A DNA stretch of 64,000 nucleotides from Polyangiaceae bacterium (GTDB lineage Bacteria > Myxococcota_A > Polyangia > Polyangiales > Polyangiaceae): positions 1 through 64,000 of the forward strand of contig JABFXY010000066.1 of NCBI GenBank assembly GCA_013361525.1. The letters are read 5' to 3'. The position numbers were made by a program, and so were the translations under genes. Position 1 is the first letter of the stretch; each line of letters begins with the position of its first letter. Below are positions 1 through 64,000 of the stretch, one piece after another. Under the pieces are notes generated by a model, which searched no databases, had not been told where the DNA came from, and worked only from the letters and a program-made list of their open reading frames with translations.

Positions 1-1239
1 CGCCATCGCCGTGTTGTCGCGGGTCTCGAGCACGCGCAGCTCGGCGAAGGTCTCGTTGGGATATTTCTCGACGGGGCCGTCGGTCTTGAGATCTTCGATC
101 TCGCCGTCGCGGTCGTCCTCGGTCTTCGCCCGGATTTTGGCGCCGGGGCCGGCGACGTCGAGGGTCTCGACCCAGCGGTCGCCGCGACGGACTGCGATGA
201 AGCGATTACCGACCTTCACACCCTGCTTCGCGCCGCGGTCGATGAAGACGACTTGGTGTTGGCCGAAGAACTGATGCGGATAGAGCGCCGTGAGGATGCG
301 CGCCTCGAGGTATTTCTCGTTGACGGTGGGCGGCACGATGAGGAACTTGCGCGCAATCGGCCCGACGTAGACGCCGCGCTCGATGACGTCGATTCCTTCG
401 ATGATGTGCGCGCGAATCATGCGCGTCTTCGGGTTGTAGCGGTCGACGCGCACGGTACCGAGCACCTCGACCAACTCGCCGGAAGCGTCCGCCTCGCGGC
501 CGCGCAGGGTGCGCACCGGACGATAGAGCTGTAGCTCCTGCCCCAGCTCGACCTTGATGTTCTTGTGCTTGTCCTCGTCGAGCTCGATGTACGAATCGTC
601 GCCGTACGAAAGGAGCATTTGGTCGTCGGGGGCGCCGACGAGCTCTCCCCAGCGATCTTTCTCCGGGTCGTCCACCCACCCGTAGTTGCGCAAGAACACC
701 GTGCTCTCGGGGACGGTCTTGGGCCGAAGCGGCCCGCCGAACTCGTCGACGCGCAAGCGCAGGCGATCACCCGGATAGATCCAGTGCGGATTGAGGATTT
801 GGGGATTTTGCGCCCAGAGCTTCGGCCAGTTGTACGGGTTTTTGAAATATTGGCCGCTGATACCCCAGAGCGTGTCGCCGCGTTTGACCGTATGGGCCTG
901 TGGCACGGACGCGCCTTCTCCGATGTATTGGCCGCCCTTGCCGCCGCGGAGCGCGGGCGTGCCCGCCGAGCTCGGATTGAGATCGAACTCGCTCTTCGAT
1001 TGGTTGATGTCGGTCGTGGAGCGCGAGCTCGACGGAAGATAGGAGTCGACCTCGCCCGGGCCGGGCCCCGCGGGGCTGACGACGGTCGTCGATGTCGAGG
1101 GCCCCGGAACCATCACCGGCCCCTCACCGCCGGGCGGGCTCGTCGGTCCCACCGGCTCGTCCTGCGCCAGCGCGGCGCTGGGCGCGAGAGCGACGATCGC
1201 GAGAACGAATGAGGTCTGGAAACGGCGCTGGGGCTTCAT
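1..1239 (-). CDS. Exported LysM-domain protein, 3' end outside window
   Basis: Open from ATG at 1239 to the left edge (413 codons, no stop), so the C-terminus is missing. Residues 1-25 form a Sec signal peptide (basic MKPQRR, hydrophobic core, cleavage after ALA). A Pro/Gly/Ser-rich linker follows. A LysM module lies at about 117-163 (starts HTVKRGDTLWGIS, ends YPGDRLRL) and should bind peptidoglycan. The rest (about 165-413) is mixed alpha/beta and I do not recognise it. A GAGGA ribosome site sits 7 nt before the ATG and overlaps the stop of the upstream lipoprotein gene, so the two are probably cotranscribed. The role is probably cell-wall binding or scaffolding; no catalytic motif is visible in this part. 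Confidence 0.85.
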   Translation of the reverse strand, partial: MKPQRRFQTSFVLAIVALAPSAALAQDEPVGPTSPPGGEGPVMVPGPSTSTTVVSPAGPGPGEVDSYLPSSSRSTTDINQSKSEFDLNPSSAGTPALRGGKGGQYIGEGASVPQAHTVKRGDTLWGISGQYFKNPYNWPKLWAQNPQILNPHWIYPGDRLRLRVDEFGGPLRPKTVPESTVFLRNYGWVDDPEKDRWGELVGAPDDQMLLSYGDDSYIELDEDKHKNIKVELGQELQLYRPVRTLRGREADASGELVEVLGTVRVDRYNPKTRMIRAHIIEGIDVIERGVYVGPIARKFLIVPPTVNEKYLEARILTALYPHQFFGQHQVVFIDRGAKQGVKVGNRFIAVRRGDRWVETLDVAGPGAKIRAKTEDDRDGEIEDLKTDGPVEKYPNETFAELRVLETRDNTAMA

Positions 1240-1249
1240 CGAAGGTTCC

Positions 1250-1783
1250 TCAAGGTTTCGGCCCGGTCGAAGGGCTCTTCGGCGGAGGCGCGGGCTCTGT
1301 GGAAGGCTTCTTCGGCGAAGCAGGCTTCGCCGTGTCCTTCTTGGCGGGCGTCGGAGGCTTCGCGGGCGGCGACTTCGCTGCGTCGCCGTCTTTGTCCGGA
1401 CCGCGGACCTCTTCCTGGACGAGCCCGCTCGGGGTGGAGCGAATCTTCACCCGCGAGTCGCTGTCGCCGCCGCCATCCGCCGGCTCTTCACCGGCATCGG
1501 GTACGGGCTTGAGCCGCACGACCTGCAAGTCGGGCGGCGCGCCGGAATCCTGCGGAGGCTCCGGCGGGGGCGCCGCAGCATTGGATTTCAAACCACCGCC
1601 TTGGATCTCGAGCGCGTCGAGGCGCTCGCTCATGGCGGCATTGGACGCCCGAAGGGCGGTGAGCTCCGTGCGGAGCGATTGGACCTCTTTTTGGAGCTCC
1701 GCGTTCGCCGCGCAGCCCGAAATGGCGAGGGCTGCGAGGCCGCAAAGAGCGCCTCGAAGGGGACCGAACAGCGTCGACTCCAT
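1250..1783 (-). CDS. Coiled-coil lipoprotein with Pro/Lys-rich tail
   Basis: 177 aa. The N-terminus has a hydrophobic stretch ending in the lipobox LAISGC (Cys about 24), so it is predicted to be lipid-anchored. Residues about 27-62 form a heptad-type coiled coil (ELQKEVQSLRTELTALRA...), as in small envelope lipoproteins. The remainder is Pro/Ala/Lys-rich and disordered, ending STGPKP. It is the first gene of a two-gene unit with the LysM protein, and the 10 nt gap holds that gene's ribosome site. A structural envelope role is inferred; there is no enzymatic motif. Confidence 0.75.
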   Translation of the reverse strand: MESTLFGPLRGALCGLAALAISGCAANAELQKEVQSLRTELTALRASNAAMSERLDALEIQGGGLKSNAAAPPPEPPQDSGAPPDLQVVRLKPVPDAGEEPADGGGDSDSRVKIRSTPSGLVQEEVRGPDKDGDAAKSPPAKPPTPAKKDTAKPASPKKPSTEPAPPPKSPSTGPKP

Positions 1784-1859
1784 GCTCGAGGTTTAGCCTA
1801 GTGCTCGGCGTGTGAAGCGGCCAAGAAGCGCGCGAACCGTGTGTGGTAAGGTGCCGCGC

Positions 1860-2456
1860 ATGCGGAGCTCGGTACCGGAGCGCGGGCTGTGGTTGGCAAT
1901 CGTCGCGAGCGTGGCAGTGGGTCTTTCGACGCTTTCGACCGGTGTGGGATGCGACGACGGAAGCGGCGGCTCCGGCGCGAGCGGCGGCGGCGACGCCTGC
2001 GCGACCGAGGTCGATGATCGCGGCTGCTTCAACTACGAGTGCTTCGAGGCGCCGCAAGCGGAGGTGTCGTTCCGCACCGACGTGCTCCCGATCTTCGAGC
2101 AGTCGTGCTCCCTCTCGAGCTCCTGCCACGGAAACCCGACGAGCCCCGACACGCCGAGCGGCTACCAGCCCTACCTCGGCGAGGTGAACCAGGACGAGAC
2201 GCCGAGCGACGTCGCGCTCATCCTCGAGACGATCGTGAGCAAGCCGTCCCACGTCTCCAGCATGAACATCGTCGACCCCGGCAAGCCGGAGTCGAGCTTC
2301 CTCATGCACAAGATGGATGACGACCTCGACTGCGCGGATCTCGGCTGCGACGGCGGCGATTGCGGCGATTCGATGCCGCAGGGAACGTCGCCCCTCCCGC
2401 GCGAGACGCGTGACGTCGTCCGCGCGTGGATTCAGCAGGGAGCGAAAGATAATTGA
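1860..2456 (+). CDS. Cytochrome c-like lipoprotein with atypical CX5CH motif
   Basis: 198 aa from ATG 1860. This start is preferred over 1812 because it gives a clean signal peptide ending in the lipobox STGVGC, followed by a Gly/Ser linker. The body resembles small cytochrome-c-like domains common in myxobacterial lipoproteins: VLPIFEQSCSLSSSCHG, later MHKM (possible axial Met) and a C-terminal RDVVRAWIQQGA helix. The haem-type motif is CSLSSSCH, five residues between the Cys instead of two, so haem attachment is uncertain. It overlaps ruvA by 4 nt, so translation is likely coupled although the functions are unrelated. Confidence 0.7.
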   Translation: MRSSVPERGLWLAIVASVAVGLSTLSTGVGCDDGSGGSGASGGGDACATEVDDRGCFNYECFEAPQAEVSFRTDVLPIFEQSCSLSSSCHGNPTSPDTPSGYQPYLGEVNQDETPSDVALILETIVSKPSHVSSMNIVDPGKPESSFLMHKMDDDLDCADLGCDGGDCGDSMPQGTSPLPRETRDVVRAWIQQGAKDN

Positions 2457-3073
2457 TCGGCAGGCTCTCGGGTCGCATCGTCGACGAGGCGAGCGACGGT
2501 GATCTGATCGTCGACGTGAACGGTGTCGGGTACGAGGTGACGGCGCCGCTCGGAACGCGCGGGCGCCTCGCGGCGGACGGCACCGAAACCGTCACGTTTT
2601 ACATCCACACCCACGTCCGCGAGGACGCGCTTCAGCTCTTCGGGTTCGCCTCGCTGGAAGAGCGGGAGGCGTTCCGCACGATCATCTCGATCGCCAACGT
2701 CGGGCCGAAGCTCGGCATCGCGATCCTCGGCGCGGCGAACGTCCACGATCTTGCGCAAATGGTCGCGCGGGGGGAGACGGCGAAGCTCACCACCATCCCG
2801 GGCGTCGGAAAAAAGACCGCCGAGCGGCTGGTCTTGGAGCTCAAAGGCAAGCTCGCGGTCCTCGGCCCGGCACCCGCACGTCCGGACCGCACCCCCGCCG
2901 TTGCGCCGGCTCAGGGCACGAAGGCCGAGATGTTGTCGTCCGCCCTGACCCGCCTCGGCTACCGTCCGATCGAGGCCGATCGAGCCGTCGCCGCACTCAC
3001 CCAGGGGCGCTCGATCGACGACGTTCCCATCGGGGAGCTCGTTCGTGAGGCATTGGCGGTCCTCTCGAGGTAA
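2453..3073 (+). CDS. ruvA: Holliday junction DNA helicase subunit RuvA
   Basis: 206 aa, the normal RuvA length. It starts with TTG at 2453 inside a TTGA overlap with the upstream stop. The N-terminal OB fold (MIGRLSGRIVDEASDG, GVGYEV) is followed by two helix-hairpin-helix motifs (NVGPKLGIAILG at about 83-94 and TIPGVGKKTAERLVLELK at about 113-130) and a C-terminal domain III (about 155-206) that contacts RuvB. RuvA tetramers bind four-way junctions and load the RuvB motor during recombination repair. ruvB and ruvC are not in the window. Confidence 0.96.
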   Translation: MIGRLSGRIVDEASDGDLIVDVNGVGYEVTAPLGTRGRLAADGTETVTFYIHTHVREDALQLFGFASLEEREAFRTIISIANVGPKLGIAILGAANVHDLAQMVARGETAKLTTIPGVGKKTAERLVLELKGKLAVLGPAPARPDRTPAVAPAQGTKAEMLSSALTRLGYRPIEADRAVAALTQGRSIDDVPIGELVREALAVLSR

Positions 3074-3188
3074 GCTCGCGGCCCCAGAAAGCGTGCCTTC
3101 GGGCTCGTGGCTGTCAGCCGCTCGGTAGGAAGTCGACAATGCGTCTTGCCCCGGCTTATCCTTCCCCCGCCGCGCCCGCCCGCTCCTC

Positions 3189-3341
3189 ATTCACCTGGCT
3201 TGCCAGGTGAATCAAAAAAAAATTCGGTCGGCTTGCCCTCCGAATTCTTGAAGTCGCTCCAGTATCATGGCGGCCGCCGACCCGAGACAGCGCAACCCAG
3301 GTGAATGATTCCTCCTGTTTCGCTCGGCAAGCCGAGCGAAA
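3189..3341. repeat. Three successive palindromes in the FHA gene leader
   Basis: Three inverted repeats occupy the 300 nt between ruvA and the zinc-ribbon/FHA gene. 3189-3212 has 11 nt arms with a TT centre (TTCACCTGGC / GCCAGGTGAA). 3221-3246 has arms AATTCGG / CCGAATT around a GGCTTGCC core. 3318-3341 has 11 nt arms around AA (TTTCGCTCGGC / GCCGAGCGAAA). All three centres are GGC-TT-GCC or GGC-AA-GCC. An A-run (3214-3222) follows the first stem, so it is not a plus-strand intrinsic terminator. CAGGTGA recurs at 3205, 3299 and 3373. A regulatory or attenuator role is inferred. Confidence 0.6.
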
Positions 3342-3374
3342 TTGCCGTACGCACCGGAGTCCTAGGAGAGCCAG

Positions 3375-4532
3375 GTGATCATCTGCCCGAAGTGCACGAA
3401 GGAGAATCAGGACCACTACAAGTTCTGTCTCGGCTGCGGTGCCGAGCTCCCTCGTGATGCGGCGCCGAAGAAGTTCGCGCCCACGTCGAACACGCCCCCG
3501 CAGGGCGTCGCGCCCGCGAAGATCAGCGCCGCGCCGATCGCCGACGAAGCGACGTCGCAAGGTCAGGGCCCCGGCCAGCTGGCCGTGCAAGCCATGCCCT
3601 CCGCACCACCTGCGGCGCGCGAAGGCTCGGACGGCGTGGCCTCGGTTGTCTGCCCGCAATGCAGCCATCCGAACCCGTCGACGAACAAGTTCTGCGCCTC
3701 GTGCGGGTTCAAGCTCGCGAAGGCCGGAACGAGCTTGCCGGCACCTGCGGCCGATGGCGCCGGTGCCAGCGTCGGCGGAGGCAGCTCGAGCCAGGCGCTC
3801 CCGCCAGCCCAAATGGCTGCGCCCGCGCCCGGCCCCGCGCCGGCTCCCCTCCCCGGCCCCGCCGTCCCGCTCCAAGGCGAGCTTCCCGGCCCCACGCCGG
3901 GCGGCATCACGCTGACGGCGCTTCGCGCCGACGGAAGTGAAGCCGGCTCGTTCCACATGGCCGCGGGCCCGACGACGATCGGCCGCGATTCCGGCGGAAT
4001 CTTCGCCGGTGACAGCTACCTCTCACCGCGCCACGCGACCTTCACGGCGCGCGGTCGACAGGTCGTCGTCCGCGACGAGAGCTCGCTCAACGGCGTCTAC
4101 CGGAAGATCGGCCGCGATGAGCCGATCGAGCTCGGCTACACGGACATCTTCCGCATCGGCCAAGAGATCCTTCGCATCGAGCCGCTCGGCTCGATGACGA
4201 AGAGCGCGGACGGCGTCGAGCGCCTCGGCAGCCCGGCCCGCGGATACGTCGGCCGGCTCGCGCTCCTCATCGGGCGCGACACGACGGGCAACGCCTATCC
4301 GATCCCGGAGTCGGGCCTGCACCTCGGCCGCGAGCGCGGCGACGTGCTCTTCCCCGAGGACGGGTACGTGAGCGGCCTGCACTGCCGAATCAGCTCCGGC
4401 AACGGCAAGCTCTACCTCACGGATCTCGGCAGCTCGAACGGCAGCTTCGTGCGCCTGCAGAAGGACACGGCCCTCAACTCCGGGGACGTGCTCCTGATGG
4501 GCCAGCAGCTCTTCCGCGTCGCCGTAAACTGA
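3375..4532 (+). CDS. Zinc-ribbon protein with two FHA domains
   Basis: 385 aa, GTG start at 3375 with AGGAG upstream. Two treble-clef zinc ribbons: residues 4-22 (CPKC...CLGC) and about 94-113 (CPQC...CASC). A Pro/Ala-rich linker (about 115-180) follows, then two FHA domains, about 181-275 (IGRDSGG, SPRHATF, LNGVY) and about 293-385 (LGRERGD, SGLHCRI, GSSNGSFV). FHA domains bind phosphothreonine, so this is a likely reader for the Ser/Thr kinases abundant in this genome. No membrane segment is seen, so it is probably cytoplasmic. The 5' leader carries three palindromes. Confidence 0.88.
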   Translation: MIICPKCTKENQDHYKFCLGCGAELPRDAAPKKFAPTSNTPPQGVAPAKISAAPIADEATSQGQGPGQLAVQAMPSAPPAAREGSDGVASVVCPQCSHPNPSTNKFCASCGFKLAKAGTSLPAPAADGAGASVGGGSSSQALPPAQMAAPAPGPAPAPLPGPAVPLQGELPGPTPGGITLTALRADGSEAGSFHMAAGPTTIGRDSGGIFAGDSYLSPRHATFTARGRQVVVRDESSLNGVYRKIGRDEPIELGYTDIFRIGQEILRIEPLGSMTKSADGVERLGSPARGYVGRLALLIGRDTTGNAYPIPESGLHLGRERGDVLFPEDGYVSGLHCRISSGNGKLYLTDLGSSNGSFVRLQKDTALNSGDVLLMGQQLFRVAVN

Positions 4533-4690
4533 CCGCTGTCGCGCTGGCAACGATCGCGCGGAAAGACAGCGCTGGGCTGCAATTTCGCCCCCCTCCCGAT
4601 GTGTGGGGGGCCGGGGGGGAGAAATAGCGGCCCCAAGCCCTCCCAATGCGCCCCCCAACACCCAAGCGATAACGGTAGACTGGGCCTCGA

Positions 4691-5098
4691 GTGGAACCCG
4701 TTCGCGTCGTTCGAGTCGTCGCAGGCGTCATCGGACGCGATGGGCGATACCTCATCACGCAGAGGCGGCCGACGGCCGTCCTGCCGCTCCTCTGGGAGTT
4801 TCCCGGCGGCAAGGTCGAGCCGAACGAGACCGACACCGAGGCCTTGCAGCGCGAGGTCAAACATCGCCTCGGCGTCGAGGTGAAGGTCGGGCAGCTCATC
4901 AGCTTCGTGAGCCACCCCTACGAGCGCTACACCGTCGACCTCTACCTCTACGAGTGCACCGTCGCCGCGGGTGAGCCTGCGGCGCTCGCCGTGCACGCGT
5001 TCCAGTGGGTGACGAGCAACGAGTTCGATCAGTACCCGTTCACGCCGGCCGACGAGGCCAGCATGAACAAGCTGCTGGGCCTCGAATCGAAGGGCTGA
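4691..5098 (+). CDS. Nudix (MutT-like) protein with degenerate Nudix box
   Basis: 135 aa, GTG start. It aligns with MutT/CTP-pyrophosphohydrolase-type Nudix proteins: VVAGVIGRDGRYLITQRR, PLLWEFPGGKVEPNE. The Nudix box GX5EX7REUXEEXGU is present up to REV but continues K-H-R-L-G-V, so the two metal-binding Glu of the EE pair are His and Arg (codons CAT CGC at about 4864-4869). Known Nudix hydrolases need these acids for Mg2+ catalysis, so this protein may be inactive, differently active or regulatory. The C-terminal part (FQWVTSNEFDQYPFTPAD) is typical of the family. The next gene's ATG lies 1 nt after the stop. Confidence 0.85.
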   Translation: MEPVRVVRVVAGVIGRDGRYLITQRRPTAVLPLLWEFPGGKVEPNETDTEALQREVKHRLGVEVKVGQLISFVSHPYERYTVDLYLYECTVAAGEPAALAVHAFQWVTSNEFDQYPFTPADEASMNKLLGLESKG

Positions 5099-5099
5099 C

Positions 5100-5750
5100 A
5101 TGAGTCGCGCGGGCGCCCTCATCTTCACGTGCGCGCTCCTCACGGGCTGTTACCCGGAGTTCCAGTTCGGCGGCGACTCGGGCGGCGATGCCACGTCGAC
5201 GACGCGCGGCGCGACCTCGAGCGGAAACGGCGGCGGCCCGAGCGGCAACGGCGGCGCGCCCGACACCACGACCACCGGCGGCGCGAGCACCAACGACGGC
5301 GGCGACGGCGGCAACGGCGGTGATCCGACGACGCCGACGTCCACGTCGACAGGCGGCGCGCCCATGCCTGTCGTCCCTTGCGGTGACGGCTTCAGCTTCG
5401 TCTCCGACTGCGCCGCCGACGAGGGCTGCTGCTTCAGCATGGACAGCCCGCTCTACGACCACTGCCAGGCGCCGTCGGCGAACGAGATGGTCGAGTGCGG
5501 CGCGGACTATCACACGTTCCTCTGCGACGGCCCCGAGGATTGCCCGGGCACAATCTGCTGCGCCGATCTCGTCAACTACGGCAGCGAGCCGGGCCGCGCC
5601 GATTGCCAGGCGACCTGCACCGGCTCGCAGCACTACCGCATGTGCAACGACGCCGACGACTGCGACGTCGGACAGAACTGCATCCAGCTCTTCCCGAGCG
5701 ACTACGCCGAGGAGTACGCGACGTACTTCAAGGGGTGCGTCGCTCAGTAG
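5100..5750 (+). CDS. Cys-rich lipoprotein of unknown function
   Basis: 216 aa. The signal peptide ends in lipobox ALLTGC (Cys 17). A long Gly/Ser/Thr-rich linker (about 24-85) precedes a compact C-terminal region with more than a dozen cysteines (CGDGFSFVSDC, DEGCCFS, CCADL, CQATC, CNDADDCDVGQNC) that are likely disulfide-bonded. This design, anchor plus flexible linker plus Cys-knot-like domain, is common among myxobacterial surface lipoproteins without assigned function. It lies 1 nt after the Nudix gene and ends before a long inverted repeat. Confidence 0.75.
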   Translation: MSRAGALIFTCALLTGCYPEFQFGGDSGGDATSTTRGATSSGNGGGPSGNGGAPDTTTTGGASTNDGGDGGNGGDPTTPTSTSTGGAPMPVVPCGDGFSFVSDCAADEGCCFSMDSPLYDHCQAPSANEMVECGADYHTFLCDGPEDCPGTICCADLVNYGSEPGRADCQATCTGSQHYRMCNDADDCDVGQNCIQLFPSDYAEEYATYFKGCVAQ

Positions 5751-5758
5751 CGCAGCTC

Positions 5759-5864
5759 GGGGCTGTCCCAAGTTTCGGCTCGTCCTTCGGGCCGGCCCGC
5801 GCCGACGCGCGCAGGTGAAGACCGGCCCGAAGGCCGAGCCGAACGCCGAAGTCTGGACAGCCCC
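5759..5864. terminator. Long inverted repeat between convergent genes, likely bidirectional terminator
   Basis: The outer arms are GGGGCTGTCC at 5759 and its complement ending at 5864. The inner arms at 5774-5795 and 5822-5843 are 22 nt with one mismatch (TTCGGCTCGNCCTTCGGGCC). The roughly 106 nt structure sits just after the stop of the plus-strand lipoprotein gene and before the stop of minus-strand hutH, where a shared transcription end is expected. There is no clear U-run, so Rho-independent function is inferred from position and stem strength only. Confidence 0.55.
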
Positions 5865-5900
5865 TTCATTATCACTTGGCCGCCCTTCGGGCGGACCGGT

Positions 5901-7481
5901 TCACGCAAGCTGGCCGATCGAGCCCTCGACCGCGCCGACGATCGCGCCCACGCGGACGAGATCGCGCACACTGGCGAAGTCCGTGTAGAGCGGCCGATCT
6001 TCCACGAGCGCAGGGACGCGCTCGCGAATCGCCTTGTACGCGGACTCCACGGCCTCACTCGATCGCAAAGGCCTTCGCTGATCGATCCCGGCGCACGCGA
6101 CGATGAGCTCGATCGACAGCGCGTTCGCCGTGTTTTCGACCACGGTCGCCAGCTTGTACGCCGAGATGGATCCCATGCTCACGTGATCTTCGCGACCGGC
6201 GCTCGACGGGATCGAGTCCACGCTCGCCGGGTGGCAGAGCACTTTGTTCTCGCTGACCAGCGCAGCGGAAGCGACCTGCGCGATCATGAAGCCGGAGTGA
6301 AGCCCGCTGTTCGGCGCCAAGAACGGCGTGAGCCCGCTCGAGAGCATCGGGTTCACGAGCTGCTCGACGCGGCGCTCGCTGATGTTCGCGAGCTCCGCGG
6401 TGGCGATCGCCGCGAGATCGAGCGCGAGCGCAACGGGCTGGCCGTGGAAATTGCCGCCCGAGACGACCTCCGTCCCGCCCGCGCCGTCGTCGAGGAGCAC
6501 GGTGGGGTTGTCGGTCACGCTGTTGATCTCGCGCGTGAGGACCTCCACCGCGAACGCCAGCGAGTCGCGGGTCGCGCCGTGAACCTGCGGCATGCAGCGC
6601 AGCGAATACGGGTCCTGCACTTTGCCGCACTCGCGGTGGCTCTCCATGATTTCGCTCTTCGCGAGGAGCCCGCGGAGGTTCTGCGCGACGGCGGCTTGCC
6701 CGGGGTGCGGGCGGACGGCCATGAGGCGCGCGTCGAACGGCTTGGTCGAGCCCTTCAACGCCTCGAGGCTGGTCGCGCCGGCAATGTCCGCGATCTTCGC
6801 GAGGTCGAGCGCATCCGCGAGCGCGAGCGCGCCGATGGCCGTCATGTATTGCGTGCCGTTGATCAGCGCGAGGCCCTCCTTGGCGGCGAGCTGGATCGGC
6901 TGGAGCTTCGCGCGTTCGAGCGCGGCGCGGCTCGGCTCCGTCCCGCCGTTCGCGGTGAGCACTTCACCCTCGCCGATCAGCGAGAGCGCGAGGTGCGCGA
7001 GCGGCGCGAGATCACCGGAAGCCCCGACCGAGCCTTTCGCGGGTACGCGCGGCACGACGTCGGCATTCAGCATCGCGAGGAGCATGTCGACGACCTCGGC
7101 GCGCACGCCCGAGTAGCCGAACGCAACGACCTGCGCCCGCAGCACCATCATCGCGCGCACCTCGGCGCGACCGAGATCCGGGCCGACGCCACACGCGTGG
7201 CTGCGCACCAGGTTCCGCTGCAGCGCGACCAAATCGCGCTCTGCGATGCGCGTCTCGGCGAGCGCACCGAACCCCGTGTTGACGCCGTACACCGCGGGCC
7301 CCGTGTCGCCTGCACGAACGATCGCCTCGATGGCGTTGCGTGATGCATCGATGCGAAGTCGCGCGTCCGGACAGAGCGCGACCTTGCGATGGTGACGAGC
7401 AACTGCGACGAGGTCTTCGATCGACAGAGGGCGCCCGACGAGCACGGGCTCCTCGTCGACCCGCTTGATTCCGATAGCCAT
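5901..7481 (-). CDS. hutH: Histidine ammonia-lyase
   Basis: 526 aa from ATG 7481 ([12 protein letters not shown]); an in-frame start 10 codons upstream lacks support. Family hallmarks: YGVNTGFG near the N-terminus, the self-cyclising Ala-Ser-Gly triad in [15 protein letters not shown] that forms the MIO electrophile, and [15 protein letters not shown]. HutH converts L-histidine to trans-urocanate and ammonia. No hutU, hutI or hutG lies nearby. The MIO family also contains tyrosine and phenylalanine lyases, but the [10 protein letters not shown] context favours histidine. The divergent intergenic space upstream holds a copy of the dispersed inverted repeat. Confidence 0.93.
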
Positions 7482-7533
7482 GGGACGCGGGACCTTAATA
7501 GACGCCGGCACCGGCTGCCATCGGCTGATCAGC

Positions 7534-7661
7534 AGAGAAGAGGGGTCGCCAAGAGCGCCGAGGGGAGAGCAGGAAGAAGAGGGTTTTCGAACGAAATCGA
7601 AAATACCTCTCGCTCTTCTCCCTCCTTCTTCCCTTGGCGCTCTTGGCGACCCCTCTCTTCT
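7534..7661. repeat. Dispersed inverted-repeat element, copy A
   Basis: A palindromic element in the divergent hutH / outer-membrane-protein intergenic region. A 21 bp perfect arm pair lies at 7539-7559 and 7636-7656 (AGAGGGGTCGCCAAGAGCGC core). Purine-rich flanks (GGAAGAAGAGGGTTTTCG) also pair with the pyrimidine-rich other half (CGAAAATACCTCTCGCTC). The same core recurs at 24813, 25282, 28855, 28978 and 39235. Here it may affect both divergent promoters. It encodes nothing itself. Confidence 0.85.
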
Positions 7662-7702
7662 CTTCTGGGCCTCTCGTCCACTATGCTCCGCGCGCTCACC
7701 CC

Positions 7703-9499
7703 ATGCCGAATAGGCCGTTCCTACCGTTTGCCGTCGCGCTCGCCCTCGGGTGGACGACTGTCGCGCGAGCGCAGAACGAGCCGACGAGCGGCGATCCGAA
7801 GGCCGCGGTCGAGCCGGTCGCAGGTCGGCCGCCCGGTTCGGGAAGCACTGCGTCGAAACCTGCCGCCGCGCCGAACGACGTGCCGCAGTTCGTCGAGCAC
7901 CCTGCGCGGGACGGTTTCCTCGATCGCTTCATCCTCGAGTCTGCGCGCGCGCCGGTGATTCCGCTCGACGAGGACATCCTCACCTTCAGCCTGCACGGCG
8001 AATACGAGGCTCGCTTTCGAGCGATGACCGATCTGCCGCTCGAGCCGCCGGTGCGCGGGGCAACGCCGACAGAAGACGGCTCACCACCGGGAGACCCGGC
8101 GCTGCTGGGGCAGAACGCGTACCTCTACCATTGGCTCCGGCTCAACGGCCGCATCGCGTTCCGCGACGACATCATCGGCGTCGGGCAGATCGACATCCCG
8201 CGCGGCATGATCGTCGGCCAAAAGACGCAATACGTCTCACGCTCGCGCGATCCGCTCGACACGTTCAACTGGTACGACGTCCACCCGCGCGAGCTGTACG
8301 TCGAGTTTCGCTCGCCGATCGGCGTGTTCCGCGTCGGCCAGCAGACGAGCCACTGGGGCCAAGGCATCCTCGCGAACGACGGCAACCACGCGACGATGTT
8401 CGGCGACTACATCCGCGGCGCGATCGTCGAGCGACTCCTCTACGCGACGACGCCGATGGGCAAAGGGACGCCTCTCTTCGTCGCCGTCGCGGGCGACTTC
8501 GTCTTCGAGGACAACACCGCCGACGTGATGGGCAACTCGCCCGACCAGCCGACCGGTGATCTCGCCGGCCAAGCGATCGGCGTGGTCGCCTGGCGCGAAG
8601 ATTGGGCCGATATCGGCATCTACGGCGTCTATCGCCACCAACAGCGCGAGCTCTTGAGCGGGGTGAATCCGTATGAAGAGAGCCTCGACGTCGGCGTCAT
8701 CGACGTCGCAGGTCGCATCCGCGGCAAGGTCCCGGGCATGGACGCGTTCGCGTATGTGCAAGGTGAAGGCGCGCTGATCTTCGGCCGCACGAGCTACGTC
8801 CGCTCGTCCTTCGTGAACCAGCTCGAGCCGACGAGCGAGCTCGAAGACGAGAGCATCCTCACCTTCGGCGCGAGCACGACGTTCGGCGTCGTGCACACGC
8901 GCAAGAACGAAAAGGAAGCCTGGGGCGACATCGTCGGCGAGATCGAGTGGGGCTACGCGAGCGGCGACGCCGACCCGCTCGACGGCGAGACGCATCGCTT
9001 CACCTTCGACACGAACCACAACGTCGGGCTCGTCTTGTTCGATCACGTGATGCAGTGGAAGACGGCGCGCGCCGCGACCATTGCGCAGGACGATCGCATC
9101 GTCGCCCGCGCGAGCCCGGGCCTACAGCTGTTGCCGTCGAACGGCGGCGTCTTCGCCGCGACGTACTTGAACCCGCGCGTCCTGTTTCGCCCGATCCGCA
9201 TGCTCGACATCAAGCTCGGGCTCTTGTGGGCGCAAGCGACGGCCGACGTCGTCGACCCGTACCACGTAGGCGCGCTCGGCCAATATCGCAACTACGACGG
9301 CGGCGACCCTTCGCGACGAGACCTCGGCGTCGAGATCGACGCCGGTGCCGACATCCGCATCCCGCTCGAGCGCACCGTGGCCCTCGAGATCGGCGCGGAA
9401 GGCGGCGTGCTCTTTCCCGGCCACGCGTTCGACAACGAAGCCGGGCAAGAGCTTCCCGAGCAAATGCTCATGAACACCAAGCTGGGCCTGCAGTTCTGA
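7703..9499 (+). CDS. Predicted outer-membrane beta-barrel protein
   Basis: 598 aa from ATG 7703, where a Sec signal peptide starts ([16 protein letters not shown], cleavage after ARA). The mature protein is rich in alternating aromatic/polar strands ([47 protein letters not shown]) and ends in LGLQF; a terminal Phe is typical of BAM-inserted barrels. No transporter family is recognised, and a porin or export channel is only a guess. Its stop overlaps the start of the biotin carrier gene by one base (TGATG), so the two are transcriptionally and perhaps translationally coupled. Confidence 0.7.
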
Positions 9500-10008
9500 T
9501 GAAATACTTCGTCACTCTTCCCTCCGGGCGCGAGCACGTCGTCGACATCCTCGAAGACGCGAGCGGCGGCCTCAAGGTCACCGTCGACGGCAACGCCGTT
9601 CACGCCGACAGCCTCAGCAGCGCCACCGCCTCGCGTGAGGCAGCATCCATTCTCGTCGACGGCCGCGTCGTCGAGCTCTGGCTCGAAGCATCACCGCCGA
9701 AGGTCGGCGTCATCGCGGACGGCAGGCGCTTCTTCGCGCAGGTCGAGAGCGAGCGGATGCGCATTCGCGCGGCGGGTAAGCCCGCCGGCGCGGAAGAGGG
9801 CGTCGTCACCTCGCCGATGCCCGGACGCGTCGTGCGCGTCCTCGTCGCCGAGGGCGCGGACGTCACCGAAGGCCAGCCCATCATCGTCGTCGAGGCGATG
9901 AAGATGGAAAACGAGCTCGTCGCCACCCGCGCGGGCAAGGTCGCAAAGATCCACGTCGCCGCCGGCGCCACGGTCGAAGGCGGAGCCTCCCTCATCGAAA
10001 TCGAGTGA
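9499..10008 (+). CDS. Biotin carboxyl carrier protein (biotinyl domain)
   Basis: 169 aa, ATG at 9499 in a TGATG junction. The N-terminal roughly 90 residues ([17 protein letters not shown]...) resemble the linker of acyl-CoA carboxylase alpha subunits. The C-terminal biotinyl domain (about 95-169) has PMPGRVVRVLVAEGADV and the biotin attachment site EAMKMENE, with the Lys between the two Met. It carries carboxybiotin between biotin carboxylase and carboxyltransferase subunits of an acetyl- or propionyl-CoA carboxylase; neither partner is in the window, so the complex is undetermined. The following gene starts 2 nt later. Confidence 0.9.
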   Translation: MKYFVTLPSGREHVVDILEDASGGLKVTVDGNAVHADSLSSATASREAASILVDGRVVELWLEASPPKVGVIADGRRFFAQVESERMRIRAAGKPAGAEEGVVTSPMPGRVVRVLVAEGADVTEGQPIIVVEAMKMENELVATRAGKVAKIHVAAGATVEGGASLIEIE

Positions 10009-10010
10009 CC

Positions 10011-11033
10011 ATGAGCAACCCCAAACGTCTCCCGCTCGCACACACGCCGACGCCCATCGTCCCGCTCACGCGGCTCGCGTCGAAGTTCGGCGAGCTCTTC
10101 GCGGGCGCGGACATTTGGGTGAAGCGCGACGACATGACCGGCGGACCCGAGGCCGGCAACAAGATCCGCAAGCTCGAGTACCTCTTCGCCGAAGCGCTCG
10201 CGCGCGGCAGCGACACCGTCGTCACCTGCGGCGGCATCCAATCGAACCACGCGCGCGCGACCGCCGTCGTCGGCGCGCAGCTCGGCCTCCGCGCGGTCCT
10301 GCTTCTTCGCACGACGTCGACCGATCTCGACACCAAGAGCGCGCCGCTCACGGGCAACGTCTTGTGTGATCGAATGGTCGACGCAGACATTCAGCTCATC
10401 ACGCCCGCGCAATACCGCGAGCGAAGCGCATTGATGAGCGACGTCGCCGCGCGTCTCGCGCGCGAAGGCCGCGCGCCCTACGTCATCCCCGAAGGCGGCT
10501 CGAACGGCCTCGGCGCATTCGGATACGTCCGGGCGATGGAAGAGGTGCGAAAGCAGATCGATCTCGGCCTCGCCGGCGGAAAGCCCTTCGACATCCTGGT
10601 GCACGCGTGTGGATCGGGCGGCACGGCAGCGGGTGTCGCGCTCGGTGCCGCGCGCTTCGACATCGCGTCCGAGGTGTGGCCCATCGCCGTCAGCGACGAT
10701 CGCGCTTACTTCGAGACGGTCGTCGAGCGCATCGTCGGCGAGGCCCGCGCGATCGATCCCACGCTGCCCCTGCCCGCACCGATGCAGATCGTCGACGCCT
10801 GCAAAGGCCCCGCGTACGGCGTCGCCAACGACGAGCAGAAGCGCGTCCTCGTCGACGCCGCTCGCGCGACCGGCCTCTTGTTCGATCCTGTCTACACCGG
10901 CAAGGCGTTCTACGGCCTCACCGAAGCGGCCAAGCGCGGTGAGCTGCGCGGCAAGCGCGTTCTCTTCCTGCACACCGGCGGCCTGCCGGGCCTCATCGCG
11001 CAGGGTGAAGAGCTGCGCGAAGCGCTCGGCTGA
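10011..11033 (+). CDS. PLP-dependent D-cysteine desulfhydrase / ACC deaminase family enzyme
   Basis: 340 aa from ATG 10011 (a GTG at 10005, overlapping the preceding stop, is an alternative). This is a fold-type II PLP enzyme: WVKRDDMTG, the PLP-lysine region GNKIRKLEYLF, CGGIQSNHARA, a Gly-rich phosphate loop HACGSGGTAAG and a C-terminal FLHTGGLPGLI. The family includes D-cysteine desulfhydrase (pyruvate, H2S and ammonia from D-Cys) and ACC deaminase. The motifs favour the desulfhydrase side, but I cannot separate them without substrate-residue alignment. It is the last gene of a three-gene plus-strand run. Confidence 0.85.
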   Translation: MSNPKRLPLAHTPTPIVPLTRLASKFGELFAGADIWVKRDDMTGGPEAGNKIRKLEYLFAEALARGSDTVVTCGGIQSNHARATAVVGAQLGLRAVLLLRTTSTDLDTKSAPLTGNVLCDRMVDADIQLITPAQYRERSALMSDVAARLAREGRAPYVIPEGGSNGLGAFGYVRAMEEVRKQIDLGLAGGKPFDILVHACGSGGTAAGVALGAARFDIASEVWPIAVSDDRAYFETVVERIVGEARAIDPTLPLPAPMQIVDACKGPAYGVANDEQKRVLVDAARATGLLFDPVYTGKAFYGLTEAAKRGELRGKRVLFLHTGGLPGLIAQGEELREALG

Positions 11034-11042
11034 TCGCGACGA

Positions 11043-12440
11043 TTACTCGCCGGTCAGCTTGCGGGCATCGAGCAATGCGTCGAGCTCCGCCGGCGGAATG
11101 AGCCCCCGCTCGCTCACGATCGCCCGCACCGTCTTGCCCGTCGCTTGTGCCTCGCGCGCGATCTCCGACGCGCGGTCATAACCGAGCTTCGGCGCGAGCG
11201 CCGTCACCATGGCGCTGCTCCGCTCGACGAAGCTCCGCGCCCGCTCCTCGTTCGCTTCCAACCCGCGCACCACCTTCTCGGTGAGCAGGTTCATCGCGCG
11301 CGAGAGAAGCTCCGTCGGGCCGAGCACGTTCAACGCGATGACCGGCATCATCACGTTGATCTCGAACTCACCGCGCGCCCCGGCCCACGCAACCGTCGTG
11401 TCCGCTCCGACGACTTGTGCCGCCACCATCAACGTCATCTCGAGCACCACGGGGTTCACCTTGCCCGGCATGATCGAGCTACCCGGCTGAAGGTCCGGAA
11501 TCCTGATCTCCGCGAGCCCGCTCGCAGGTCCCGACGCCATCCATCGCAGGTCGTTCGCGATCTTGGTCAGCGAAATGGCGACGCCGCGCAGCGCCGCCGC
11601 ATACGCCACCAATGCATCGCGACTGGCCATTGCCTCGAATCGATCCACCGGATCTCGAAACGGAACGCCGGTGGTCGCACCAATTCGCGCAATGGTGCGC
11701 ACCGCAAAGCCCGGCGGAGCGCCGACGCCCGTGCCGACGGCCGTTCCACCGAGCGGCAGCTCCAGCAGCCCTTCACGCGCGCGCTCCACACGTCCGCGCG
11801 CCGAACGAAGCTGACTCGCATACCCGAAGAGCTCCTGCGAAAGCCGCACCGGCACCGCGTCCATCAGGTGCGTGCGCCCGAGCTTCACCACATGATCGAA
11901 CGCCGCCGCGCGCTCGACGAAGGCGCGCTCCAGCGTCTCCATCGCGGGGATCAGCAGCAAGTCGCAATCGAGCACCGTCGCGATGTGGATCGCCGTCGGA
12001 AAGACGTCGTTCGACGACTGGCCGAGGTTCACGTGATCGTTCGGATGAACCGGATCCTTCTTCCCGGCCTGCCCGCCCAGCAAAATGCTCGCGCGGTTCG
12101 CGATGACCTCGTTCGCGTTCATGTGGCTCGACGTGCCCGACCCCGTCTGAAACACATCCACCGGGAACTGAGCGTCGTGCGTGCCCTCGGCCACCTCACC
12201 GGCTGCGCGTGCAATCGCCTCCGCGATCTTCGCATCCAGCGTGCGCAGCTCCGCGTTCGTCTCCGCCGCCGCGCGTTTGATGATCCCGAGCGCTCGGATG
12301 AGCGACATCGGAATCCGAACGCCGCTCACCGGGAAGTTGTCGACTGCACGCTGCGTCTGCGCACCGAACAGCGCAGATTCAGGGACCTTCACCTCACCGA
12401 GAAAGTCCTTCTCGACGCGAAACCCGCGATCGTCGGCCAT
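11043..12440 (-). CDS. fumC: Class II fumarate hydratase
   Basis: 465 aa. Fumarase/aspartase superfamily signatures: TQRAVDNFPVSG, TGSGTSSHMNANEVIANRA, GRTHLMDAVPVRL, and the flexible-loop signature GSSIMPGKVNP containing the catalytic serine. It interconverts fumarate and L-malate in the TCA cycle and is the oxygen-stable, iron-free class. It runs convergent with the PLP enzyme (9 nt between stops). The minus-strand neighbour upstream is the nucleotidyltransferase. Length and motifs fit FumC rather than aspartase. Confidence 0.95.
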   Translation of the reverse strand: MADDRGFRVEKDFLGEVKVPESALFGAQTQRAVDNFPVSGVRIPMSLIRALGIIKRAAAETNAELRTLDAKIAEAIARAAGEVAEGTHDAQFPVDVFQTGSGTSSHMNANEVIANRASILLGGQAGKKDPVHPNDHVNLGQSSNDVFPTAIHIATVLDCDLLLIPAMETLERAFVERAAAFDHVVKLGRTHLMDAVPVRLSQELFGYASQLRSARGRVERAREGLLELPLGGTAVGTGVGAPPGFAVRTIARIGATTGVPFRDPVDRFEAMASRDALVAYAAALRGVAISLTKIANDLRWMASGPASGLAEIRIPDLQPGSSIMPGKVNPVVLEMTLMVAAQVVGADTTVAWAGARGEFEINVMMPVIALNVLGPTELLSRAMNLLTEKVVRGLEANEERARSFVERSSAMVTALAPKLGYDRASEIAREAQATGKTVRAIVSERGLIPPAELDALLDARKLTGE

Positions 12441-12518
12441 GACGTGTTGCTACCGCGCACAGGCGACCGTGGCCACCCTCGCGCGCATGAGGCACCAACA
12501 CGCCACACCTGAGCCGGC

Positions 12519-13286
12519 TCAACTCTCCCCGCGCCACCAGGCGTCGGCGAGCTCGCGGTCTTCGAGCGTATCGATCTCCATGTAGCCGCCCGGCGTATCG
12601 ACGCGGAACATCGGCGCGCCCTCCGTCTCGAGCAGGTGCTGCAAGAAATCGATGAGGTACGCCTTCTCGAACGAGCGGCCCTCACGGAACGTCTTGCCGC
12701 GGTACGTCTCCGCCGCGACATCGAACGAAGCGAGAAACCCCGGCACCGCCTCCGCGTCCACCTTCATCACCCCGATGAACTCCCCGCTCGCCTCCTCGCT
12801 CGCGAGCGTCCGCGATAGCCGCGTCACCCGCTCCCCCTCGGCGAGCAGCTTCTCCGCGTCCGTCTCCGGGTGGCGCGTCCGCCGAACGTAACGGCGCCGC
12901 CAATCCACATCACAGCCGAGCGCGATCGGATGCGCGCTCTGTCGAACATCCCTCGCCACCTCCGGCCGGTACACGATGTCCGCGTACGTCGACACGAACC
13001 CATCCTTCATGTGCTCGCGCGCATAGAGCAGCGAGAGCAGGATGTTGTTCGACTCCCACTCCGCGTTGTGCACGAACGTGAGATCCGGATACCGCTCGCG
13101 GATCACCTCCGCGCGGTACCCCGTGATGAACACGACGTCCTTCCGCGCGAACCCCGCAAACGCCAGCGCGTCCAGGATCTGATCCAGCATCGGCCGCCCC
13201 AGCACCGGCACGAGCGTCTTCGGCACGTCCTCCGTGAGGTGCTCGAGCCTGCTGCCACGTCCTGCGCCGATGATGATGGCTTTCAT
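12519..13286 (-). CDS. Nucleotidyltransferase, phosphocholine cytidylyltransferase-like
   Basis: 255 aa from ATG 13286 (MKAIIIGAGRGSRL); an ORF extension 7 codons upstream precedes the domain and is not needed. It has the NTP-transferase fold: glycine-rich IIIGAGRGSRL, EDVPKTLVPVLGRPML and FITGYRAEVI, with acidic metal-site residues in the TYADIVY stretch. The closest remembered families are LicC-type phosphocholine cytidylyltransferases and sugar-1-phosphate nucleotidyltransferases, which make CDP-choline or NDP-sugars for envelope decoration. The substrate is not decided by the sequence. Confidence 0.8.
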   Translation of the reverse strand: MKAIIIGAGRGSRLEHLTEDVPKTLVPVLGRPMLDQILDALAFAGFARKDVVFITGYRAEVIRERYPDLTFVHNAEWESNNILLSLLYAREHMKDGFVSTYADIVYRPEVARDVRQSAHPIALGCDVDWRRRYVRRTRHPETDAEKLLAEGERVTRLSRTLASEEASGEFIGVMKVDAEAVPGFLASFDVAAETYRGKTFREGRSFEKAYLIDFLQHLLETEGAPMFRVDTPGGYMEIDTLEDRELADAWWRGES

Positions 13287-13542
13287 GAGGAGGGCACGAT
13301 CGCACATTTGGGGGCGGGCGTGGCCGCAGACGGCGGGCCCTCCCCCTTGAGCGAGGCTGCCTTCTCGAAAGGCCCGGATTGGCGCTCAAACACACTAGGA
13401 CATTTCCCGTCATGGTCCGTCCATTCACCACTAACAGTCCATCCAACAGCGTATTACATATTACGAACAACGAACCAAGACACGTGAAACGCGGGAGCCA
13501 CTCGCCGCGCGCGTGCCTCGGTTTATCCTCAAAGGGAGAACC

Positions 13543-14589
13543 ATGAAGAAAGCCCTCGTTGCCCTCTCAGCTGCATCAGCCCTCGCAATCCTCGTCCCGG
13601 GGACAGCGGAGGCCGCATTTACGCTCAAGGTCATCGACAACGCGGACGACTGCGGCGACATCAACTCGGTCGCATTCGACGGGACGAACATCCATCTGGC
13701 CTGGGTCTGCAACACGGCTTCAGGCGATGTCGTCAAATACGCCAAGGGCACACCGGGCGGAACGAGCTTCCCGAAGGAGATCATCAGCGACGTAACGACC
13801 ACCGGCACCAAGTTTACGAGCGTCGCCAGTAACGGCGGTCTCGTGTTCGAGGTGAACGGGTCGATTCGCTACGCGCGTCCGGTCGCTGCGGGCACTGGTG
13901 ATTGTCCGGACAACGACGCATGGTCCTGCGAACTCGTCGGCTCCGGCCATGACCCGCAGATATCGGTCGGTCCTTCCAACGTCTACATCACGTATCATAA
14001 CGATTCCGGCTCGGTCATCATGGCCAAACGAAGCGGAATTGCTACATATACCTTCACCACGGTCTTCACCGGATCGAGCGGGGTCTCGGGTCGATTCCCG
14101 CTGATTGACGCGTCCGATACAACCGCTGGCGTCTGGATCGGTTACGAGCACGACGTGTCGAGCGGCTTCGCATCCGAAGTGAGCATGTGGAGCCCGACCG
14201 AAGGGACGGAGAGCGCCACCGGCCTATCCCACTACATTCTGCACGGGATGAGCGTGAACCACGGACTTCACCAGCCGCAGGTCGTCTCGGGTAACAAGCT
14301 TTACGTCCGGGCGTCGGACGGCTCGTGGTCGAGCTCCACGTATGCAACCTCCGCAACGTCGATCGGCGATGTCGACGACTACGGCGGGTACCAAGTCATC
14401 ACCCGCGGCGGAACCAACGGCCTGATCGCCACCAAGAAGGGGATTTTCGGGGGTTGGACCGACGTGCTCGTCGACGGCGCCATCGACAGCGGCTTCTCCA
14501 GCTTGGTCGTGAACCAGTCGAACGGTGCCTACTATATCTCCTATTACGACCAAACGAATCAGCAGCTGAAGCTGGCTCGCGGTAGCTGA
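13543..14589 (+). CDS. Secreted repeat protein, beta-propeller-like
   Basis: 348 aa from ATG 13543, which follows AAAGGGAGAACC; an in-frame start 10 codons earlier would spoil the signal. The signal peptide (MKKALVALSAASALAILVPG) is cleaved after AEA. The mature protein repeats short beta units (VAFDGTNIHLAWVC, VASNGGLVFEVNGSIRYAR, ISVGPSNVYITYHND, VVSGNKLYVRASDGSW), as in BNR/propeller proteins that report values. There is no catalytic motif and only a few Cys. It opens an AT-richer accessory island of secreted proteins. Confidence 0.65.
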   Translation: MKKALVALSAASALAILVPGTAEAAFTLKVIDNADDCGDINSVAFDGTNIHLAWVCNTASGDVVKYAKGTPGGTSFPKEIISDVTTTGTKFTSVASNGGLVFEVNGSIRYARPVAAGTGDCPDNDAWSCELVGSGHDPQISVGPSNVYITYHNDSGSVIMAKRSGIATYTFTTVFTGSSGVSGRFPLIDASDTTAGVWIGYEHDVSSGFASEVSMWSPTEGTESATGLSHYILHGMSVNHGLHQPQVVSGNKLYVRASDGSWSSSTYATSATSIGDVDDYGGYQVITRGGTNGLIATKKGIFGGWTDVLVDGAIDSGFSSLVVNQSNGAYYISYYDQTNQQLKLARGS

Positions 14590-14650
14590 CCGCGCGTCGC
14601 TACACAAGAAGCGAGGAGGGTCGGCTCAACCCGGCCCTCCTCCTCACAGC

Positions 14651-15016
14651 TCAGAGGGGGGTACAGAACCCTCCCGCGCAAACCCAATGCGTTGGCGGCC
14701 CGGGGGGATCGCCCGTCGGACAGGGATTGTCGCACTCACCGCAGTTCTGCTCGTCGGTATTGAGATTGCGACAGTAGCCCTCAAAAATATTAAAATTGCC
14801 ACAGGTCAGACCGCTGTCACACGCGGGGCGACCGAAGCCGCAATCGGCGCCTTCACCACCAAGAGCCTGCTCCGTTTCCCCCACATCCTCGGCCATCTCA
14901 TCATCTTCATCGACGTCAGCCTCATCATCTTCGTCAACCGAGGGGTCGTCGACGACACAGCTGATGAGAGCGACACCCCAAACAAATCCTCCGAACACTG
15001 CAAGGAATCGTTTCAT
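14651..15016 (-). CDS. Cys-rich lipoprotein with acidic pro-region
   Basis: 121 aa from ATG 15016 (MKRFLAVFGG). Lipobox ALISC. A very acidic stretch (DEDDEADVDEDDEMAED) leads to GETEQALGG, then a domain with about ten Cys (CGFGRPACDSGLTCGNF, NCGECDNPC, CAGGFC) resembling the short Cys-rich 'dickkopf-like' repeats of myxobacterial surface proteins. The acidic region plus EQAL also occurs in the gene at 15676 (EVSQALG), suggesting a shared processing site. Function unknown. Confidence 0.7.
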   Translation of the reverse strand: MKRFLAVFGGFVWGVALISCVVDDPSVDEDDEADVDEDDEMAEDVGETEQALGGEGADCGFGRPACDSGLTCGNFNIFEGYCRNLNTDEQNCGECDNPCPTGDPPGPPTHWVCAGGFCTPL

Positions 15017-15675
15017 TGCCTCCACCCTTTCGAGAACCCGCTCCCCCGTCTGGTCCTTGCGAAACAGTAGATCACCACGATGGCACTAGGCATTTAAAAA
15101 GCGACGCGCGCAAACAATAAGCAGACACCTTCAACCACATGAGATGAGGCCTAGAGGACGCACCACACAATGCGAGCCACAGGCACCCACGCGCCAACTG
15201 ACATTTCGGTCAGCTTCCAACGTGCCAGCCAGCTCGACGCAATTCGCCAAAGGTCGATGCGAGATGGCGCGACGAGGAACCATTCTGCTGACGATTCCGT
15301 CACCTGGGCACCGCACCTCGACGCTTGGCGCGCAGTCGCATCGCCGCGACCCTTCTTCGTAGACAACAATTCACTTTGACGCGTCAGCATCTCCGGCGAC
15401 CAACGTCCCTGCAAGCCGCTCCGATAACCGCGGCACAAGCGCAAAAGCGGAGCATCGACGCGAGAGCACCACGTAGCCAAAGAAACAGTCGCAGCCACCG
15501 AGTGCGCCAACGCGCAAGCGACATGCCTGTATCACAGCCACAGCGCACTCCAAGCACCAGTTTCATGAGCGCATGATGCTCAATGACCCGTGAGCGCAAC
15601 GCCAGTCATTTGGCGAGGCATTCACGATTCACGCCTCAAACTTGTCGGTCTGTTTCCACTCTGGAGAAATCACAA
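15017..15675. other. 659 nt without a confident gene
   Basis: The gap lies between the divergent lipoprotein genes at 15016 and 15676. It contains open frames on both strands, the largest a 119-codon minus-strand frame at 15151-15510 that is Arg/Trp/Ser-rich and has no ribosome site or recognisable domain. Base composition is lower in GC than the flanking core genes. It should hold the two divergent promoters. I see no RNA gene or repeat. Confidence 0.5.
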
Positions 15676-16335
15676 ATGAAGAACACCACTTCTATTGTAA
15701 CCATTTACACCATTTGCGCAGCTTTCGCCCTAAGCGGGTGCATCGAAGGCGAACCGGAAAGCGAAGGACTCCTCGACGACGAGGGCGACGAGGAAACCGG
15801 GGAGGTGAGCCAAGCGCTAGGCGAAATCGAGTGCGCGAGTAGCTTCAACACGGACCGGGTTACGCAGAATATCGCCTGGAACATCGGCACCACGTACTCA
15901 TACACAACCGCCGACGGGACCTACGGGTCGGACGTCGACAGCGGCGAGGACTGCAATAGCGCCATGAACGTACACTTCGAGGGTTACCCCACCGACGATG
16001 TCGCCATGACAGTAGAATACTCTGTTGCATGGGGCGACACGATGCCCAGCAATCAAACCGATTGCGAACGTGCGCACCTGAGTATTGGCGCGTATTACTT
16101 CGACGAATCAAATGGCGACGTATTTAGGCTCGTCTCTACGCGCGTCGTAGACGGCGAGTGGAGCGGGTCGTCGTGTTCGTTCCCGTCGACGCAGATCACG
16201 AAGTCCTTTGTGTGCGGAGGCATCCCCATGGATTGCCAGGGACAGCCCGTGGTCAGTGCGCGCGCCTACTACTCCAATTCGTTCGCCCCCCCAACCCACA
16301 AGCGGGTCACGGCACGGATCAAGCGCACTTCCTGA
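15676..16335 (+). CDS. Secreted lipoprotein of unknown function
   Basis: 219 aa from ATG 15676, with GGAG about 10 nt upstream. The signal peptide ends at lipobox ALSGC. An acidic stretch (EPESEGLLDDEGDEE) and TGEVSQALGEIEC follow, matching the acidic/QAL arrangement of the lipoprotein encoded at 14651-15016. The mature domain (about 50-219) has about seven Cys, many Tyr/Ser/Thr, and beta-rich segments (VAMTVEYSVAWGD, LSIGAYYFDESNGDVFRL), ending KRVTARIKRTS. I do not recognise the family. Confidence 0.7.
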   Translation: MKNTTSIVTIYTICAAFALSGCIEGEPESEGLLDDEGDEETGEVSQALGEIECASSFNTDRVTQNIAWNIGTTYSYTTADGTYGSDVDSGEDCNSAMNVHFEGYPTDDVAMTVEYSVAWGDTMPSNQTDCERAHLSIGAYYFDESNGDVFRLVSTRVVDGEWSGSSCSFPSTQITKSFVCGGIPMDCQGQPVVSARAYYSNSFAPPTHKRVTARIKRTS

Positions 16336-16456
16336 ATCGGGGCACTTACGGCGTCAGGGACTCATTCGTGCCGGGTCTCTGGCGCCGTCTTGGCGCCGCA
16401 CCCACACGGCGACGGCCTCACGAGACTCCAATCATACGCATTCTCCATTCGGGGTC

Positions 16457-16640
16457 ATGATCGAGTTCCCGCGCGAAGAACTGCGCCTCGCGGAGAGGCT
16501 CGTCGATGAGGCCCTCCGCTATTTCCAAAAGTTCGTTCCCGCCCGGCGGAATCAAGACGCTCCGGGAGTTCATGGTGGACGAGCTCCTGTGCACCGATAG
16601 CGGTCGCGCCAAGCTCGAGAGCATGCCGCGCGTGACGCTT
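16457..16640 (+). pseudogene. Frameshifted duplicate of the downstream 63-aa protein gene
   Basis: ATG 16457 reads MIEFPREELRLAERLVDEA and FQKFVP, then falls out of frame and stops after 46 codons. The adjacent frame continues GGIKTLREFMVDELLCTDSG and then AKLESMPR. Joined, the two match the intact protein encoded at 16987 (EEERLAVEALASFQ, LREFLVDELLCTSCGRERL). The shift maps to about 16540-16555, in or near the run CCCGCCCGGCGG. It is either a decayed tandem duplicate or a sequencing or assembly error. The right boundary is approximate because the second frame stays open. Confidence 0.6.
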
Positions 16641-16986
16641 CCTTCCAGAGGACTTTCGTCACACTTCGTCCCATGCCCGATGCGAGGAATTTTGGCAGGG
16701 TTCGGAAGTCTTTCACCCGCGCCCGCGAGGGGCAGCTCTCCGAGGCGGCGCGCGCGGCGCCGGAGCTGCGCGTCGGGGCGCAGCGCCCCTCTCGGGGATC
16801 CTCGGCGCGGTGTCGGCGTCGGTACGCGAAGCGTCAGCTCGGCGTTGGCGGAGGCCACGCCACGGTCATACCCGGTATGACGTCTTTGATCACGTAAGCG
16901 GCGACCTCTTCCCCGGAAGCGAATATCACCGCGTCCACGTCGATCGGCGCGTCTGGGCTCCTCATCGAAGTTGAAGGAGGTCCGCG
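16641..16986. other. 346 nt between the duplicate small genes, no confident gene
   Basis: This region is GC-rich with frames open on both strands. A short minus-strand stretch at about 16838-16960 (VDAVIFASGEEVAAYVIKDV) looks protein-like, but it lacks a start with a ribosome site and runs antisense to the next gene's start, so I do not call it. The end of the region holds the strong ribosome site GAAGGAGG for the 16987 gene. Confidence 0.4.
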
Positions 16987-17178
16987 ATGGACCCTTGGAC
17001 ACCCGAGGAAGAGCGCCTCGCCGTCGAGGCGCTCGCCTCTTTTCAAAACACCATCATCGATGGGTGCCTCGACGAGTTACGCGAGTTCCTCGTCGACGAG
17101 CTACTCTGCACCAGCTGCGGCCGAGAGCGTCTCCAACGACCGATACGTGAGCGCTCGCGGCGGGAGAAAGAACCGTAA
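16987..17178 (+). CDS. Small 63-aa protein, intact member of a duplicated pair
   Basis: ATG 16987 is preceded by AAGGAGGTCCGCG, the best ribosome site in the region, which supports a real short gene. The protein is acidic at the N-terminus (MDPWTPEEERLAVEALASF), has the conserved core LREFLVDELLCTSCGRERL and a basic tail (RERSRREKEP). It is probably a small helical cytoplasmic protein; one CxxC-like pair (CTSC) could bind metal or form a disulfide. A frameshifted paralogue lies 350 nt upstream. No known family is recognised. Confidence 0.65.
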   Translation: MDPWTPEEERLAVEALASFQNTIIDGCLDELREFLVDELLCTSCGRERLQRPIRERSRREKEP

Positions 17179-17724
17179 ACGATACGACAACCGTCGAGGC
17201 GGAACTCACCGTCTCGTGACACACGCTCGAGGCGACACCCGCCCGCGTGCTCGCGCTCTTGCGCGTGGTCTCTACAAGTTTACCGGTGCGCTCAGCGCTC
17301 GCAGAGCACCGTCCGCGACCACGAAGAGGGATGAACCTCCTCCTCGTTTTCACCGACGTCGGCGGCGACCTCGCCGAGGGATTCGAGATCGACCGGCCGG
17401 TGTGTTTGAGTCCTGCTGATCCCAGGAGCAGCGGAACGCAGCCGGAGCACGCCAGCGCCCGGTCAACCGGGCCGGCTAGCGATGAGGCGATCAGCGGAGC
17501 CGTTGCGGTGCAACTTTGCGTGCGAGTAGGCGCCCGCCGGATTGCAAACTAGTAGTTCCGGCCGAAGTACCAGTCTCTTGCGCCAGGCCGCTCGTGGCAA
17601 GAAAAGCTGAACAGTTCGTGGCAACCAGCGCCGAACCTGCCGTTTTCGTCAGCTACGGTGGCAGTATCGTCAGGTCTGTAAACCCTCGCTTGACAACCCG
17701 CTTACAGCGTGGTCCGCTGCGGCC
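17179..17724. other. 546 nt without a confident gene
   Basis: This stretch precedes the four-gene secreted-protein operon. The best small frame is at 17331-17552 (begins MNLLLVFTDVGGDLAEG, with GAAGAGGG upstream), but its second half is compositionally random. No tRNA-like fold, repeat or palindrome stands out. It should contain the operon promoter. Confidence 0.4.
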
Positions 17725-18255
17725 GTGGTCAAACCAAACATCAAGTATCTGATAGCCGGTGCCATCACCGGCGCACTGGGGGCAGCGCCCCTGACGAGCG
17801 CCGTCGCCCTCACTAATCGATACCACCACACACACTGCAAGACCGTCCCCGGGGACGTGTACAACTACGACGTCGTCGAAGGATACTCCTCGATCGAGTT
17901 CACGGGCGAGGTCGACATCGACTGCCCCATCAGCGAGACCTCGACATTCCAAAAGGCTAATGTGACGGGTGCGACCGTATTTTACCGTCAAACGGGCACC
18001 TCGCAGGTCGCCGCGAAGCTCTGCACCCTCGAAATCACGCCGACCAGCCCGTCGTCGAGCTCGACGTGCTCGAGCGCGCTGCTCAGCAACCCGGATCTGC
18101 AGGGCTACCTATCAATGTCGTTCTCCAGCTCCGCGTTCGCAACCTGGGATAACCACCCAAACGCGTATCCTTATATACACGTCACGCGTCCGTCGGCGAC
18201 CGGGCAACCGACCGGCACCAAGTTTTCGTTTCGCGGCATCGAGCTGACCTACTAG
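17725..18255 (+). CDS. Secreted four-Cys-family protein, first of tandem set
   Basis: 176 aa with a GTG start at 17725 (no obvious ribosome site, so the start is uncertain). The signal peptide (YLIAGAITGALGAAPLTSA) is cleaved near AVA. The mature domain has Cys in the order THC, DIDCPI, AAKLC and SSTC, with beta-type strands between them and IHVTRP near the end. The same C / CP / C / C order occurs in the next two genes, so the three look like tandem paralogues. Function unknown. Gene order and tiny gaps (9 nt, 4 nt overlap, 3 nt) indicate one operon through 19934. Confidence 0.7.
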   Translation: MVKPNIKYLIAGAITGALGAAPLTSAVALTNRYHHTHCKTVPGDVYNYDVVEGYSSIEFTGEVDIDCPISETSTFQKANVTGATVFYRQTGTSQVAAKLCTLEITPTSPSSSSTCSSALLSNPDLQGYLSMSFSSSAFATWDNHPNAYPYIHVTRPSATGQPTGTKFSFRGIELTY

Positions 18256-18264
18256 GGCGCAAAT

Positions 18265-18792
18265 ATGAAATATTCCTTGTTTTGCGCAGGCATTGGGCTC
18301 GCAACGACCTTTACACTCATCCAGCCATCCGCTGAAGCGGCGTTCCGGCGGGTAAGTGCCACCGAATGTGTCGCTGACGAATCGCCAGCAACCATCACCG
18401 CAAGATACAATCCGACGCTGGGCTTCTGGAGCACCAGCTCGCCTGGCACTGGCGTCATTTGCCCGCTCAATAATAGCGAAGCTCTGCCCAACGCCGACAT
18501 CGTGGCGAATGGAATCAAGGTCTACGTTCGCGACGACAGGTTCGGCACGTCGGGAGCCGACAACGATTTTACGGTAAAGGCTTGTAGGAGCAATTATCTC
18601 GTGGCGTCGTCATGCGGCACAGCCGCATCAACAGCGTACGATCCCGGGGACGTTACGCTGCTCCCCGATCCGACCGCGGTCAAGATAACGGGCGACCGGC
18701 AATGGGCATATCTCTATGTCGATTTGCCACAGAACGGAAATGTCGGCGGGGAGTTCAGCTGGTTCACGGGCTACAGGGTGGATTATCCATGA
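18265..18792 (+). CDS. Secreted four-Cys-family protein, second of tandem set
   Basis: 175 aa. Signal peptide MKYSLFCAGIGLATTFTLI, cleaved after AEA. Mature Cys pattern: SATEC, GVICPLNNSE, VKACRSN and SSCGTAAS. The last half (WAYLYVDLPQNG) matches the third gene's (LAYVSVQFPGD). It is predicted to be a disulfide-bonded extracellular or periplasmic beta protein without enzymatic motifs. Its stop overlaps the next ATG (ATGA). Confidence 0.75.
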   Translation: MKYSLFCAGIGLATTFTLIQPSAEAAFRRVSATECVADESPATITARYNPTLGFWSTSSPGTGVICPLNNSEALPNADIVANGIKVYVRDDRFGTSGADNDFTVKACRSNYLVASSCGTAASTAYDPGDVTLLPDPTAVKITGDRQWAYLYVDLPQNGNVGGEFSWFTGYRVDYP

Positions 18793-19301
18793 AAAACCAA
18801 CGAATCAATGCCGCCTTCTTTGCTTGCGGGGTCGTCGCGGCGATCGTTGCCTTCATTCCTCAAACCGGACACGCCTTGTACAAGCGCGTTTTGCCGTGGG
18901 AATGCCGCCTCGCACCAACGTCGAACACGACGCTGGTTCGGTGGTCCAAGGGAATGAGCCTACTCGAAGCGACCGCCGGAGAGTTCGCAATGGCGTATTG
19001 CCCGTACACCTCGGATCCGGACCTGCCCCTGAGCAGCGTTTCGTCGATCGAAGTCAATGTCGTCGACATCTCGCCGGGCCTCTATGCGGAGTTCGCGGCG
19101 AAGGCGTGCGTCACCCGATCCAACTCGACCGGCGGAGGCGCCTGCGGAACCCAGGCAACTAGCTCGTCGACCGGAGATCAGTACATCAGCGTCAGCCCGT
19201 CGGTGTGGAACAGCAATTCGACCGGTCTGGCATATGTGTCCGTTCAGTTTCCGGGCGACGACGAGGTGGGTGACATCTTGCGTGGCATCGAAGTCGAGTA
19301 G
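18789..19301 (+). CDS. Secreted four-Cys-family protein, third of tandem set
   Basis: 170 aa from ATG 18789 in an ATGA overlap. Signal peptide (RINAAFFACGVVAAIVAF), cleaved near GHA. The mature pattern PWEC, MAYCPYTSD, AKACVTRSN and GGACGTQ parallels the second gene (TEC, ICP, KAC, SSCGT). The protein ends with VQFPGDDEVGDILRGIEVE. A diverged tandem duplicate, function unknown. The fourth gene begins 3 nt later. Confidence 0.75.
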   Translation: MKNQRINAAFFACGVVAAIVAFIPQTGHALYKRVLPWECRLAPTSNTTLVRWSKGMSLLEATAGEFAMAYCPYTSDPDLPLSSVSSIEVNVVDISPGLYAEFAAKACVTRSNSTGGGACGTQATSSSTGDQYISVSPSVWNSNSTGLAYVSVQFPGDDEVGDILRGIEVE

Positions 19302-19304
19302 GTC

Positions 19305-19934
19305 GTGGCCGGAAAAGTCACAAGCGTCGCTCTCGGCGCGGTTACAGGAGCGATCCTGGTTACCGCGTTCAACTACCTACTCTCCCGTGGAGGGAGTTCT
19401 CCGACCTCGGCGGCAGCTCAGACGACCACCGCCGAGGAGGTCGACGCACCCGTTCAGAAGCGGCCAAATCGTCGACACCAGGGCTCCGCCGCAGAACCGG
19501 ACCCCGCCCCTGACGACGAGCCAGACGATTCCGTGGAGGCCCTCGCGAAGCTGAGGCAAGCTTTTGCCGCGAAGCTGAAAGCGCACGCTGAGTCGTCCTC
19601 GCGCGAAGGGTGGAGTCAGCAAACGGCGAAGGATTTCGAGCTCGATTTCTCGGAGGCGTGCGGGGAACAGTGCGCCGTCTCGAAGAGCGACTGTCGATAC
19701 GAGACCTGCGTCGTCACTGTAGGGTTCGATTCACTCGATGCCGCAATCTCGGTACACCCGGCGCTCTTGCACAAGTCCTACCGGGTGAACTGTGCAGTCG
19801 AGGTCGTCCTCCCGGAAGCGGCTCCAAACACAAAGGTCGAGGCAAGCTTCTTGCTGGATTGTCGAAAGATTCTCAATGGCGAGATCGATCAGGAGGGCCG
19901 TCCCCAGGCCTCGGCAGAGGTGACACCCGAGTAG
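19305..19934 (+). CDS. Membrane-anchored protein with soluble Cys-containing domain
   Basis: 209 aa, GTG start. One N-terminal transmembrane helix (VALGAVTGAILVTAFNYLL, about 8-26), then a Ser/Thr/Asp-rich linker (about 30-75) and a soluble domain (about 78-209) with five Cys (CGEQCAVSKSDCRYETC and two later). It lacks the four-Cys-family layout but is the last gene of that operon, so it may anchor or chaperone those proteins; this is inference from context only. Confidence 0.65.
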   Translation: MAGKVTSVALGAVTGAILVTAFNYLLSRGGSSPTSAAAQTTTAEEVDAPVQKRPNRRHQGSAAEPDPAPDDEPDDSVEALAKLRQAFAAKLKAHAESSSREGWSQQTAKDFELDFSEACGEQCAVSKSDCRYETCVVTVGFDSLDAAISVHPALLHKSYRVNCAVEVVLPEAAPNTKVEASFLLDCRKILNGEIDQEGRPQASAEVTPE

Positions 19935-20080
19935 GCAGCACGCCGTGTCGCGCGTGCGGCGCCCGCCGGCGTGGATGCGAAGCTGGTCGTCGCTGCAGGT
20001 GCAAGTGCGCGGCGCCCCGTCGAGATACCTACCTACTGTGGTCCGGATGTCCAGAATCGACGCGCCTCACACGAAGCACC

Positions 20081-22477
20081 TCACTGCCGATACTTAATGA
20101 GCGCGACGTCCGTATTGCCGGCGGCCGTCAGGCTGCCACCGCCGAAATTGACGGAGTTACCGAAGGTAGCAACGGCGAACACGTCCCCGCACGAGCTCTG
20201 ATCCGCACCCCAAAAGAGTTCGCCACCGCTGCTACCAAACTTCTTCGACCACTGAAGGTCACCGCTCGGGTTGATCTTGAAGAGAAATGCATCGTCGCCA
20301 CCCACGGCTGGCGTGGCGGCGCCGGTGAAGTAAAGCGTCCCACGATAGCTCCCGGCTATCACGACGGCATCATCGACCCCGACGTTCATCGACTTTGTCA
20401 AGGCAGCATCCGTACAGTTAAACTTCGCGCTATCGATGAACGCGCCGGAAGCGCTGTACTTGACAAGAAGAAGGTCATATCCAGTGGAAGTCGGCGAGAT
20501 ATCCGTCCCCGGTTGACCATCTACGTTTACCGCCGCCTCGAAGGCCCCGGCCACCCAGACGCTTCCGTCCGAGAGTACGCCTGCTGCAGCAGCGAACTCA
20601 TCGCTCGTGGATTGAATTGCCCGCGTCCACAGATGAGCGCCGTTGGGATCGAACCGAACCACATATCCATCGGAGCCCCCTGCAACATTGATGGTTGTCC
20701 CGCCGAAGCTCAGGTTCGTCGAGAGCGCTCCGGCCATGATCAGATCGCCATTCGGCGCCGCCGCCAAACTTCCACCGGAGTTGTCGTTGCTGTCCCCGAA
20801 GCGTTTGCTCCACAAGTGGTTGCCGAGCGAATCAAACCGAGCAACGAACATGTCGTCGCCACCGGCGCTCACGAGATTCTGCCCGCCGAGATTGATTGTA
20901 CCTTCAAAGCGGCCAGAAACAGCAACTCCATTGTCGGGCATGCGAACAACATCGGCGAGCTCATCGTTCAATGTACCACCAATAAGCTTCTTCCACGCCA
21001 ATGTATGGTTCAGATTGAACTTCGCAAGAAACCCGTCGCTGCCAACCGCCGTCAACGTAGCACCGGCGCCGAAGGCTTCGCTCGACCCAGAGCCTAGGCG
21101 GCCGGAAATGAGATAACCGTCGTCCAACCCGACGAGAGTCGTTGATACCTCCCCGCCTGCCCCGCCAAAGCCTTTCACGTTGAATCCATTTCCGGCGGAA
21201 TCATAGCGAGCGAGGGCCACGTCGAAGCCCTCGGCGGTTACCGTGGAGTTTCCCACTGTTAGCGTACCCCCAAAAGTCGACAGCAGCATGACGTCGCCAT
21301 TGGGGAGCTCGAGAATGTCTGGGTAGTAGTCCAGCGACTGGTTTCCGAGCGCCTTGCTCCAAACGTGGCTACCCGTGCACGGTGCACTGGCACCGTCGCA
21401 ATTCTGGTCACCGCTCTGAACGCAGGAGTCACAGGTCTGGGGGATCACTTCGCCGACGCACTCCCCCCACTTGTTGCCATCCACGGTGGCCTCGCACGTC
21501 GCGGTCCCACCATGGCAGATGCCCACATTTAGCGTCGCTTGATCATCCGTGTAGCAAGCATCCGTTTGGCCGAGCACGCAAATACATCCCGTACCGTCTT
21601 CGTCGACCAGACCGTCGCAGTCCTCGTCAAGACCGCTGGCCCCGGGGCCGCACGCCTCTCCTGTGGGCGTTACCTCGCCAACACAAACAGCGGCGTTGTT
21701 CTCACAATGCCATGTACCGCCAACGCACTTTCCAACGTTCTCCGTGCCCTGAACACCGGTATAACAACTCGCGCCTTCCTGATTCCAGTCGACGACGACA
21801 CCGTTGACGCACTCTCCACATCCCGATGTCGGGTCATCGTCATCGTCGATCTCGAGCTGGCCGCCTTCATCGCAGCTCGGCTTCAGGCAGTCGCCAGCAA
21901 TGTCTTTCACGGGCGCATCTTCGATGTTCGGCACCGACGACACCGAGCCCTCGTCGCAAACCGGGCTTGCGCAATCACCCGCCACGATGTCGACGGGCGG
22001 ATCGTCCGCGGGAGCGGACACGACAACACCTCCGTCACACGCCGGACTTACGCAGTCGCCGGGCGGGTCCTCGCCCGGGACATCGTTATCATTGGGGGCG
22101 GAGATGACATTGCCCTCCGCGTCACACGCCGGCGCGAGGCAGTCGCCAGGCGTTTCGTCAGCGGAGGCGTCCTCACTCGCCACGGCGACCACAACCTCGC
22201 CGTTGAGGTCGCAGACGTTGCGTTTGCAGTCGCCGACGCCAATCTCATCTACGATCGTGCCCTCGGCTTTCCACGCATAGGCACACGTCCCGTCGACGCA
22301 CTGGCCTTCTAGACACGGAGCGTCGGGCGAGTTGCAGGCGTCATCGGAGCCGCACTCGACCGTTTCGGGGAGGTCGAGAATCTGGCGGCACCCACCCGCG
22401 GGACCAACCATTGCCAACGAGACCAGAAGCGAGAGAGCTGCAGCGTTCGAACGACGAGCAGCACGGGATACGACCAT
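20081..22477 (-). CDS. Large lipoprotein: Cys repeats, MopE-like motif and beta-propeller repeats
   Basis: 798 aa from ATG 22477 (MVVSRAARRSNAAAL); longer frames precede the signal. Lipobox GPAGGC. Residues about 55-250 carry four tandem units with GDCxxPxCD (GDCLAPACD, GDCVSPACD, GDCASPVCD, GDCLKPSCD). Then come CYTGVQG and LDEDCDGLVDEDGTGC, the myxobacterial 'DEDCDG..DED' Ca-binding-type motif, and CTGSHVWSK. The last roughly 430 residues are 50-60 aa beta repeats (LWSKRFGDSND, AAAPNGDLIMAGALS, VVRFDPNGAHLW) as in SBBP/propeller proteins. Probably surface-exposed; no enzymatic site. Confidence 0.75.
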   Translation of the reverse strand: MVVSRAARRSNAAALSLLVSLAMVGPAGGCRQILDLPETVECGSDDACNSPDAPCLEGQCVDGTCAYAWKAEGTIVDEIGVGDCKRNVCDLNGEVVVAVASEDASADETPGDCLAPACDAEGNVISAPNDNDVPGEDPPGDCVSPACDGGVVVSAPADDPPVDIVAGDCASPVCDEGSVSSVPNIEDAPVKDIAGDCLKPSCDEGGQLEIDDDDDPTSGCGECVNGVVVDWNQEGASCYTGVQGTENVGKCVGGTWHCENNAAVCVGEVTPTGEACGPGASGLDEDCDGLVDEDGTGCICVLGQTDACYTDDQATLNVGICHGGTATCEATVDGNKWGECVGEVIPQTCDSCVQSGDQNCDGASAPCTGSHVWSKALGNQSLDYYPDILELPNGDVMLLSTFGGTLTVGNSTVTAEGFDVALARYDSAGNGFNVKGFGGAGGEVSTTLVGLDDGYLISGRLGSGSSEAFGAGATLTAVGSDGFLAKFNLNHTLAWKKLIGGTLNDELADVVRMPDNGVAVSGRFEGTINLGGQNLVSAGGDDMFVARFDSLGNHLWSKRFGDSNDNSGGSLAAAPNGDLIMAGALSTNLSFGGTTINVAGGSDGYVVRFDPNGAHLWTRAIQSTSDEFAAAAGVLSDGSVWVAGAFEAAVNVDGQPGTDISPTSTGYDLLLVKYSASGAFIDSAKFNCTDAALTKSMNVGVDDAVVIAGSYRGTLYFTGAATPAVGGDDAFLFKINPSGDLQWSKKFGSSGGELFWGADQSSCGDVFAVATFGNSVNFGGGSLTAAGNTDVALIKYRQ

Positions 22478-22604
22478 TAGCGGAAGGTTACTCGCGATGC
22501 CGAGAGTTTTGCGAGGGCCGACCGGCAAAAGACCGGCCCGGCTATCCGTTTTGGGCAAGCCCGGATTGGGTGAGTTGCACGAGCAGTCGGCGAGCAAATG
22601 CAAA

Positions 22605-22633
22605 GACGGGTGGTTCCTGAGGAACCACCCGTC
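22605..22633 (-). terminator. Strong hairpin after lipoprotein gene, probable intrinsic terminator
   Basis: A perfect 13 bp stem (GACGGGTGGTTCC / GGAACCACCCGTC) with a 3 nt loop. On the minus strand it lies 24 nt after the stop of the Gly-rich lipoprotein gene and is followed by TTTGCATTTG, a weak U-rich tail. It fits a terminator for that gene. Confidence 0.65.
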
Positions 22634-22656
22634 CTAATCGGTTCGCTACGAGCTGC

Positions 22657-23169
22657 TCAGCAGGCGTCGTCTTGCTGTTGGCACGTGACGTACGCGCTGC
22701 ACTCCGCGTCGTCGCCACACGCCGGGCTCAGCGCCCCGGCAACGGTACAGGGGGAATTGATGCCCATGTCGGCCTGCGCCTGAACGCAGTCACCGCACTC
22801 CGGCGTCGCCGCGTCCGGCCCCATGTCCGCGCAAACGGTCTCCTCCGGGTTCTCGGAGCACTCCGCGAAGCACGGGGACGAGTCCATGTCGGCACAGCCG
22901 CAGGACTGGATCACGAGACCGGCCGCCATCGCAGCGCCTTCCGGGTGCTCGGCAGCGCAGTCGACACAGGCCGAACCACCCTCGCCGCCACCGCCCATGT
23001 TCGCGGTGCTGCCACCGCCACCCTCGACGGGCGTGCCGCCGGTGCCGCCCCCCTCGTTGCCGCCGCCTTCGGGCGTGCCGCCCGAGCCGCCGCTGCCACC
23101 CTCGCCGCTGTCACCACAGGCGACGAGCATGAGGCCCGCCGTGAGAATTCCAAGAAGCTTGATGTTCAT
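22657..23169 (-). CDS. Cys-rich lipoprotein with Gly-rich linker
   Basis: 170 aa from ATG 23169 (MNIKLLGILTAGLMLVAC). Lipobox LMLVAC. A long Gly/Ser/Glu linker with repeated GGS/GGT units (about 20-65) leads to a Cys-rich domain (CVDCAAEHPEG, CGCADMDSS, CFAECSENPE, CGDCVQAQAD, CQQQDDAC). About 14 Cys suggest several disulfides. This organisation recurs across the window. Function unknown. It is followed by a strong terminator hairpin. Confidence 0.72.
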   Translation of the reverse strand: MNIKLLGILTAGLMLVACGDSGEGGSGGSGGTPEGGGNEGGGTGGTPVEGGGGSTANMGGGGEGGSACVDCAAEHPEGAAMAAGLVIQSCGCADMDSSPCFAECSENPEETVCADMGPDAATPECGDCVQAQADMGINSPCTVAGALSPACGDDAECSAYVTCQQQDDAC

Positions 23170-23646
23170 GCTTTCCTCCGAAAACCGTCGTTCAAGCCTT
23201 ACTTCCAAGAACGACCCATCAGATTAACGACGTCTACCGCGAGGCGCGCGGGGGAGCAGGTTCTTGCTGGCCCTCCGCGAGCATCCCGTCGCGCGCGGAA
23301 TGGGAAGACCGCACGCGGACCAAAAGTGAAGCTATCAGGGACTCCAACGCCTCGCGTTACGCGAGAGATCAGCACAACCTCTTGGTTTGGCCAACTCTCC
23401 GTTGCCTTTCGTGGCGAGCGGAGGGTTGGCCAGCCCAGGGGGCAGTGCGTCCTCAGCGAGACGCATGCCACGGTCGATTCGGCTCAGATTTGAGGCAGTT
23501 TGGGATCGGGCCGGTGACGGGGCTATGATCCCGATGCCATACCGGCGCGAACGTGGCGTTGCGCCTCGGTGTTTCTGGGCGCGGCGGGTTGACCCCCGGG
23601 ATCTGCGGCTCGCTGCGCTCGCCCCGACCCCACCGCGCCTAAGAGA
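23170..23646. other. 477 nt without a gene; two hairpins
   Basis: The region lies between two leftward genes. It holds CTCGCG-TTA-CGCGAG (23351-23365) and a 14 bp stem with one G-U wobble (TGGCCAACTCTCCG at 23388-23401, CGGAGGGTTGGCCA at 23419-23432). The second could end transcription of the FabV-like gene, though no U-run follows on the minus strand. The promoter of the lipoprotein gene should be near 23200. I see no convincing coding frame. Confidence 0.5.
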
Positions 23647-24765
23647 TTACCTGGCCGACGAACCAGTGACCTCGATGAGCTTGGCGAACGCGCTCGGCAC
23701 GTCCTCCGCCGTGAGCGCATCGCGCCGCTTGTAGAACTCGGGCAGCGTCGCTTGATAGTCGTTGTCGAGCCGGATCTCGCCATGCTCCGACGCGAACGAC
23801 GGCTTGAAGATCTCCATCGCGTCGAAGGACAGCTCAGGGATCGTCTGGAGCTGCCCTCGCTCGGCGAGGATCTCGCCGGTCATGCCGCACATCAGCAGGC
23901 CGCCGGGGATCGCGCCGAGCGCGGTCGTCGCGACGGCGGGGTAACAGAGGCGCGCGGTCTTCGCGCCGAAGCGCTCGCGGATCTGGGTCATCGTCTCGCG
24001 CTGGAGCTTCTTCGCGCCGGCGAGCGGGCCCATTGCGTAAACCGGATCGTCCGGCGGGTAGTCGTAATCGCAGAACGCGACGACGCTCTCGTTCTTCGCG
24101 AGGAGCCCAGCAGCGGCGAGCGGCTCGGCCCAGAGCAGCGACGACGTGCCCATGAACTTGTTCGTGCGCTCGATATCGACATCGGTCGCGACCTCGACAT
24201 CGACGAGCCCGACCTTGCGGATGTTCTCCGCCTTCGAGAAGTCCGGTGTCTGCAGCACGACGTCGAACGCGACGTCGAGATCCTTCACCTGCGTCGGACC
24301 GTGCTCCTTGTATCGCTTGGTCGCGCCGGCCGCGATGCCGTTGATGACGTGAACGGCGCGGTAATTCGGCTTGATCTCCGCGATCACGCGCTCGATCGTC
24401 TCGGCCTTCGTCGCGTCGTCGTTGAAGAACTTCGCGACGAGCCCCTCTTTCTCCGCCGCCTCCGCGATCGCCTTCGCGTGATGCGGACCAATCTGCATCT
24501 TCTCGCTGTCGAGGTGCACGCAGAACACGCTCGCCTTCTCGGCGAAGAGCAGCTGCACCGCGAGCCCGCGCGTGATGCCGTTCGAGCCACCGAGGATGAT
24601 GACCGCCACGTCCTTCGGGATCTGCGCGCCGGAAGGCTTCAACGCCGCGCGCTCTTTCTCGAGCATCTCCCGCGCAACCGTCGGCCCCCGCTCCGCCAGC
24701 GCACCCACCATCGCCCGCCGATCGACGCCGCCGAGCGGCTGCTTCTTGAAGACTTCGAGCGTCAT
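23647..24765 (-). CDS. FabV-like SDR-type enoyl reductase homologue
   Basis: 372 aa from ATG 24765 (MTLEVFKKQPLGG); an upstream extension reads through the dispersed repeat and is rejected. It has a Rossmann glycine loop (VAVIILGGSNGITRGLA), then INGIAAG. A C-terminal half (FMGTSSLLWAEPLAAAGLL, DDPVYAMGPLAGAKKLQ) resembles the FabV/TER enoyl reductase pattern MGG..W..AL..AG.L and PIYRDGTIGKAK. FabV reduces enoyl-ACP/CoA with NADH. The match is from memory and partial: the catalytic Tyr-X8-Lys was not securely placed, so it may be another short-chain reductase. Confidence 0.5.
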   Translation of the reverse strand: MTLEVFKKQPLGGVDRRAMVGALAERGPTVAREMLEKERAALKPSGAQIPKDVAVIILGGSNGITRGLAVQLLFAEKASVFCVHLDSEKMQIGPHHAKAIAEAAEKEGLVAKFFNDDATKAETIERVIAEIKPNYRAVHVINGIAAGATKRYKEHGPTQVKDLDVAFDVVLQTPDFSKAENIRKVGLVDVEVATDVDIERTNKFMGTSSLLWAEPLAAAGLLAKNESVVAFCDYDYPPDDPVYAMGPLAGAKKLQRETMTQIRERFGAKTARLCYPAVATTALGAIPGGLLMCGMTGEILAERGQLQTIPELSFDAMEIFKPSFASEHGEIRLDNDYQATLPEFYKRRDALTAEDVPSAFAKLIEVTGSSAR

Positions 24766-24810
24766 GCCCGCGTGGTTACCACTCGCTTCCGTGGCGCGGA
24801 AGGGGAAGCA

Positions 24811-24870
24811 AGAGAGGGCTCGCCAAGGTCGCCAAGGGGCAGAAGGAGGAAGAAGAGGAGGAGAGATTTT
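24811..24870. repeat. Left inverted repeat of the GxxExxY unit
   Basis: Purine-strand orientation: AGAGAGGGCTCGCCAAGG, then CGCCAAGGGGCAGAAGGAGG, ending in GAGAGATTTT at the stop codon of the GxxExxY gene. It shows two CGCCAAGG units in direct order, as do all copies of the family. Confidence 0.8.
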
Positions 24871-25262
24871 CATCGGCTGGCGATGATCCTGCGAATACCT
24901 TTACGCAACACCGTGACGTCGAACGTTATGAGTAGCCCGATCTGAAGACGCGCGGCCTTGAGGTAGGAAGAGAGCTGTGCGCCGTGAATCGTCGAGAGCT
25001 CCACAGCCTTGAGCTCTACGATCAAGCAGCCGCCCACCAGCAAATCTAAGCGCGCCTCTCCAACGCGTGAGCCTTTGTATTGGACGATGATCGGAACCTG
25101 ACGAGCGAAAGCTATCCCCCGAGCCGCCATCTCGGCGCAGAGTGCTTCTTCGTAGACGGCCTCCGGAAAACCGGGCCCCAAATGACGATGCACCTCGATG
25201 GCCGCGCCAATGACAGCGTGTGCGACCACATCGACGCTGCGGTCCGGCTCCACAAAATCCAT
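24870..25262 (-). CDS. GxxExxY protein (PD-(D/E)XK-fold nuclease-like)
   Basis: 130 aa, the usual length of the family. It contains the name-giving motif in GPGFPEAVYEEAL (G-x-x-E-x-x-Y at about residues 31-37). A PD-(D/E)XK-like active site follows: D in RLDLLVGG and ELK in CLIVELKAVE, then the C-terminal helix pair QLSSYLKAARLQIGLLITF. Members are small, often multicopy per genome, and of unknown function; nuclease fold is established by motif, activity is inferred. The gene is embedded exactly between inverted repeats and faces left like the reductase gene. Confidence 0.88.
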   Translation of the reverse strand: MDFVEPDRSVDVVAHAVIGAAIEVHRHLGPGFPEAVYEEALCAEMAARGIAFARQVPIIVQYKGSRVGEARLDLLVGGCLIVELKAVELSTIHGAQLSSYLKAARLQIGLLITFDVTVLRKGIRRIIASR

Positions 25263-25320
25263 CCCTCTCTCCTCTTTCTCTTTCTGCCCCTTGGCGCCCT
25301 TGGCGAGCCCTCTTCTCTCC
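25261..25320. repeat. Right inverted repeat of the GxxExxY unit
   Basis: Pyrimidine-strand copy: CCTCTTTCTCTTTCTGCCCC, then TTGGCGCCCTTGGCGAGCCC, then TCTTCTCTCC. It is complementary to the left repeat with one mismatch over the 32 nt core. It overlaps the start codon region of the GxxExxY gene by two bases. Confidence 0.8.
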
Positions 25321-25389
25321 CTCTGATATCGACGGCCCGCGCCGCCAGTTGCGTCGGCTGCGAGAAAAAAAGCGCGATAGAGTAAGCCC

Positions 25390-26970
25390 GTGCCTGTTCC
25401 TCATGAGCTCGAGCGTGATCTCGCTGTGGCGGGGCCGCTTGGGTCGTTGGCGCTGTCGCATGTGAGGCCGGCGGCGCCTTCGTTGGCGCTTCGTGCGCTG
25501 AGGTGGAGCGAGAACCTCGAGCGGCTCGGTGTGGTGCTGCCGTTTTTTCTCGTGCACGACGTGGGGCTGTTGTTCGCGGCGCCGGACGAGCAGTTCGAGC
25601 TCGTGCGGCGCGCGGAAGTTGCTGCGCCGATGAAGACGCGCGGCGCGCCGGGTGCGGACTCGGTGGATCGGGCGATGACGGCCTACAAGCGCACGCTGTC
25701 GGAGATCGCCGATTGCGAGGCGGCGCGGCGTGCGGGGCAGTTGAAGCTCGGCGACGATCTCGTGACCGCGATCCTCGCGCGTCTTCTCGGCGTGGTGGCC
25801 GCGCGTTCGCACGCGCGACCGGCTTATCGCGGCCGTGTGCCGGCAAATCCTTCACTGCTCGAGCGCATCGAGCCGCAATTGACGTCGCTCTTTCTGCAGG
25901 TCGAGCGCACCTTCGAGATCACCGCGCTCGAGGAGCTCGAGGTGGCGCGCCTCTTTGTGCTGACGCTCGCCGATGCGCTCGATACCGACACGCTGCGCCT
26001 CTTCGGAATGGTCGGGACCGACGGCGGTGTCGGCGCGCTCGCGCAGGTCGATTTGCTCGCCGCATTTCAATCGCCGGAGGCGAACGACATCGTGAACTTC
26101 TCGCTCGAGATCTTGCCCAGCGTGCTCGAGACCAAGACTCGGCCTGCGGCGGGCACGACGTCGGCGCATGGATATAGCGGCATCGGCACGCGCGGGTCGA
26201 TCGACAGCATGGTCCTCTCCGAGCTCGCGTGGGAGGACGCGGAGCTCGCGCGCCGAATCGCGGACAACGAGCTTCTCTATTACGCACGGGAGCAAAGCCG
26301 CGACGAGCAGCGGCGCGTTCACGTCTTGCTCGTCGATGCGTCGGCCTCGATGCGTGGGGATCGTCAGACGTTTGCGCGCGGGGTTGCGCTCGCAACCGGG
26401 AAGAAGCTGCTGCTCGAGGGTGAAGAGGTCGTGTATCGCTTCTTCGACTCTCGACTGTACGAGACGGCGCGCGCCCGGAATGGGCAATTGCCGACTGCCT
26501 ATCTCCTTTCGTTTCGCGGCGAGCGCGGGCGCAATCCGTCACGCGTCTTCGGCGAGCTCGCGACCGAGCTCGAGCTGATGAAGCTGCGCGACTCGAAGAG
26601 CGCAGTGGTTCACCTCTTCACGCACGCGGCTCTCTATATTCCGCGTGAGACGATGCAGACGTTGCGACAGCTCGCCCACGTCGCCGCCGTCTTCATCTTG
26701 CCTTCCGGGGGCGAGCTGCAGCTCGATTACCTCGATTTGTTGGATGCACATTGGGTCGTCGACCACGACACGCTCACGCAACGCGAGGAGCGATCGAACG
26801 CCGCCAAATCAATCCTGGGTGACAGCGAGAGCCTCCGACGTGATATCGAGGCAAGCGGGGAAACACGCGGCCCCGACAGCGTGCGTCCGCCCGACAGCGT
26901 GCGCGGCGCGAGGCGCAGCGGACACTTCGGCGATGCTCCCGCGGGCTCACGCCCCTCCCGTCCCGAATAA
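25390..26970 (+). CDS. VWA (von Willebrand factor A) domain protein
   Basis: 526 aa, GTG start at 25390. The N-terminal half (1-290) is helical without a known motif. At about 300-480 lies a VWA domain: VHVLLVDASASMRGD gives the MIDAS DxSxS metal site, followed by ARGVALATGKKLLLEG and AVVHLFTHAALY. The tail is Arg/Pro-rich. VWA proteins of this class often work with MoxR-type AAA ATPases, none of which is nearby. It is cotranscribed (7 nt gap) with a TPR/HEAT protein, implying a joint assembly or chaperone-type role. Cytoplasmic: no signal or TM. Confidence 0.8.
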   Translation: MPVPHELERDLAVAGPLGSLALSHVRPAAPSLALRALRWSENLERLGVVLPFFLVHDVGLLFAAPDEQFELVRRAEVAAPMKTRGAPGADSVDRAMTAYKRTLSEIADCEAARRAGQLKLGDDLVTAILARLLGVVAARSHARPAYRGRVPANPSLLERIEPQLTSLFLQVERTFEITALEELEVARLFVLTLADALDTDTLRLFGMVGTDGGVGALAQVDLLAAFQSPEANDIVNFSLEILPSVLETKTRPAAGTTSAHGYSGIGTRGSIDSMVLSELAWEDAELARRIADNELLYYAREQSRDEQRRVHVLLVDASASMRGDRQTFARGVALATGKKLLLEGEEVVYRFFDSRLYETARARNGQLPTAYLLSFRGERGRNPSRVFGELATELELMKLRDSKSAVVHLFTHAALYIPRETMQTLRQLAHVAAVFILPSGGELQLDYLDLLDAHWVVDHDTLTQREERSNAAKSILGDSESLRRDIEASGETRGPDSVRPPDSVRGARRSGHFGDAPAGSRPSRPE

Positions 26971-26977
26971 AGCGAGA

Positions 26978-28843
26978 ATGGCGAGACCCCTCCACGAGCT
27001 CACGAGCGAGGCCAATTCTGCTGCACAACGCGGCGACGAGGTCCGCGCACGCCAAGCGCTCTATGCCGCGCTCGGCCATACCGTCGTTCGCGAAGACGAA
27101 TACGTCGGTGTGACCGCCGCTGCGAAGAACATTCTCTTGCGCCTCGGCGACGCCCGCGGGGCGCTGACCACGGATTGGTATGCCGGCAATGATCGCTCGC
27201 AGAAGGCGCTGCTCGAGAAAGTGCCGCCGACAGACCGTGCGCGGTCGTACCTTTCTTGGGCAGATCGCGCGGCGCAGGATCCTCGGCGTACGCGTGATCT
27301 TTATGCGCGCGCAGCCGACGAATACGAGGCCGCGGGTCTGATTGCGCGCGCGGCGATCTGCCGCGAGAAGGCGGAAGATTTTCCTCGCGCACGCGCGCTT
27401 TGGTCGCGTCTGTCCCACGTGCTCTCGCAGCAGGGGCACGACCTCTACGCGGCCGGGCTCGCACGGTTCAATTTGGCGCGGACCTCGAACAAGACCAGCG
27501 ACCCTGCCGCCGCCCGCGAAGCGACGGTCGAGTCCGTTCACCTCCTCGAAGAAGCGGCCGACCGTTACGAGACAATCGGCCAACGCGAGCGCGCCTTCGA
27601 CTGTTTCCAAGTCCTCATCGCGATCGGCCGGGAGAGCGGCGAGTTCGAGCACGTGCTCGAAGGATACGTGAACGTGATTCGTATCCTTCGGGAGGACCAC
27701 CTTCGCTATTACGCACTCCAATCCTACGAAGAGGCGGTCGAGGCGGCCGAAAAGCAAGGCGAAGCATCGGCCGCCGCGACGCTCGCACGCGAGATGTCCT
27801 CTTATGCAAAGAAGGAGGGCCTCGTCTCGATTGCGAACTTCGGAATCATGACGCAAGCCCGGCTATGGCGTGAGGTCGCGCGGCGCGCCGTCGAGCGAGG
27901 GTCGCCCGCAGAAATCGCAGAAAACGCGATGCTCGCGGCCGTCATGGCCTTCGGCGAGGCGGGGCAATTCCAGAAAGTCGCCGAGCTCTACCGTGAGCTC
28001 GGCGCGCTGCCGCTCGCGGAGTCGCGTCGCAAACACTACGCCCGCGCGACGAATCGTTATCAAGGCGCCGCCGATTTGCGTGTCGACGCCGCACCCCTGC
28101 CCGCTCATCTCCGGCACGAGGTCGGCTATCCCGAAGTCTGGCACGTCGACCTCGTCGAATGGGAGCAACAAGGTAGTGCTAGCGAAGCATGCGGCGACGT
28201 CATCCTCGATCCCTCGTGGACGGAGGTCACACGTCGCAGGGCAGTCCTCGCCCGCCTCAGCGCCCTCTCCTTCGAGCAACAGCTCGCATCCACCGCCCCG
28301 CCGGATCAAGCAGCGACCATCCAACTCGCGACCGCGCTCGCCGATCAGCTGTCGCAAGTCGAGCTCTACACGATCCTCTCCCCGCTCGAGCACCTCTATC
28401 GGCGCCCCGAGCCCGCCGTCCGCCTCTCCGTGATGCGCGCGCTATCGCGTTTTCTCTACAAACGAACCTTCATCACATTGCGCGAAGGCCTCACCGACCC
28501 CGACAAATCCGTCGCCGAAGAGGCCGCGCGCGCCGTCGAAGAGCTCCGTTTCCCACACGCCTTCGACCCCCTCGCCCGCATTTACCGCGAGTCGTCGACC
28601 TCACGCGCCCGCGTCAGCGCCCTACGCGCATTGGCAAAGATCGACACCGTCGAGGTCGCCGAAATGCTTTTGGGCGTCATCGAGCACGACGGCCGAGACG
28701 AACGCATCGCCGCCGTGGAAGCCCTCAAACGCGCCCGCGGCACCAAATTCGTAGAAATCGCCCGCGCCCAACTCGCCCACATGGCCCCCCAAGCCCAACA
28801 AACGATCCGCGAGATTTTGCAAGTCCGCGCGCCTATTGGGTGA
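26978..28843 (+). CDS. TPR- and HEAT-repeat protein
   Basis: 621 aa from ATG 26978. The first roughly 350 residues are amphipathic helix pairs of TPR type (ARQALYAALGH, YARAADEYEAAGLIARAAIC, RAFDCFQVLIAIGRE, LQSYEEAVEAAEKQGEA). A middle segment (PEVWHVDLVEWEQQG) is unlike repeats. The C-terminal roughly 170 residues are HEAT/PBS-type repeats (LRRPEP-like spacing, REGLTDPDKSVAEEAARAVE, ALRALAKIDTVEVAEML). It is a scaffold rather than an enzyme and follows the VWA gene by 7 nt. The stop lies 6 nt before a copy of the dispersed repeat. Confidence 0.78.
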   Translation: MARPLHELTSEANSAAQRGDEVRARQALYAALGHTVVREDEYVGVTAAAKNILLRLGDARGALTTDWYAGNDRSQKALLEKVPPTDRARSYLSWADRAAQDPRRTRDLYARAADEYEAAGLIARAAICREKAEDFPRARALWSRLSHVLSQQGHDLYAAGLARFNLARTSNKTSDPAAAREATVESVHLLEEAADRYETIGQRERAFDCFQVLIAIGRESGEFEHVLEGYVNVIRILREDHLRYYALQSYEEAVEAAEKQGEASAAATLAREMSSYAKKEGLVSIANFGIMTQARLWREVARRAVERGSPAEIAENAMLAAVMAFGEAGQFQKVAELYRELGALPLAESRRKHYARATNRYQGAADLRVDAAPLPAHLRHEVGYPEVWHVDLVEWEQQGSASEACGDVILDPSWTEVTRRRAVLARLSALSFEQQLASTAPPDQAATIQLATALADQLSQVELYTILSPLEHLYRRPEPAVRLSVMRALSRFLYKRTFITLREGLTDPDKSVAEEAARAVEELRFPHAFDPLARIYRESSTSRARVSALRALAKIDTVEVAEMLLGVIEHDGRDERIAAVEALKRARGTKFVEIARAQLAHMAPQAQQTIREILQVRAPIG

Positions 28844-28848
28844 AGACG

Positions 28849-29020
28849 GAGAAGAGAGGGGTCGCCAAGAGCGCCAAGGGCAGAAGGAGAAAGACAGAGA
28901 GCAGAGATTTTTTGTCATTGGTTGCAGCGATGGCGCTGCCTACTGCCCAATAAAAATCTCTCCTCTTCCTCTTTCTCCTCTTGGCGTCCTTGGCGACCCC
29001 TCTTCTCTTCTTCTTCTTTC
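28849..29020. repeat. Dispersed inverted-repeat element, copy C
   Basis: Between convergent genes. The left arm (from 28851) carries GAGAGGGGTCGCCAAGAGCG, then CCAAGGGCAGAAGGAG and GCAGAGATTTTTT. The right arm (28962-29020) is its complement, reading CTCTTGGCGTCCTTGGCGAC and then CCCTCTTCTCTTC on the plus strand. The roughly 45 nt centre (TCATTGGTTGCAGCGATGGC and so on) is itself partly palindromic (GCAGCG..CGCTGC). It may serve as a bidirectional terminator here. Confidence 0.82.
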
Positions 29021-29023
29021 TGC

Positions 29024-31261
29024 CTACTTCTTGGAAGGCAGCGCGCAGCGGAAGCCGATGCCGTGGGCGGTGGCGGTCTCTAGTTGGTGGTAGCGGAAGG
29101 CGGGGTTGACCCAGAATTCCTGGGCGCCGTTGAAGGCGCCGCCTCGGATGGCGCGGCGGTCGCCGGCGGCGGCGCCTATCGGGTCGACCTGATCGTCTTT
29201 CTTGTAACTCTCGTATCGATCGTTGGTCCATTCCCAGACGTTGCCGACCATGTCGAAGAGGCCGAACTTCGTCACGCCCGAGGTGAAGGTGCCGACGGGC
29301 GCGGTGCCGGCGTAGCCGTCGTCCGCGGGGAACATCGTCTCCTCGGTCGTCTTCAGGCCTTTGGCCTTCTCCCAAGCGAGGTATTCGGTGCCGGCGGCGT
29401 TCATGTGCTTTTCGGTGCCGACCTGATCGCCCCAGGGGTACTTCCGGCCGTCGGCGCCGCGGGCTGCAAACTCCCATTCGGCTTCGGTGGGGAGGCGGCC
29501 GCCCTTCCATTTGCAGTAGCGGTCGGCCATGTCCCACGAGACGCAATTGACCGGGTGTTTCTCGCGGCCGGGCTTGATTTTGCCCTCTTCGGCGAAGTTG
29601 CAGAACTCGGCAAATGCCTGCTTGTTCTTCTCGTGTTGCTCGGGAGTCGTCTTTTCGCTCTTCGGGTAATCCGGAACGATGGCGGCGCGCTTGCACTCGC
29701 CCTTTTCGACGCAGTCTTTGTATTTCTCGGTCGTGACCTCATAGAGGTCGATGCAATAAGGCGACAGCGTCACCTTGTGCTCCGGCTGCCAGAGGGGGAA
29801 GCCGGGGTCGTTCGAGCCCATGAAGAACTTGGCGTCGGAGATGAGCGCCATGTCCGCCGGGCAGCTGAACGGCGGCGGCGCCGCGGCGCTGTTCGTCGCG
29901 GGCGCGGAGACTGCCGGCGCCGCCGAGTCGTCCGCGGCGCTCGCCGATTGCGGCGGCTCCTTTTTCCCGAACACCATATATGCGCCGAATGCGCCGCCGA
30001 TGAGCGCGACCGCGGCGATCGACCCGAAGACGATGGCGCCGGAGCCTTTTTTCGGCGCGGTCGAGGACGTCATCCCCGCATTGGTCGAGCCGCCCGCGAA
30101 GAGCGGTGTGGTCGGCGCGCTGGGGTATCCGCGTGACGCTGGCCCGGTATCGATGACGGTGCCGCCGGCCTGATTGGTCATCGGCGTCGACATCCGGGGG
30201 CCGGTCATCATCGCATTGGGCACCGAGAGGCGACCGCCGCCCGGTGTCGTCTGCGGCGAGGCGAATGCCGCTGCGCTCGCGCCGCCGCCGACGGTGACCG
30301 GCGACCAAATGGGGCTGCCGGGGAACACCGCGGCGTGCAGCTCGGACCAGAACTCGCCGGCGGTCTTGAAGCGATCGCGCGGGGCGATCGATAGAGCGCG
30401 GAGGAACACGCGCTCCACGTCGTCGGTCACGTCGACGCCGAACGCGCGCGGCGTCGGCCGCACCGTCGGATCACGGCTCGCGACGGCGAGCTGGATGTAA
30501 TCGTCGCCTTGCAGCGCCGGGTAACCGCCGCGCAACAGCTCCACGATGATGAGGGCGAGCGCGAAGACATCGGTCCACGGACCCGTCGCGCCGTGAGCGC
30601 GGCTGAATTGCTCGGGCGCGCCGTAGTTCGGCGTGAAGGCGGTGATCTCCTTACCCGTCATCGCGAGCGAGGTCTGCAGCTGCGCCTGCTCGGCCATCAC
30701 CTTCGCGATGCCGAAGTCGAGGATCTTCACGAAGGCGCTCGGGCCACGCGGATCGCCGATGACGAAGAGGTTCGCAGGCTTGATGTCGCGGTGAGCGATG
30801 TTCTTTGCGTGCGCGACCTCGAGGGCGCTCGCCACCGACTCGAGCATCGCGAGGATGTCGAAGATCGTGCGCGGCGGCATGTGCTGCTCGCGCTCGAGGT
30901 AGAGGATGCGGTCGAGCGGTCGGCCCTCGAGCCACTCGAGCACCATGAACGGGATCTGATCGTTGGTGCGCGGCGCGGTGAGTGTCCCGACGTCGCGGGC
31001 CTGCACGATGGCGGCGGTGCGCGTCGAGAGCTCCTGCATCAGGCGGCCCTCTTGGATGAACCCCTTCAGCAGCTCGTCGCGCATCTGCGCGGGGACCCCG
31101 GCAAGCGCGTTGAAGCACTTCAGGGCGACGGGCTGCTTCCAGATGAGGTGCTCGGCCTTGTAGACGACGCTGAAACCACCTTCGCCGATCACGGCGTCGA
31201 CGCGGTAACGGCCGTCGATCGTCGTGCCGACGATTCCGAGCGGATCGGGGGAGGCGGTCAT
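29024..31261 (-). CDS. Ser/Thr protein kinase with C-terminal SUMF1/FGE-like domain
   Basis: 745 aa. Kinase domain about 15-305: P-loop GEGGFSVVYKAEH, VALK lysine, HRDIKPANLF catalytic loop, LDFGIAK, APEQF. A Pro/Gly-rich region and a TM helix (IVFGSIAAVALIGGAFGAYM, about 425-444) follow. The C-terminal 290 residues are a SUMF1-like fold (FFMGSNDPGFPLW, NCVSWDMADRYCKW, GRLPTEAEWEFAARG, VWEWTND, GFRCAL). The segment where true formylglycine-generating enzymes carry active-site Cys reads FNGAQEFWVNPAFRYH with none, so it is probably non-catalytic, perhaps a periplasmic sensor. It starts 12 nt after the MNIO gene and is likely cotranscribed. Confidence 0.92.
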   Translation of the reverse strand: MTASPDPLGIVGTTIDGRYRVDAVIGEGGFSVVYKAEHLIWKQPVALKCFNALAGVPAQMRDELLKGFIQEGRLMQELSTRTAAIVQARDVGTLTAPRTNDQIPFMVLEWLEGRPLDRILYLEREQHMPPRTIFDILAMLESVASALEVAHAKNIAHRDIKPANLFVIGDPRGPSAFVKILDFGIAKVMAEQAQLQTSLAMTGKEITAFTPNYGAPEQFSRAHGATGPWTDVFALALIIVELLRGGYPALQGDDYIQLAVASRDPTVRPTPRAFGVDVTDDVERVFLRALSIAPRDRFKTAGEFWSELHAAVFPGSPIWSPVTVGGGASAAAFASPQTTPGGGRLSVPNAMMTGPRMSTPMTNQAGGTVIDTGPASRGYPSAPTTPLFAGGSTNAGMTSSTAPKKGSGAIVFGSIAAVALIGGAFGAYMVFGKKEPPQSASAADDSAAPAVSAPATNSAAAPPPFSCPADMALISDAKFFMGSNDPGFPLWQPEHKVTLSPYCIDLYEVTTEKYKDCVEKGECKRAAIVPDYPKSEKTTPEQHEKNKQAFAEFCNFAEEGKIKPGREKHPVNCVSWDMADRYCKWKGGRLPTEAEWEFAARGADGRKYPWGDQVGTEKHMNAAGTEYLAWEKAKGLKTTEETMFPADDGYAGTAPVGTFTSGVTKFGLFDMVGNVWEWTNDRYESYKKDDQVDPIGAAAGDRRAIRGGAFNGAQEFWVNPAFRYHQLETATAHGIGFRCALPSKK

Positions 31262-31273
31262 GTCGTCAACATC

Positions 31274-33088
31274 CTATCCGCACTCGTCGCGGCGTTCCGA
31301 AGGTTTGGTGTCGATCACGGCGGGCGCGGGCGAGGTCGAATCGCAAACGCTCGCCGAAGGCGCAGTGCCGAGCAAGATACCCCGGTCGGCATAGTCGGCC
31401 AGAACACGGGCGAGATCGCCCAGCAGCTCGGGCGCTAGCGCGACGTTCGCACGTTCGCACGCACCGACGATGGCATCCCGCAGGATTCGCCGATCGAGCA
31501 AGCGCTCGACTACATCCGCGACGAGGCTCGAGAGCTCGAGGGTCCGAAGCTCATGAGCGGCATCCCGATAGACGAGGAGAGCCGTTGGTCGCGCGGGCAA
31601 CGTTCGGGCACCCGCCGCGAGCTCGTGAACCGGGTGCCCGTACCGGGAGAGGCGCACGGATTCGTCGAAATAGACCGGCCCTTCGAGCTCCAATTTCGCT
31701 TCGATCGTGGCGCGATCCGGCGCGGCGGGAGGGCGCAGCGCCGCCGCGGACTCGAACGCGACGAGCTCGTGACGAGCGAGCTCCGCCGCGAAAGGGGGAA
31801 CGGAAACATCCGCTTCCCAGCGCGGGCCGATGAACCTGACGAACTCGAAAGGTACGTCGCGCAGGTAATGGGACGACGGCAACGCGTCGGCGACGAACGC
31901 GTCGATGTCCGCGTCGAAGCGATCGCCGAGGAGCTCGTGCGTCCTCGGCAGCTCGCTTTGGATGACGCTCCGCAGCGTGCCGCGAACCAGGTGGCGGTAC
32001 ACGAACCAAGCCTGGTCGTCGATCGCGGCGAGGCTCTCGGCGTCGCGTGTTTGGAGCCCCCTGCCCTCGATCGAACCCACTCGATCCGCTGCACGCTCCT
32101 GCATCGCTTGCGGCTCGGTGATCGAGGCGACGACGATCTCGTACAGAGGGGCGAGCCGCGCGCTCGGCGCCTTCGCCCGGCGCCGTACCTCGCGCTGCAC
32201 GACGGCGCCTGACCGCTTCGCGAGAGCGCGATCGTAGATCGCTCGTACGCGCCTGAGCTCGACGAGCAACGTGTCGAGCGGCGGAACGTGGCTGTCGCGC
32301 TCGAGAATGACAGGGACCGGGCCGATGGCTTCGATGACGTGCTCGAGGAGCGCGAGCACACCCGGCGGCGCGTCGGCGCCGTGGGTGTCGATGATCCGCC
32401 CGTGCTGCGGCCGATATTCGTGTCCCGCGACATGAATTTGCACGACGCGGTCGAGCGGCAGCGCGTCGATGAACGCCTCGGCGTCGAAGCCGAAGTTCTT
32501 CGCGTTCACATAGACGTTGTTCACGTCGAGGAGCAGGCCGACGTCGGCCTCTTCGGCGATGGTGCGGATGAAGTCCGCTTCGTTCATCTCGGAAGCGCCG
32601 GGCCGCACGTAATACGAGATGTTCTCGATCGCGAGGGGACAGCCGAGCCTGTCGCGCATCTGCCGCGCGCGATCCACGACGTGCGTCACCGCCTCTTCGA
32701 GGAAGGGGATCGGCAAGAGATCGTGCACGAGCTTGCCGTTTGCGCCGCCGAAGCAAAGGTGGTCCGAGTGAAAAGGCGCGCCGACGTCACGCACGAAGGC
32801 CGCGAGGCTTCGCACGTAGGAATCGTCGAACGGGTCGAGCCCACCGAGCGACATCGTGAGCCCGTGCGACAAGATCGGGACAGCTTCCCGGATCTCCGAG
32901 AGCGCAGCGGGGATGTAGCCGCCGCGCCGCATGTAGTTCTCCGGGCAGACCTCGAAGAAGTCGACCGGTAGCGCGGGGGCTTCGCCGCGCACGGACGCGA
33001 GGACGTCCTCGAGGAAGGACCAACGCAGGCCGAGCCCAACGCCGCCGCGCGGCGCATTCGTCGATCCGTTCGAGGACGTCGTCGTCAC
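31274..33088 (-). CDS. Fused MNIO (DUF692) oxidase and DUF2063 partner, RiPP-modifying enzyme
   Basis: 604 aa, GTG start. Residues about 15-290 are a DUF692/MNIO multinuclear iron oxidase of TIM-barrel type with its metal ligands visible: FFEVCPENY, ILSHGLTMSLGG, HSDHLCF, AIENISYY, LLDVNNVYVN, QIHVAGHE, DTHGADAP and LERDSHVP. Residues about 310-560 match DUF2063 (BufC/HvfC-type partner: LQTRDAESLAAIDDQAWFVY, LPSSHYLRDVPFEF). In bufferin/HvfABC systems these are separate B and C proteins that modify Cys of a small precursor; here they are one chain. The gene 21 nt upstream encodes a Cys-tailed peptide, the likely substrate. Confidence 0.88.
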   Translation of the reverse strand: MTTTSSNGSTNAPRGGVGLGLRWSFLEDVLASVRGEAPALPVDFFEVCPENYMRRGGYIPAALSEIREAVPILSHGLTMSLGGLDPFDDSYVRSLAAFVRDVGAPFHSDHLCFGGANGKLVHDLLPIPFLEEAVTHVVDRARQMRDRLGCPLAIENISYYVRPGASEMNEADFIRTIAEEADVGLLLDVNNVYVNAKNFGFDAEAFIDALPLDRVVQIHVAGHEYRPQHGRIIDTHGADAPPGVLALLEHVIEAIGPVPVILERDSHVPPLDTLLVELRRVRAIYDRALAKRSGAVVQREVRRRAKAPSARLAPLYEIVVASITEPQAMQERAADRVGSIEGRGLQTRDAESLAAIDDQAWFVYRHLVRGTLRSVIQSELPRTHELLGDRFDADIDAFVADALPSSHYLRDVPFEFVRFIGPRWEADVSVPPFAAELARHELVAFESAAALRPPAAPDRATIEAKLELEGPVYFDESVRLSRYGHPVHELAAGARTLPARPTALLVYRDAAHELRTLELSSLVADVVERLLDRRILRDAIVGACERANVALAPELLGDLARVLADYADRGILLGTAPSASVCDSTSPAPAVIDTKPSERRDECG

Positions 33089-33109
33089 TGCCGCGTCCGT
33101 TTCAGGCCG

Positions 33110-33526
33110 TCATCCGCAGGATCCCTCACCGCAGGATGCGGCGGCGCCGGGCTTCTTCGCGCCCTTCTTGGTTCCGGTCGCGGCCGCAGGCTTCTTCGCC
33201 GGAGCCGGCCCGCTGGCGGGCGTCGCAGAGGCTTTCGCCGTCCCCGAAGCCGAGGCAGGAGCCGCTGCAGCAGCGGAAGCAGAGCCCGACGCAGCGGCGG
33301 TCGCCGTCTCCGCGGGCGCAGTCGTGTCGGACGCAGCCTCACCCGTCGTCTCCGCGATGTCTTGTTCCGCAGCGGTCGCCGTCGCCTCCGCCTTCGGCTC
33401 GCTCTCGACCTCCGTCGAGTTCACCGGCGTCTGCGAGCTGCTGCAGCCGGCGACCACCGCGACGGCACCGAGGCTCAACGTGCCGAGGGTCGCGAGGGTT
33501 TCGGAGATCGTCTTCAAGTTCAACAT
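33110..33526 (-). CDS. Probable MNIO-RiPP precursor lipoprotein with C-terminal CGEGSCG
   Basis: 138 aa from ATG 33526, preceded by GGAAGGA; a frame extension to 33565 is rejected. The signal peptide (TLATLGTLSLGAVAVVAGC) has a lipobox, so the Cys is predicted to be lipidated. The middle is Ala/Ser/Thr/Pro-rich and then Lys-rich (KKGAKKPG), an extended leader or spacer. The C-terminus is AASCGEGSCG, close to the EGKCG-type core motifs of DUF2282 bufferin/HvfA peptides whose Cys MNIO enzymes oxidise. Upstream of the fused MNIO gene by 21 nt. Modification and metal binding are inferred. Confidence 0.72.
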   Translation of the reverse strand: MLNLKTISETLATLGTLSLGAVAVVAGCSSSQTPVNSTEVESEPKAEATATAAEQDIAETTGEAASDTTAPAETATAAASGSASAAAAAPASASGTAKASATPASGPAPAKKPAAATGTKKGAKKPGAAASCGEGSCG

Positions 33527-33618
33527 GGCAAGTCCTTCCAGCGGTTTCGAGGGGATGAGACCCATACTATCCCCCCGAGGTACCGGCTCTACGTTTTCAG
33601 CCAGCGGGTAGTTTCAGG

Positions 33619-34548
33619 TCACTTCGATGGTTTCGACGGCCCCGCGGAAACGGACGCACCGGCCGATGCAGATGGCCCCGCGGATGCGCTCGCAGCGGCC
33701 GAAGGCTCCGCGGTAGGCGCCATGGGCACCGCGTCGGCGGTCATCGGCGCAGCCGCCGTGCCGCCCTCGGGCATCAATCGAAGCTCGAATTCCACCTGCG
33801 CCTCTTTGGCGACCTTGGAGCCGAGCGCATCGAGCGTCTTCGCTGCGAGCTTTCCGAAGCCTTCGCGAGGCCGAACGTCGTGCTCGGCGAGCCCCACGCC
33901 GAATGGGGAGACCGTCTTCAGCCGCAGCTCGCTGATCTTGTCTCCGTCCATTTTGAACGTCGCCTGCATATCGACCGTCTTTTTGGTCGTTCGCTTGTGC
34001 AGGAGAAAGTCGCCCTTCGCCTTGAAGGTCACGGTGCGCTCGGCGCCCTGAAGCTTGGTGAGGTCCTTCTCGCTGAGGCCCTCGATGCTGTCGATCTTGA
34101 ACTCGACGCGGCTGTTCTCCTTGCGGTCTTTCTCCGGCGCGCTCTCGTCGATCTCGAGCCACTGGCGGGCGTGTTGGTTCTGCTTCGGGTGCTCTTGCTC
34201 CGCCTTGAAGTTGCCCTCGTCGTCCTTCACGGTCTGGTAGAGCTTCAGCTTGTCGATATCGACGACGATGTTGCCGGTCGTCTGCGACAGATCCTTCGGA
34301 TCGATGAAAATCGAGCCTGAAACGGCTTGGATCGCCTTGCCGCGGATCTTCTCGTCCGGCGCATCCATGTTGAAGCCGACCATGCTCGCGCCGGTGTCGA
34401 CGCCGTACGGCTTCGCGTCCTTCGTCTTCGCAGAGCTCGCGCCGAGCGCGCTTCCGCTCGCTTCGGGGGCGAGCTTCGTTTCGTCGCCACAGCCCGACAG
34501 CGCGCCGACCGTCAATAACGCACCGAGCAGCAACCAACACCTTCGCAT
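33619..34548 (-). CDS. YceI-like lipoprotein
   Basis: 309 aa from ATG 34548 with AAGGAG 7-9 nt upstream. Lipobox ALSGC. Residues about 45-260 resemble the YceI lipocalin-like beta barrel: VDTGASMVGFNM, AVSGSIFIDPKDLSQ, FKIDSIEGLSEKDL, RTVTFKAKGDFLLHKR. YceI proteins bind isoprenoid or fatty amides in the envelope; the ligand here is unknown. The tail (about 265-309) is Ala/Ser/Pro low complexity. It stands 93 nt upstream of the RiPP precursor gene and may belong to the same transcript. Confidence 0.75.
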   Translation of the reverse strand: MRRCWLLLGALLTVGALSGCGDETKLAPEASGSALGASSAKTKDAKPYGVDTGASMVGFNMDAPDEKIRGKAIQAVSGSIFIDPKDLSQTTGNIVVDIDKLKLYQTVKDDEGNFKAEQEHPKQNQHARQWLEIDESAPEKDRKENSRVEFKIDSIEGLSEKDLTKLQGAERTVTFKAKGDFLLHKRTTKKTVDMQATFKMDGDKISELRLKTVSPFGVGLAEHDVRPREGFGKLAAKTLDALGSKVAKEAQVEFELRLMPEGGTAAAPMTADAVPMAPTAEPSAAASASAGPSASAGASVSAGPSKPSK

Positions 34549-34701
34549 GGTCGATCTCCTTGGCTTTCGGTCTCGTTCCCCGACAACCCGAGCCCGTTCC
34601 ACCGGCCAACGATACGCGCGAGCCTCGATCTGGTTCGCAGGAAAATGTACACGAGTGAGCTTGTGTACCAAGCCGTCACGTGCCATGCGTCACGCATCCG
34701 G

Positions 34702-35004
34702 ATGATCCGCGGCTTCGCAGCGCTGTGTGCGGCAGTCGTCTTGATGACGGCCTCGTGCAAGACGGACAAAGAGTGCCGCGAGTCTTGTTTCTGCTCGCTG
34801 CGCGGAGCGTGCGCGGCCAAGGGCAACGAGTGCAAGGCGACGGAGAAGGAGCACTGCCTCGAGTCGCAGGTCTGCGCGACGATGGGCCACTGCACGCCCC
34901 AAGACGGCAAGTGCGTCGCCGCCTCGGACACGGACTGTCAGCGCTCGGAGCTGTGCACCAAGGCGGGGCGTTGCACGATGAAGGCGGGGCGCTGCACCCG
35001 TTGA
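34702..35004 (+). CDS. Small Cys-rich lipoprotein
   Basis: 100 aa from ATG 34702 (MIRGFAALCAAVVLMTASC); upstream in-frame starts exist but spoil the signal. Lipobox LMTASC. Thirteen further Cys with regular spacing (CRESCFCSLRGAC, CKATEKEHCLESQVC, CTKAGRCTMKAGRC) suggest short tandem disulfide modules of about 20 residues. It is divergent from the YceI-like gene. Function unknown. Confidence 0.65.
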   Translation: MIRGFAALCAAVVLMTASCKTDKECRESCFCSLRGACAAKGNECKATEKEHCLESQVCATMGHCTPQDGKCVAASDTDCQRSELCTKAGRCTMKAGRCTR

Positions 35005-35017
35005 GAGCGCGCGCGGC

Positions 35018-36454
35018 TCACTGAAGCTTCCACGACACCCACGCGCCCGTCGCCCAGTCGTCGGCGGGATCTCGGAACGCGCCGATGTACGAAGCCTCGG
35101 CGTCGAAGAAGCCGTCGTCGGGGGGCGCTGCCGCGCCGTCGACGAGCGGCTCCGCCGGCGCGAGCGCGAGCGTCTCCATATCGTTGCAGCCGGGGATGTT
35201 CGGATCGTCGAACGAGTTTTGATTCGCGGCGTCGTTCAAGAACGCGATCTCGTCGAAGAGCCCGTCGTCGTCGTTGTACGGAGCCCCGCCCATTTCGTCG
35301 TAGGCGAGCAACGTGTTGCCGAAGAAACGCGAGCTCCGGATCTCGATCGACGCGCTCCCCGCGTCGCGCAGATCGACGCCGGCCTCGAACCCGGAGACGA
35401 ACGCGTTCAGCAAATGTGCCTGCGTGTTCTTCCGGAGGAGCGCGCCGTATTGCTGGCCCATCGTGTAGTTCTGGCCGCAAAGCGTGATGTTGTAGAGCGT
35501 CGGTTCGCTGAGCGGCGTGTTCGCAGAGCCGGCCGCGTCGTTGTCGCCTTCGAGGCCGTTCATGTCGCCGGGCATCGGAAAACTCGGATCCTGCTGCACG
35601 ACGACGAATTGGAGCCGGCCGCCGTAGCCGTTGTCCCAATCGATGCCGTCGTCGCCCGGCGCCTGGCAAAGCAGGTACTTCGCGTCGACCGTACCCCCAA
35701 AGAACTCGAAGCAATCATCGGTCGTCTGCCTCACCATGATGTGATCGATCGACGTGCCACGCCCGACGCCCGCGAGCGTGAGACCATTGAGCTCGTTGTT
35801 CGGTGCAATGGCTTTGCCGCCGTATTCGATCCGCACATAGCGAAGCGATCCGCTGGAGTCCTCGGCGTCGTCTCCGCCGTATGCGGCATTCGCCGTGTCC
35901 AGAATGCCTTCGACCTGGCCTTGAGTCGGATTGCCGTTCGCGTCGCGCTGATTGATCGGCGCACGGCCGAGGATCACCACGCCGCCCCAATCACCCGGAT
36001 CTGCGAACTCGCCGCCGGCGCTGGTGAACACGATGGGACGGTCCGCGGTGCCATTGGCGATGATCTGCGCCCCGGGCATCACCACGAGCGCCGCTCCGGT
36101 CGTCTTGTCGCCGAAGATCGTCGTGCCTGCCTCGACCGTGATCTTCGCGCCGGGCTCGACGAAGACTTCGCCCGTCAGCTTGTAGGTTCGGTCGCAGGAC
36201 AGCGTCACGTCCGCGGTGATCTCGCCTTCGACCGTGACGACAGGTTTTTGGTCCGCGGGCGCGTCGCAGCCCATTGCGCCGCCGCCCGAGCCTCCGGAGC
36301 CGCCTTCGTCGCCACCGCCGTTCGTGACGCCTCCGCCGTTCACGCCACCGCCGCTGTCGGATCCTCCGTCGCCGCGGACGCTGTAGTCCTCGGTGCCGAG
36401 GATTTGATTGCAACCGAGCGCAAGAAGGGCTGCAGCTGCGAGCCTGGTGCTCAC
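35018..36454 (-). CDS. Beta-helix lipoprotein
   Basis: 478 aa, GTG start in a GTGA overlap with the upstream gene's stop. Lipobox ALGC, then a Gly/Asn/Ser linker with GGG repeats (about 28-62). The rest is right-handed parallel beta-helix type: VFVEPGAKITVEAGTTIFGD, VMPGAQIIANGTADRPIVFT, GDWGGVVILGRAPI, LRYVRIEYGGKA, as in surface proteins of many Gram-negative phyla. Probable cell-surface protein, maybe adhesive or carbohydrate-binding; no catalytic residues recognised. Confidence 0.78.
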   Translation of the reverse strand: MSTRLAAAALLALGCNQILGTEDYSVRGDGGSDSGGGVNGGGVTNGGGDEGGSGGSGGGAMGCDAPADQKPVVTVEGEITADVTLSCDRTYKLTGEVFVEPGAKITVEAGTTIFGDKTTGAALVVMPGAQIIANGTADRPIVFTSAGGEFADPGDWGGVVILGRAPINQRDANGNPTQGQVEGILDTANAAYGGDDAEDSSGSLRYVRIEYGGKAIAPNNELNGLTLAGVGRGTSIDHIMVRQTTDDCFEFFGGTVDAKYLLCQAPGDDGIDWDNGYGGRLQFVVVQQDPSFPMPGDMNGLEGDNDAAGSANTPLSEPTLYNITLCGQNYTMGQQYGALLRKNTQAHLLNAFVSGFEAGVDLRDAGSASIEIRSSRFFGNTLLAYDEMGGAPYNDDDGLFDEIAFLNDAANQNSFDDPNIPGCNDMETLALAPAEPLVDGAAAPPDDGFFDAEASYIGAFRDPADDWATGAWVSWKLQ

Positions 36455-37476
36455 GGAAACACCCCCTTTAGCGACATGAACGCGGGCCCGACACGCACCT
36501 CGAAACCAGCCGTGGGGTCGTCGTCGGATCTCGTCGCGCCGATGCCGATCAAGGTCGCGCCGAGGACCGCACCGACACCACCGATGACGAAGCTGGCCGT
36601 GGAGACGTCGCCGAACCTGTGCATCGCGTCGATGTCCTCTTCGCTTCCGGGCGGGCAGAGCTTGTTGGTGCAGATGGCATCGAGGTCGGATTGCTTCGAG
36701 AGCGTGAGGCCGCCGAAGACCGCCCCGCGCAACCGGCCCACGCCACCGACGCCGAGGGACACGGCACCGCCGACAACCAGCGGGCTCGTGCCTCGCTCGC
36801 GGGCGACGAACGGCGGTGAGCCCGGACCAGGGTGCGTACCGACCTCGGTGGGCGCGTTCGGCTCCTGCGTCGCGGGAGGCGGCGTCGGATCCGGCTCGAG
36901 CTTGATGGTCAATCGCTCACTCTTGCCGGCCGCGAGGGTGACCTCGGCTTTGCCCTTCAAGAATCCCGGCGCGCTCACCTCGATGAGGTGTTTGCCGGGA
37001 TCGGCAGGCCTGTCGACACCGATGAGCACCGAGGGCACCGGGTCGCCGTTGTCGGTGACGACGAGCTCCGCGCTCGGCGGTGCATCGATCACGAGGTGCA
37101 GTCGGCCGAGCTTCTTCAGCGCATCGGGGAGTAGCTTGCGGGCCCGCTTCTGCGCGTCGACGAATTTGTCGGGCGCGTCCGCGGCCAGGGTCTCGCGCGC
37201 GACGAGCTGCAGATTTTCTGTCCCGGCGACGATCTTCCCGAGCGCGAGCTGGCATTCGCCGAGCGGTACGAGGATCGTCGGCGCCCGATAGAGCTGTTTC
37301 GCGCGCCCGAGCTTGTCGACTGCCTCTCCGCAGCGACCTTCGCGCGCCGCGACGACGCCCTCTTGGCCGAGCGCACGCGCCGCGGCGATCGCGGATTCGT
37401 CCTGCGCGGCGGCCGTCGACGCAATGGAAACGACGAGCGCGAAGAGCGTCGTCGTTGCTGAGCGTCGCGTGCGCAT
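36451..37476 (-). CDS. PEGA-domain protein with signal peptide and C-terminal TM segments
   Basis: 341 aa from ATG 37476 (MRTRRSATTTLFALVV; an ATG at 37506 is possible). Signal cleaved after AAA. Residues about 30-130 are helical (TPR-like: AIAAARALGQEGVVAAREGR). A PEGA-type domain at about 135-200 (LHLVIDAPPSAELVV, GVDRPADPGKHLIEVSAPGF). Then a Pro-rich linker and two hydrophobic stretches (SPLVVGGAVSLGVGGVG, VIGGVGAVLGATLIGIG). PEGA proteins with this helical front are frequent next to Ser/Thr kinases in myxobacteria, and one is divergently encoded here. Its stop overlaps the beta-helix gene. Confidence 0.75.
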   Translation of the reverse strand: MRTRRSATTTLFALVVSIASTAAAQDESAIAAARALGQEGVVAAREGRCGEAVDKLGRAKQLYRAPTILVPLGECQLALGKIVAGTENLQLVARETLAADAPDKFVDAQKRARKLLPDALKKLGRLHLVIDAPPSAELVVTDNGDPVPSVLIGVDRPADPGKHLIEVSAPGFLKGKAEVTLAAGKSERLTIKLEPDPTPPPATQEPNAPTEVGTHPGPGSPPFVARERGTSPLVVGGAVSLGVGGVGRLRGAVFGGLTLSKQSDLDAICTNKLCPPGSEEDIDAMHRFGDVSTASFVIGGVGAVLGATLIGIGATRSDDDPTAGFEVRVGPAFMSLKGVFP

Positions 37477-37587
37477 GAGACGTCGTGCGACATGAGAGGC
37501 GAACATTGCAAACGTCGCGCAATGTCCTTGTGACGATTCGGTGGCTTCGGCATCGGGTGCGCGAACGTCGACTAAGCTTCCGCGCTC

Positions 37588-39159
37588 ATGGTGGCCACGC
37601 GCCTGCATTCGGGCGAGCACCTCGGCCGATACGAGCTCCTCACGCCCATCGCGCAGGGCGGAATGGGCGCCGTTTGGGCTGCGCGTCAGGTCGGGCAACA
37701 CGGGTTCCGAAAGACCGTCGCGATCAAGACGCTCCTTCCCGGGCTCAGCGAAGACGCGACCTTCGAGAAGATGTTTCTCACCGAGGCGCGCGTGGTGATG
37801 CGCCTGCACCACCCGAACGTCGTGCAGGTGCTCGATCTCGGAGAAGAACAGGGCGTCCTTTTTCAGGTGATGGAATGGATCGACGGCGAGTCGGTCTCCA
37901 CGCTGCTCAAGGTCACCGAGCGAGACGGCGTGCGCATCCCGATCCGACTCGCAGCGTTCATTTGCATACAGGCCGCGCTCGGATTGCACGCGGCCCACGA
38001 GGCGACCGACGACGACGACCAGCCGTTCGGGATCGTGCATCGCGACGTATCGCCGCAGAACGTCATGGTCACGTACGACGGACACGTCAAAGTCGTCGAC
38101 TTCGGTGTTGCGAAGAGCTCCGTCGACGGCGCAGCAACCGGCACCGGCGAGTTTCTCAAAGGCAAGGTCCCGTACATGGCGCCGGAGCAAGCATCCGGCG
38201 AGCGTATCGACCGCAGGACCGATGTCTTTTCCCTCGGAACGCTGCTCTACCGGCTCACGACCGGCACGCACCCCTTCCTCGGCGACAATCAGATCGTCAC
38301 GCTCAACAACGTCCTCGCGTGCCGTCCTGCGCCGCCGAAGGAGCGTGTCGCCGACTTCCCCGATGCGCTCGAAGCCATCATCCTTCGCTGCCTCCAAAAG
38401 GATCGCGACCTTCGTTTCTCCGATATGGCAGAGGTAGCCGCGGCGCTCGAGACTGCCATTGCGACGACCGATGCGCCGGTCGGCGAGCGCGAGCTCGCGA
38501 CGTTCGTGCGGACGCAGCTCTCCGAGCACCGCGTCGCGCGGCGTGCAGCCATGCGACAAGCGGGTCGCGCGCTCGGCTGGGCGTCGAGCACGAGCGACTC
38601 GTTGCCGCGGTTCTCCGATGCACCGGCATCCGGCGAAACGATGACGCCGAGCGGAACAGGGCCTGGAATCGGCTCGTTCACGCCGCCGTCGAATGCGCCC
38701 GTCACGCTCCGCTACTCGGCGACGCCCTCGGCCTCGAACGTGCGGCCGTGGCTTTCGTCGAGCCCCGACTCGAAGACCCAGCTCACGTACGTCCATCCAC
38801 CGTCGCACACGCGAAGGCGTACGGCGTTCATCGCGGTCGCACTCGTCGCGATCGCGTCTGCGGGTGTCGCTGCATTCCTCTCAATGGGCCGCAACGAGGA
38901 TCCCGCACGGCAGACTGCTCGCGCGAGCGAGCCTCCCCGCGCCGCACCACCCTCGGAGCCCTCAGCGAATCCGGGCGCGCCCCAAGCTTCGATAGGCACG
39001 ACCGAAACAACCGCACCCGCGAGCGCATCGTCGCCACCCACCGAGCCGTCGAGCCCACCGGTCACGAAGCGCCCCATCGGCCCGGCACCGATCCGCCCCA
39101 AACCGACGCCGACAACGACGCCAGCCGAGCCCAGCACCGCCCCCGACTTGGGCTTCTGA
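37588..39159 (+). CDS. Ser/Thr protein kinase with TM helix
   Basis: 523 aa from ATG 37588. Kinase domain about 14-290: GGMGAVWAARQV, VAIKTLLPG, HRDVSPQNVMV catalytic loop, VVDFGVAK, YMAPEQA. The HRDVSPQN version is common in myxobacterial kinases. A Pro/Ser-rich linker leads to one TM helix (FIAVALVAIASAGVAAFL, about 413-430) and an Ala/Pro-rich periplasmic tail without a recognised sensor. It should be autophosphorylating and signal to Thr/Ser substrates. Divergent from a PEGA-domain gene. The stop abuts a degenerate copy of the dispersed repeat. Confidence 0.92.
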   Translation: MVATRLHSGEHLGRYELLTPIAQGGMGAVWAARQVGQHGFRKTVAIKTLLPGLSEDATFEKMFLTEARVVMRLHHPNVVQVLDLGEEQGVLFQVMEWIDGESVSTLLKVTERDGVRIPIRLAAFICIQAALGLHAAHEATDDDDQPFGIVHRDVSPQNVMVTYDGHVKVVDFGVAKSSVDGAATGTGEFLKGKVPYMAPEQASGERIDRRTDVFSLGTLLYRLTTGTHPFLGDNQIVTLNNVLACRPAPPKERVADFPDALEAIILRCLQKDRDLRFSDMAEVAAALETAIATTDAPVGERELATFVRTQLSEHRVARRAAMRQAGRALGWASSTSDSLPRFSDAPASGETMTPSGTGPGIGSFTPPSNAPVTLRYSATPSASNVRPWLSSSPDSKTQLTYVHPPSHTRRRTAFIAVALVAIASAGVAAFLSMGRNEDPARQTARASEPPRAAPPSEPSANPGAPQASIGTTETTAPASASSPPTEPSSPPVTKRPIGPAPIRPKPTPTTTPAEPSTAPDLGF

Positions 39160-39173
39160 GCATCGCGAAAAAC

Positions 39174-39270
39174 ACCAAAGGCGCCGCGGGCGGGGAAGAA
39201 ACGGGATTTGAAAATCCCTCTTCTTCCTCTCTCTTCCCTTGGCGCCCTTGGCGACCCCTCTCTCTCGGGG
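39174..39270. repeat. Dispersed inverted-repeat element, copy D (degenerate left half)
   Basis: Between the convergent kinase and lon genes. The right half (39219-39270) is intact: TTCCCTTGGCGCCCTTGGCG then ACCCCTCTCTCTC. The left half (ACCAAAGGCGCCGCGGGCGG then GGAAGAAACGGG) has lost the outer GGGGTCGCC. The centre GATTTGAAAATCCC is weakly palindromic. Likely an old insertion; it may act as a shared terminator. Confidence 0.7.
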
Positions 39271-39290
39271 TCATCCAGCGAAGACGACGC

Positions 39291-41660
39291 TCAGCTGACG
39301 GCCGACTCCTGACCGCCTGCGGCCCCGCCGCCGATCAGCACCTCGGGCTCCGCCTCGAGAGCGGCAGCGAGCACTTGGCGCATATCCTCGGCGAGGACGA
39401 ACTCCATCTCGTTTTTGGCCTCGGCCGGCACATCGTCGATGTCGCGCTCGTTGTCCTTCGGAAGGATCACGCGCTTGAGACCGGCGCGATGTGCGGCGAG
39501 CACCTTCGCTTTGATTCCGCCGACCGGGAGCACGCGCCCACGCAGCGTGCACTCACCCGTCTTCGCCGTGTCGCTCCGGACCTTTCGTCCGGTGAGGAGC
39601 GACGCGAGCGCCGTGAAGATCGTCACGCCTGCGCTGGGCCCGTCCTTCGGGACGGCGCCGGCCGGGACGTGGAGGTGGAGATCGGCGTCCTCGAGCACCT
39701 CGGCCTTGAACCCGAGCTCGTCCGCGTGGCTCTTCACGTACGTGAGGGCCGCGCGAGCCGACTCTTTCATGACGTCGCCGAGCTGACCGGTGATCTCGAG
39801 GCGACCTTTGCCCTTCATGCGAGACGTCTCGATGAAGAGGATGTCGCCGCCGACCGGCGTCCACGCAAGCCCCGTCGCGACGCCCGGGACGCTCGTGCGC
39901 TCCGCGACCTCGCTCCGGAACTTCGGCTTGCCGAGGATCCGCTCGACGGATGCTTCGTCGATCTTCACGTCGATCGGCGTCTCGTCCGTGTGCCGCGCGA
40001 CCTCGAGAGCCACGTTGCGTGCGACGCGGCCGATCTCGCGATCGAGCTGCCGAACGCCGGCTTCACGCGTGTACTTCGTGATGATGCTGGAGAGCGCGGC
40101 GTCGCTGACGGCGACCGCACCTTCCGGGATGCCCGCTTCCTTCAATCGCTTCGGCACCAGGTGCTTCTTCGCGATCGCTTGCTTCTCCGGCGGGGTGTAG
40201 CCCGTGAGCTCGACGATCTCGAGGCGGTCGCGAAGCGGCGCGCTGAGCGTATCGAGCGTGTTGGCCGTGCAGAGGAACAAGACCTCCGACAGGTCGAACG
40301 GGATCTCGAGGTAGTGATCGGTGAACGTCTTGTTCTGCTCCGGGTCGAGGACCTCGAGCAGCGCGTTCTCCGCGGCGCCGCCCCAGTGCTGGGAAAGCTT
40401 GTCGATCTCGTCGAGCAGCATGACCGGGTTCTTCACCTTGGCCTTGCGCAGACCATGGAGAATGCGACCGGGGATTGCGCCGACGTACGTGCGTCGGTGC
40501 CCGCGAACCTCCGCCTCGTCTCGGACACCGCCGAGCGCGACGCGGACGTAGGGCCGACCGGTCGCATCCGCGATGGATTGACCGAGCGACGTCTTGCCGA
40601 CGCCGGGGGGCCCAACGAGGCACAAGATCGTTCCCTTCTCGCTCTTCGAGAGCTTGCGCACCGCCATGTGCTCGAGGATCCGCTTCTTCACGTCCTCGAG
40701 GCCGGTGTGGTCCTCGTCGAGCTTCGCCGAGATCCGATCGATGTCCTCGCTCACGCCGGCGCGATCTTCCCAGGGCAGCGCCGCGATCCACTCGAGGTAC
40801 GTCTTGATGACGGTCGCTTCCGCGCCTTGGCCACCCGTCTGCTCGAGACGACCGAGCTCGCGCTCGACGACCTCTCGGGCTTCATCGGTGAGCTTTGCGT
40901 TCTCGAGCTTGTCGCGGAGCTTGTCGGAGTCGTTGCCCTTCTCGTCGCCGAGCTCGCGGCGGATGGCCTTGAGCTGCTCGCGGAGCAGGTGCTCGCGCTG
41001 GTTTTTGCCGATCTCGCGACGAACGTCCTCGCCGATCTTCTGGCGAAGCTCGCTCATCTCTTTTTGCTCGACCACGAACCCGAGGACCTTCCGCAAGCGC
41101 TCGGGCACGTCGAGCGTGACGAGCACCTCGAGCGAAGCCGGGGTCTCGAGACCGAGGATCGACGAGACCTTGTCTGCGAAAGCCGCGGGCCGCTCGACCA
41201 GGCGAAGCGCTTCTTCGGCCTGCGACGAGCGCGGACCTTGTTCGCGGATCACCGACTCGAGCTCTTCGGCGAGGACACGCGCTTCTTTCACGTCGGCGCG
41301 CTCGTCCGCGAGCGGGTGCCCCTCGACACGGAGGAACGGCTCGTAGGTGGTCACACGATCGACCGCGAAGCGGCCGAGGCCCTCGACCGTGATGCGCAGT
41401 GCATCGGAGCCGGGTACGCGAAGAACCTGAGACAAGCGGGCAATCGTACCGACATCGTGGAAGTCGGCCGGCACCGGGTCTTCGACGCGCGGATCTCGCT
41501 GCGTCACGACACCGAACAAAGAGCCGACCTTGAGGCTTTGAATGAGCGCGAGGCTGCGCGGCCGCCCGACCGTAAGCGTGAGTCCTCCCTCGGGAAGCAG
41601 CACGCCCGAGCGGAGCGGCAGAAGGGGAAACGGGGATTCAGGAAACGTTCGCTGGTTCAT
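39291..41660 (-). CDS. lon: ATP-dependent Lon protease
   Basis: 789 aa, the LonA architecture. N-terminal substrate-binding domain (about 10-200: FPLLPLRSGVLLPEG), a coiled linker, AAA+ ATPase with Walker A GPPGVGKTSLG and Walker B LLDEIDKL, and a C-terminal protease domain whose catalytic serine lies in GAVPKDGPSAGVTIF, with the dyad lysine in VLPVGGIKAKVLAAHR. Lon degrades misfolded and regulatory proteins; myxobacteria commonly carry two lon genes, one developmental, and the sequence does not tell which this is. It shares a 250 nt divergent region with a TetR gene. Confidence 0.96.
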   Translation of the reverse strand: MNQRTFPESPFPLLPLRSGVLLPEGGLTLTVGRPRSLALIQSLKVGSLFGVVTQRDPRVEDPVPADFHDVGTIARLSQVLRVPGSDALRITVEGLGRFAVDRVTTYEPFLRVEGHPLADERADVKEARVLAEELESVIREQGPRSSQAEEALRLVERPAAFADKVSSILGLETPASLEVLVTLDVPERLRKVLGFVVEQKEMSELRQKIGEDVRREIGKNQREHLLREQLKAIRRELGDEKGNDSDKLRDKLENAKLTDEAREVVERELGRLEQTGGQGAEATVIKTYLEWIAALPWEDRAGVSEDIDRISAKLDEDHTGLEDVKKRILEHMAVRKLSKSEKGTILCLVGPPGVGKTSLGQSIADATGRPYVRVALGGVRDEAEVRGHRRTYVGAIPGRILHGLRKAKVKNPVMLLDEIDKLSQHWGGAAENALLEVLDPEQNKTFTDHYLEIPFDLSEVLFLCTANTLDTLSAPLRDRLEIVELTGYTPPEKQAIAKKHLVPKRLKEAGIPEGAVAVSDAALSSIITKYTREAGVRQLDREIGRVARNVALEVARHTDETPIDVKIDEASVERILGKPKFRSEVAERTSVPGVATGLAWTPVGGDILFIETSRMKGKGRLEITGQLGDVMKESARAALTYVKSHADELGFKAEVLEDADLHLHVPAGAVPKDGPSAGVTIFTALASLLTGRKVRSDTAKTGECTLRGRVLPVGGIKAKVLAAHRAGLKRVILPKDNERDIDDVPAEAKNEMEFVLAEDMRQVLAAALEAEPEVLIGGGAAGGQESAVS

Positions 41661-41794
41661 GGAGGCTCGGTTGTTTTCGTTGAGAGCGCGCAGCGGGTGA
41701 GGCTGCGCCGGCCGTTCGCACTCGGGCCTTTGGAAAAGCCGTCGGCGAGGTAAGCAATGCGCTCGTCAAGGAGTCGTGAAGGCCGTACGATGAG

Positions 41795-41823
41795 CGATGA
41801 ACGGAACGTAATTCCGTTCATCG
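41795..41823. promoter_or_regulatory. Perfect 12+12 palindrome, probable TetR operator
   Basis: CGATGAACGGAA / TTCCGTTCATCG separated by 5 nt. It lies in the divergent lon / TetR region, about 90 nt before the TetR start. Size and symmetry fit a TetR-family operator and suggest autoregulation; control of lon is also possible. Confidence 0.65.
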
Positions 41824-41832
41824 CTCCGTCAA

Positions 41833-41897
41833 TCGTTTACCCCGCGTCCGCTTTCAGCGGACCAAGTCGTTTACCCCGCGTCCGCTTTCAGCGGACC
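41833..41897. promoter_or_regulatory. Tandem 31-nt repeat, each with palindrome GTCCGCT-TTC-AGCGGAC
   Basis: Two identical 31 nt units at 41833-41863 and 41867-41897 (start TCGTTTACCCCGCG). Each ends in a 7+7 bp palindrome with a TTC spacer (41846-41862 and 41880-41896), giving a 34 nt period. They lie just upstream of the chosen TetR start at 41913, as repeated operator half-sites would. Distinct in sequence from the palindrome at 41795, so two regulators or two site classes are possible. Confidence 0.6.
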
Positions 41898-41912
41898 CTC
41901 GACCAGCCTTTT

Positions 41913-42566
41913 ATGAAGAAGTCCGTGGATCCGCGTTCGGCAGGCGACGAAGAGGTCGAGCGGACGACCGCGCCGGGTGAGCCGCCTCGGAGGCAGCGCA
42001 TCCTGCAAGCAGCCGAGCGCCTGTTCCTTCACTACGGCCCGGCGAAGACGACCATTGCGGACATCGCCCGGGCGAGCGGGATTGGCGTCGGCACGGTGTA
42101 CCTGGAGTTTGGCTCGAAGGAGCAGCTCGTCGAGCAACTAGCGTCGGAAAAATCACGAATCGTCGCTGATCGGATGAGAGCCGCCGCGACGAAGGCCGGA
42201 CCATCCGCGCAGAACCGGCTGCGCGCCGCGCTGGTGGCACGCATCGTCGCCCTGCTCGATTTCAAGAACGAGGGCCTGCACGGCTGCGACCTCGCCCGCT
42301 GCATGTCGTCCAAAACGGACTTCGAGCTGGGGGAAGAGCCGCGCGCCGTTCTGCGCGAAATCGTTCGCGATGGCGCAGCCGCAGGGCAGCTCGACGCGAG
42401 CGATCCCGAGGAGGTCATCGGGACGATCGAGCTCGCGTTCGGATGTTTGTCGCCGCCTTTTCTTTATCGATTCGAACGCCAGGTGGCGGAGGAAAAGGCC
42501 GCTCGATTGGCAATGGTGGTAGTCGGCGGTCTCAACAGTCGAGCCGGTCGCCCGACGCGGGGATGA
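41913..42566 (+). CDS. TetR-family transcriptional regulator
   Basis: 217 aa from ATG 41913 (MKKSVDPRSAG). Longer frames from 41757 or 41789 read through the palindromes and are rejected as non-coding. The N-terminal helix-turn-helix at about 24-68 (RQRILQAAERLFLHYGPAKT, IADIARASGIGVGTVYLEFG) is typical TetR. The C-terminal ligand domain (about 75-210) is divergent. It probably binds the operators just upstream. Its last 35 nt overlap the 3' end of the convergent beta-CASP gene. Ligand unknown. Confidence 0.88.
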   Translation: MKKSVDPRSAGDEEVERTTAPGEPPRRQRILQAAERLFLHYGPAKTTIADIARASGIGVGTVYLEFGSKEQLVEQLASEKSRIVADRMRAAATKAGPSAQNRLRAALVARIVALLDFKNEGLHGCDLARCMSSKTDFELGEEPRAVLREIVRDGAAAGQLDASDPEEVIGTIELAFGCLSPPFLYRFERQVAEEKAARLAMVVVGGLNSRAGRPTRG

Positions 42567-43932
42567 ACACCTCGCCGAAGCCGCGGTCACCGAGCTTGTC
42601 CTTGAGCACGCGCTGCGGCTGGATGTCGCCGTGCACGAGGAAGATCTTCTCGAGCTTCCCGCGCTCTTTGCATTTATCCGCATAGTCCAGAAGGTCGCGC
42701 TGATCCGCGTGCGCGGAGAAGCCGTTCAACACCACGACGTCGCAGCGGCGCTCGCGCTCGACGCCGAAGATCCGCACGCGGAGCTTCTTCTCGACGAGAC
42801 GGCGACCGAGCGTGTGCTGCGCTTGGTACCCCACGATGAGCACGGTGTTCTTCGGATCGCCGATCGCTTCACGCAGGTGATGGAGCACGCGACCCGCCTC
42901 GCACATTCCGCTGGCCGAGATGATGATCGCCGGATCGGACGAGGCCGAGATGCGCTTCGACGCGTCGCGATCTTCGACGTACGCGAGATCGGCGAAGTCG
43001 AAAGGCGAGTCGTTGCCGCGCATCAACGCGCGGGTCTCCGCGTCGTAACACTCGGGGTGCAGCTTGAAGACGTCGGTGATGCGAACGGTGAGCGGCGAAT
43101 CGACGTAGACGGGTACGTGGGGGATCGCGCCCTTCTTCTTCAGCTTCTTCAGCGCGAAGACGACCTCTTGCGCGCGCTCCAGCGCGAACGACGGAATGAT
43201 GAGCTTGCCGCCGCGCTTGATCGTCGTGTTGACGACACGCGCGAGGTCCTCGTCCATCTTGTGGCGATCGTCATGCAATCGATCGCCGTAGGTGCTCTCC
43301 GTCACGAGCACGTCGGTTCCTTCGGGAACCTCCGGATCACCGAGGATCGGACGGTCCGCACGCCCGAGATCGCCGGTGAAGACGATTCGCTTCTTCTGCC
43401 CCTCTTCCTCCACGTCGAGGACGCACACCGCACTGCCGAGCACGTGCCCCGCGTCGTAAAACGTAAGCTCCACCCCGGGCGCGATCGGCACCGTCGTGTG
43501 GTAGGGCACGGCGATCATCTTCTCGATCGCTTTGACGACGTCGTCGTCGGTGTACAGCGCCTCGATCACCTCGTCGTGCCCGTCGCGCTTCGCCTGCTTG
43601 TTCAAGAAGCGCGCGTCCGACTCTTGGATCGCCGCGGCGTCGCGCAGCATCACCGTGCAGAGCGAGCGCGTCGCCGGCGTCGCGTACACCGCGCCGCGAA
43701 AGCCCTCCTTGTAAAGCAGCGGCAGCGTCCCCGAATGATCGATGTGCGCGTGCGAGAGCACGACTGCTTTGATCTCTCGAATGGGAGCCTGAAAATGTCG
43801 GTTCTTCTCGAGCGACTCGCGCCGCGTGCCTTGAAAGAGGCCGCAGTCGAGCAGGATGTTTCCCCCGCGGGTCCGCACGAGATGCATCGAGCCGGTCACC
43901 GTCTGCGCGGCACCGATGAACTGGATCTCCAT
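42532..43932 (-). CDS. MBL-fold / beta-CASP RNA-processing exonuclease
   Basis: 466 aa. Metallo-beta-lactamase motifs: SHAHIDHSGTLP (HxHxDH), DAGHVLGSA, TGDLGRADRP and the FSAHAD motif near the C-terminus. A beta-CASP insert (PSFALERAQEVVF, YVDSPLTVRITDVF, IIISASGMCEAGR) makes it a member of the CPSF-73/Ysh1-like RNA nuclease group (YSH1-type bacterial homologues). Acts on RNA with Zn in the cytoplasm; the substrate is not known. Tail-to-tail overlap of 35 nt with the TetR gene. Confidence 0.92.
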   Translation of the reverse strand: MEIQFIGAAQTVTGSMHLVRTRGGNILLDCGLFQGTRRESLEKNRHFQAPIREIKAVVLSHAHIDHSGTLPLLYKEGFRGAVYATPATRSLCTVMLRDAAAIQESDARFLNKQAKRDGHDEVIEALYTDDDVVKAIEKMIAVPYHTTVPIAPGVELTFYDAGHVLGSAVCVLDVEEEGQKKRIVFTGDLGRADRPILGDPEVPEGTDVLVTESTYGDRLHDDRHKMDEDLARVVNTTIKRGGKLIIPSFALERAQEVVFALKKLKKKGAIPHVPVYVDSPLTVRITDVFKLHPECYDAETRALMRGNDSPFDFADLAYVEDRDASKRISASSDPAIIISASGMCEAGRVLHHLREAIGDPKNTVLIVGYQAQHTLGRRLVEKKLRVRIFGVERERRCDVVVLNGFSAHADQRDLLDYADKCKERGKLEKIFLVHGDIQPQRVLKDKLGDRGFGEVFIPASGDRLDC

Positions 43933-43990
43933 AGACCGAGGAGGATACGGCTAGTTCTCGACGAAATCAGCGAGCGCGATTCCGCTACAC

Positions 43991-44023
43991 GCCGCGCACC
44001 CTAGCGGGGTGAGGGTGCGCGGC
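43991..44023. terminator. 12 bp perfect hairpin between two leftward genes
   Basis: GCCGCGCACCCT / AGGGTGCGCGGC with a 9 nt loop, 57 nt after the GDPD stop on the minus strand and 58 nt before the beta-CASP start. A candidate terminator or attenuator, but there is no U-run. Confidence 0.45.
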
Positions 44024-44079
44024 GCTCCGCGGAATTCCCCGCTCTCTGCTCGATCTGATTCGTTTGTTCTGGTCGAGAA

Positions 44080-44841
44080 TCAAAGATTCTCGACGTGAAC
44101 CGCGGGGACGATCGTGCGCGGGTCGTCCGTCATCACGCCGTCGGCACCTGCGGCGACCGTCGCAATGGCCAAACGCGGATCGTTGATGACCCAGAAGTCC
44201 ACCCGGTAGCCGAGCGCCTGCAGCCTTCGAATCACGCGCGGGCGCGCGAGCCGCACACCGCTGATCTCCACGGGCAACTGGATGTGATCGCCCGCGGGAC
44301 GCACGGCACGCGGGGCCCACGCCGGAAGGGCGAGCGCGCGTAGCGCTTCACCCCGCGCGAGGCCCGTCCTGCCTCGATATCCCAGCAAGCGAATCGCGCG
44401 CGTCACGTCGTCGTGAAAGCTCGTGAGCAGGACGCGGTCGCTCGCTTCGGCGCGCTCGACGACGCGAAGGACCGAATCGACGGCACGGTGGGTCTTGATG
44501 TCGATGTTGAATCGCACGTCCCCGAAGGCAGCCAGCGCCTCTTCCAGCGTCGGAGCGCGGTAGCTCGAATCCGAGATGCCGGCGCCGCGCCGGTCGCGGA
44601 ACCCGAAGCCGACATTCCACCGCTGCACTTCCTCTAGCGAGCACTCCGCGACCGCTCGGCGGGCGCACGCCATTCGCGCGCCGGTATCGTCGTGATGGAT
44701 CACGACGTGCCCGTCCGAGGTCACGTGAACGTCGGTCTCGATCGCGTCCGCGCCGAGCTCCAGCGCGCGCTGAAAGGCTTCGAGCGTGTTCTCGGGAAGC
44801 TCGATCGATGCACCGCGATGTCCGTAGACGATTGCGGTCAA
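44080..44841 (-). CDS. Glycerophosphodiester phosphodiesterase family protein
   Basis: 253 aa from a TTG at 44841 in a TTGA overlap with the upstream stop, directly before the fold's first strand IVYGHRGAS; ATG 44874 is an alternative. GDPD motifs: YGHRGASIELPENTLEAF, GADAIETDVHVTSDGHVVI, HHDDTGAR, then PTLEEALAAF, FNIDIKTH and a C-terminal WVINDPRLA, GADGVMTDDP. It hydrolyses glycerophosphodiesters to glycerol-3-phosphate and alcohol. No signal is visible from this start, so cytoplasmic. Translation is probably coupled to the upstream di-heme lipoprotein gene. Confidence 0.88.
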   Translation of the reverse strand: MTAIVYGHRGASIELPENTLEAFQRALELGADAIETDVHVTSDGHVVIHHDDTGARMACARRAVAECSLEEVQRWNVGFGFRDRRGAGISDSSYRAPTLEEALAAFGDVRFNIDIKTHRAVDSVLRVVERAEASDRVLLTSFHDDVTRAIRLLGYRGRTGLARGEALRALALPAWAPRAVRPAGDHIQLPVEISGVRLARPRVIRRLQALGYRVDFWVINDPRLAIATVAAGADGVMTDDPRTIVPAVHVENL

Positions 44842-45959
44842 TTGCAGCCTGCAGGCTCGAGCGAAGAGATCCATTCGCGAACCAGCGCCAGGCCTTCCGC
44901 GTGGACGATCTTCGATCCGAGCGGCGGCATTCGTTGATCGATTTCGGTCGAGCCCATTCGACAGACCATCACGGAGCTGTCGGGATCGCCCGGCACGACA
45001 TCGTAGGTGTTGCCGCACGTTGCACCGCCGGCGCTCGTCGGGATCTTGCAGACACCCCACGTCGCAGGGTCACTCGAAGGATCCGTCGCGTGGAAGTCGA
45101 GCTCGAGATCGCTCTGCGTCGCGCTTCCACCTTGGCGGTGGCACGACGAGCAATTCGCATCGAAATACGAGCGTGCGCGCAACGAGACGTCGGCGCTCTC
45201 GTCGGACGGGTCGACGAGCCGTTCGCGCTCGGAGGCAGCTGGAGGGTCCGTGTCGAGCAAGCCCAATGAAGCGAAGTATTCGAGCTGATTCTTCGGCGCG
45301 TCGCCGTGGTCGTAATCGCGATCGAGCTGCCGCGTCTTCGGTCCGAGCGGCCCGACGATCGCTTCACCCGCATCGTCGTCCACGTGATGGCAATCGGCGC
45401 ACTCGTTCGTATTGGGGACGCGGTACTCGTTGTGCACCGTCTGCCCATTCGCATCGACGAAATCGATGCCGATGAACTTGCCGCCGACCTCGCGAACCGC
45501 CTCCGTCTGCTCTTCGTTCCAGACGTAAGTGTGGGCCGTCCAACCCTCCGGCTCGTGCCACAGAAGGCGCGTCTCGAGCAGACGTCGCGCCCCCTCCGGG
45601 GCGGCTAGATCGTCCGCATACGCGAAGGTCTTCACGAGGACCGTCCCGACCGGGAAGTCCCAAATGTCGTCGCCCACGTATCCGATCTTCTGATCCTTGG
45701 GGACGTACACGAAGCGCCACTTCAATGCGTAATCGGAGAACAGCGGCGCGATGACGTCGTAGGCAACGAGATCGTCGGCCGGCGTTTGCCCGAGCGCGTC
45801 CGCGAACAAATGCCAATCCGAGAGGTTGTCGTACGGCGCGCCGAACTCGGCCGGCGTGACGAGGACGGGATCCTCGGGCGGAGGGTCGGTGTCGGTCGAA
45901 TCGCACGAAGCCCCGCCGACCACGACACAAACCAAGAAAGAGAAACGACCGATACGCAT
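44838..45959 (-). CDS. Di-haem lipoprotein, HNE_0200 (TIGR03806)-like
   Basis: 373 aa. Lipobox GGASC. The body matches the family remembered as TIGR03806/HNE_0200: LSDWHLFADA, VIAPLFSDYALKWRFVYVP, DIWDFPVGTVLVKTFAY, RLLETRLLWHEPEGWTAHTY, VGGKFIGIDFVD. Two c-type haem sites, CADCHH and CSSCHRQ. In other bacteria this family sits beside a parallel beta-helix protein (TIGR03805-like), as it does here, with a di-haem peroxidase-like gene between. An outer-envelope electron transfer role is plausible but unproven. Its stop overlaps the GDPD start. Confidence 0.82.
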   Translation of the reverse strand: MRIGRFSFLVCVVVGGASCDSTDTDPPPEDPVLVTPAEFGAPYDNLSDWHLFADALGQTPADDLVAYDVIAPLFSDYALKWRFVYVPKDQKIGYVGDDIWDFPVGTVLVKTFAYADDLAAPEGARRLLETRLLWHEPEGWTAHTYVWNEEQTEAVREVGGKFIGIDFVDANGQTVHNEYRVPNTNECADCHHVDDDAGEAIVGPLGPKTRQLDRDYDHGDAPKNQLEYFASLGLLDTDPPAASERERLVDPSDESADVSLRARSYFDANCSSCHRQGGSATQSDLELDFHATDPSSDPATWGVCKIPTSAGGATCGNTYDVVPGDPDSSVMVCRMGSTEIDQRMPPLGSKIVHAEGLALVREWISSLEPAGCN

Positions 45960-45974
45960 GACGACCCAACCTGC

Positions 45975-47114
45975 TTAGCGCGGGATTCTCAAACCGTCTT
46001 CGGGGACGGGCAGACCACTCGGAACCTCGTCCGGCCGATCCGGCTCTTTGGACCGATCCATCAGCGCTTTGCGCAAGAAGAGCGCGACGAGATCGACCTC
46101 GTCCCAAGTGAGGACACGGCCCTCGCCGTGCGACGCGGCGACGTCGGCCTCGAGCCATACGGCATCGTTGAGATCGACGACGCGACCGTCGTGGAAAAAT
46201 GGCCCTGTTTCGCGGAGATTGCGGAGCGTCGGAACACGGAATGCATTCGCGTCGGCCGGTTCCCCGGTCACCGCCATGCGCCCGTCGTCGCTCGATTCGA
46301 CGCGCATCGCGTATTCGTTCGACTCGAACAGCGGCGGCACGTGACAACCGGCGCACCCCGCCTCCGCAAACAGCTCCATTCCTTGGATCTGCTCGTCGCT
46401 GAGCGCGCCCTCGTCACCGGCAACGTAGCGGTCGTACGGGGCGCGGCTCGACACCAACGTGCGCTCGAATGCGGCGAGCGCCTTCGCGATGTTCTCGGGG
46501 ACGATGGGCTGCGCCTCCCCCGGGAACGCCTCGTCGAACATCTCGACGTATTCGGGGATCTCGCGAATGCGGGTGGCCGCGTCGCTCGGATCCAGATCGA
46601 GCTCCGGCTCCGCTTTCAATGGCTCGAGCGCCTGTGCCTCGAGTGACTTTGCGCGGCCGTCCCAGAAGAATTCGCTGCGGAACGCTGCATTCCAGATCGT
46701 CTGCGCGTTACGCGTCGTCATGTTCGGGCCGGTGCGGCCGGGGCCGGTCGGCCCTTCGCCGTCGACGCCGACCGACACGACCAATCCGTCGGACATGCCC
46801 CATTGTTCGCTGTGACACGTCGCACACGCGGTCAATTTGTCGCGGCTGAGAATGGGATCGTAGAAGAGCAATCGACCGAGCCCGACTTTGGCATCGGAGC
46901 TCGGGTTGTCGATTGGATCGACGACGGCGGGGAACGGCTCGTACGCCCACGGAATGGGCGGTCCGTCGTAGGGCTCCGGCCCCGTCTCGCCGTCGTCGCT
47001 CGACTCACACGCGGCTGCGCTCATCGCAGTCGACACCACTGCGGCGAACCTCAGAGCAGCCCATCCGAACGCCCGAAGGCGGAAGGACGCGCGCGGGAAG
47101 AACACACCACCCAT
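45975..47114 (-). CDS. Di-haem cytochrome c peroxidase/MauG-like enzyme
   Basis: 379 aa from ATG 47114 (a GTG one codon upstream also fits). The signal or lipobox region ends SAAAC. Haem sites CATCHSEQWG (about residue 95) and CAGCHVPPLFES (about 253) with the family's SRDKLTACATCH, FWDGRAKSLEAQA, NIAKALAAFERTL and FRVPTLRNL...FHDGRV landmarks. Members reduce H2O2 or oxidise protein side chains (MauG, MbnH). The context between the beta-helix protein and the HNE_0200-like lipoprotein suggests one exported assembly. Confidence 0.88.
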   Translation of the reverse strand: MGGVFFPRASFRLRAFGWAALRFAAVVSTAMSAAACESSDDGETGPEPYDGPPIPWAYEPFPAVVDPIDNPSSDAKVGLGRLLFYDPILSRDKLTACATCHSEQWGMSDGLVVSVGVDGEGPTGPGRTGPNMTTRNAQTIWNAAFRSEFFWDGRAKSLEAQALEPLKAEPELDLDPSDAATRIREIPEYVEMFDEAFPGEAQPIVPENIAKALAAFERTLVSSRAPYDRYVAGDEGALSDEQIQGMELFAEAGCAGCHVPPLFESNEYAMRVESSDDGRMAVTGEPADANAFRVPTLRNLRETGPFFHDGRVVDLNDAVWLEADVAASHGEGRVLTWDEVDLVALFLRKALMDRSKEPDRPDEVPSGLPVPEDGLRIPR

Positions 47115-47127
47115 CACTTCGATACCT

Positions 47128-48444
47128 TCAGGGCAGGACGATGGCGGGGAGCGGATCCTTGTCGCAGAGGTGCGGCGTGGGATCCGTCGTGTGCTCGGCC
47201 TGGTTGGCGATGTTCTGCACGCCGTGGATGTTACGGAACGTCGGCGGCTGCATGCTGAGGCAGAGCTCCGCGCTGCCCGGCATCTTCTCCACGCCGTCGA
47301 AGAGCACGTCCTCGAGCGGCACGACGTCGATCAGATCGATCGGCTCGTGCGGAGCCGTGCCGTTGTTGGTGAAGGTGTTCGCGTAGATGTACGTGTCCTC
47401 CGAATCCGGATCGTGATCCGGATCCGGCTCGCCCGGCGGAATGAGGACGGCGAGCGTCTCCATCGACACCACGACGATGCCGACGGTGTCGTTGTCGTGG
47501 ATGTTGTTGTCGTGGACGTGCGTCACGTCGGCCGCGAGGATGAGCACGCCGATCCCGGGCGGGACGGCGGCGACCGTGGTGCCGGGCTCGCCGAAGTTGT
47601 CGCGGTTGTTCTCGTAGATCTCGTTGTCGTGCACGTCGCAGCGAATGCCGTCCTTCTTGTCGAGGTTCGGAAGCGCGAACACGAGAATGCCGGCAGCGTT
47701 GTCGTAGGCGCGATTGCCGTAGACCTCCGCGTCGGTGGAGTTTTCGATCTCGATGCCGGCCACGTTGCCGTGGACGTCGTTGTTGCGAACGATGATGTTC
47801 GTCGATTGGCCGACGTACGCGCCGGCGTCCGCAGCGCCGACGATCTCGCAGTCCTCGATGAGCACGTTGGAGCTCGAGACGGGGTAGACGGCGTACGCGC
47901 CGTTGTCCTCGGACGAGCCTGCGTCCCAGAACACCTTCAGGTTGCGGAAGACGACACCGTCGACGCCCGTCGCGACGATCCCGTTGCCGGGGCTGTTCTT
48001 CACGCTGAGGTTCTCGACGGTGAAGCCGTCGGCGGTCGCCGTCAGGCCGTCGTCGCCGCCCATCTGCCCGGCGAAATCGAGGACCACCTCGTCGCGCGTC
48101 GCGCCGATACCACGAATCGTGAGATCGGTCGTGTTGACCTGGATCTCGTTGTTGAAGCTGTACGTGCCCGGGCACATGCACACGGTGGAGCCCGACTCGG
48201 CCTCGATCAGCGCCGTCTGCACATAGCTCGTGTCGTCCTGGCTGGGCGCAACGAGGACGCTACAGCCGGTCGTGTCCACGCCTTCTCCGCAAAGCAGCGC
48301 GTCCCCGCCGCCTCCACCTCCTGAGCCGCCGGCGGAGGAGGCGCCGGTGCCGGTGTCGTCGCCACAGCCGGCTGCGAGCGGCAGCGCGAGCACGGGTACA
48401 GATGCCAGGAGAATCGAGGAAAGCAGAAGTCGGTGCGTGCGCAT
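47128..48444 (-). CDS. Parallel beta-helix lipoprotein, HNE_0199 (TIGR03805)-like
   Basis: 438 aa from ATG 48444 (MRTHRLLLSSILLASVP); longer frames are rejected because the signal begins here. Lipobox LAAGC and a Gly linker. The C-terminal roughly 350 residues are right-handed beta-helix repeats with the pectate-lyase/CASH look: FNNEIQVNTTDLTIRGIG, VENLSVKNSPGNGIVATG, VLIEDCEIVGAADAGAYVGQ, NIIVRNNDVHGNVAGIEIEN. It fits the TIGR03805 family that co-occurs with HNE_0200. First gene of the three-gene leftward operon. No glycosidase residues assigned. Confidence 0.8.
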   Translation of the reverse strand: MRTHRLLLSSILLASVPVLALPLAAGCGDDTGTGASSAGGSGGGGGGDALLCGEGVDTTGCSVLVAPSQDDTSYVQTALIEAESGSTVCMCPGTYSFNNEIQVNTTDLTIRGIGATRDEVVLDFAGQMGGDDGLTATADGFTVENLSVKNSPGNGIVATGVDGVVFRNLKVFWDAGSSEDNGAYAVYPVSSSNVLIEDCEIVGAADAGAYVGQSTNIIVRNNDVHGNVAGIEIENSTDAEVYGNRAYDNAAGILVFALPNLDKKDGIRCDVHDNEIYENNRDNFGEPGTTVAAVPPGIGVLILAADVTHVHDNNIHDNDTVGIVVVSMETLAVLIPPGEPDPDHDPDSEDTYIYANTFTNNGTAPHEPIDLIDVVPLEDVLFDGVEKMPGSAELCLSMQPPTFRNIHGVQNIANQAEHTTDPTPHLCDKDPLPAIVLP

Positions 48445-48490
48445 GAGGTCCGCGAGTCTACCATGCCGCCCACGAGAGGCTTCTTTATCC

Positions 48491-49555
48491 ATGGCGACCA
48501 TTCTCATTGTCGGGGCAGGCATGATGGGCAGTGCGCTCGCGGTGCCCATCGCAGATCGCGGCCACACCGTCCGAATCGTCGGTAGCCCGCTCGACCGAGA
48601 CATCATCTCGAGCCTGAAATCACAGCGGCTTCACCCCAAGCTGCGGCTGGAGCTCCCGTCTTCCATCGAGCCGTTTTTCGACGACGAGCTCGAACGGGCC
48701 GCGCACGATGTCGACGCGATCGCCTTCGGTGTGAGCTCCGCGGGGATAACGTGGGCTTGTGGCGCGGTAGGCCCAATCATCCGACCGGCTACGCCCCTGT
48801 TCATGATCACCAAAGGCCTCGTCGTCGAAGGGGGGAACGTCGTCACGCTGCCCGATGCGGTGAAGGCGCGACTGCCTGCCTCGGTGGCGTCATCGATTCA
48901 TCCGGCCGCGATCGCGGGGCCATGCATCGCCGGTGAGATCGCGCGCAAAGTGCCGACCTGCGTCGTGCTCGCCGGGCGCGATCGCCCGAGCTTGGAGCGT
49001 ATTGCCCAGTGGATCGAGACTCCCTATTACCGACCGCTCGTCACGACCGACGTCGTGGGTGCCGAAGTCTGCGCTGCATTGAAAAATGCGTACGCGATGG
49101 GCATCGCGTTCCCCGCCGGCATGCACGAGCGCGGCGGCGGCACGGCCGGCAGCGTCGCGATGCACAACCTCGAATCGGCCATCATGGCGCAAGCAGTCCT
49201 CGAGATGCGTAGGCTCGTTCGCGTCCTCGGCGGCAAACCGGAGAGCGCGAGCGGCCTCCCCGGCGTCGGCGATCTCGACGTGACGACGAACGGCGGTCGG
49301 ACGGGTCGGTTCGGAAGGCTGCTCGGGCTTGGGCTCTCGCGAAATGAAGCGATCGAGAAGATGGAGGGGGCAACCCTCGAATGCCTCGAGATCCTCGCCA
49401 TCGTGCGCGACGCCTTCGCGAGCCGCGCCATCGACGACGTGCTCACGAATTATCCGCTGCTCGATCACCTCGCCGCCGTGGCGCTCGACGGCGCGCCGGT
49501 CGATGTCCCGATGTCGCGGTTCTTTGGTCCGGAGCTCACCGGGGATTCGGCGTGA
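48491..49555 (+). CDS. gpsA: NAD(P)-dependent glycerol-3-phosphate dehydrogenase
   Basis: 354 aa from ATG 48491. Rossmann loop VGAGMMGSALAVPIADRG, catalytic lysine region AALKNAYAMGIA, and the C-terminal GPD block (SGLPGVGDLDVTTNGGR, RFGRLLGLGL). It makes sn-glycerol-3-phosphate from dihydroxyacetone phosphate for phospholipid synthesis. The usual KGIE/GP loop is present as TKGLVVEGG and AAIAGPCIAGEIA. The stop overlaps the next gene's GTG (GTGA), indicating coupled translation with the FGGY kinase. A second substrate is possible given that pairing. Confidence 0.88.
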   Translation: MATILIVGAGMMGSALAVPIADRGHTVRIVGSPLDRDIISSLKSQRLHPKLRLELPSSIEPFFDDELERAAHDVDAIAFGVSSAGITWACGAVGPIIRPATPLFMITKGLVVEGGNVVTLPDAVKARLPASVASSIHPAAIAGPCIAGEIARKVPTCVVLAGRDRPSLERIAQWIETPYYRPLVTTDVVGAEVCAALKNAYAMGIAFPAGMHERGGGTAGSVAMHNLESAIMAQAVLEMRRLVRVLGGKPESASGLPGVGDLDVTTNGGRTGRFGRLLGLGLSRNEAIEKMEGATLECLEILAIVRDAFASRAIDDVLTNYPLLDHLAAVALDGAPVDVPMSRFFGPELTGDSA

Positions 49556-51084
49556 CCGGCGGCGACCTCGTCCTCGGCGTCGACGTGAGCACCACCGCCG
49601 CCAAGGCGATCGTCGTCGATGCAGGAGGTCGAACGCAGGCGGAAGGCAAAGCGTCGTTCCCACTCGACAACCCGTCGCCGGGCGCGTGGGAGCAGGACGC
49701 CCTCGCGTGGAAGGAAGCGACATTTCGCGCCATCTCCGCCGCCATCGCGATGCTCGACGACGTGGATCGCAAGCGCGTGCGCACGCTCGCGATTGCACAG
49801 CAGCGCGAGACCTTCGTCGTCACCGATCGCGATGGCACTCCGCTCGCGCCGGCGATCGTCTGGATGGATGCTCGCTCGAAGCCCGAAGTCGCGACGGTGA
49901 GCGCCGAGCTCACGGCGGACGCGATTCACGAACTGTCTGGCAAGGTCCCGTGCACGACACCTTCGCTCTACAAGATTCGAATGCTGCTCGGTCGACTGCG
50001 GCCCGCTCTGCAGAAGGCACCGAAGCGCCTCCTCGACGTGCACGCGTTCGTCGTCCATGCGCTCACGGGACGATTCGTCACTTCGACCGCCGCAGCAGAC
50101 CCACTCGGGATCGTGGATATGCGCCGCGCCGAATGGAGCGAGCCGCTCTATCGCGCCGCGCTCCTCGAGCGAGACTCGTTGTGTGACCTCGTCGAGCCGG
50201 GCGCCCCGATTGGCAACGTCCTGCCCGAGGTCGCAACGGCGCTCGGCCTTTCCCGCGACGTCCTCGTGGTCGGCGGCGCCGGCGACGGCCAAGCCGCCGG
50301 GCTGGGCGCGGGCGCGACGTCCGACGGCACCGCCTATCTCAATGTCGGAACGGCGGTCGTCGCCGGCGTCCCCGCGCGAAAGTTCCGCGTCTCGCGCGCA
50401 TTTCGCACTTTGTTCGGCGCGATGCCGGGCACCTATTTGTACGAATCCGATCTCAAGGGCGGCACCTTGACCCTCGATTGGCTCGCGGATCGAATCCTCG
50501 GCGGCGGCCGCTTCGAGCGAACGGACGCGCGAACGGCGACGCTCGCCGCCCTCGAGGAAAAAGCGCGAGCGCTGCCTGCCGGCGCGGGGGGCTTGCTCGC
50601 ACTGCCCTATTGGGCCGGCGTGATGAATCCGCATTGGGACGACGACGCAGGCGGCGCGCTCGTCGGCCTCCGTGCGGACCACGGGCCCGAACACCTCTAT
50701 CGCGCGATTTGCGAAGGGTTGGGCTTCGAGCACCGCCTCGTCTTCGAGCTGATCGAAAAGGAGACCCAGCCGATCTCGTCGATTGTCGCCGTCGGCGGCG
50801 CGACCAAGAGCGCGTTCTTGCTGAATCTGTTCTCCACCGTCCTCGACCGAGCGCTCCTTCGCTCCGATGCCGAAGAGACGACGGCCCTCGGCGCCGCCAT
50901 CCTCGCCGCGCCGCACGCGGGCCTTCACGACTCGATCGAAATCGCTGCGCGCGCGATGGTCCGCGTGCACCCCGGTGCGCAACCCGGCCCCGACGCCGAG
51001 CGATACCGCGAGCTCTACGAGCGCGGCTATCGCGGACTCTACACCGCGCTCGCGCCGCTCCTCGCGACGCTGTCGTCCGGCTGA
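49552..51084 (+). CDS. FGGY-family carbohydrate kinase
   Basis: 510 aa, GTG start overlapping gpsA. N-terminal ATPase domain LGVDVSTTAAKAIVVDAGG, QQRETFVVTDRDG, WMDAR; C-terminal half with GGAGDGQAAGLGAG, YLNVGTAVVAG and VGGATKSAFLLNLFS, as in xylulokinase and glycerol kinase. Substrate not resolved: xylulokinase-like by motif, but the GpsA partner would suit glycerol or dihydroxyacetone. ATP + sugar or polyol gives the phosphate. Cytoplasmic. Confidence 0.85.
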   Translation: MTGGDLVLGVDVSTTAAKAIVVDAGGRTQAEGKASFPLDNPSPGAWEQDALAWKEATFRAISAAIAMLDDVDRKRVRTLAIAQQRETFVVTDRDGTPLAPAIVWMDARSKPEVATVSAELTADAIHELSGKVPCTTPSLYKIRMLLGRLRPALQKAPKRLLDVHAFVVHALTGRFVTSTAAADPLGIVDMRRAEWSEPLYRAALLERDSLCDLVEPGAPIGNVLPEVATALGLSRDVLVVGGAGDGQAAGLGAGATSDGTAYLNVGTAVVAGVPARKFRVSRAFRTLFGAMPGTYLYESDLKGGTLTLDWLADRILGGGRFERTDARTATLAALEEKARALPAGAGGLLALPYWAGVMNPHWDDDAGGALVGLRADHGPEHLYRAICEGLGFEHRLVFELIEKETQPISSIVAVGGATKSAFLLNLFSTVLDRALLRSDAEETTALGAAILAAPHAGLHDSIEIAARAMVRVHPGAQPGPDAERYRELYERGYRGLYTALAPLLATLSSG

Positions 51085-51091
51085 CGCCGCC

Positions 51092-51610
51092 TCAGGGATT
51101 ACACAGACCGAGCGCCGACGCGTCGCAACGCTCGATGCGGACGGCATTGTCCACGCAGGACATGACGGCGTCCTCCGTCACGCATCGCCAAAACGCCGCG
51201 GCTGCCGCGTCGCACGACGACGGCTTCAAGCAATGGCTGAAGAGCGTGTCGCAACCGAGCTCGCAATCGTTCACCAGGACGCGCGCGCAGAACGTGTCGC
51301 AGTTCGGAATGGCCACCTCGTCGGTCTCCGTCCCGAATGCGAAGACCGCACCTTCGAATTCTTCGCAGCGATCGGCGCAGACATCCTCGACGGGGAGGCA
51401 CTCACCGAGCTCGCAGGTGGTATCCAAAATGACGGAGCCGTCACCACACGCGCAACCCGCCATCGGACAACCGTGCCCGATGCCGCACGCCTTCGGATCC
51501 GGCGAATCGAAGACCGCCGTGCCGCCACACCCGGCCGGGACGAAGGCCGCGGCCAATGCGATGGCGCCACCTACCGAGATCAGTCGAAGCAAGCCCGTCC
51601 CGCGAAGCAT
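51092..51610 (-). CDS. Cys-rich lipoprotein
   Basis: 172 aa from ATG 51610 (MLRGTGLLRLISVGGAIALA). Lipobox VPAGC. About 20 Cys (CGIGHGCPMAGCACGDGS, CELGECLPVEDVCADRCEEF, CDTFCARVLVNDCELGCD). Disulfide-rich surface protein of unknown function, one of several in this window. It runs convergent with the FGGY kinase (7 nt between stops). Confidence 0.72.
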   Translation of the reverse strand: MLRGTGLLRLISVGGAIALAAAFVPAGCGGTAVFDSPDPKACGIGHGCPMAGCACGDGSVILDTTCELGECLPVEDVCADRCEEFEGAVFAFGTETDEVAIPNCDTFCARVLVNDCELGCDTLFSHCLKPSSCDAAAAAFWRCVTEDAVMSCVDNAVRIERCDASALGLCNP

Positions 51611-51713
51611 CGAAGAACGGCGTACTACGGGCCGCCGAGCGGTGCCACCGCGGACAGCACGCCGAGCACGACTTGGCGGTCGCTCGCGGTGACGCGTATT
51701 CTCGCGCTCGACC

Positions 51714-52091
51714 GTGGCACCCCGCACCCGCTTCGTTTCAGGCATTTTGATCGCGGCGATCGGTGCCGCGCTGGTCTTCTCGCCCGCGGTCGTCGGTGAA
51801 GCCCTTCATCGGCCGGCCGCGACGCAGCCCGAGATGATCAACCTCCGCGCGACGTGGGGCGGCTCGCTCCTGGGGATCGGCGCATTCGTCGCTTGGCTGC
51901 CGGCGGCAAAGCCTTGGCCTCGATTCGTCCTCGGCCTTTTGATGTGGGCGATGGCGGGCATCGGCGTCGCGCGCGCCATCGGCTTCGTGCTCGACGGCGG
52001 GCCCGACACGTTGCAGTGGGTGTGGCTGATCGCGGAGATCGCGATCGCGGCGGGCTGTGCGGTCGCGCTGAGGATACGCCGCTACGGGTGA
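51714..52091 (+). CDS. Small four-TM membrane protein, DUF4345-like
   Basis: 125 aa, GTG start. Four hydrophobic helices: GILIAAIGAALVFSPAVV, GGSLLGIGAFVAWLPAA, FVLGLLMWAMAGIGVARAIG, WVWLIAEIAIAAGCAVAL. The arrangement and the RATWGGSLLGIG stretch fit DUF4345 proteins, which have no known function. It is divergent from the Cys-rich lipoprotein gene, and its last 10 nt overlap the L,D-transpeptidase stop. Confidence 0.78.
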   Translation: MAPRTRFVSGILIAAIGAALVFSPAVVGEALHRPAATQPEMINLRATWGGSLLGIGAFVAWLPAAKPWPRFVLGLLMWAMAGIGVARAIGFVLDGGPDTLQWVWLIAEIAIAAGCAVALRIRRYG

Positions 52092-53707
52092 ATGTAGATC
52101 GTCGTCCCTTCGGACGTGCTCTTGCTGGCGTTCACGCCGTGCCAATCGACCGGCAACATCGGCGTGGTGAAGAGGAACACGCGGCGAGCATCGAGGGGCG
52201 ACAAGTTCACGCAGCCGTGACTGCGCGGCCGGCCGAACTCGTCGTGCCATGGGGCCGCATGGAGCGCGTAACCGCCTTTGAAGTATTGGACCCAGGGCAC
52301 GTCGCGGAGCTCGAATTTGTTGTCGACCTCGTTCGCGTCCATCGTCGCGGTGACGTGTTTCTCCCGGATGTCGAACGTGCCGGTCGGTGTCGATAGGGTC
52401 TTTTTCGGGTCACCCAATCCGTCACGGCCGGTCGATACGGCGGTCGCGTACACGGCGCGATTGCCTTCGTAGAGGATGAGCGTCTGGGATTGAATACCGA
52501 TATCGATCCAGCGTTTGCCGTCTTTCGCGAACGCCGGCAGCTTGCTCGGCTTCGCGGCGATCGCGACGTCGTGCTCGCGGTACCAATTGCCGTCGATCGA
52601 CTCGACGAGGCGGTGGCCGCCGAGGTGCTTCGATTGCCCGGTGAGCTGGATGGGGTCGAGGCGGTGCGCCTTTCCATTCTTCTCGAGCGAGGCCTTCGAG
52701 ACGTCATAAGCATAAGCCCCGTCCCGCTTCACGAACGCGAGCGGCAAATGCCAGCCCTTCTTCAGGCTCACGCCGTGGAACGTCGAGCCGCGCTCGGGCT
52801 TCAGCTTCGAGGTGGGAACGAGCCGCGCATCGGTGGTGAGGGCAAAGCGGCGATCATTGGGGCCGACGAAGGTGCCAATCAGCGCGAGCATCCCTTTGCG
52901 GGGAATGCGGTTCGTGATGACCGCATATTCCGGCACCTTGAAGGTCGCGATGTTCGGGATCTTCCTCCCGCCTTGGAAGAACCACGGGACTTCATCGCTG
53001 CCATTACCGCCGTACACGGCATTGTAATCGAGGGCCGGTGGCTCGTCCGGGGGCAGACCGACGACATTGCCCTCGGCGTCGAGCTCGAGGTCGTTCGAGC
53101 CGATTTCGAGGGCATCCCATTTTTCGTGGAGCTTCTTGTAGCTTCGCAGATGTCGATCGAGCGACATCTCGTATTGGAGCTGCTCCTCTTTGGTCGGGAC
53201 GCGGTAGTAGTTCGGCGCGATGGCTCGCACGAACGCATACGGATACGGCAGGGGCTTCGAGACGTCCGGCCGCAGCGTGAGCGCGCGCAGAATCGGGTGC
53301 TCGACGTCGGTCGTCGCCTCGTTGGTCGCGCACACGTATCCGGTCGGAAGCACGCGGTACCAACCGCCGGCGCAATCGTCGGTCTTCACCGGTTTGTCGG
53401 CGCGGACGAGCGTCCCGCCCGCCCGCAGGTACCCGACCTTGTCGGAGCGACGATCCGGCTCTTGGTAAATGGGCGCGACGAATTCGACGGCGCCGAGACG
53501 TGGGCCACCCTCGCGGGGGGTCGTCTCGGGCGTCTCCGGAAGCTCCACGGCGCCCTCGGTCTTCGAAAGGGCCGGGACGTCACCGAGCGCGAAGATCCCG
53601 TCCTTGCTCGGCCCGCTCTGGGATTTGTCCTTGCAGCCGGCGGCATGAACGGAGAGCGACGCGAGCGCGATCGCAACGCAGCCGAAGGCTCGGTGGGATA
53701 GGCGCAT
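52082..53707 (-). CDS. L,D-transpeptidase (YkuD family) lipoprotein
   Basis: 541 aa. Signal peptide with lipobox VHAAGC. A roughly 300-residue N-terminal part with an SH3-like section (VEFVAPIYQEPDRRSDKVGY) precedes the YkuD domain at about 420-530. Catalytic region: HAAPWHDEFGRPRSHGCVNL, with the SHGC nucleophile Cys and the upstream His. Such enzymes make 3-3 peptidoglycan cross-links or attach lipoproteins to the wall, using the periplasmic side. Long front region unlike the minimal family. Confidence 0.9.
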   Translation of the reverse strand: MRLSHRAFGCVAIALASLSVHAAGCKDKSQSGPSKDGIFALGDVPALSKTEGAVELPETPETTPREGGPRLGAVEFVAPIYQEPDRRSDKVGYLRAGGTLVRADKPVKTDDCAGGWYRVLPTGYVCATNEATTDVEHPILRALTLRPDVSKPLPYPYAFVRAIAPNYYRVPTKEEQLQYEMSLDRHLRSYKKLHEKWDALEIGSNDLELDAEGNVVGLPPDEPPALDYNAVYGGNGSDEVPWFFQGGRKIPNIATFKVPEYAVITNRIPRKGMLALIGTFVGPNDRRFALTTDARLVPTSKLKPERGSTFHGVSLKKGWHLPLAFVKRDGAYAYDVSKASLEKNGKAHRLDPIQLTGQSKHLGGHRLVESIDGNWYREHDVAIAAKPSKLPAFAKDGKRWIDIGIQSQTLILYEGNRAVYATAVSTGRDGLGDPKKTLSTPTGTFDIREKHVTATMDANEVDNKFELRDVPWVQYFKGGYALHAAPWHDEFGRPRSHGCVNLSPLDARRVFLFTTPMLPVDWHGVNASKSTSEGTTIYIHP

Positions 53708-53750
53708 ACCGCCTCATGCCGCACCGCCCGGACGTCGGCCAAGTTTGTGC

Positions 53751-55631
53751 TCAGCCGATGGCCAGCACGCGGCGGTAGAACGCGAGCTCTTTCTCCCAGA
53801 CATCGCGGATCGTCTCTGCGCGGCGGAAGCCGTGCTGCTCGCCCTCGTAGCCGTGGTACTCGGTCTCGATCCCGCGCTCACGCAGCGCCCGGAACATGCG
53901 CTCGGTCTGCGCCGCGGGGACGGCCTTGTCCTCGAGCCCTTGGAAGAAGATGACGGGAGCGGCGATCCGCTCCGCCTTCTTCAATGGCGCGCGCTCGTCG
54001 AGCGCCCGTTCGTAGTCGTCGCCGGTCCCGAACAAGAATCGATCGTAATGGGACTCGAACTTGTGGGTCTCGTGGACCATCGCGCGTGGGTCCGACGGAC
54101 CATAGAGACAGGCGCCCGCTCGAAACACGTCCTCATCCGTGAGAAGGGTGAGCACCGTGAACCCACCGGCGCTCTGACCGCGCACGATGGTACGAGCGGG
54201 GTCGACGCGACCGCTTCGAACGAGGTGGCGCGCTCCATCCGCGCAGTCGGATACATCCACGATTCCCCAGAGCGCGCGGAGCTTTTCCCGATAGCGACGC
54301 CCGAACGTCGTCGAACCTCGGTAATTGACGTCCAGCACCGCAAAGCCGCGGGTCGTCCAGAATTGCATCGGCAGCTGAGGCGCCGGGTTTGCGCAACCCG
54401 TGGGCCCGCCGTGCGCAACGACCACGAGCGGAGGCTTCGCGTCCGCCGGGCCGCGAAATTCGTGATTCGTCGGCTCGTAATAGAAGCCGTGCGCGACCTC
54501 ACCGTCCGAGGTGGGAAACGTGATCGGATTCGGTTTCGACACGTCGCGCAGCTCGATCACGCCGTCGAGCGCGTCTCGTACCACCTCCGAGGCCCGCGTC
54601 CTCAAATCGAAGTGGACCAGCCGAGAGCCCACGGATGCCCACCCGACGTTGACGAGAACGTCGTCTTCGCGACAAGACAGCTCACCGATCAGCTCGCCGT
54701 CGTCGACGACCGTCTCCCAACGGCCGGACGCGAGCTCGATCACGACGACCGAAGACGTACCATTGCGGTCCGCGACCGCGACGGCTCGTCCGTTCGATGC
54801 AAACCCATAAAGGCGTGTGCCGAGGCTCCAGACGGGTGCGCCGATATCGGCGTCGCCGAGGTCGCAAACGAGGAAGGGCTCGTCGCCGGCGAATCGGTGC
54901 AAACGCCAACGGTCGCGAACCTCGATGCACGCGTAGAGCACGCCGGTGTCGTGGAACGACGGCTGAAACACCGAGCCGCCCGGGCCGCCCGCCAATCGTC
55001 GGGGGACGCCCAACGTTCCGTCTTCCTCGAAGGTCGCCGCATAAAGAGCGGCCGCGTCCCAGGGCATGTGCGGGTGGTCCCAAGCAAGGAACGCGAGCGT
55101 CGAGCCGTCCGGAGAGAGCGCCGGCGCGGAATAAAAGTCGTGACCGCGGGCGAGCCATCGAATGGCGCCGTCGCCGAGGTCAACCTCGACGATCCCGTTT
55201 TCGGGCTGCGCACCGTCTTCACGTGCCCGCTCGCCCACCGCGAGGATTCGTCCGCGGCGCTCGTCCGCAACGAGCTCCACCAATCGGAACGACCCGTCGG
55301 TCACGCGTTCGATGTCCGCCCCGCGCGCGCGCCTCAGCGACTGGTCGATGAAGTCGACGAAATAACAGTCTCGTCCCACGAACACGTGCGGCCGCCCGCC
55401 GTATTCGTGCACCCTGCTCCGTGCGTTGAACGGCGCAGGCATTCGATCGATCGGACGCCCGCCACGAGCTCGGCGGACCACGACACTCCTCCCGCCCTCG
55501 GCAGGCCTGCCCTCGATCCACGACAGCTCGCCATCGGCGTGAACCTCGGGACTTGCGAAGCGCACGCTGCCGCGCGTCATCGCGTCGGGCGTGATTGGAG
55601 ACTCCCACGTTCCGTAAGGGGCGACCCGCAT
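53751..55631 (-). CDS. Prolyl oligopeptidase-family (S9) peptidase
   Basis: 626 aa. The N-terminal roughly 350 residues form a beta-propeller-like region (WARGHDFYSAPALSPDGSTL). The C-terminal alpha/beta hydrolase has the catalytic Ser in VRGQSAGGFTVL (GxSxGG), Asp in EDKAVPAAQTERMF and His in EQHGFRRAETI. Acylaminoacyl-peptidase type. There is no signal peptide, so it is likely cytoplasmic peptide turnover. Gene between the convergently oriented L,D-transpeptidase and the divergent metalloprotease. Confidence 0.9.
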   Translation of the reverse strand: MRVAPYGTWESPITPDAMTRGSVRFASPEVHADGELSWIEGRPAEGGRSVVVRRARGGRPIDRMPAPFNARSRVHEYGGRPHVFVGRDCYFVDFIDQSLRRARGADIERVTDGSFRLVELVADERRGRILAVGERAREDGAQPENGIVEVDLGDGAIRWLARGHDFYSAPALSPDGSTLAFLAWDHPHMPWDAAALYAATFEEDGTLGVPRRLAGGPGGSVFQPSFHDTGVLYACIEVRDRWRLHRFAGDEPFLVCDLGDADIGAPVWSLGTRLYGFASNGRAVAVADRNGTSSVVVIELASGRWETVVDDGELIGELSCREDDVLVNVGWASVGSRLVHFDLRTRASEVVRDALDGVIELRDVSKPNPITFPTSDGEVAHGFYYEPTNHEFRGPADAKPPLVVVAHGGPTGCANPAPQLPMQFWTTRGFAVLDVNYRGSTTFGRRYREKLRALWGIVDVSDCADGARHLVRSGRVDPARTIVRGQSAGGFTVLTLLTDEDVFRAGACLYGPSDPRAMVHETHKFESHYDRFLFGTGDDYERALDERAPLKKAERIAAPVIFFQGLEDKAVPAAQTERMFRALRERGIETEYHGYEGEQHGFRRAETIRDVWEKELAFYRRVLAIG

Positions 55632-55737
55632 GGAGCCAATGTAGCCTGCATCCTTCGCGAGCGGCCGAAGCGGCCTTTTCGTGCAGGGGAAATACGGTAG
55701 AGTCGCGCCCCTCTCAGCCCCGACCCGAGGTGATGCG

Positions 55738-57969
55738 ATGCGCGCGACGACTCCCTTTGCCTGCTTGGCCCTTCTATTCGCCGCTGCTCCTGCTCATGCC
55801 GACGCCCGCTGGTTTCCGGGGACGAATGCGCCCCTCGCCGCGACCAGCCAGGCGCTCGCCGCACCCGAGGTCGCAGCCGAAGCACACATTCGCGGGCGCG
55901 AAATCGAGTTGGGGATCGATGGGGTCGGGCTTCGGGCGACGCGCACGCTCAAAAGCAATGGCGGCCGCATCGTGCGGTTCGCACAGACCGTGGACGGCGT
56001 TCGTGTGATCGGCGGCGGCGTGGTGGTTCGAATCGGTGACGACGCCGTCGTCCGGCGCATTGCGGTGGATGTTCTTCGCGACGTTCAGGTGGATACCGTG
56101 CCGTCGCTCGACGCGGACGAGGCGCGCTCGGCGCTCGAGGATCAGGTGGGCAGCGTGCCCGCCCCCGCCAACGCGGAGCTCGTGATCGTCCGGATCGACG
56201 GCGGGCGGCTGGTTTGGCAGCTCGACGTGCGCGACATCCCCGGTGGGAGCCGTTATTGGGTCGATGCACACGACGGCACGATCGTCGCCCGATTCGATCT
56301 CGCGCGGGACATCCAGGGCCGCGTCTACACGATGAACTCGGTCGAGTCACCGACGCCCACGGACGTTCTCCTGCCGCTCATCGACTCGACGCAGCCCGGC
56401 CGATTGAATGGCTGGGACGGCCTTCTCAGCGTCACCAACTACGTATCCGGCTCCTCGCAAAACGGCTTTACGGTCGAGCAGGCAGTCGGCCCTTCGAGCG
56501 GCCAAGACTTCCTGTATGACCCGCCCGCGAACCCGACGGATCCGACGGACGCGTTCGCCCAGGTCAACCTCTATTACCATTTGACGGCCGTGCGCTCGCT
56601 GTTCGCCGGGCTCGGCGCGGAGGTCGACGGCGCGAGCTGGAAGCTCACCGCGGTCGCCAACGCCCTCGAAGATGGGCAGTCGCTCGACAATGCGTTCTTC
56701 TCGCCGATGGGGATCGAGGGATCGTTCGCCGCGCCGAACCTGATCGCCATCGGGCAAGGCTCGATTGGTGACTTCGCGTACGACTCGGATGTCTTCAAAC
56801 ACGAGTTCGGCCATTACGTGACCCACAATGCGATTGGGTACAACCTCGGCCAATTGAACTTCGACGAGCTCGGCCTCTCACCCTTCTCCGGGTCGATCGA
56901 CGAGGGAATCGCGGACTACTTCGCGTGCAGCGACAACGACGACGCGGAGCTCGGCGAAGCTTCGCTGGAGCCGCTCGGCGCAGGGAGGAACCTGACCAAC
57001 ACCAGCAAAACCTGCCCGAACGATCTCATTGGCGAAGTTCACGCGGACGGCGAGGTCATCGGCAGCCTGTCCTGGTCGATTCGCGAGGCGGTTGGCAAAG
57101 AGGCGGGCGACCAAATCATCTGGGGCGCCCTCTCCAGCATGCCCGAAGGCGGTCATTTCGGTGACTTCTCGGAAGGAATCGTCGCAACCGCCAACGATCT
57201 CGTCACCGCGGGCACGCTCACCGCGGAAGATGTGACGGCCGTTCAAGCAATCCTCGCGGACCGCGGCCTCGACGACTGCGGGCGCATCATTGCGCTCTCG
57301 GAGGGCCAGACGACGAATGGGACGCTCTTCGGTCTCGAGCTCCTCGGTCAGGCATTCGGTCAGAGCTGCAGCTCGCTACAGCAATTCGGCCTCGCGATGC
57401 CCTCGCTGTTCCACTATTCGTGGACGCCCTCGGCGGGCGACATCGGCGTGCGGTTCTCGGTCACGATGACACCCATCGGCGGCGGCGGCGGCCCCGAGTA
57501 CACGATCTTCGCGCGCGCCAACGACACGGTTCGCTTCAGCAGCGCCGGAGGATTTCCGTCGGTGAGCGTCTCCGACTATTCCGCCGACTTCGACGTCGAA
57601 ACCGGCGAGCTCGTCATCGACGCCTCGAGCGATCCGCCTTTCGATCCGAACGCGACGTACGACTTCGTCGTCGTCTCGAGCAGCTGCCCGACGCTCGCGA
57701 TGGAAGCGTCCGCAGGCCCGTTCGAGCCGATGGTCAACGAGGGCGGCGGTGGTGCGGGCGGCGCCAACGAGGGCGGCACGAACGCTGCCGGCGGCAACGA
57801 TTCGACCGGTGGCGGCGGAAGCGGCGGCGACGGCGCCGACGATGACGAGGACGATGGTTGCGGCTGCAAGACGGTCGGCGCCCCCGCGGGCACGCCGGTC
57901 GGCGCGCTCCTCGGTTTGGGTGCTCTCGCGGTCGTGGTGGCTCGCCGCCGCCGAGCTCGCTCGAGCTGA
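55738..57969 (+). CDS. Exported zinc metalloprotease with MYXO-CTERM anchor
   Basis: 743 aa from ATG 55738. Signal peptide (FACLALLFAAAPAHA). An FTP-type propeptide (GVRVIGGGVVVRIGDDAVV, about 85-170), then a gluzincin/M36-like catalytic domain with FKHEFGHYVTHNAIG (HExxH) and the downstream zinc Glu in DEGIADYFAC. A Gly/Asn-rich linker leads to the MYXO-CTERM tail: GCGCKTVGAP, hydrophobic GALLGLGALAVVVA, RRRRARSS. This tail directs anchoring or processing by a myxosortase-type system. Secreted or surface proteolysis. Confidence 0.88.
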   Translation: MRATTPFACLALLFAAAPAHADARWFPGTNAPLAATSQALAAPEVAAEAHIRGREIELGIDGVGLRATRTLKSNGGRIVRFAQTVDGVRVIGGGVVVRIGDDAVVRRIAVDVLRDVQVDTVPSLDADEARSALEDQVGSVPAPANAELVIVRIDGGRLVWQLDVRDIPGGSRYWVDAHDGTIVARFDLARDIQGRVYTMNSVESPTPTDVLLPLIDSTQPGRLNGWDGLLSVTNYVSGSSQNGFTVEQAVGPSSGQDFLYDPPANPTDPTDAFAQVNLYYHLTAVRSLFAGLGAEVDGASWKLTAVANALEDGQSLDNAFFSPMGIEGSFAAPNLIAIGQGSIGDFAYDSDVFKHEFGHYVTHNAIGYNLGQLNFDELGLSPFSGSIDEGIADYFACSDNDDAELGEASLEPLGAGRNLTNTSKTCPNDLIGEVHADGEVIGSLSWSIREAVGKEAGDQIIWGALSSMPEGGHFGDFSEGIVATANDLVTAGTLTAEDVTAVQAILADRGLDDCGRIIALSEGQTTNGTLFGLELLGQAFGQSCSSLQQFGLAMPSLFHYSWTPSAGDIGVRFSVTMTPIGGGGGPEYTIFARANDTVRFSSAGGFPSVSVSDYSADFDVETGELVIDASSDPPFDPNATYDFVVVSSSCPTLAMEASAGPFEPMVNEGGGGAGGANEGGTNAAGGNDSTGGGGSGGDGADDDEDDGCGCKTVGAPAGTPVGALLGLGALAVVVARRRRARSS

Positions 57970-58004
57970 TGATCTTCGTCTCGTCGTAGAAAGGGACGGC
58001 GCCG

Positions 58005-59546
58005 ATGAAAGCCGTCGCGCGCGATGTTCGAGCGCCTCTCGACGAGGCGCTCGAGAGCGAGATCCGAAAGCTCGACGTCGCGCTCGCGCGGATGTGGCAG
58101 GTCTTGGCCGGAGTCGGCATCGGCTTCGGCCTGCTCGTCTATTTCGTTTGGGATCTGCCGCAAGGCGTCGCGTGCAGCGGCATCTGCGTCGTCGGGCTTT
58201 CGTGGTTCACCGCATTGCGGGTGTGGCTGCGACGACCCAGCGCGCAGATCGCGATCCTCCTCAATGCGATGTTCGAGGCACTGCTGCCTTCGGTCTTCTT
58301 GTTGGCGATCGGCCTCACCCAGGGGGCCGCGTACGCACTCGGCTCGTACGTGTCGCCGATGATCTTCACCGCGATGATCGTCGCGGCGACCGCGAGGCTT
58401 CGTCCCAATACGACGATCATCGTCGGCGTCTTTCACGGCGCGGCATTCGCCGCGATCTATTTCTTCTATCTGCGCGGGCAGCTTTCGCCGGTCGACGCGG
58501 CGAAACCACTTTACTCGCCTCAGCTGCAGGTGACGCGCGCGCTGTCGTTCGGGCTCGGAGGTGCGGTCACGTTCGGGGTGACGCACGCATTGCGACGCGC
58601 GATCGGTCGCGCCGAGCGCAATGTCCGCTCCCACGATCTGTTCGGCAAATATCGATTGGGCGAGCGTCTCGGCATCGGCGGAATGGGAGCCGTACACCGC
58701 GCCCTCTATTGTCCCGAAGGTGGGTTCGAACGCACCGTCGCGGTGAAGCTGCTTCACGCGCACTTGGCCGAACAGCCGGACTTCATCCAAGCATTCCGCC
58801 ACGAGGCCGAGCTGTCCGCGCGGCTCGTACACCCGAACATCGTGCAGGTGCTCGACTTCGGACGCATCGACGACGCCTTTTTCCTCGCGATGGAGTTCGT
58901 CGACGGTGCGACCTTGGGCACGGTGATGCGCAGCCTCGTCGAGGGCGGACGGGTCGCCCCCATCCGCTCGACCGCCTGGGTCGGGCACCAAATGCTCGCT
59001 GGCCTCGCCTATTCACACGCGGGTGCTCGCGACGCGCAGGGTAGCGTCCTGCACGTCGTGCATCGCGATCTCTGCCCCGCGAACGTGCTCGTCTCCAACA
59101 ACGGCGAGGTCAAAATCTCCGATTTCGGCGTCGCGAAGGCGCTCGGCGACGCGACCTTCTCCGAAACGAAGACGGTCGTCGGGCACATGGGGTACATGGC
59201 GCCGGAGCAGCTCTGCGCCGATCCGATCGACGAACGTTGCGATCTCTTCGCCGTCGGCGTGATCCTTTGGGAGATGCTCGCGGCGAGGCCCCTCTTCCGA
59301 CGCAGCAACGAGGCGCAGTCGATCATGGCCCTGATGAACCGCGAGATCCCGCCCATTGCGTCGCTGCGCGCCGACATCGATCCTGCGTGGGACGTGTTCT
59401 TCGCGCGCGCGCTGGCCGAGCGGAGCGATCAACGATTTTCGTCGGCGGCGGAGATGAGCGCGGCGCTCGAGGTGCTCTGCCCGTCACCGCTCTCCGGACG
59501 CGAGGAGACGGCGCAGCTCGTCGCCTGGGTCACAAGCCGGTCGTAG
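58005..59546 (+). CDS. Ser/Thr protein kinase with N-terminal membrane domain
   Basis: 513 aa from ATG 58005. Residues about 25-200 contain four to five TM helices (VLAGVGIGFGLLVYFVW, CSGICVVGLSWFTALRVW, LLPSVFLLAIGLTQGAAYAL, TTIIVGVFHGAAFAAIYFFY). The kinase domain follows at about 213-480: GIGGMGAVHRAL, VAVKLLHAH, HRDLCPANVLV, ISDFGVAK, MAPEQLC. N-terminal membrane placement is the reverse of the usual kinase-then-TM layout. Likely membrane signalling; ligand unknown. Its 3' end overlaps the convergent gene by 17 nt. Confidence 0.9.
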   Translation: MKAVARDVRAPLDEALESEIRKLDVALARMWQVLAGVGIGFGLLVYFVWDLPQGVACSGICVVGLSWFTALRVWLRRPSAQIAILLNAMFEALLPSVFLLAIGLTQGAAYALGSYVSPMIFTAMIVAATARLRPNTTIIVGVFHGAAFAAIYFFYLRGQLSPVDAAKPLYSPQLQVTRALSFGLGGAVTFGVTHALRRAIGRAERNVRSHDLFGKYRLGERLGIGGMGAVHRALYCPEGGFERTVAVKLLHAHLAEQPDFIQAFRHEAELSARLVHPNIVQVLDFGRIDDAFFLAMEFVDGATLGTVMRSLVEGGRVAPIRSTAWVGHQMLAGLAYSHAGARDAQGSVLHVVHRDLCPANVLVSNNGEVKISDFGVAKALGDATFSETKTVVGHMGYMAPEQLCADPIDERCDLFAVGVILWEMLAARPLFRRSNEAQSIMALMNREIPPIASLRADIDPAWDVFFARALAERSDQRFSSAAEMSAALEVLCPSPLSGREETAQLVAWVTSRS

Positions 59547-61248
59547 CCACGATCGTCTCTTCGATCGAACAATTGGCTTCCGCCACGCGCTCGGTCGCGT
59601 CGCTCCACCGATCGCCGGCGACAAATCCACGCGACGGATCGTCACATTGGATGAGGCCCATGTTGATCTGATGATCGGGGTCCGCCGACACATAACGGTC
59701 GCTCCACGCGTGCCAGCTCGCGCCGACGATTCCGCGAAAAGAAACGAATTGTTCGAGCTGTGACCGGTAGCGCGCGCCACGCTGCACTTGATCGTCGACA
59801 CCGTCGTCGCTGGGAACGAACGAGCCGGCGCCCCCTTTGTTCGTCCAACCCTCGATGCGCGCCCGAATGCCGAACTCGCTCACGTAGACCGGTTTGCCCG
59901 ACTCGTCTTGGAGCTTGTGGATGCCGTCGGTGAACCAGGGCTTGTCGAATTCGTCGGAGCCGGAATAGACGTTGATGCTGACGACGTCGAAGCCGGAGAG
60001 AAGATCGAGAGGATCGTAATCGGTGTCGGCCGTCGTGGTGGGGAGCTCGACGGTTTCGTCGTCGAACCACACGTCCGCGCCGGGTTTGCTCGCGGGCTGG
60101 AAGAAGCGAAAAGCCGCCGCATCCCCCAATGCGAGACGCGGCGAGCTCACGAGGTGATTCGGATCGGCGGCACGAATCGCGGCGGTGACGGTGTCCACCC
60201 ATGCCGTGAGGAGCTCGTCGTGTACGAACGCCTGCAGGTCTTCGCGGCAGGTCTGATTGCAATCGTGCACGTACGGAACCGGCCGCGGCCGGACGTCGCT
60301 GATGACGCCGAAATCGGCTCCGGCATAGCTCGACTCCCAGGCCGTGTTCAACGCGGTGAGCGATCCGTAGCGAGCCTCGAGAAACGCCGCGAGCGCGTGA
60401 GGCGCGCAAGCAGGAGCAGCCGGCGAGGATCCGGCGGGGCAATCGCTCCAGATCCAGCGCCGCAGATCGCGAACGCCCTCACCTTTGCCGGCGCGATCGA
60501 AGAGCCCGATCTCGTTGCCGGCGAACCACATGAACAGGAGCGGATCGTGTCGGCGCGGGGCGACGTCCTCGGCGGCACGCGATTCCAGGTCGGCGACGAA
60601 TGCGGGATTGAATGGGTCGCCGATCGAAACGCCGGCGACACCGCTCTCGAGCACGGCACCGTTCTCCCCTTTCAGCGCGCGGTCCGTCCCACCAGGCCCG
60701 ACGTTCAACACGACGGAATAGGGCGCCGCGGCGCCGCCCTGATCGATGGGGCGAATCATGTACGAATCGCCGCCGCTGTCGTCGAAGTCGTTCGTCTCGC
60801 TGAACGCGCCGACCGAGTTGAAGCAGAACGGCTTCGGCACGGTGTATCCGCCACTCTCGCCGTCGGTGAGGCGGGCCCATTCGACGTGAGCGGTCTCGCT
60901 CGGCGTGCTTCGGCGAACGTATTCGGTGATCCCGTCGCAGCTCTTGTCGCGCATCACCGTGTTGACGCCGAGAACGAAGACGCGCTTCCCCTCCGGGCTG
61001 ACGAGCCACGTGCGCTCGGAGTCGGCGGGGCTCTCGATATGCCAGTACGTGCCGGGGTCGGCGACGCCACCACCGCCTTGCGCCGTGCCACCGTCACCTG
61101 ACACGCCTCCCGAGCCCGCGCCTCCCGCCGCTGCCCCCGAGCCGCCCGCGCCGGAGCCTCCGCCGCCCGTCGGCGTCGCGCCACTGTCGCCACACGCAGC
61201 GAAGCCGAGCAAGAGTGCCACGCACCGACCGCGCGTCGTGTTGCTCAC
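59530..61248 (-). CDS. Lipoprotein with glycoside hydrolase-like TIM-barrel domain
   Basis: 572 aa, GTG start at 61248, where a lipobox signal begins (VALLLGFAAC). Gly/Ser linker (about 22-62). The body has the layout of agarase/GH42-type barrels: RTWLVSPEGKRVFVLGVNTV, LFMWFAGNEIGLF (acid/base Glu in the NE pair), GFDVVSINVYSG, KPVYVSEFGIRARIEG (likely nucleophile Glu), GASWHAWSDRYV. Substrate unknown, probably a polysaccharide at the surface. Longer in-frame starts upstream are not credible. It is divergent from the flippase gene. Confidence 0.72.
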   Translation of the reverse strand: MSNTTRGRCVALLLGFAACGDSGATPTGGGGSGAGGSGAAAGGAGSGGVSGDGGTAQGGGGVADPGTYWHIESPADSERTWLVSPEGKRVFVLGVNTVMRDKSCDGITEYVRRSTPSETAHVEWARLTDGESGGYTVPKPFCFNSVGAFSETNDFDDSGGDSYMIRPIDQGGAAAPYSVVLNVGPGGTDRALKGENGAVLESGVAGVSIGDPFNPAFVADLESRAAEDVAPRRHDPLLFMWFAGNEIGLFDRAGKGEGVRDLRRWIWSDCPAGSSPAAPACAPHALAAFLEARYGSLTALNTAWESSYAGADFGVISDVRPRPVPYVHDCNQTCREDLQAFVHDELLTAWVDTVTAAIRAADPNHLVSSPRLALGDAAAFRFFQPASKPGADVWFDDETVELPTTTADTDYDPLDLLSGFDVVSINVYSGSDEFDKPWFTDGIHKLQDESGKPVYVSEFGIRARIEGWTNKGGAGSFVPSDDGVDDQVQRGARYRSQLEQFVSFRGIVGASWHAWSDRYVSADPDHQINMGLIQCDDPSRGFVAGDRWSDATERVAEANCSIEETIVATTGL

Positions 61249-61333
61249 AGGCACAGAGGATACTGCTCTTCGTCCGAAGCCGGTCAACGTGAGACCTAGC
61301 TCTCCCGTCAGATGTGCTAGCGTCCCGCCACTC

Positions 61334-62824
61334 GTGTCCCTGGCGAAGAAGGCAGCAGCGGGCTTCCTCTGGACGACCGGTGCCAACGTCGGGTCGCGGA
61401 TCGTCACGATCATCAGCACGTTCATCCTCACGCGGTTTCTGCCGCCGGACGTGCAAGGCGAGGTCTACGCCGCGCTCGTGTTCGTGCAGACATTCGCGAC
61501 CGCGACGAACCTGGGCGTCGGGCAATACATCGCCGCGAACCCGAACAGCGGGCGCGACGTCACCTTCCACGGCTCCGTGCTGCTGCTCGGTGCCGGTGCG
61601 ATCGCGTGCCTCGTCATCTACTTTGGTCGGTACGCGGCAGCGGACCTCTTGGAGGCTCCGTCGGTCATCGTCTACGCGCCGGCGCTCGCGCTCTCGCACT
61701 ACGTCGATCGGTGCGGGTGGCTCCCGCGCAACATCCTCGTTCGCGACATGCGCTTCCGCCTGGTCGGCCTGCGGCTCGCCGTCGGGGAGCTCACCTATGC
61801 CGGCACGACGATCGTCTTCGCGTATCTCGGATACGGCGGCTGGGCGATCGTCATCGGCAACCTCGTTCGCGCCGGCCTGAGCCTCGCGTTCTTGGTCTAC
61901 GTCACCAACTGGCGCGACTACCTGGAGCCGAACCGACTGTCGTGGGCCACGATGTCGAAGATCCTCCACTACGGCGTGCCGGTATCGATCGCCAATACGT
62001 TCCATATGGCCGCCCAGCAATGGGACAACGGCTTCATGGTTCGCCGCTTCGGCGAGGGGGAGCTCGGCCTCTACAACCAGGCCTATCGGTTGGCTGACTT
62101 ACCGGCGACGAACGTCGGCGAGCAGATCAACGACGTGCTCGTCCCGACGTTCGCTCGCCTCGACGATTCGGAGGCGCGCAAGCGCGGCCTGTTACGCGCG
62201 GCATCGCTGATGGCGCTCATCGTGTTTCCGATGGCCGTGGGGCTCGGCGTCGTCGCCAAGACACTCGTCGAAGCTTGTTATGCGCCGAGCTACGCCGGCG
62301 TCGCGCCGTTCCTCACGGCGATCTCGGTCCTCAGCATGAGCCGGTCGATCGGCATTCTCGCGGGCGGCTTTCTGCAGGTCGCCGGGCGAACGCGCGTGTT
62401 CGCGGTGCTCGACTTCTTCCTGGTCGTGATGGTGCTGGGCTTCATGTGGGCCTTCTCGCGCTGGGGCCCGGTCGCGTCCGCCATCGGCGTCGGCGTCGCA
62501 TTCACGCTGAACGTCGTCTTCATCGTGCTCGCGCTGCGCCCCGAGGGCATTTCGATCTCGTCGGTGTTCCTCTCGATCGTGCGCCCGTTCCTCGCCTGTA
62601 TTCCAATGGCCGCGAGCGTGCTCGCGATCCGCTACGCGCTCACCTTCGTGAGCTGGCCCGCAGGGCCTCGCGTCATCATCGAGGTCGCCGTCGGCGCGCT
62701 CGTCTACGTCGGCTCGGCGCTCACCATCGCGAACAAAGTCTCGTGGGACCTCATCGATCTCGCGAAAGGCATCCTTCGCCGAAAGCGCTCACCGGCGCCT
62801 TCGAACGCCGGCGCCGACGCCTGA
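61334..62824 (+). CDS. Polysaccharide/oligosaccharide flippase (MOP superfamily)
   Basis: 496 aa, GTG start at 61334 (SLAKKAAAGFLWTTGANVGS). About 12-14 TM helices, for example VTIISTFILTRFLP, LLLGAGAIACLVIYFG, SMALIVFPMAVGLGVV-like and FLVVMVLGFMWAFS. This is the Wzx/RfbX layout that moves lipid-linked glycans across the inner membrane. No glycosyltransferases are adjacent. It starts divergently, 85 nt from the glycosidase-like lipoprotein, and overlaps the 3' end of the GH18 protein gene by 36 nt. Confidence 0.85.
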   Translation: MSLAKKAAAGFLWTTGANVGSRIVTIISTFILTRFLPPDVQGEVYAALVFVQTFATATNLGVGQYIAANPNSGRDVTFHGSVLLLGAGAIACLVIYFGRYAAADLLEAPSVIVYAPALALSHYVDRCGWLPRNILVRDMRFRLVGLRLAVGELTYAGTTIVFAYLGYGGWAIVIGNLVRAGLSLAFLVYVTNWRDYLEPNRLSWATMSKILHYGVPVSIANTFHMAAQQWDNGFMVRRFGEGELGLYNQAYRLADLPATNVGEQINDVLVPTFARLDDSEARKRGLLRAASLMALIVFPMAVGLGVVAKTLVEACYAPSYAGVAPFLTAISVLSMSRSIGILAGGFLQVAGRTRVFAVLDFFLVVMVLGFMWAFSRWGPVASAIGVGVAFTLNVVFIVLALRPEGISISSVFLSIVRPFLACIPMAASVLAIRYALTFVSWPAGPRVIIEVAVGALVYVGSALTIANKVSWDLIDLAKGILRRKRSPAPSNAGADA

Positions 62825-64000
62825 TCGAGACCGCCGCACCGAGGCCGAAGGCCATCGTCGGAGCCCGAGATCGCTCGAGCGCGACGCACCGGCCGCACGA
62901 CACGTGCAGTCGGCCGAGCCCTCCTCACCGCCGTCGACGGCGTCTCCGCCGCCGCTTTGGCCTCCGCCGTCGCCGGCGCCACCGGTGCCCCCACCGCCGC
63001 AAACCCCCTGCTGACACGCGAGCCCCGGCGCACACGGAGCGTCACAGCCGCCGCAATGAGCAGGGTCCGACGAGGTGTCGACGCAATCGCCGCCACACTC
63101 CATCGATCCCGTCGGGCACTCGCAGACGCCGGCGTGGCATTCGAGGTGATCGGCACAAGGCTGCGTCCCGACCTCCGGTGCGAAATCGACGTCGAGCGTG
63201 AATGGCCCCTCGAGCTCGACGCCGTCCGATACGAAGGTATCGACCGTCACGTAATAGCGCCCAGGCTGAACCGCGAACGACAGGTCGGTATGCCCGCGCG
63301 CCAGGCACGCGTCTTCGCGAACATCGGAGAGGAGATGAACGTCGGGGTCCACGCCGGCAGCCTCCGGTACGTGGGCGGAGAGCGTACCGGCTTGGCAGAG
63401 GTCGACTTCATAGACGAACTCTTTTCCGTATTCGGCGATGGACGCATCGCACGAATAGAAGTTGAAGTACTGCGAAGGCCCCGACGTCGTGTCGCCCTCG
63501 TGATGGAACGGGAACGTGTCGATCGGAATGGGCGCGAGCCGATGCCCGGCCGCGGGCGCAGCGGGCATCGGCGGGAGCTCCTCTTCGAGCGCATCCCATA
63601 GCTCCGGGTGCGGGGCATCGTAGTTGAGCGCCCACATCCCGACGCCGCCCAGATCTTCGTCGACGGCGAGCCGCATCTTGTAACCGAGGCTCTCCGCGTC
63701 GTCGTAATAGACCTGTTGCCACGTGCCGCCCGATTGAAAGACGTAATAGGGATTCTTCGTGCCGTCGTCCCATAGGCGCTGCGCACCGCCGGCGAGGTCG
63801 TCGACCGACGCGCTGTACGTCACCGAGCCCATGTCGCTGCTCGTCGAAGCCGCGAGGGCCGACGACGTCGTCGACCACTGTCGACCGTAATAGGGCACAC
63901 CATAGATGATGCGGGTTCGCTTCTCGGGCCCGACCAGCGACGTGTAATTCGCCACCGAGCGGAGGCCGGACCAGCTCGTCTTGCCCTGGTATTCGGGCGA
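62789..64000 (-). CDS. GH18-like glycosidase with Cys-rich tail, 5' end outside window
   Basis: Open to the right edge (about 403 codons). N-terminal part here is the last section of a GH18 chitinase barrel: RTRIIYGVPYYGRQW and GVGMWALNYDAPHPELWDAL; the catalytic DxxDxDxE lies outside the window. A pre-peptidase-like beta domain (about 195-310, FAVQPGRYYVTVDTFV) and a Cys-rich module (CECPTGSMECGGDCVDTSS, CGGCDAPCAPG) follow, then a Gly linker. The end reads DCTCRAAGAS and RRRR, a broken MYXO-CTERM: another frame gives MAFGLGAAVSIRRRRR. Confidence 0.78.
   Translation of the reverse strand, partial: SPEYQGKTSWSGLRSVANYTSLVGPEKRTRIIYGVPYYGRQWSTTSSALAASTSSDMGSVTYSASVDDLAGGAQRLWDDGTKNPYYVFQSGGTWQQVYYDDAESLGYKMRLAVDEDLGGVGMWALNYDAPHPELWDALEEELPPMPAAPAAGHRLAPIPIDTFPFHHEGDTTSGPSQYFNFYSCDASIAEYGKEFVYEVDLCQAGTLSAHVPEAAGVDPDVHLLSDVREDACLARGHTDLSFAVQPGRYYVTVDTFVSDGVELEGPFTLDVDFAPEVGTQPCADHLECHAGVCECPTGSMECGGDCVDTSSDPAHCGGCDAPCAPGLACQQGVCGGGGTGGAGDGGGQSGGGDAVDGGEEGSADCTCRAAGASRSSDLGLRRWPSASVRRSRSGVGAGVRRRR

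Follow-up and report, generated by a model that had tools for sequence, protein, structure and literature searches.

Polymorphic toxin–immunity pairs join a diverse exported protein to the gene of a membrane-bound partner and are patchily distributed. Among the membrane-anchored secretion chaperones, the lipase foldase Lif is helical. The genes of the type II secretion chaperones CpaB and LipB stand beside that of their effector; both proteins have a transmembrane helix at the N-terminus, and secretion of the effector depends on them (PMC4713064). Here we compare with these systems a four-gene operon found in a 64,000-nucleotide stretch of DNA from a Polyangiaceae bacterium, the whole of which is called the window below. 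Throughout, S denotes the family of exported proteins of ~175 amino acids encoded by the first three genes (A, B and C), and M denotes the family of the fourth (D).

The four-gene operon and its products

Genes A to D lie head to tail on the forward strand, separated by 9 nt, −4 nt (an ATGA overlap) and 3 nt; these gaps and the gene coordinates are as a preliminary description of the locus had given them. Genes A (17725–18255, 176 aa, GTG start), B (18265–18792, 175 aa) and C (18789–19301, 170 aa) each encode an exported four-Cys protein of the S family, type I (defined below). We place the start of C at the ATG at 18789 and not at 18612, the longer mechanical ORF start, because a signal peptide is present only from 18789. 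Judged by eye and by hydropathy, all three N-termini show a hydrophobic stretch followed by a small-residue site, the mark of a signal peptide, which in A ends near SAVA. The cysteines of the mature parts fall at residues 38, 67, 100 and 115 of A, 35, 66, 107 and 117 of B, and 39, 71, 107 and 119 of C; B and C each carry one further Cys within the signal peptide.

Gene D (19305–19934, forward strand) encodes the M protein, 209 aa long, with an N-terminal anchor, a Pro/Ala-rich linker and a C-terminal Cys domain. Hydropathy places its hydrophobic stretch at residues 8–26 (maximum 1.86) and predicts a single N-terminal transmembrane helix, in agreement with the earlier view of D as a membrane-anchored partner. 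Cys 130, 135, 163 and 186 of the C-terminal domain are the four conserved Cys of the M family, and the predicted topology together with these invariant cysteines suggests that this region lies in the periplasm.

GC content is 0.60 across the cassette (0.57 in B) as compared to 0.656 for the window. Low third-position GC is also seen in several surrounding genes between 13.5 and 22.6 kb, as an accessory stretch might show. Upstream lies a 250-aa lipoprotein-like ORF with several Cys (15583–16335), and a convergent gene (20081–22603) encodes an 840-aa protein with repeated short Cys motifs at its N-terminus followed by repeats; neither has a Pfam match at E 0.01. A scan for promoters and terminators gave nothing informative.

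The preliminary description had read A, B and C as duplicates that share a Cys order and little overall identity. Pairwise BLASTP connects B with C (E = 1e-7, 27% identity over 161 columns) and A with C (E = 0.002) and gives no direct match between A and B; overall identities among the three are 19–28%. A profile of 22 relatives, from which the window rows were excluded, retrieved A, B and C from the 715 window ORFs at E values of 2.6e-15, 8.4e-17 and 1.7e-23, and no further window ORF below E 0.29. The corresponding scores of 53, 57 and 80 bits compare with best scores of 14.9–20.7 bits in Cys-preserving shuffles (500 per protein). This test is strong and not wholly independent, because the relatives were first collected with profiles seeded by A–C. 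The search with a profile of the three genes that had been proposed at the outset was carried out across 108 genomes of the same family, and the three-row profile found convincing relatives elsewhere (best E 1.7e-8). Five relatives that were read shared this build, and C, CP, C and C did not vary across 8/8 rows; each of the 23 type I rows counted has the four Cys. A loss of the Cys correspondence among homologues, which had been named as one outcome that would refute the proposed family, did not happen; in type II relatives the fourth Cys is placed elsewhere. Together, these comparisons support the reading of A, B and C as diverged duplicates of one secreted family, encoded in one operon. A single-sequence search with B in 59 genomes returned nothing convincing besides B itself (one match at E 0.006 was rejected, as it lay within an unrelated ORF), and a plasmid search with C returned no match.

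Outside the cysteines, few S positions are near-fixed and none of these looks catalytic; at C residues 140, 147, 149 and 167, most rows (17–20 of 23) have an aromatic residue or His. The duplicates had also been described as fast-diverging. Taken to mean positive selection, this was not borne out: between close Polyangium-type orthologues of one genus, dN/dS is about 0.35–0.47 for S and 0.31–0.45 for M, and it reaches 0.51 between the S genes of two further loci (L092 and L093). S and M are under ordinary purifying selection in close orthologues.

The impression that these proteins belong to no known family was accurate for A–D, for which Pfam, NCBIfam and PADLOC offered no covering family. 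Pfam had no match to A–D up to E 1, and PADLOC none among eight proteins. Only scattered weak matches to single members came from running Pfam on type I S, M and type II S members and NCBIfam on type I S and M; all were set aside, the best being DUF4307 (4.6e-4, in two members). In Pfam searches at E up to 0.1, no carbohydrate-binding-module (CBM) model matched any member of the two S alignments (type I and type II), the Pfam matches of 24 M alignment members included no T2SSM, PilO or GspL-type model, and M showed no sequence match to known chaperones. PDB sequence searches with the S and M profiles gave no match up to E 1, and a literature search found no description of the S+M pair. The sole PHROGs match below 0.01, a Zot-like match on D (E 0.0022), covers residues 7–132, that is, anchor and linker, and was taken as compositional.

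S and M are a conserved gene pair

The gene beside one S relative (L013) proved homologous to D (BLASTP 2e-7), and a two-row D profile matched 25 of the 108 genomes of the family, many of the matches adjoining four-Cys S matches. With iterated profiles on fetched stretches, M was found within 600 nt in 26/28 S-seeded loci. Weak rows had been excluded before this count: L009 and L016–L019, which were not S when read as ORFs; L020–L025, on E-value alone; and L114 in genome G061 (E 0.007, internal stop), which had no match to the final profile. Forty-three of 46 S genes lie near an M, all of them on M's strand; S precedes M in 35 cases and follows it in 8. The three others are gene A of the window, separated from its M by B and C, and the S genes of L092 and L093; these last two are of type II and come from one genus, and no M could be detected next to either. 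Counted from the M side (n = 61 loci), S is present in 40, the upstream side is cut by the end of the fetched stretch in 9, and 12 have no S. The number of M genes at contig ends at first looked odd, and 9/61 seems ordinary, in our judgement, for fragmented assemblies.

A blind check added two S genes, at G202:C206 and G284:C169, each with an adjoining M in a separate whole-genome search; both loci were outside all profiles, and two other loci of G284 had been used in them. A third new S match (G308) was weak and had no M. In genome G181 the whole S–M unit is tandemly duplicated (L089, 5731–8271; 88% over 1212 columns), the second M being in two open frames. S+M is thus well shown to be a conserved gene pair of two unnamed families. 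The unit is this pair and not the triplet: most loci have one S per M, and the three S genes with one M in the window are a local expansion. D is itself a conserved partner, and for this reason matters more than the preliminary description had suggested. A mirror-tree comparison of S and M divergence gave r = 0.67 with all 17 pairs and r = 0.15 after thinning of near-identical Polyangium-type rows, a value reached in 244 of 2000 permutations; with r only 0.15 once close rows were thinned, we do not use it as evidence.

Two types of S can be told apart by the fourth Cys, which lies ~12 residues after the third in type I and near the end of the protein, in a YxLxCxxP strand, in type II; the two types are homologous (hhalign E 4.3e-15). 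M likewise falls into two classes, with four conserved Cys or two. Type I S accompanies four-Cys M at 20 loci and type II S accompanies two-Cys M at 17, with no crossed combination in the 37 classifiable locus pairings; 5 of the 43 pairs were unclassifiable, four by S type and one because its M is broken into two open frames. Fisher's test of this matching gives 6e-11, which is not a true probability, since the loci share ancestry. One genome (G058) carries one cassette of each type, both matched, which argues that the match is not merely a species effect.

S was found in 19/183 genomes of the order (12/111 among those of good quality) and in neither of the two further genomes of its genus. 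Sampling of the phylum gave S in 11/377 genomes and M in 21/377, type II S in 4/188 and type II M in 9/188; all of these counts, those for the order included, are lower bounds because few candidates per genome were scored (8–9 in the 377-genome samples, 19 and 15 in the 188-genome searches). The carriers that have names are Polyangium sp. 15x6 and Polyangium sp. 6x1, together with several MAGs of Myxococcota or Deltaproteobacteria.

The genome of the window itself holds, on contig C16 (L197, 4169–4840), a lipoprotein-like protein with an M-type domain and no recognised S adjoining. Together with the 12 of 61 M loci without S, this copy suggests that the M domain is not only a helper of S and has wider uses. 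At L174 (5043–6926), two consecutive M-type genes have lipoprotein-like starts instead of a plain transmembrane helix. At five of the 12 M loci without S (L109, L111, L174, L175 and L177), M adjoins, by eye, another small exported Cys-bearing protein with no detectable homology to S. These neighbours may represent additional S types that keep the fold; for the one at L111, hhalign against type II S gave a probability of 2–5%, too low to establish homology.

Like polymorphic toxin–immunity pairs, S and M combine a diverse exported protein with a membrane-bound partner in a patchy distribution, and S might then be a secreted or contact-delivered antibacterial acting in the envelope, with M as the membrane-anchored periplasmic immunity protein of its producer. 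This reading would accommodate the tight pairing with S usually first, the matched types, the presence in only 19/183 genomes of the order and 0/2 of the genus, the low GC of the cassette relative to the window, and M genes without S, as expected of orphan immunity genes. The S–M pairs differ from such systems, however, in that one M serves three S proteins of just 19–28% identity, which speaks against strict immunity pairs, and in the ordinary purifying selection on close orthologues of both S and M. Moreover, S has a plain Sec signal and, by eye, no delivery domain, its few near-fixed positions outside the cysteines do not look catalytic, and no toxin domain was found (no Pfam match to A–D; no PADLOC match among eight proteins). 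We regard a toxin–immunity function as quite unlikely.

Predicted folds and the role of M

We modelled mature C from an alignment of its own sequence and six other rows, A and B among them. The model is an all-beta jelly-roll sandwich (pLDDT 84.4, pTM 0.82). The Foldseek list was headed by CBM86, CBM11, CBM16 and a phage tailspike domain, with no E value below 1.3e-3, and VIA gave Z scores up to 11.5 over residues 1–140, with Z ≥ 8 in 331/985 chains. The preliminary description had asked whether the three proteins share one fold: C has a complete jelly-roll model, and for A and B the same fold is predicted by homology, as rows of the C alignment. The VIA list also includes jelly-roll domains from proteins that have no known sugar-binding role, so that the fold of C is clear and its ligand is not; a jelly-roll by itself is no proof that sugars are bound. 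Of the roles first suggested for these proteins (contact, adhesion or toxin delivery), contact and adhesion fit the lectin-like predicted fold, whereas toxin delivery has no direct support.

The modelled part of D (19515–19931, forward strand) has the order alpha-beta-beta-alpha-beta-beta (pLDDT 88.5, pTM 0.79). Its nearest neighbours are XcpY/GspL, PilO and PulM, with a Foldseek E of 0.009 at best, and EpsL and EpsM are further fold neighbours; the VIA Z of about 6 is equalled by unrelated chains such as phage neck and ribosomal proteins. The model thus predicts a ferredoxin-like arrangement, which is not proof of kinship with GspL, GspM or PilO.

These neighbours raise the possibility that M serves a type II secretion system or type IV pilus as an accessory platform subunit of the GspM/PilO kind, with S as substrate or tip protein. 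M resembles GspL, GspM and PilO in its predicted bitopic architecture and in the predicted order of its secondary structure, and its architecture of short N-tail, one helix, linker and ferredoxin-like domain would suit such a part. It differs from them in its invariant Cys and in its linkage to S outside any recognised secretion operon: among the genes listed around the cassettes at 16 loci, none was recognised as a secretion or pilus gene, as judged only by the first residues of each protein. The fold scores are modest and common to unrelated chains, M has no Pfam T2SSM or PilO match, and S shows, by eye, a cleavable signal peptide and no prepilin motif. A part in such a machine appears very unlikely.

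Alternatively, S and M could form a lectin system of the cell surface, with M not a chaperone but a receptor or retention anchor that holds S at the inner membrane or senses ligand-bound S. The lectin-like predicted jelly-roll of S and the anchor and long linker of M are consistent with this, as are the lipoprotein-like M-type proteins of L174 and L197, where attachment seems to outweigh the mode of attaching. Against it, few M residues are on the presumed cytoplasmic side, leaving no obvious signalling output, and display of S beyond the outer membrane is impossible from an inner-membrane anchor. We consider a receptor or anchor role unlikely.

The reading that we favour, tentatively and at somewhat less than an even chance, is by analogy with CpaB or Lif: S would be exported and lectin-like, and M would act as a membrane-anchored chaperone or escort dedicated to it. 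In favour of it are the gene pairing, the matched Cys types, the two predicted folds and the precedent of CpaB and LipB; against it count the missing sequence match of M to any chaperone, a fold class unlike that of CpaB, the M-type domains without S, the two S loci with no detectable M, the weakness of the GspL/PilO-like matches and a divergence of S and M that is not clearly correlated after thinning. On this proposal, the operon would represent a two-gene cassette that occurs across Myxococcota, expanded here to three S genes with one M. S would be a Sec-exported, disulfide-stabilised single jelly-roll of the carbohydrate-binding-module or lectin type, and a single N-terminal helix would hold M in the inner membrane, its ferredoxin-like domain facing the periplasm. 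S would cross via Sec unfolded into the periplasm, where M may bind it and either aid its disulfide-bonded folding or pass it to an outer-membrane exporter, for example a type II secretion system; two secretin genes in the genome of the window suggest that an exit route may exist. Released outside the cell, S could bind glycans of matrix, kin or prey. Several S paralogues served by one M would allow S to diversify while M stays the same. We infer the physical binding of S and M, the chaperone role, the export route and the binding of sugars.

Extended further, the chaperone proposal would make of the pairs a Myxococcota-wide recognition system of small, diversifying secreted lectin-like domains that distinguishes glycans of matrix, kin or prey. 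Each domain would be matured by a dedicated membrane-tethered partner, in a new pairing of fold families whose disulfide layouts change in step (types I and II). We think it unlikely that the pairs amount to this.

Comparison with described systems

Two unnamed families, with folds predicted for both, are here linked by gene pairing throughout a phylum noted for its predatory and social bacteria. Pairs of 'hypothetical proteins' in many myxobacterial genomes are thereby reduced to one testable question, namely whether M is the chaperone, the immunity protein or the receptor of S. Should M prove to be a chaperone, the membrane-anchored chaperones of secretion would include a new, ferredoxin-like class; should S prove to bind glycans, a family of small secreted lectins would be added to the myxobacterial repertoire.

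On the side of M, the likeness to CpaB, LipB and Lif lies in a gene adjoining that of an exported partner, a predicted N-terminal transmembrane helix and a bulk that is predicted to be periplasmic, following the definition given in PMC4713064. M shows no sequence similarity that we could find to CpaB, LipB or Lif. Its predicted ferredoxin-like domain differs from the helical build of Lif. For CpaB an SRPBCC-type domain is described, again unlike that of M (PMC4713064). On the side of S, the whole predicted fold (residues 1–140, VIA Z up to 11.5) resembles CBM22, CBM4, CBM16, CBM86 and the PP2 phloem lectin, at 6–13% identity in the matches listed, with Foldseek E no better than 1.3e-3 and no Pfam CBM match. 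S further differs from these modules in its two predicted disulfides and in being a free-standing protein where they are attached to enzymes.

Follow-up and report, generated by a model that had tools for sequence, protein, structure and literature searches.

The closest described relatives of the locus considered here are MNIO systems whose precursors carry EGKCG-type motifs, and the characterised EGKCG products bind copper. The precursor HvfA contains the sequence AEGKCGEGKCG, and FonBC, studied on EAKCGEGKCG, acts only when two repeats are present, tolerating A, R or T ahead of the Cys and, behind it, small residues only. The lipidated MNIO RiPPs DybA and NedA were published in November 2025 together with a cluster of CxxxxC lipoproteins, and NedA, a lipidated EGKCG precursor, is tri-acylated with a change of -4 Da per motif (PMC12636315). 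A family of CxxxxC precursors had been published in July 2025; 54% of its clusters include a Lactamase_B_2 gene, and DoxX belongs to the core (PMC12452194). An engineered HvfBC fusion is highly active, more so than the co-expressed separate proteins (PMC13419390). Here we describe a locus of the order Polyangiales in which the enzyme encoded alongside probably turns the seven residues at the tip of a predicted lipoprotein into a group that binds copper, an order-wide variant that was earlier only hinted at.

The locus lies in a stretch of 64,000 nucleotides (the window; contig JABFXY010000066.1, assembly GCA_013361525.1) from a Polyangiaceae bacterium whose 11.9-Mb genome holds four MNIO genes. 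The precursor gene A (33110..33526, minus strand), conserved order-wide, encodes a 138-aa lipoprotein composed of a signal peptide, an Ala/Pro/Lys spacer and a C-terminal CGEGSCG. The lipoprotein signal peptide MLNLKTISETLATLGTLSLGAVAVVAG (33446..33526, minus strand) precedes Cys28 of the lipobox VAG↓C28, which was recognised by pattern only, and the tip motif occurs once, at the terminus, its codons (33113..33133, minus strand) including the two Cys that are the presumed modification sites. An ISETLA.LG stretch in the signal peptide is found again in relatives and may also act as a leader. The tip, AASCG-EGSCG, reads as a degenerate pair of EGKCG-type 5-mers, EGKCG itself not being present, and on this reading the precursors of the HvfA/oxazolin/captophorin group appear to be the nearest relatives of A. 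The first-pass annotation of this DNA had likened A to the DUF2282 precursors. That likeness did not hold: no family among the Pfam and NCBIfam profiles matched A, and DUF2282 was absent at E<1 even among weak hits. A DUF2282 or bufferin assignment was rejected on this basis, and A is better described as EGKCG/HvfA-like. The annotated coordinates, lengths and 21 nt gap between the genes were all borne out, with both genes on the minus strand, and the predicted lipid anchor agrees with the lipobox of A and with a lipoprotein pattern in 75 relatives.

The fused enzyme BC (31274..33088, minus strand; 604 aa, GTG start) begins 21 nt on from A. Profile searches matched its front part to the MNIO TIM barrel (PF05114, E=6e-91, residues 16-284; 32237..33043, minus strand) and its partner part, over the respective cut-offs, to DUF2063 (E=7e-8, 33.1 bits, residues 357-420; 31829..32020, minus strand) and the RRE-type domain NGO1945_C (E=9e-10, 39.3 bits, residues 478-566; 31391..31657, minus strand), the pair of domains expected of a PME type 1 partner, upholding the DUF692-DUF2063 fusion that had been claimed for this chain. 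In the NCBIfam ranking HvfB came first with 278 bits (cut-off 360) and BufB second with 266 bits, and HvfC matched the rear part with 93 bits (cut-off 142); as all three equivalog cut-offs were missed, BC is HvfBC-like yet outside the curated equivalogs. The nine tri-iron ligands are present (H75, H110, E155, D188, N191, H219, D234, H236 and E263 by alignment), as had been read from the barrel motifs, and are the alignment counterparts of the ligands given in the literature for TglH (H71, H107, E151, D184, N187, H216, D229, H231, E258) and VcMbnB (H55, H91, E135, D165, N168, H194, D209, E238). These positions are invariant in 94 aligned rows, with one N191H as the sole exception. The AlphaFold model, which covers the whole chain, reaches a mean pLDDT of 89 and a pTM of 0.88, and its barrel superposes on the HvfB-like structure 3BWW (Z 29.1, rmsd 2.1, 246 aligned) as well as on TglH and MbnB (Z 25-29 across the three). 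Structure searches with this model gave barrel matches only, so that the partner domains rest on Pfam.

An MNIO match to BC was present in 151 of 184 genomes of the order, and relatives in named records include an uncultured delta proteobacterium bin (47% identity) and a Polyangiaceae MAG. A script detected an upstream lipoprotein whose C terminus carries a CGxGxC tip at 75 of 86 MNIO loci (the 86 being those with sufficient upstream DNA, including a few near-duplicates), and inspection by eye added three (L031, L111 and L029, the last with a degenerate CGAAAC). The consensus of the tip across the order is CG[A/E/Q]G[T/S]C[G/A/S]; exactly two Cys, those of the tip, are found in 35 of the 75 precursors, and up to nine in the rest. 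Across 108 genomes of the family, a DNA pattern of tip plus stop gave 66 matches, compared with 17 for the reversed pattern, and an MNIO lay directly downstream of 38 of the 66. Together these counts argue that the association of tip and MNIO is not due to chance, and the near-obligatory A-B order agrees with the enzyme-substrate pairing predicted in the first-pass annotation. A search specific for lysine in the tip matched only the paralogue in the window genome itself. Conservation was weak in a naive alignment of precursor N-termini anchored on the lipobox, because the ETLAALG-like stretch sits at a varying distance from it. At L031 the precursor carries three AEGKCGG-like repeats and terminates in GKCGEGTCG; on its sequence it is a transitional form linking these proteins with EGKCG precursors. 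At L046 (the same locus as L014 921-1449, match strand), about seven EAGSCGA-type repeats precede a CGEGTCG tip, an expansion of the core. Besides BC, the window genome has three other MNIOs. Locus L042 (contig C14) contains a tandem pair of 8-Cys lipoproteins (KGKGGCK-type, Buf2-like) with genes for B and C after them, and loci L043 and L044 (contigs C56 and C51) have distant MNIOs in long frames of 477 and 734 aa; the C51 enzyme is preceded by a lipoprotein ending in NNKRGWGINRAACGRG.

At most loci of the order, B is a separate gene with C close behind. Fused B-C genes occur in the window genome, G171, G071, G107 and the near-identical loci of G123/G094, and also in three genomes of other families within the class. 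A quick FastTree tree of loci from the order, with many weak forks, places the order's fusions at no fewer than four separate points. In the unfused congener G170 the B stop and C start overlap as GTGA, a layout in which one small indel could be enough to fuse or separate the two genes. The fusion is a recurrent, convergent local variant and not a hallmark of the system, and being convergent it says little on function. The first-pass description of B and C as one polypeptide is borne out as a natural fusion; as the mark of the system it fails, most loci being unfused. The survey of fusions next to tip lipoproteins likewise divided, the lipoproteins being conserved order-wide and the fusion limited to some loci. 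A sequencing artefact was rejected as the origin of the fusion, since fused frames occur in several unrelated genomes and Pfam finds both domains. Two other candidates were also discarded: loci seemingly without C, where C proved to be convergent on the other strand, and a kinase-C fusion at L067, where the frame has no kinase domain. In one subclade (L032, L033, L034, L048, L055, L060, L066, L067, L076 and L090), C is convergent with B and a short Lys-rich tail follows the tip. The near-identical fused loci L038 and L039 belong to genomes of two assigned genera (G123 and G094), which points either to a recent transfer or to one bin being contaminated.

Conservation extends beyond the compact two-gene operon first described: the unit comprises a YceI-like lipoprotein, A, B(-)C and a Ser/Thr kinase that carries an FGE-like domain. 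The YceI-like lipoprotein gene (33619..34686, minus strand; likely true start near 34548) scores 23.3 bits, just under the 23.7 cut-off, and is found directly upstream of A in approximately 40 loci. Adjoining it in the window is a divergent 119-aa lipoprotein-like ORF with repeated Cys and no Pfam match (34645-35004, plus strand). The kinase gene (29024..31261, minus strand; kinase, TM and FGE-like domains) lies 12 nt downstream of BC, and kinases of this architecture, with a C-terminal FGE-like domain, follow C in approximately 30 loci at 42-79% identity. Its orthologues also occur apart from any MNIO in many genomes of the family, so the link between kinase and MNIO is clade-limited. Alignment to the human FGE chain (RGGAFNGAQEFW vs KGGSYMSHRSYC) shows that both active-site Cys are absent from the FGE-like domain, and a catalytic copper FGE was rejected on this basis; the S in KGGSYMSHRSYC, a mutant entry, we take to be the first Cys position of FGE. 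No DoxX-like gene or cluster was found among the conserved neighbours of the order loci, as the absence of a DoxX-type D gene noted earlier had implied.

The window locus is itself without a classical copper gene, and the link to copper is provided by paralogues. A second tip lipoprotein of the window genome, ending in CGEGKCG and with no adjoining MNIO, lies on contig C167 (L118 4778-12377) between two multicopper oxidases, and nearby are a P-type ATPase with an HMA domain and an ECF sigma factor ending in CGSCAEGGGCFDCTC. This sigma factor calls to mind CorE, the copper-dependent factor of Myxococcus xanthus, which senses copper through a C-terminal Cys-rich domain and controls copA, copB and cuoB. 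Stand-alone tip lipoproteins (HGAQMSCGEGSCG) are also found in five species of another genus: four of them (G149, G150, G151 and G153) have the lipoprotein with a CopA-like ATPase and a sigma factor, a second copy in G153 accompanies a multicopper oxidase, and the copy in G154 accompanies a multicopper oxidase, an outer-membrane efflux protein and an RND pump. The presence of stand-alone CGEG[SK]CG lipoproteins in copper-resistance clusters of the window genome and five relatives is the best evidence for a copper role, and is in keeping with the metal buffer that the first-pass annotation had predicted. In five of six pairs of stand-alone and MNIO-linked precursors, all five from the one other genus and one of them joining two species (G152 and G153), the signal region (KSIYETLAALGA) is 73-91% identical and the tip is kept, with the spacer at 40-52%; the pair of the window genome is too diverged for this contrast (signal 30%, spacer 28%). 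A signal region and tip that are retained while the spacer drifts suggest that the signal region also serves as a leader.

We consider it likely that A is a lipid-anchored copper buffer in which BC turns both tip Cys into 5-thiooxazoles. A would be a Sec/SPII-exported lipoprotein in which AASCGEGSCG forms a minimal EGKCG-type core with two sites. BC would bind A in the cytoplasm through its partner domain, which may recognise the N-terminal part of A and, within it, probably the region of the signal peptide. The iron cluster of BC would then take four electrons from each of the two tip Cys, most likely yielding 5-thiooxazoles. Export and lipidation would leave the modified tip at the end of a long, flexible spacer, either periplasmic or at the outer membrane, where it is predicted to bind copper, making A a tethered copper buffer. 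The tip satisfies the FonBC rules in its two repeats and in the residues flanking each Cys, and its layout is that of the FonBC and HvfA substrates; by this analogy a two-site core with a change of -8 Da is the simplest prediction. The residue before Cys is S (often T) and not K, and in most relatives A replaces E, so the product may differ.

Three other readings start from the same loci. The tip might be modified in the service of another metal or of redox or sulfur stress, for example thiol scavenging, with copper incidental. The YceI-like and kinase neighbours in the window are not copper genes, and, according to Antoine et al., MNIO products should extend beyond copper; however, the same kind of lipoprotein recurs in stand-alone form in copper clusters and copper is what the characterised EGKCG products bind, and we judge this reading unlikely. 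Still less probable is that A is no substrate at all and CGEGSCG a plain thiol or disulfide metal-binding tail, the MNIO modifying something else. Tip lipoproteins without an adjoining MNIO do exist, but the A-B order is nearly obligatory across the order, the tip closely matches known EGKCG substrates, and genomes with stand-alone copies also have an A-B-C locus; we give this explanation very little weight.

The kinase invites a different proposal, namely a signalling module in which the extracytoplasmic FGE-like domain reads the modified tip, free or metal-loaded, and so informs the cytoplasm of the copper or redox state of the envelope. FGE folds bind Cys-containing peptides, and a domain lacking both active-site Cys is consistent with binding over catalysis; the position of the kinase immediately after BC, repeated in some 30 loci, also favours it. 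Yet many tip loci are without the kinase, its orthologues occur away from MNIOs in many family genomes, and kinase-FGE fusions are common in myxobacteria, which leaves signalling improbable, slightly more so than use of another metal. A wider version, in which envelope copper signalling runs across the Polyangiales and a lipid-anchored thiooxazole tip serves as ligand for a neighbouring receptor-type Ser/Thr kinase whose FGE-like sensor domain is non-catalytic, is a shade more doubtful again.

The copper-buffer reading would extend the thiooxazole copper-peptide class to a whole myxobacterial order in a minimal form, two Cys on a lipid-anchored stalk. The natural B-C fusions are the counterpart of the HvfBC fusion used for spectroscopy and would supply single-chain enzymes that need no engineering and have a very small core substrate. 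From the stand-alone precursors found in copper clusters, modification in trans is predicted.

Compared with known systems, the locus shares with HvfABC, FonABC and gonophorin (oxazolin/captophorin) an HvfB-type MNIO, a DUF2063-RRE partner and a precursor, here predicted to be exported, with xxxCG-EGxCG pairs, but differs in its single C-terminal pair, the Ser/Thr before Cys, the long lipoprotein spacer, the lack of DoxX, the fusion of B and C, and the YceI-like and kinase-FGE neighbours. As in the DAG-RiPPs (NedA, a lipidated oxazolin, and DybA; Chen et al. 2025, PMC12636315), a lipoprotein signal peptide is combined with a C-terminal motif predicted here to be MNIO-modified, although NedA has three EGKCG repeats in place of one C-terminal pair. 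The CGEGSC sequence literally fits the CxxxxC lipoproteins of Cluster X (PMC12636315), compared by description only. The CxxxxC precursor family (Antoine et al. 2025, PMC12452194), likewise compared by description, also has a signal peptide, CxxxxC spacing, and MNIO and DUF2063 partners, whereas neither Lactamase_B_2 nor DoxX is a conserved neighbour here. The bufferins Buf1 (DUF2282) and Buf2, some of which are lipidated, resemble this system in the MNIO and DUF2063 chemistry and the copper role that are predicted here; unlike them, A has neither a DUF2282 match nor a 4- or 6-Cys bufferin domain. The engineered HvfBC (PMC13419390) also has B then C in one polypeptide, but was made by hand and without a linker, whereas the fusions here are natural, have a longer linker and arose more than once. 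The distinct variant claimed at first, a lipid-anchored modified-Cys peptide, is therefore a variant, but lipidated MNIO RiPPs and a CxxxxC lipoprotein cluster had already been reported in 2025. What is new here is a captophorin-like system that spans the order, has a minimal tip and is predicted to be lipid-anchored; at some loci its B and C are naturally fused, its YceI/kinase neighbourhood is conserved, and copies of the precursor without an adjoining MNIO sit in copper clusters.
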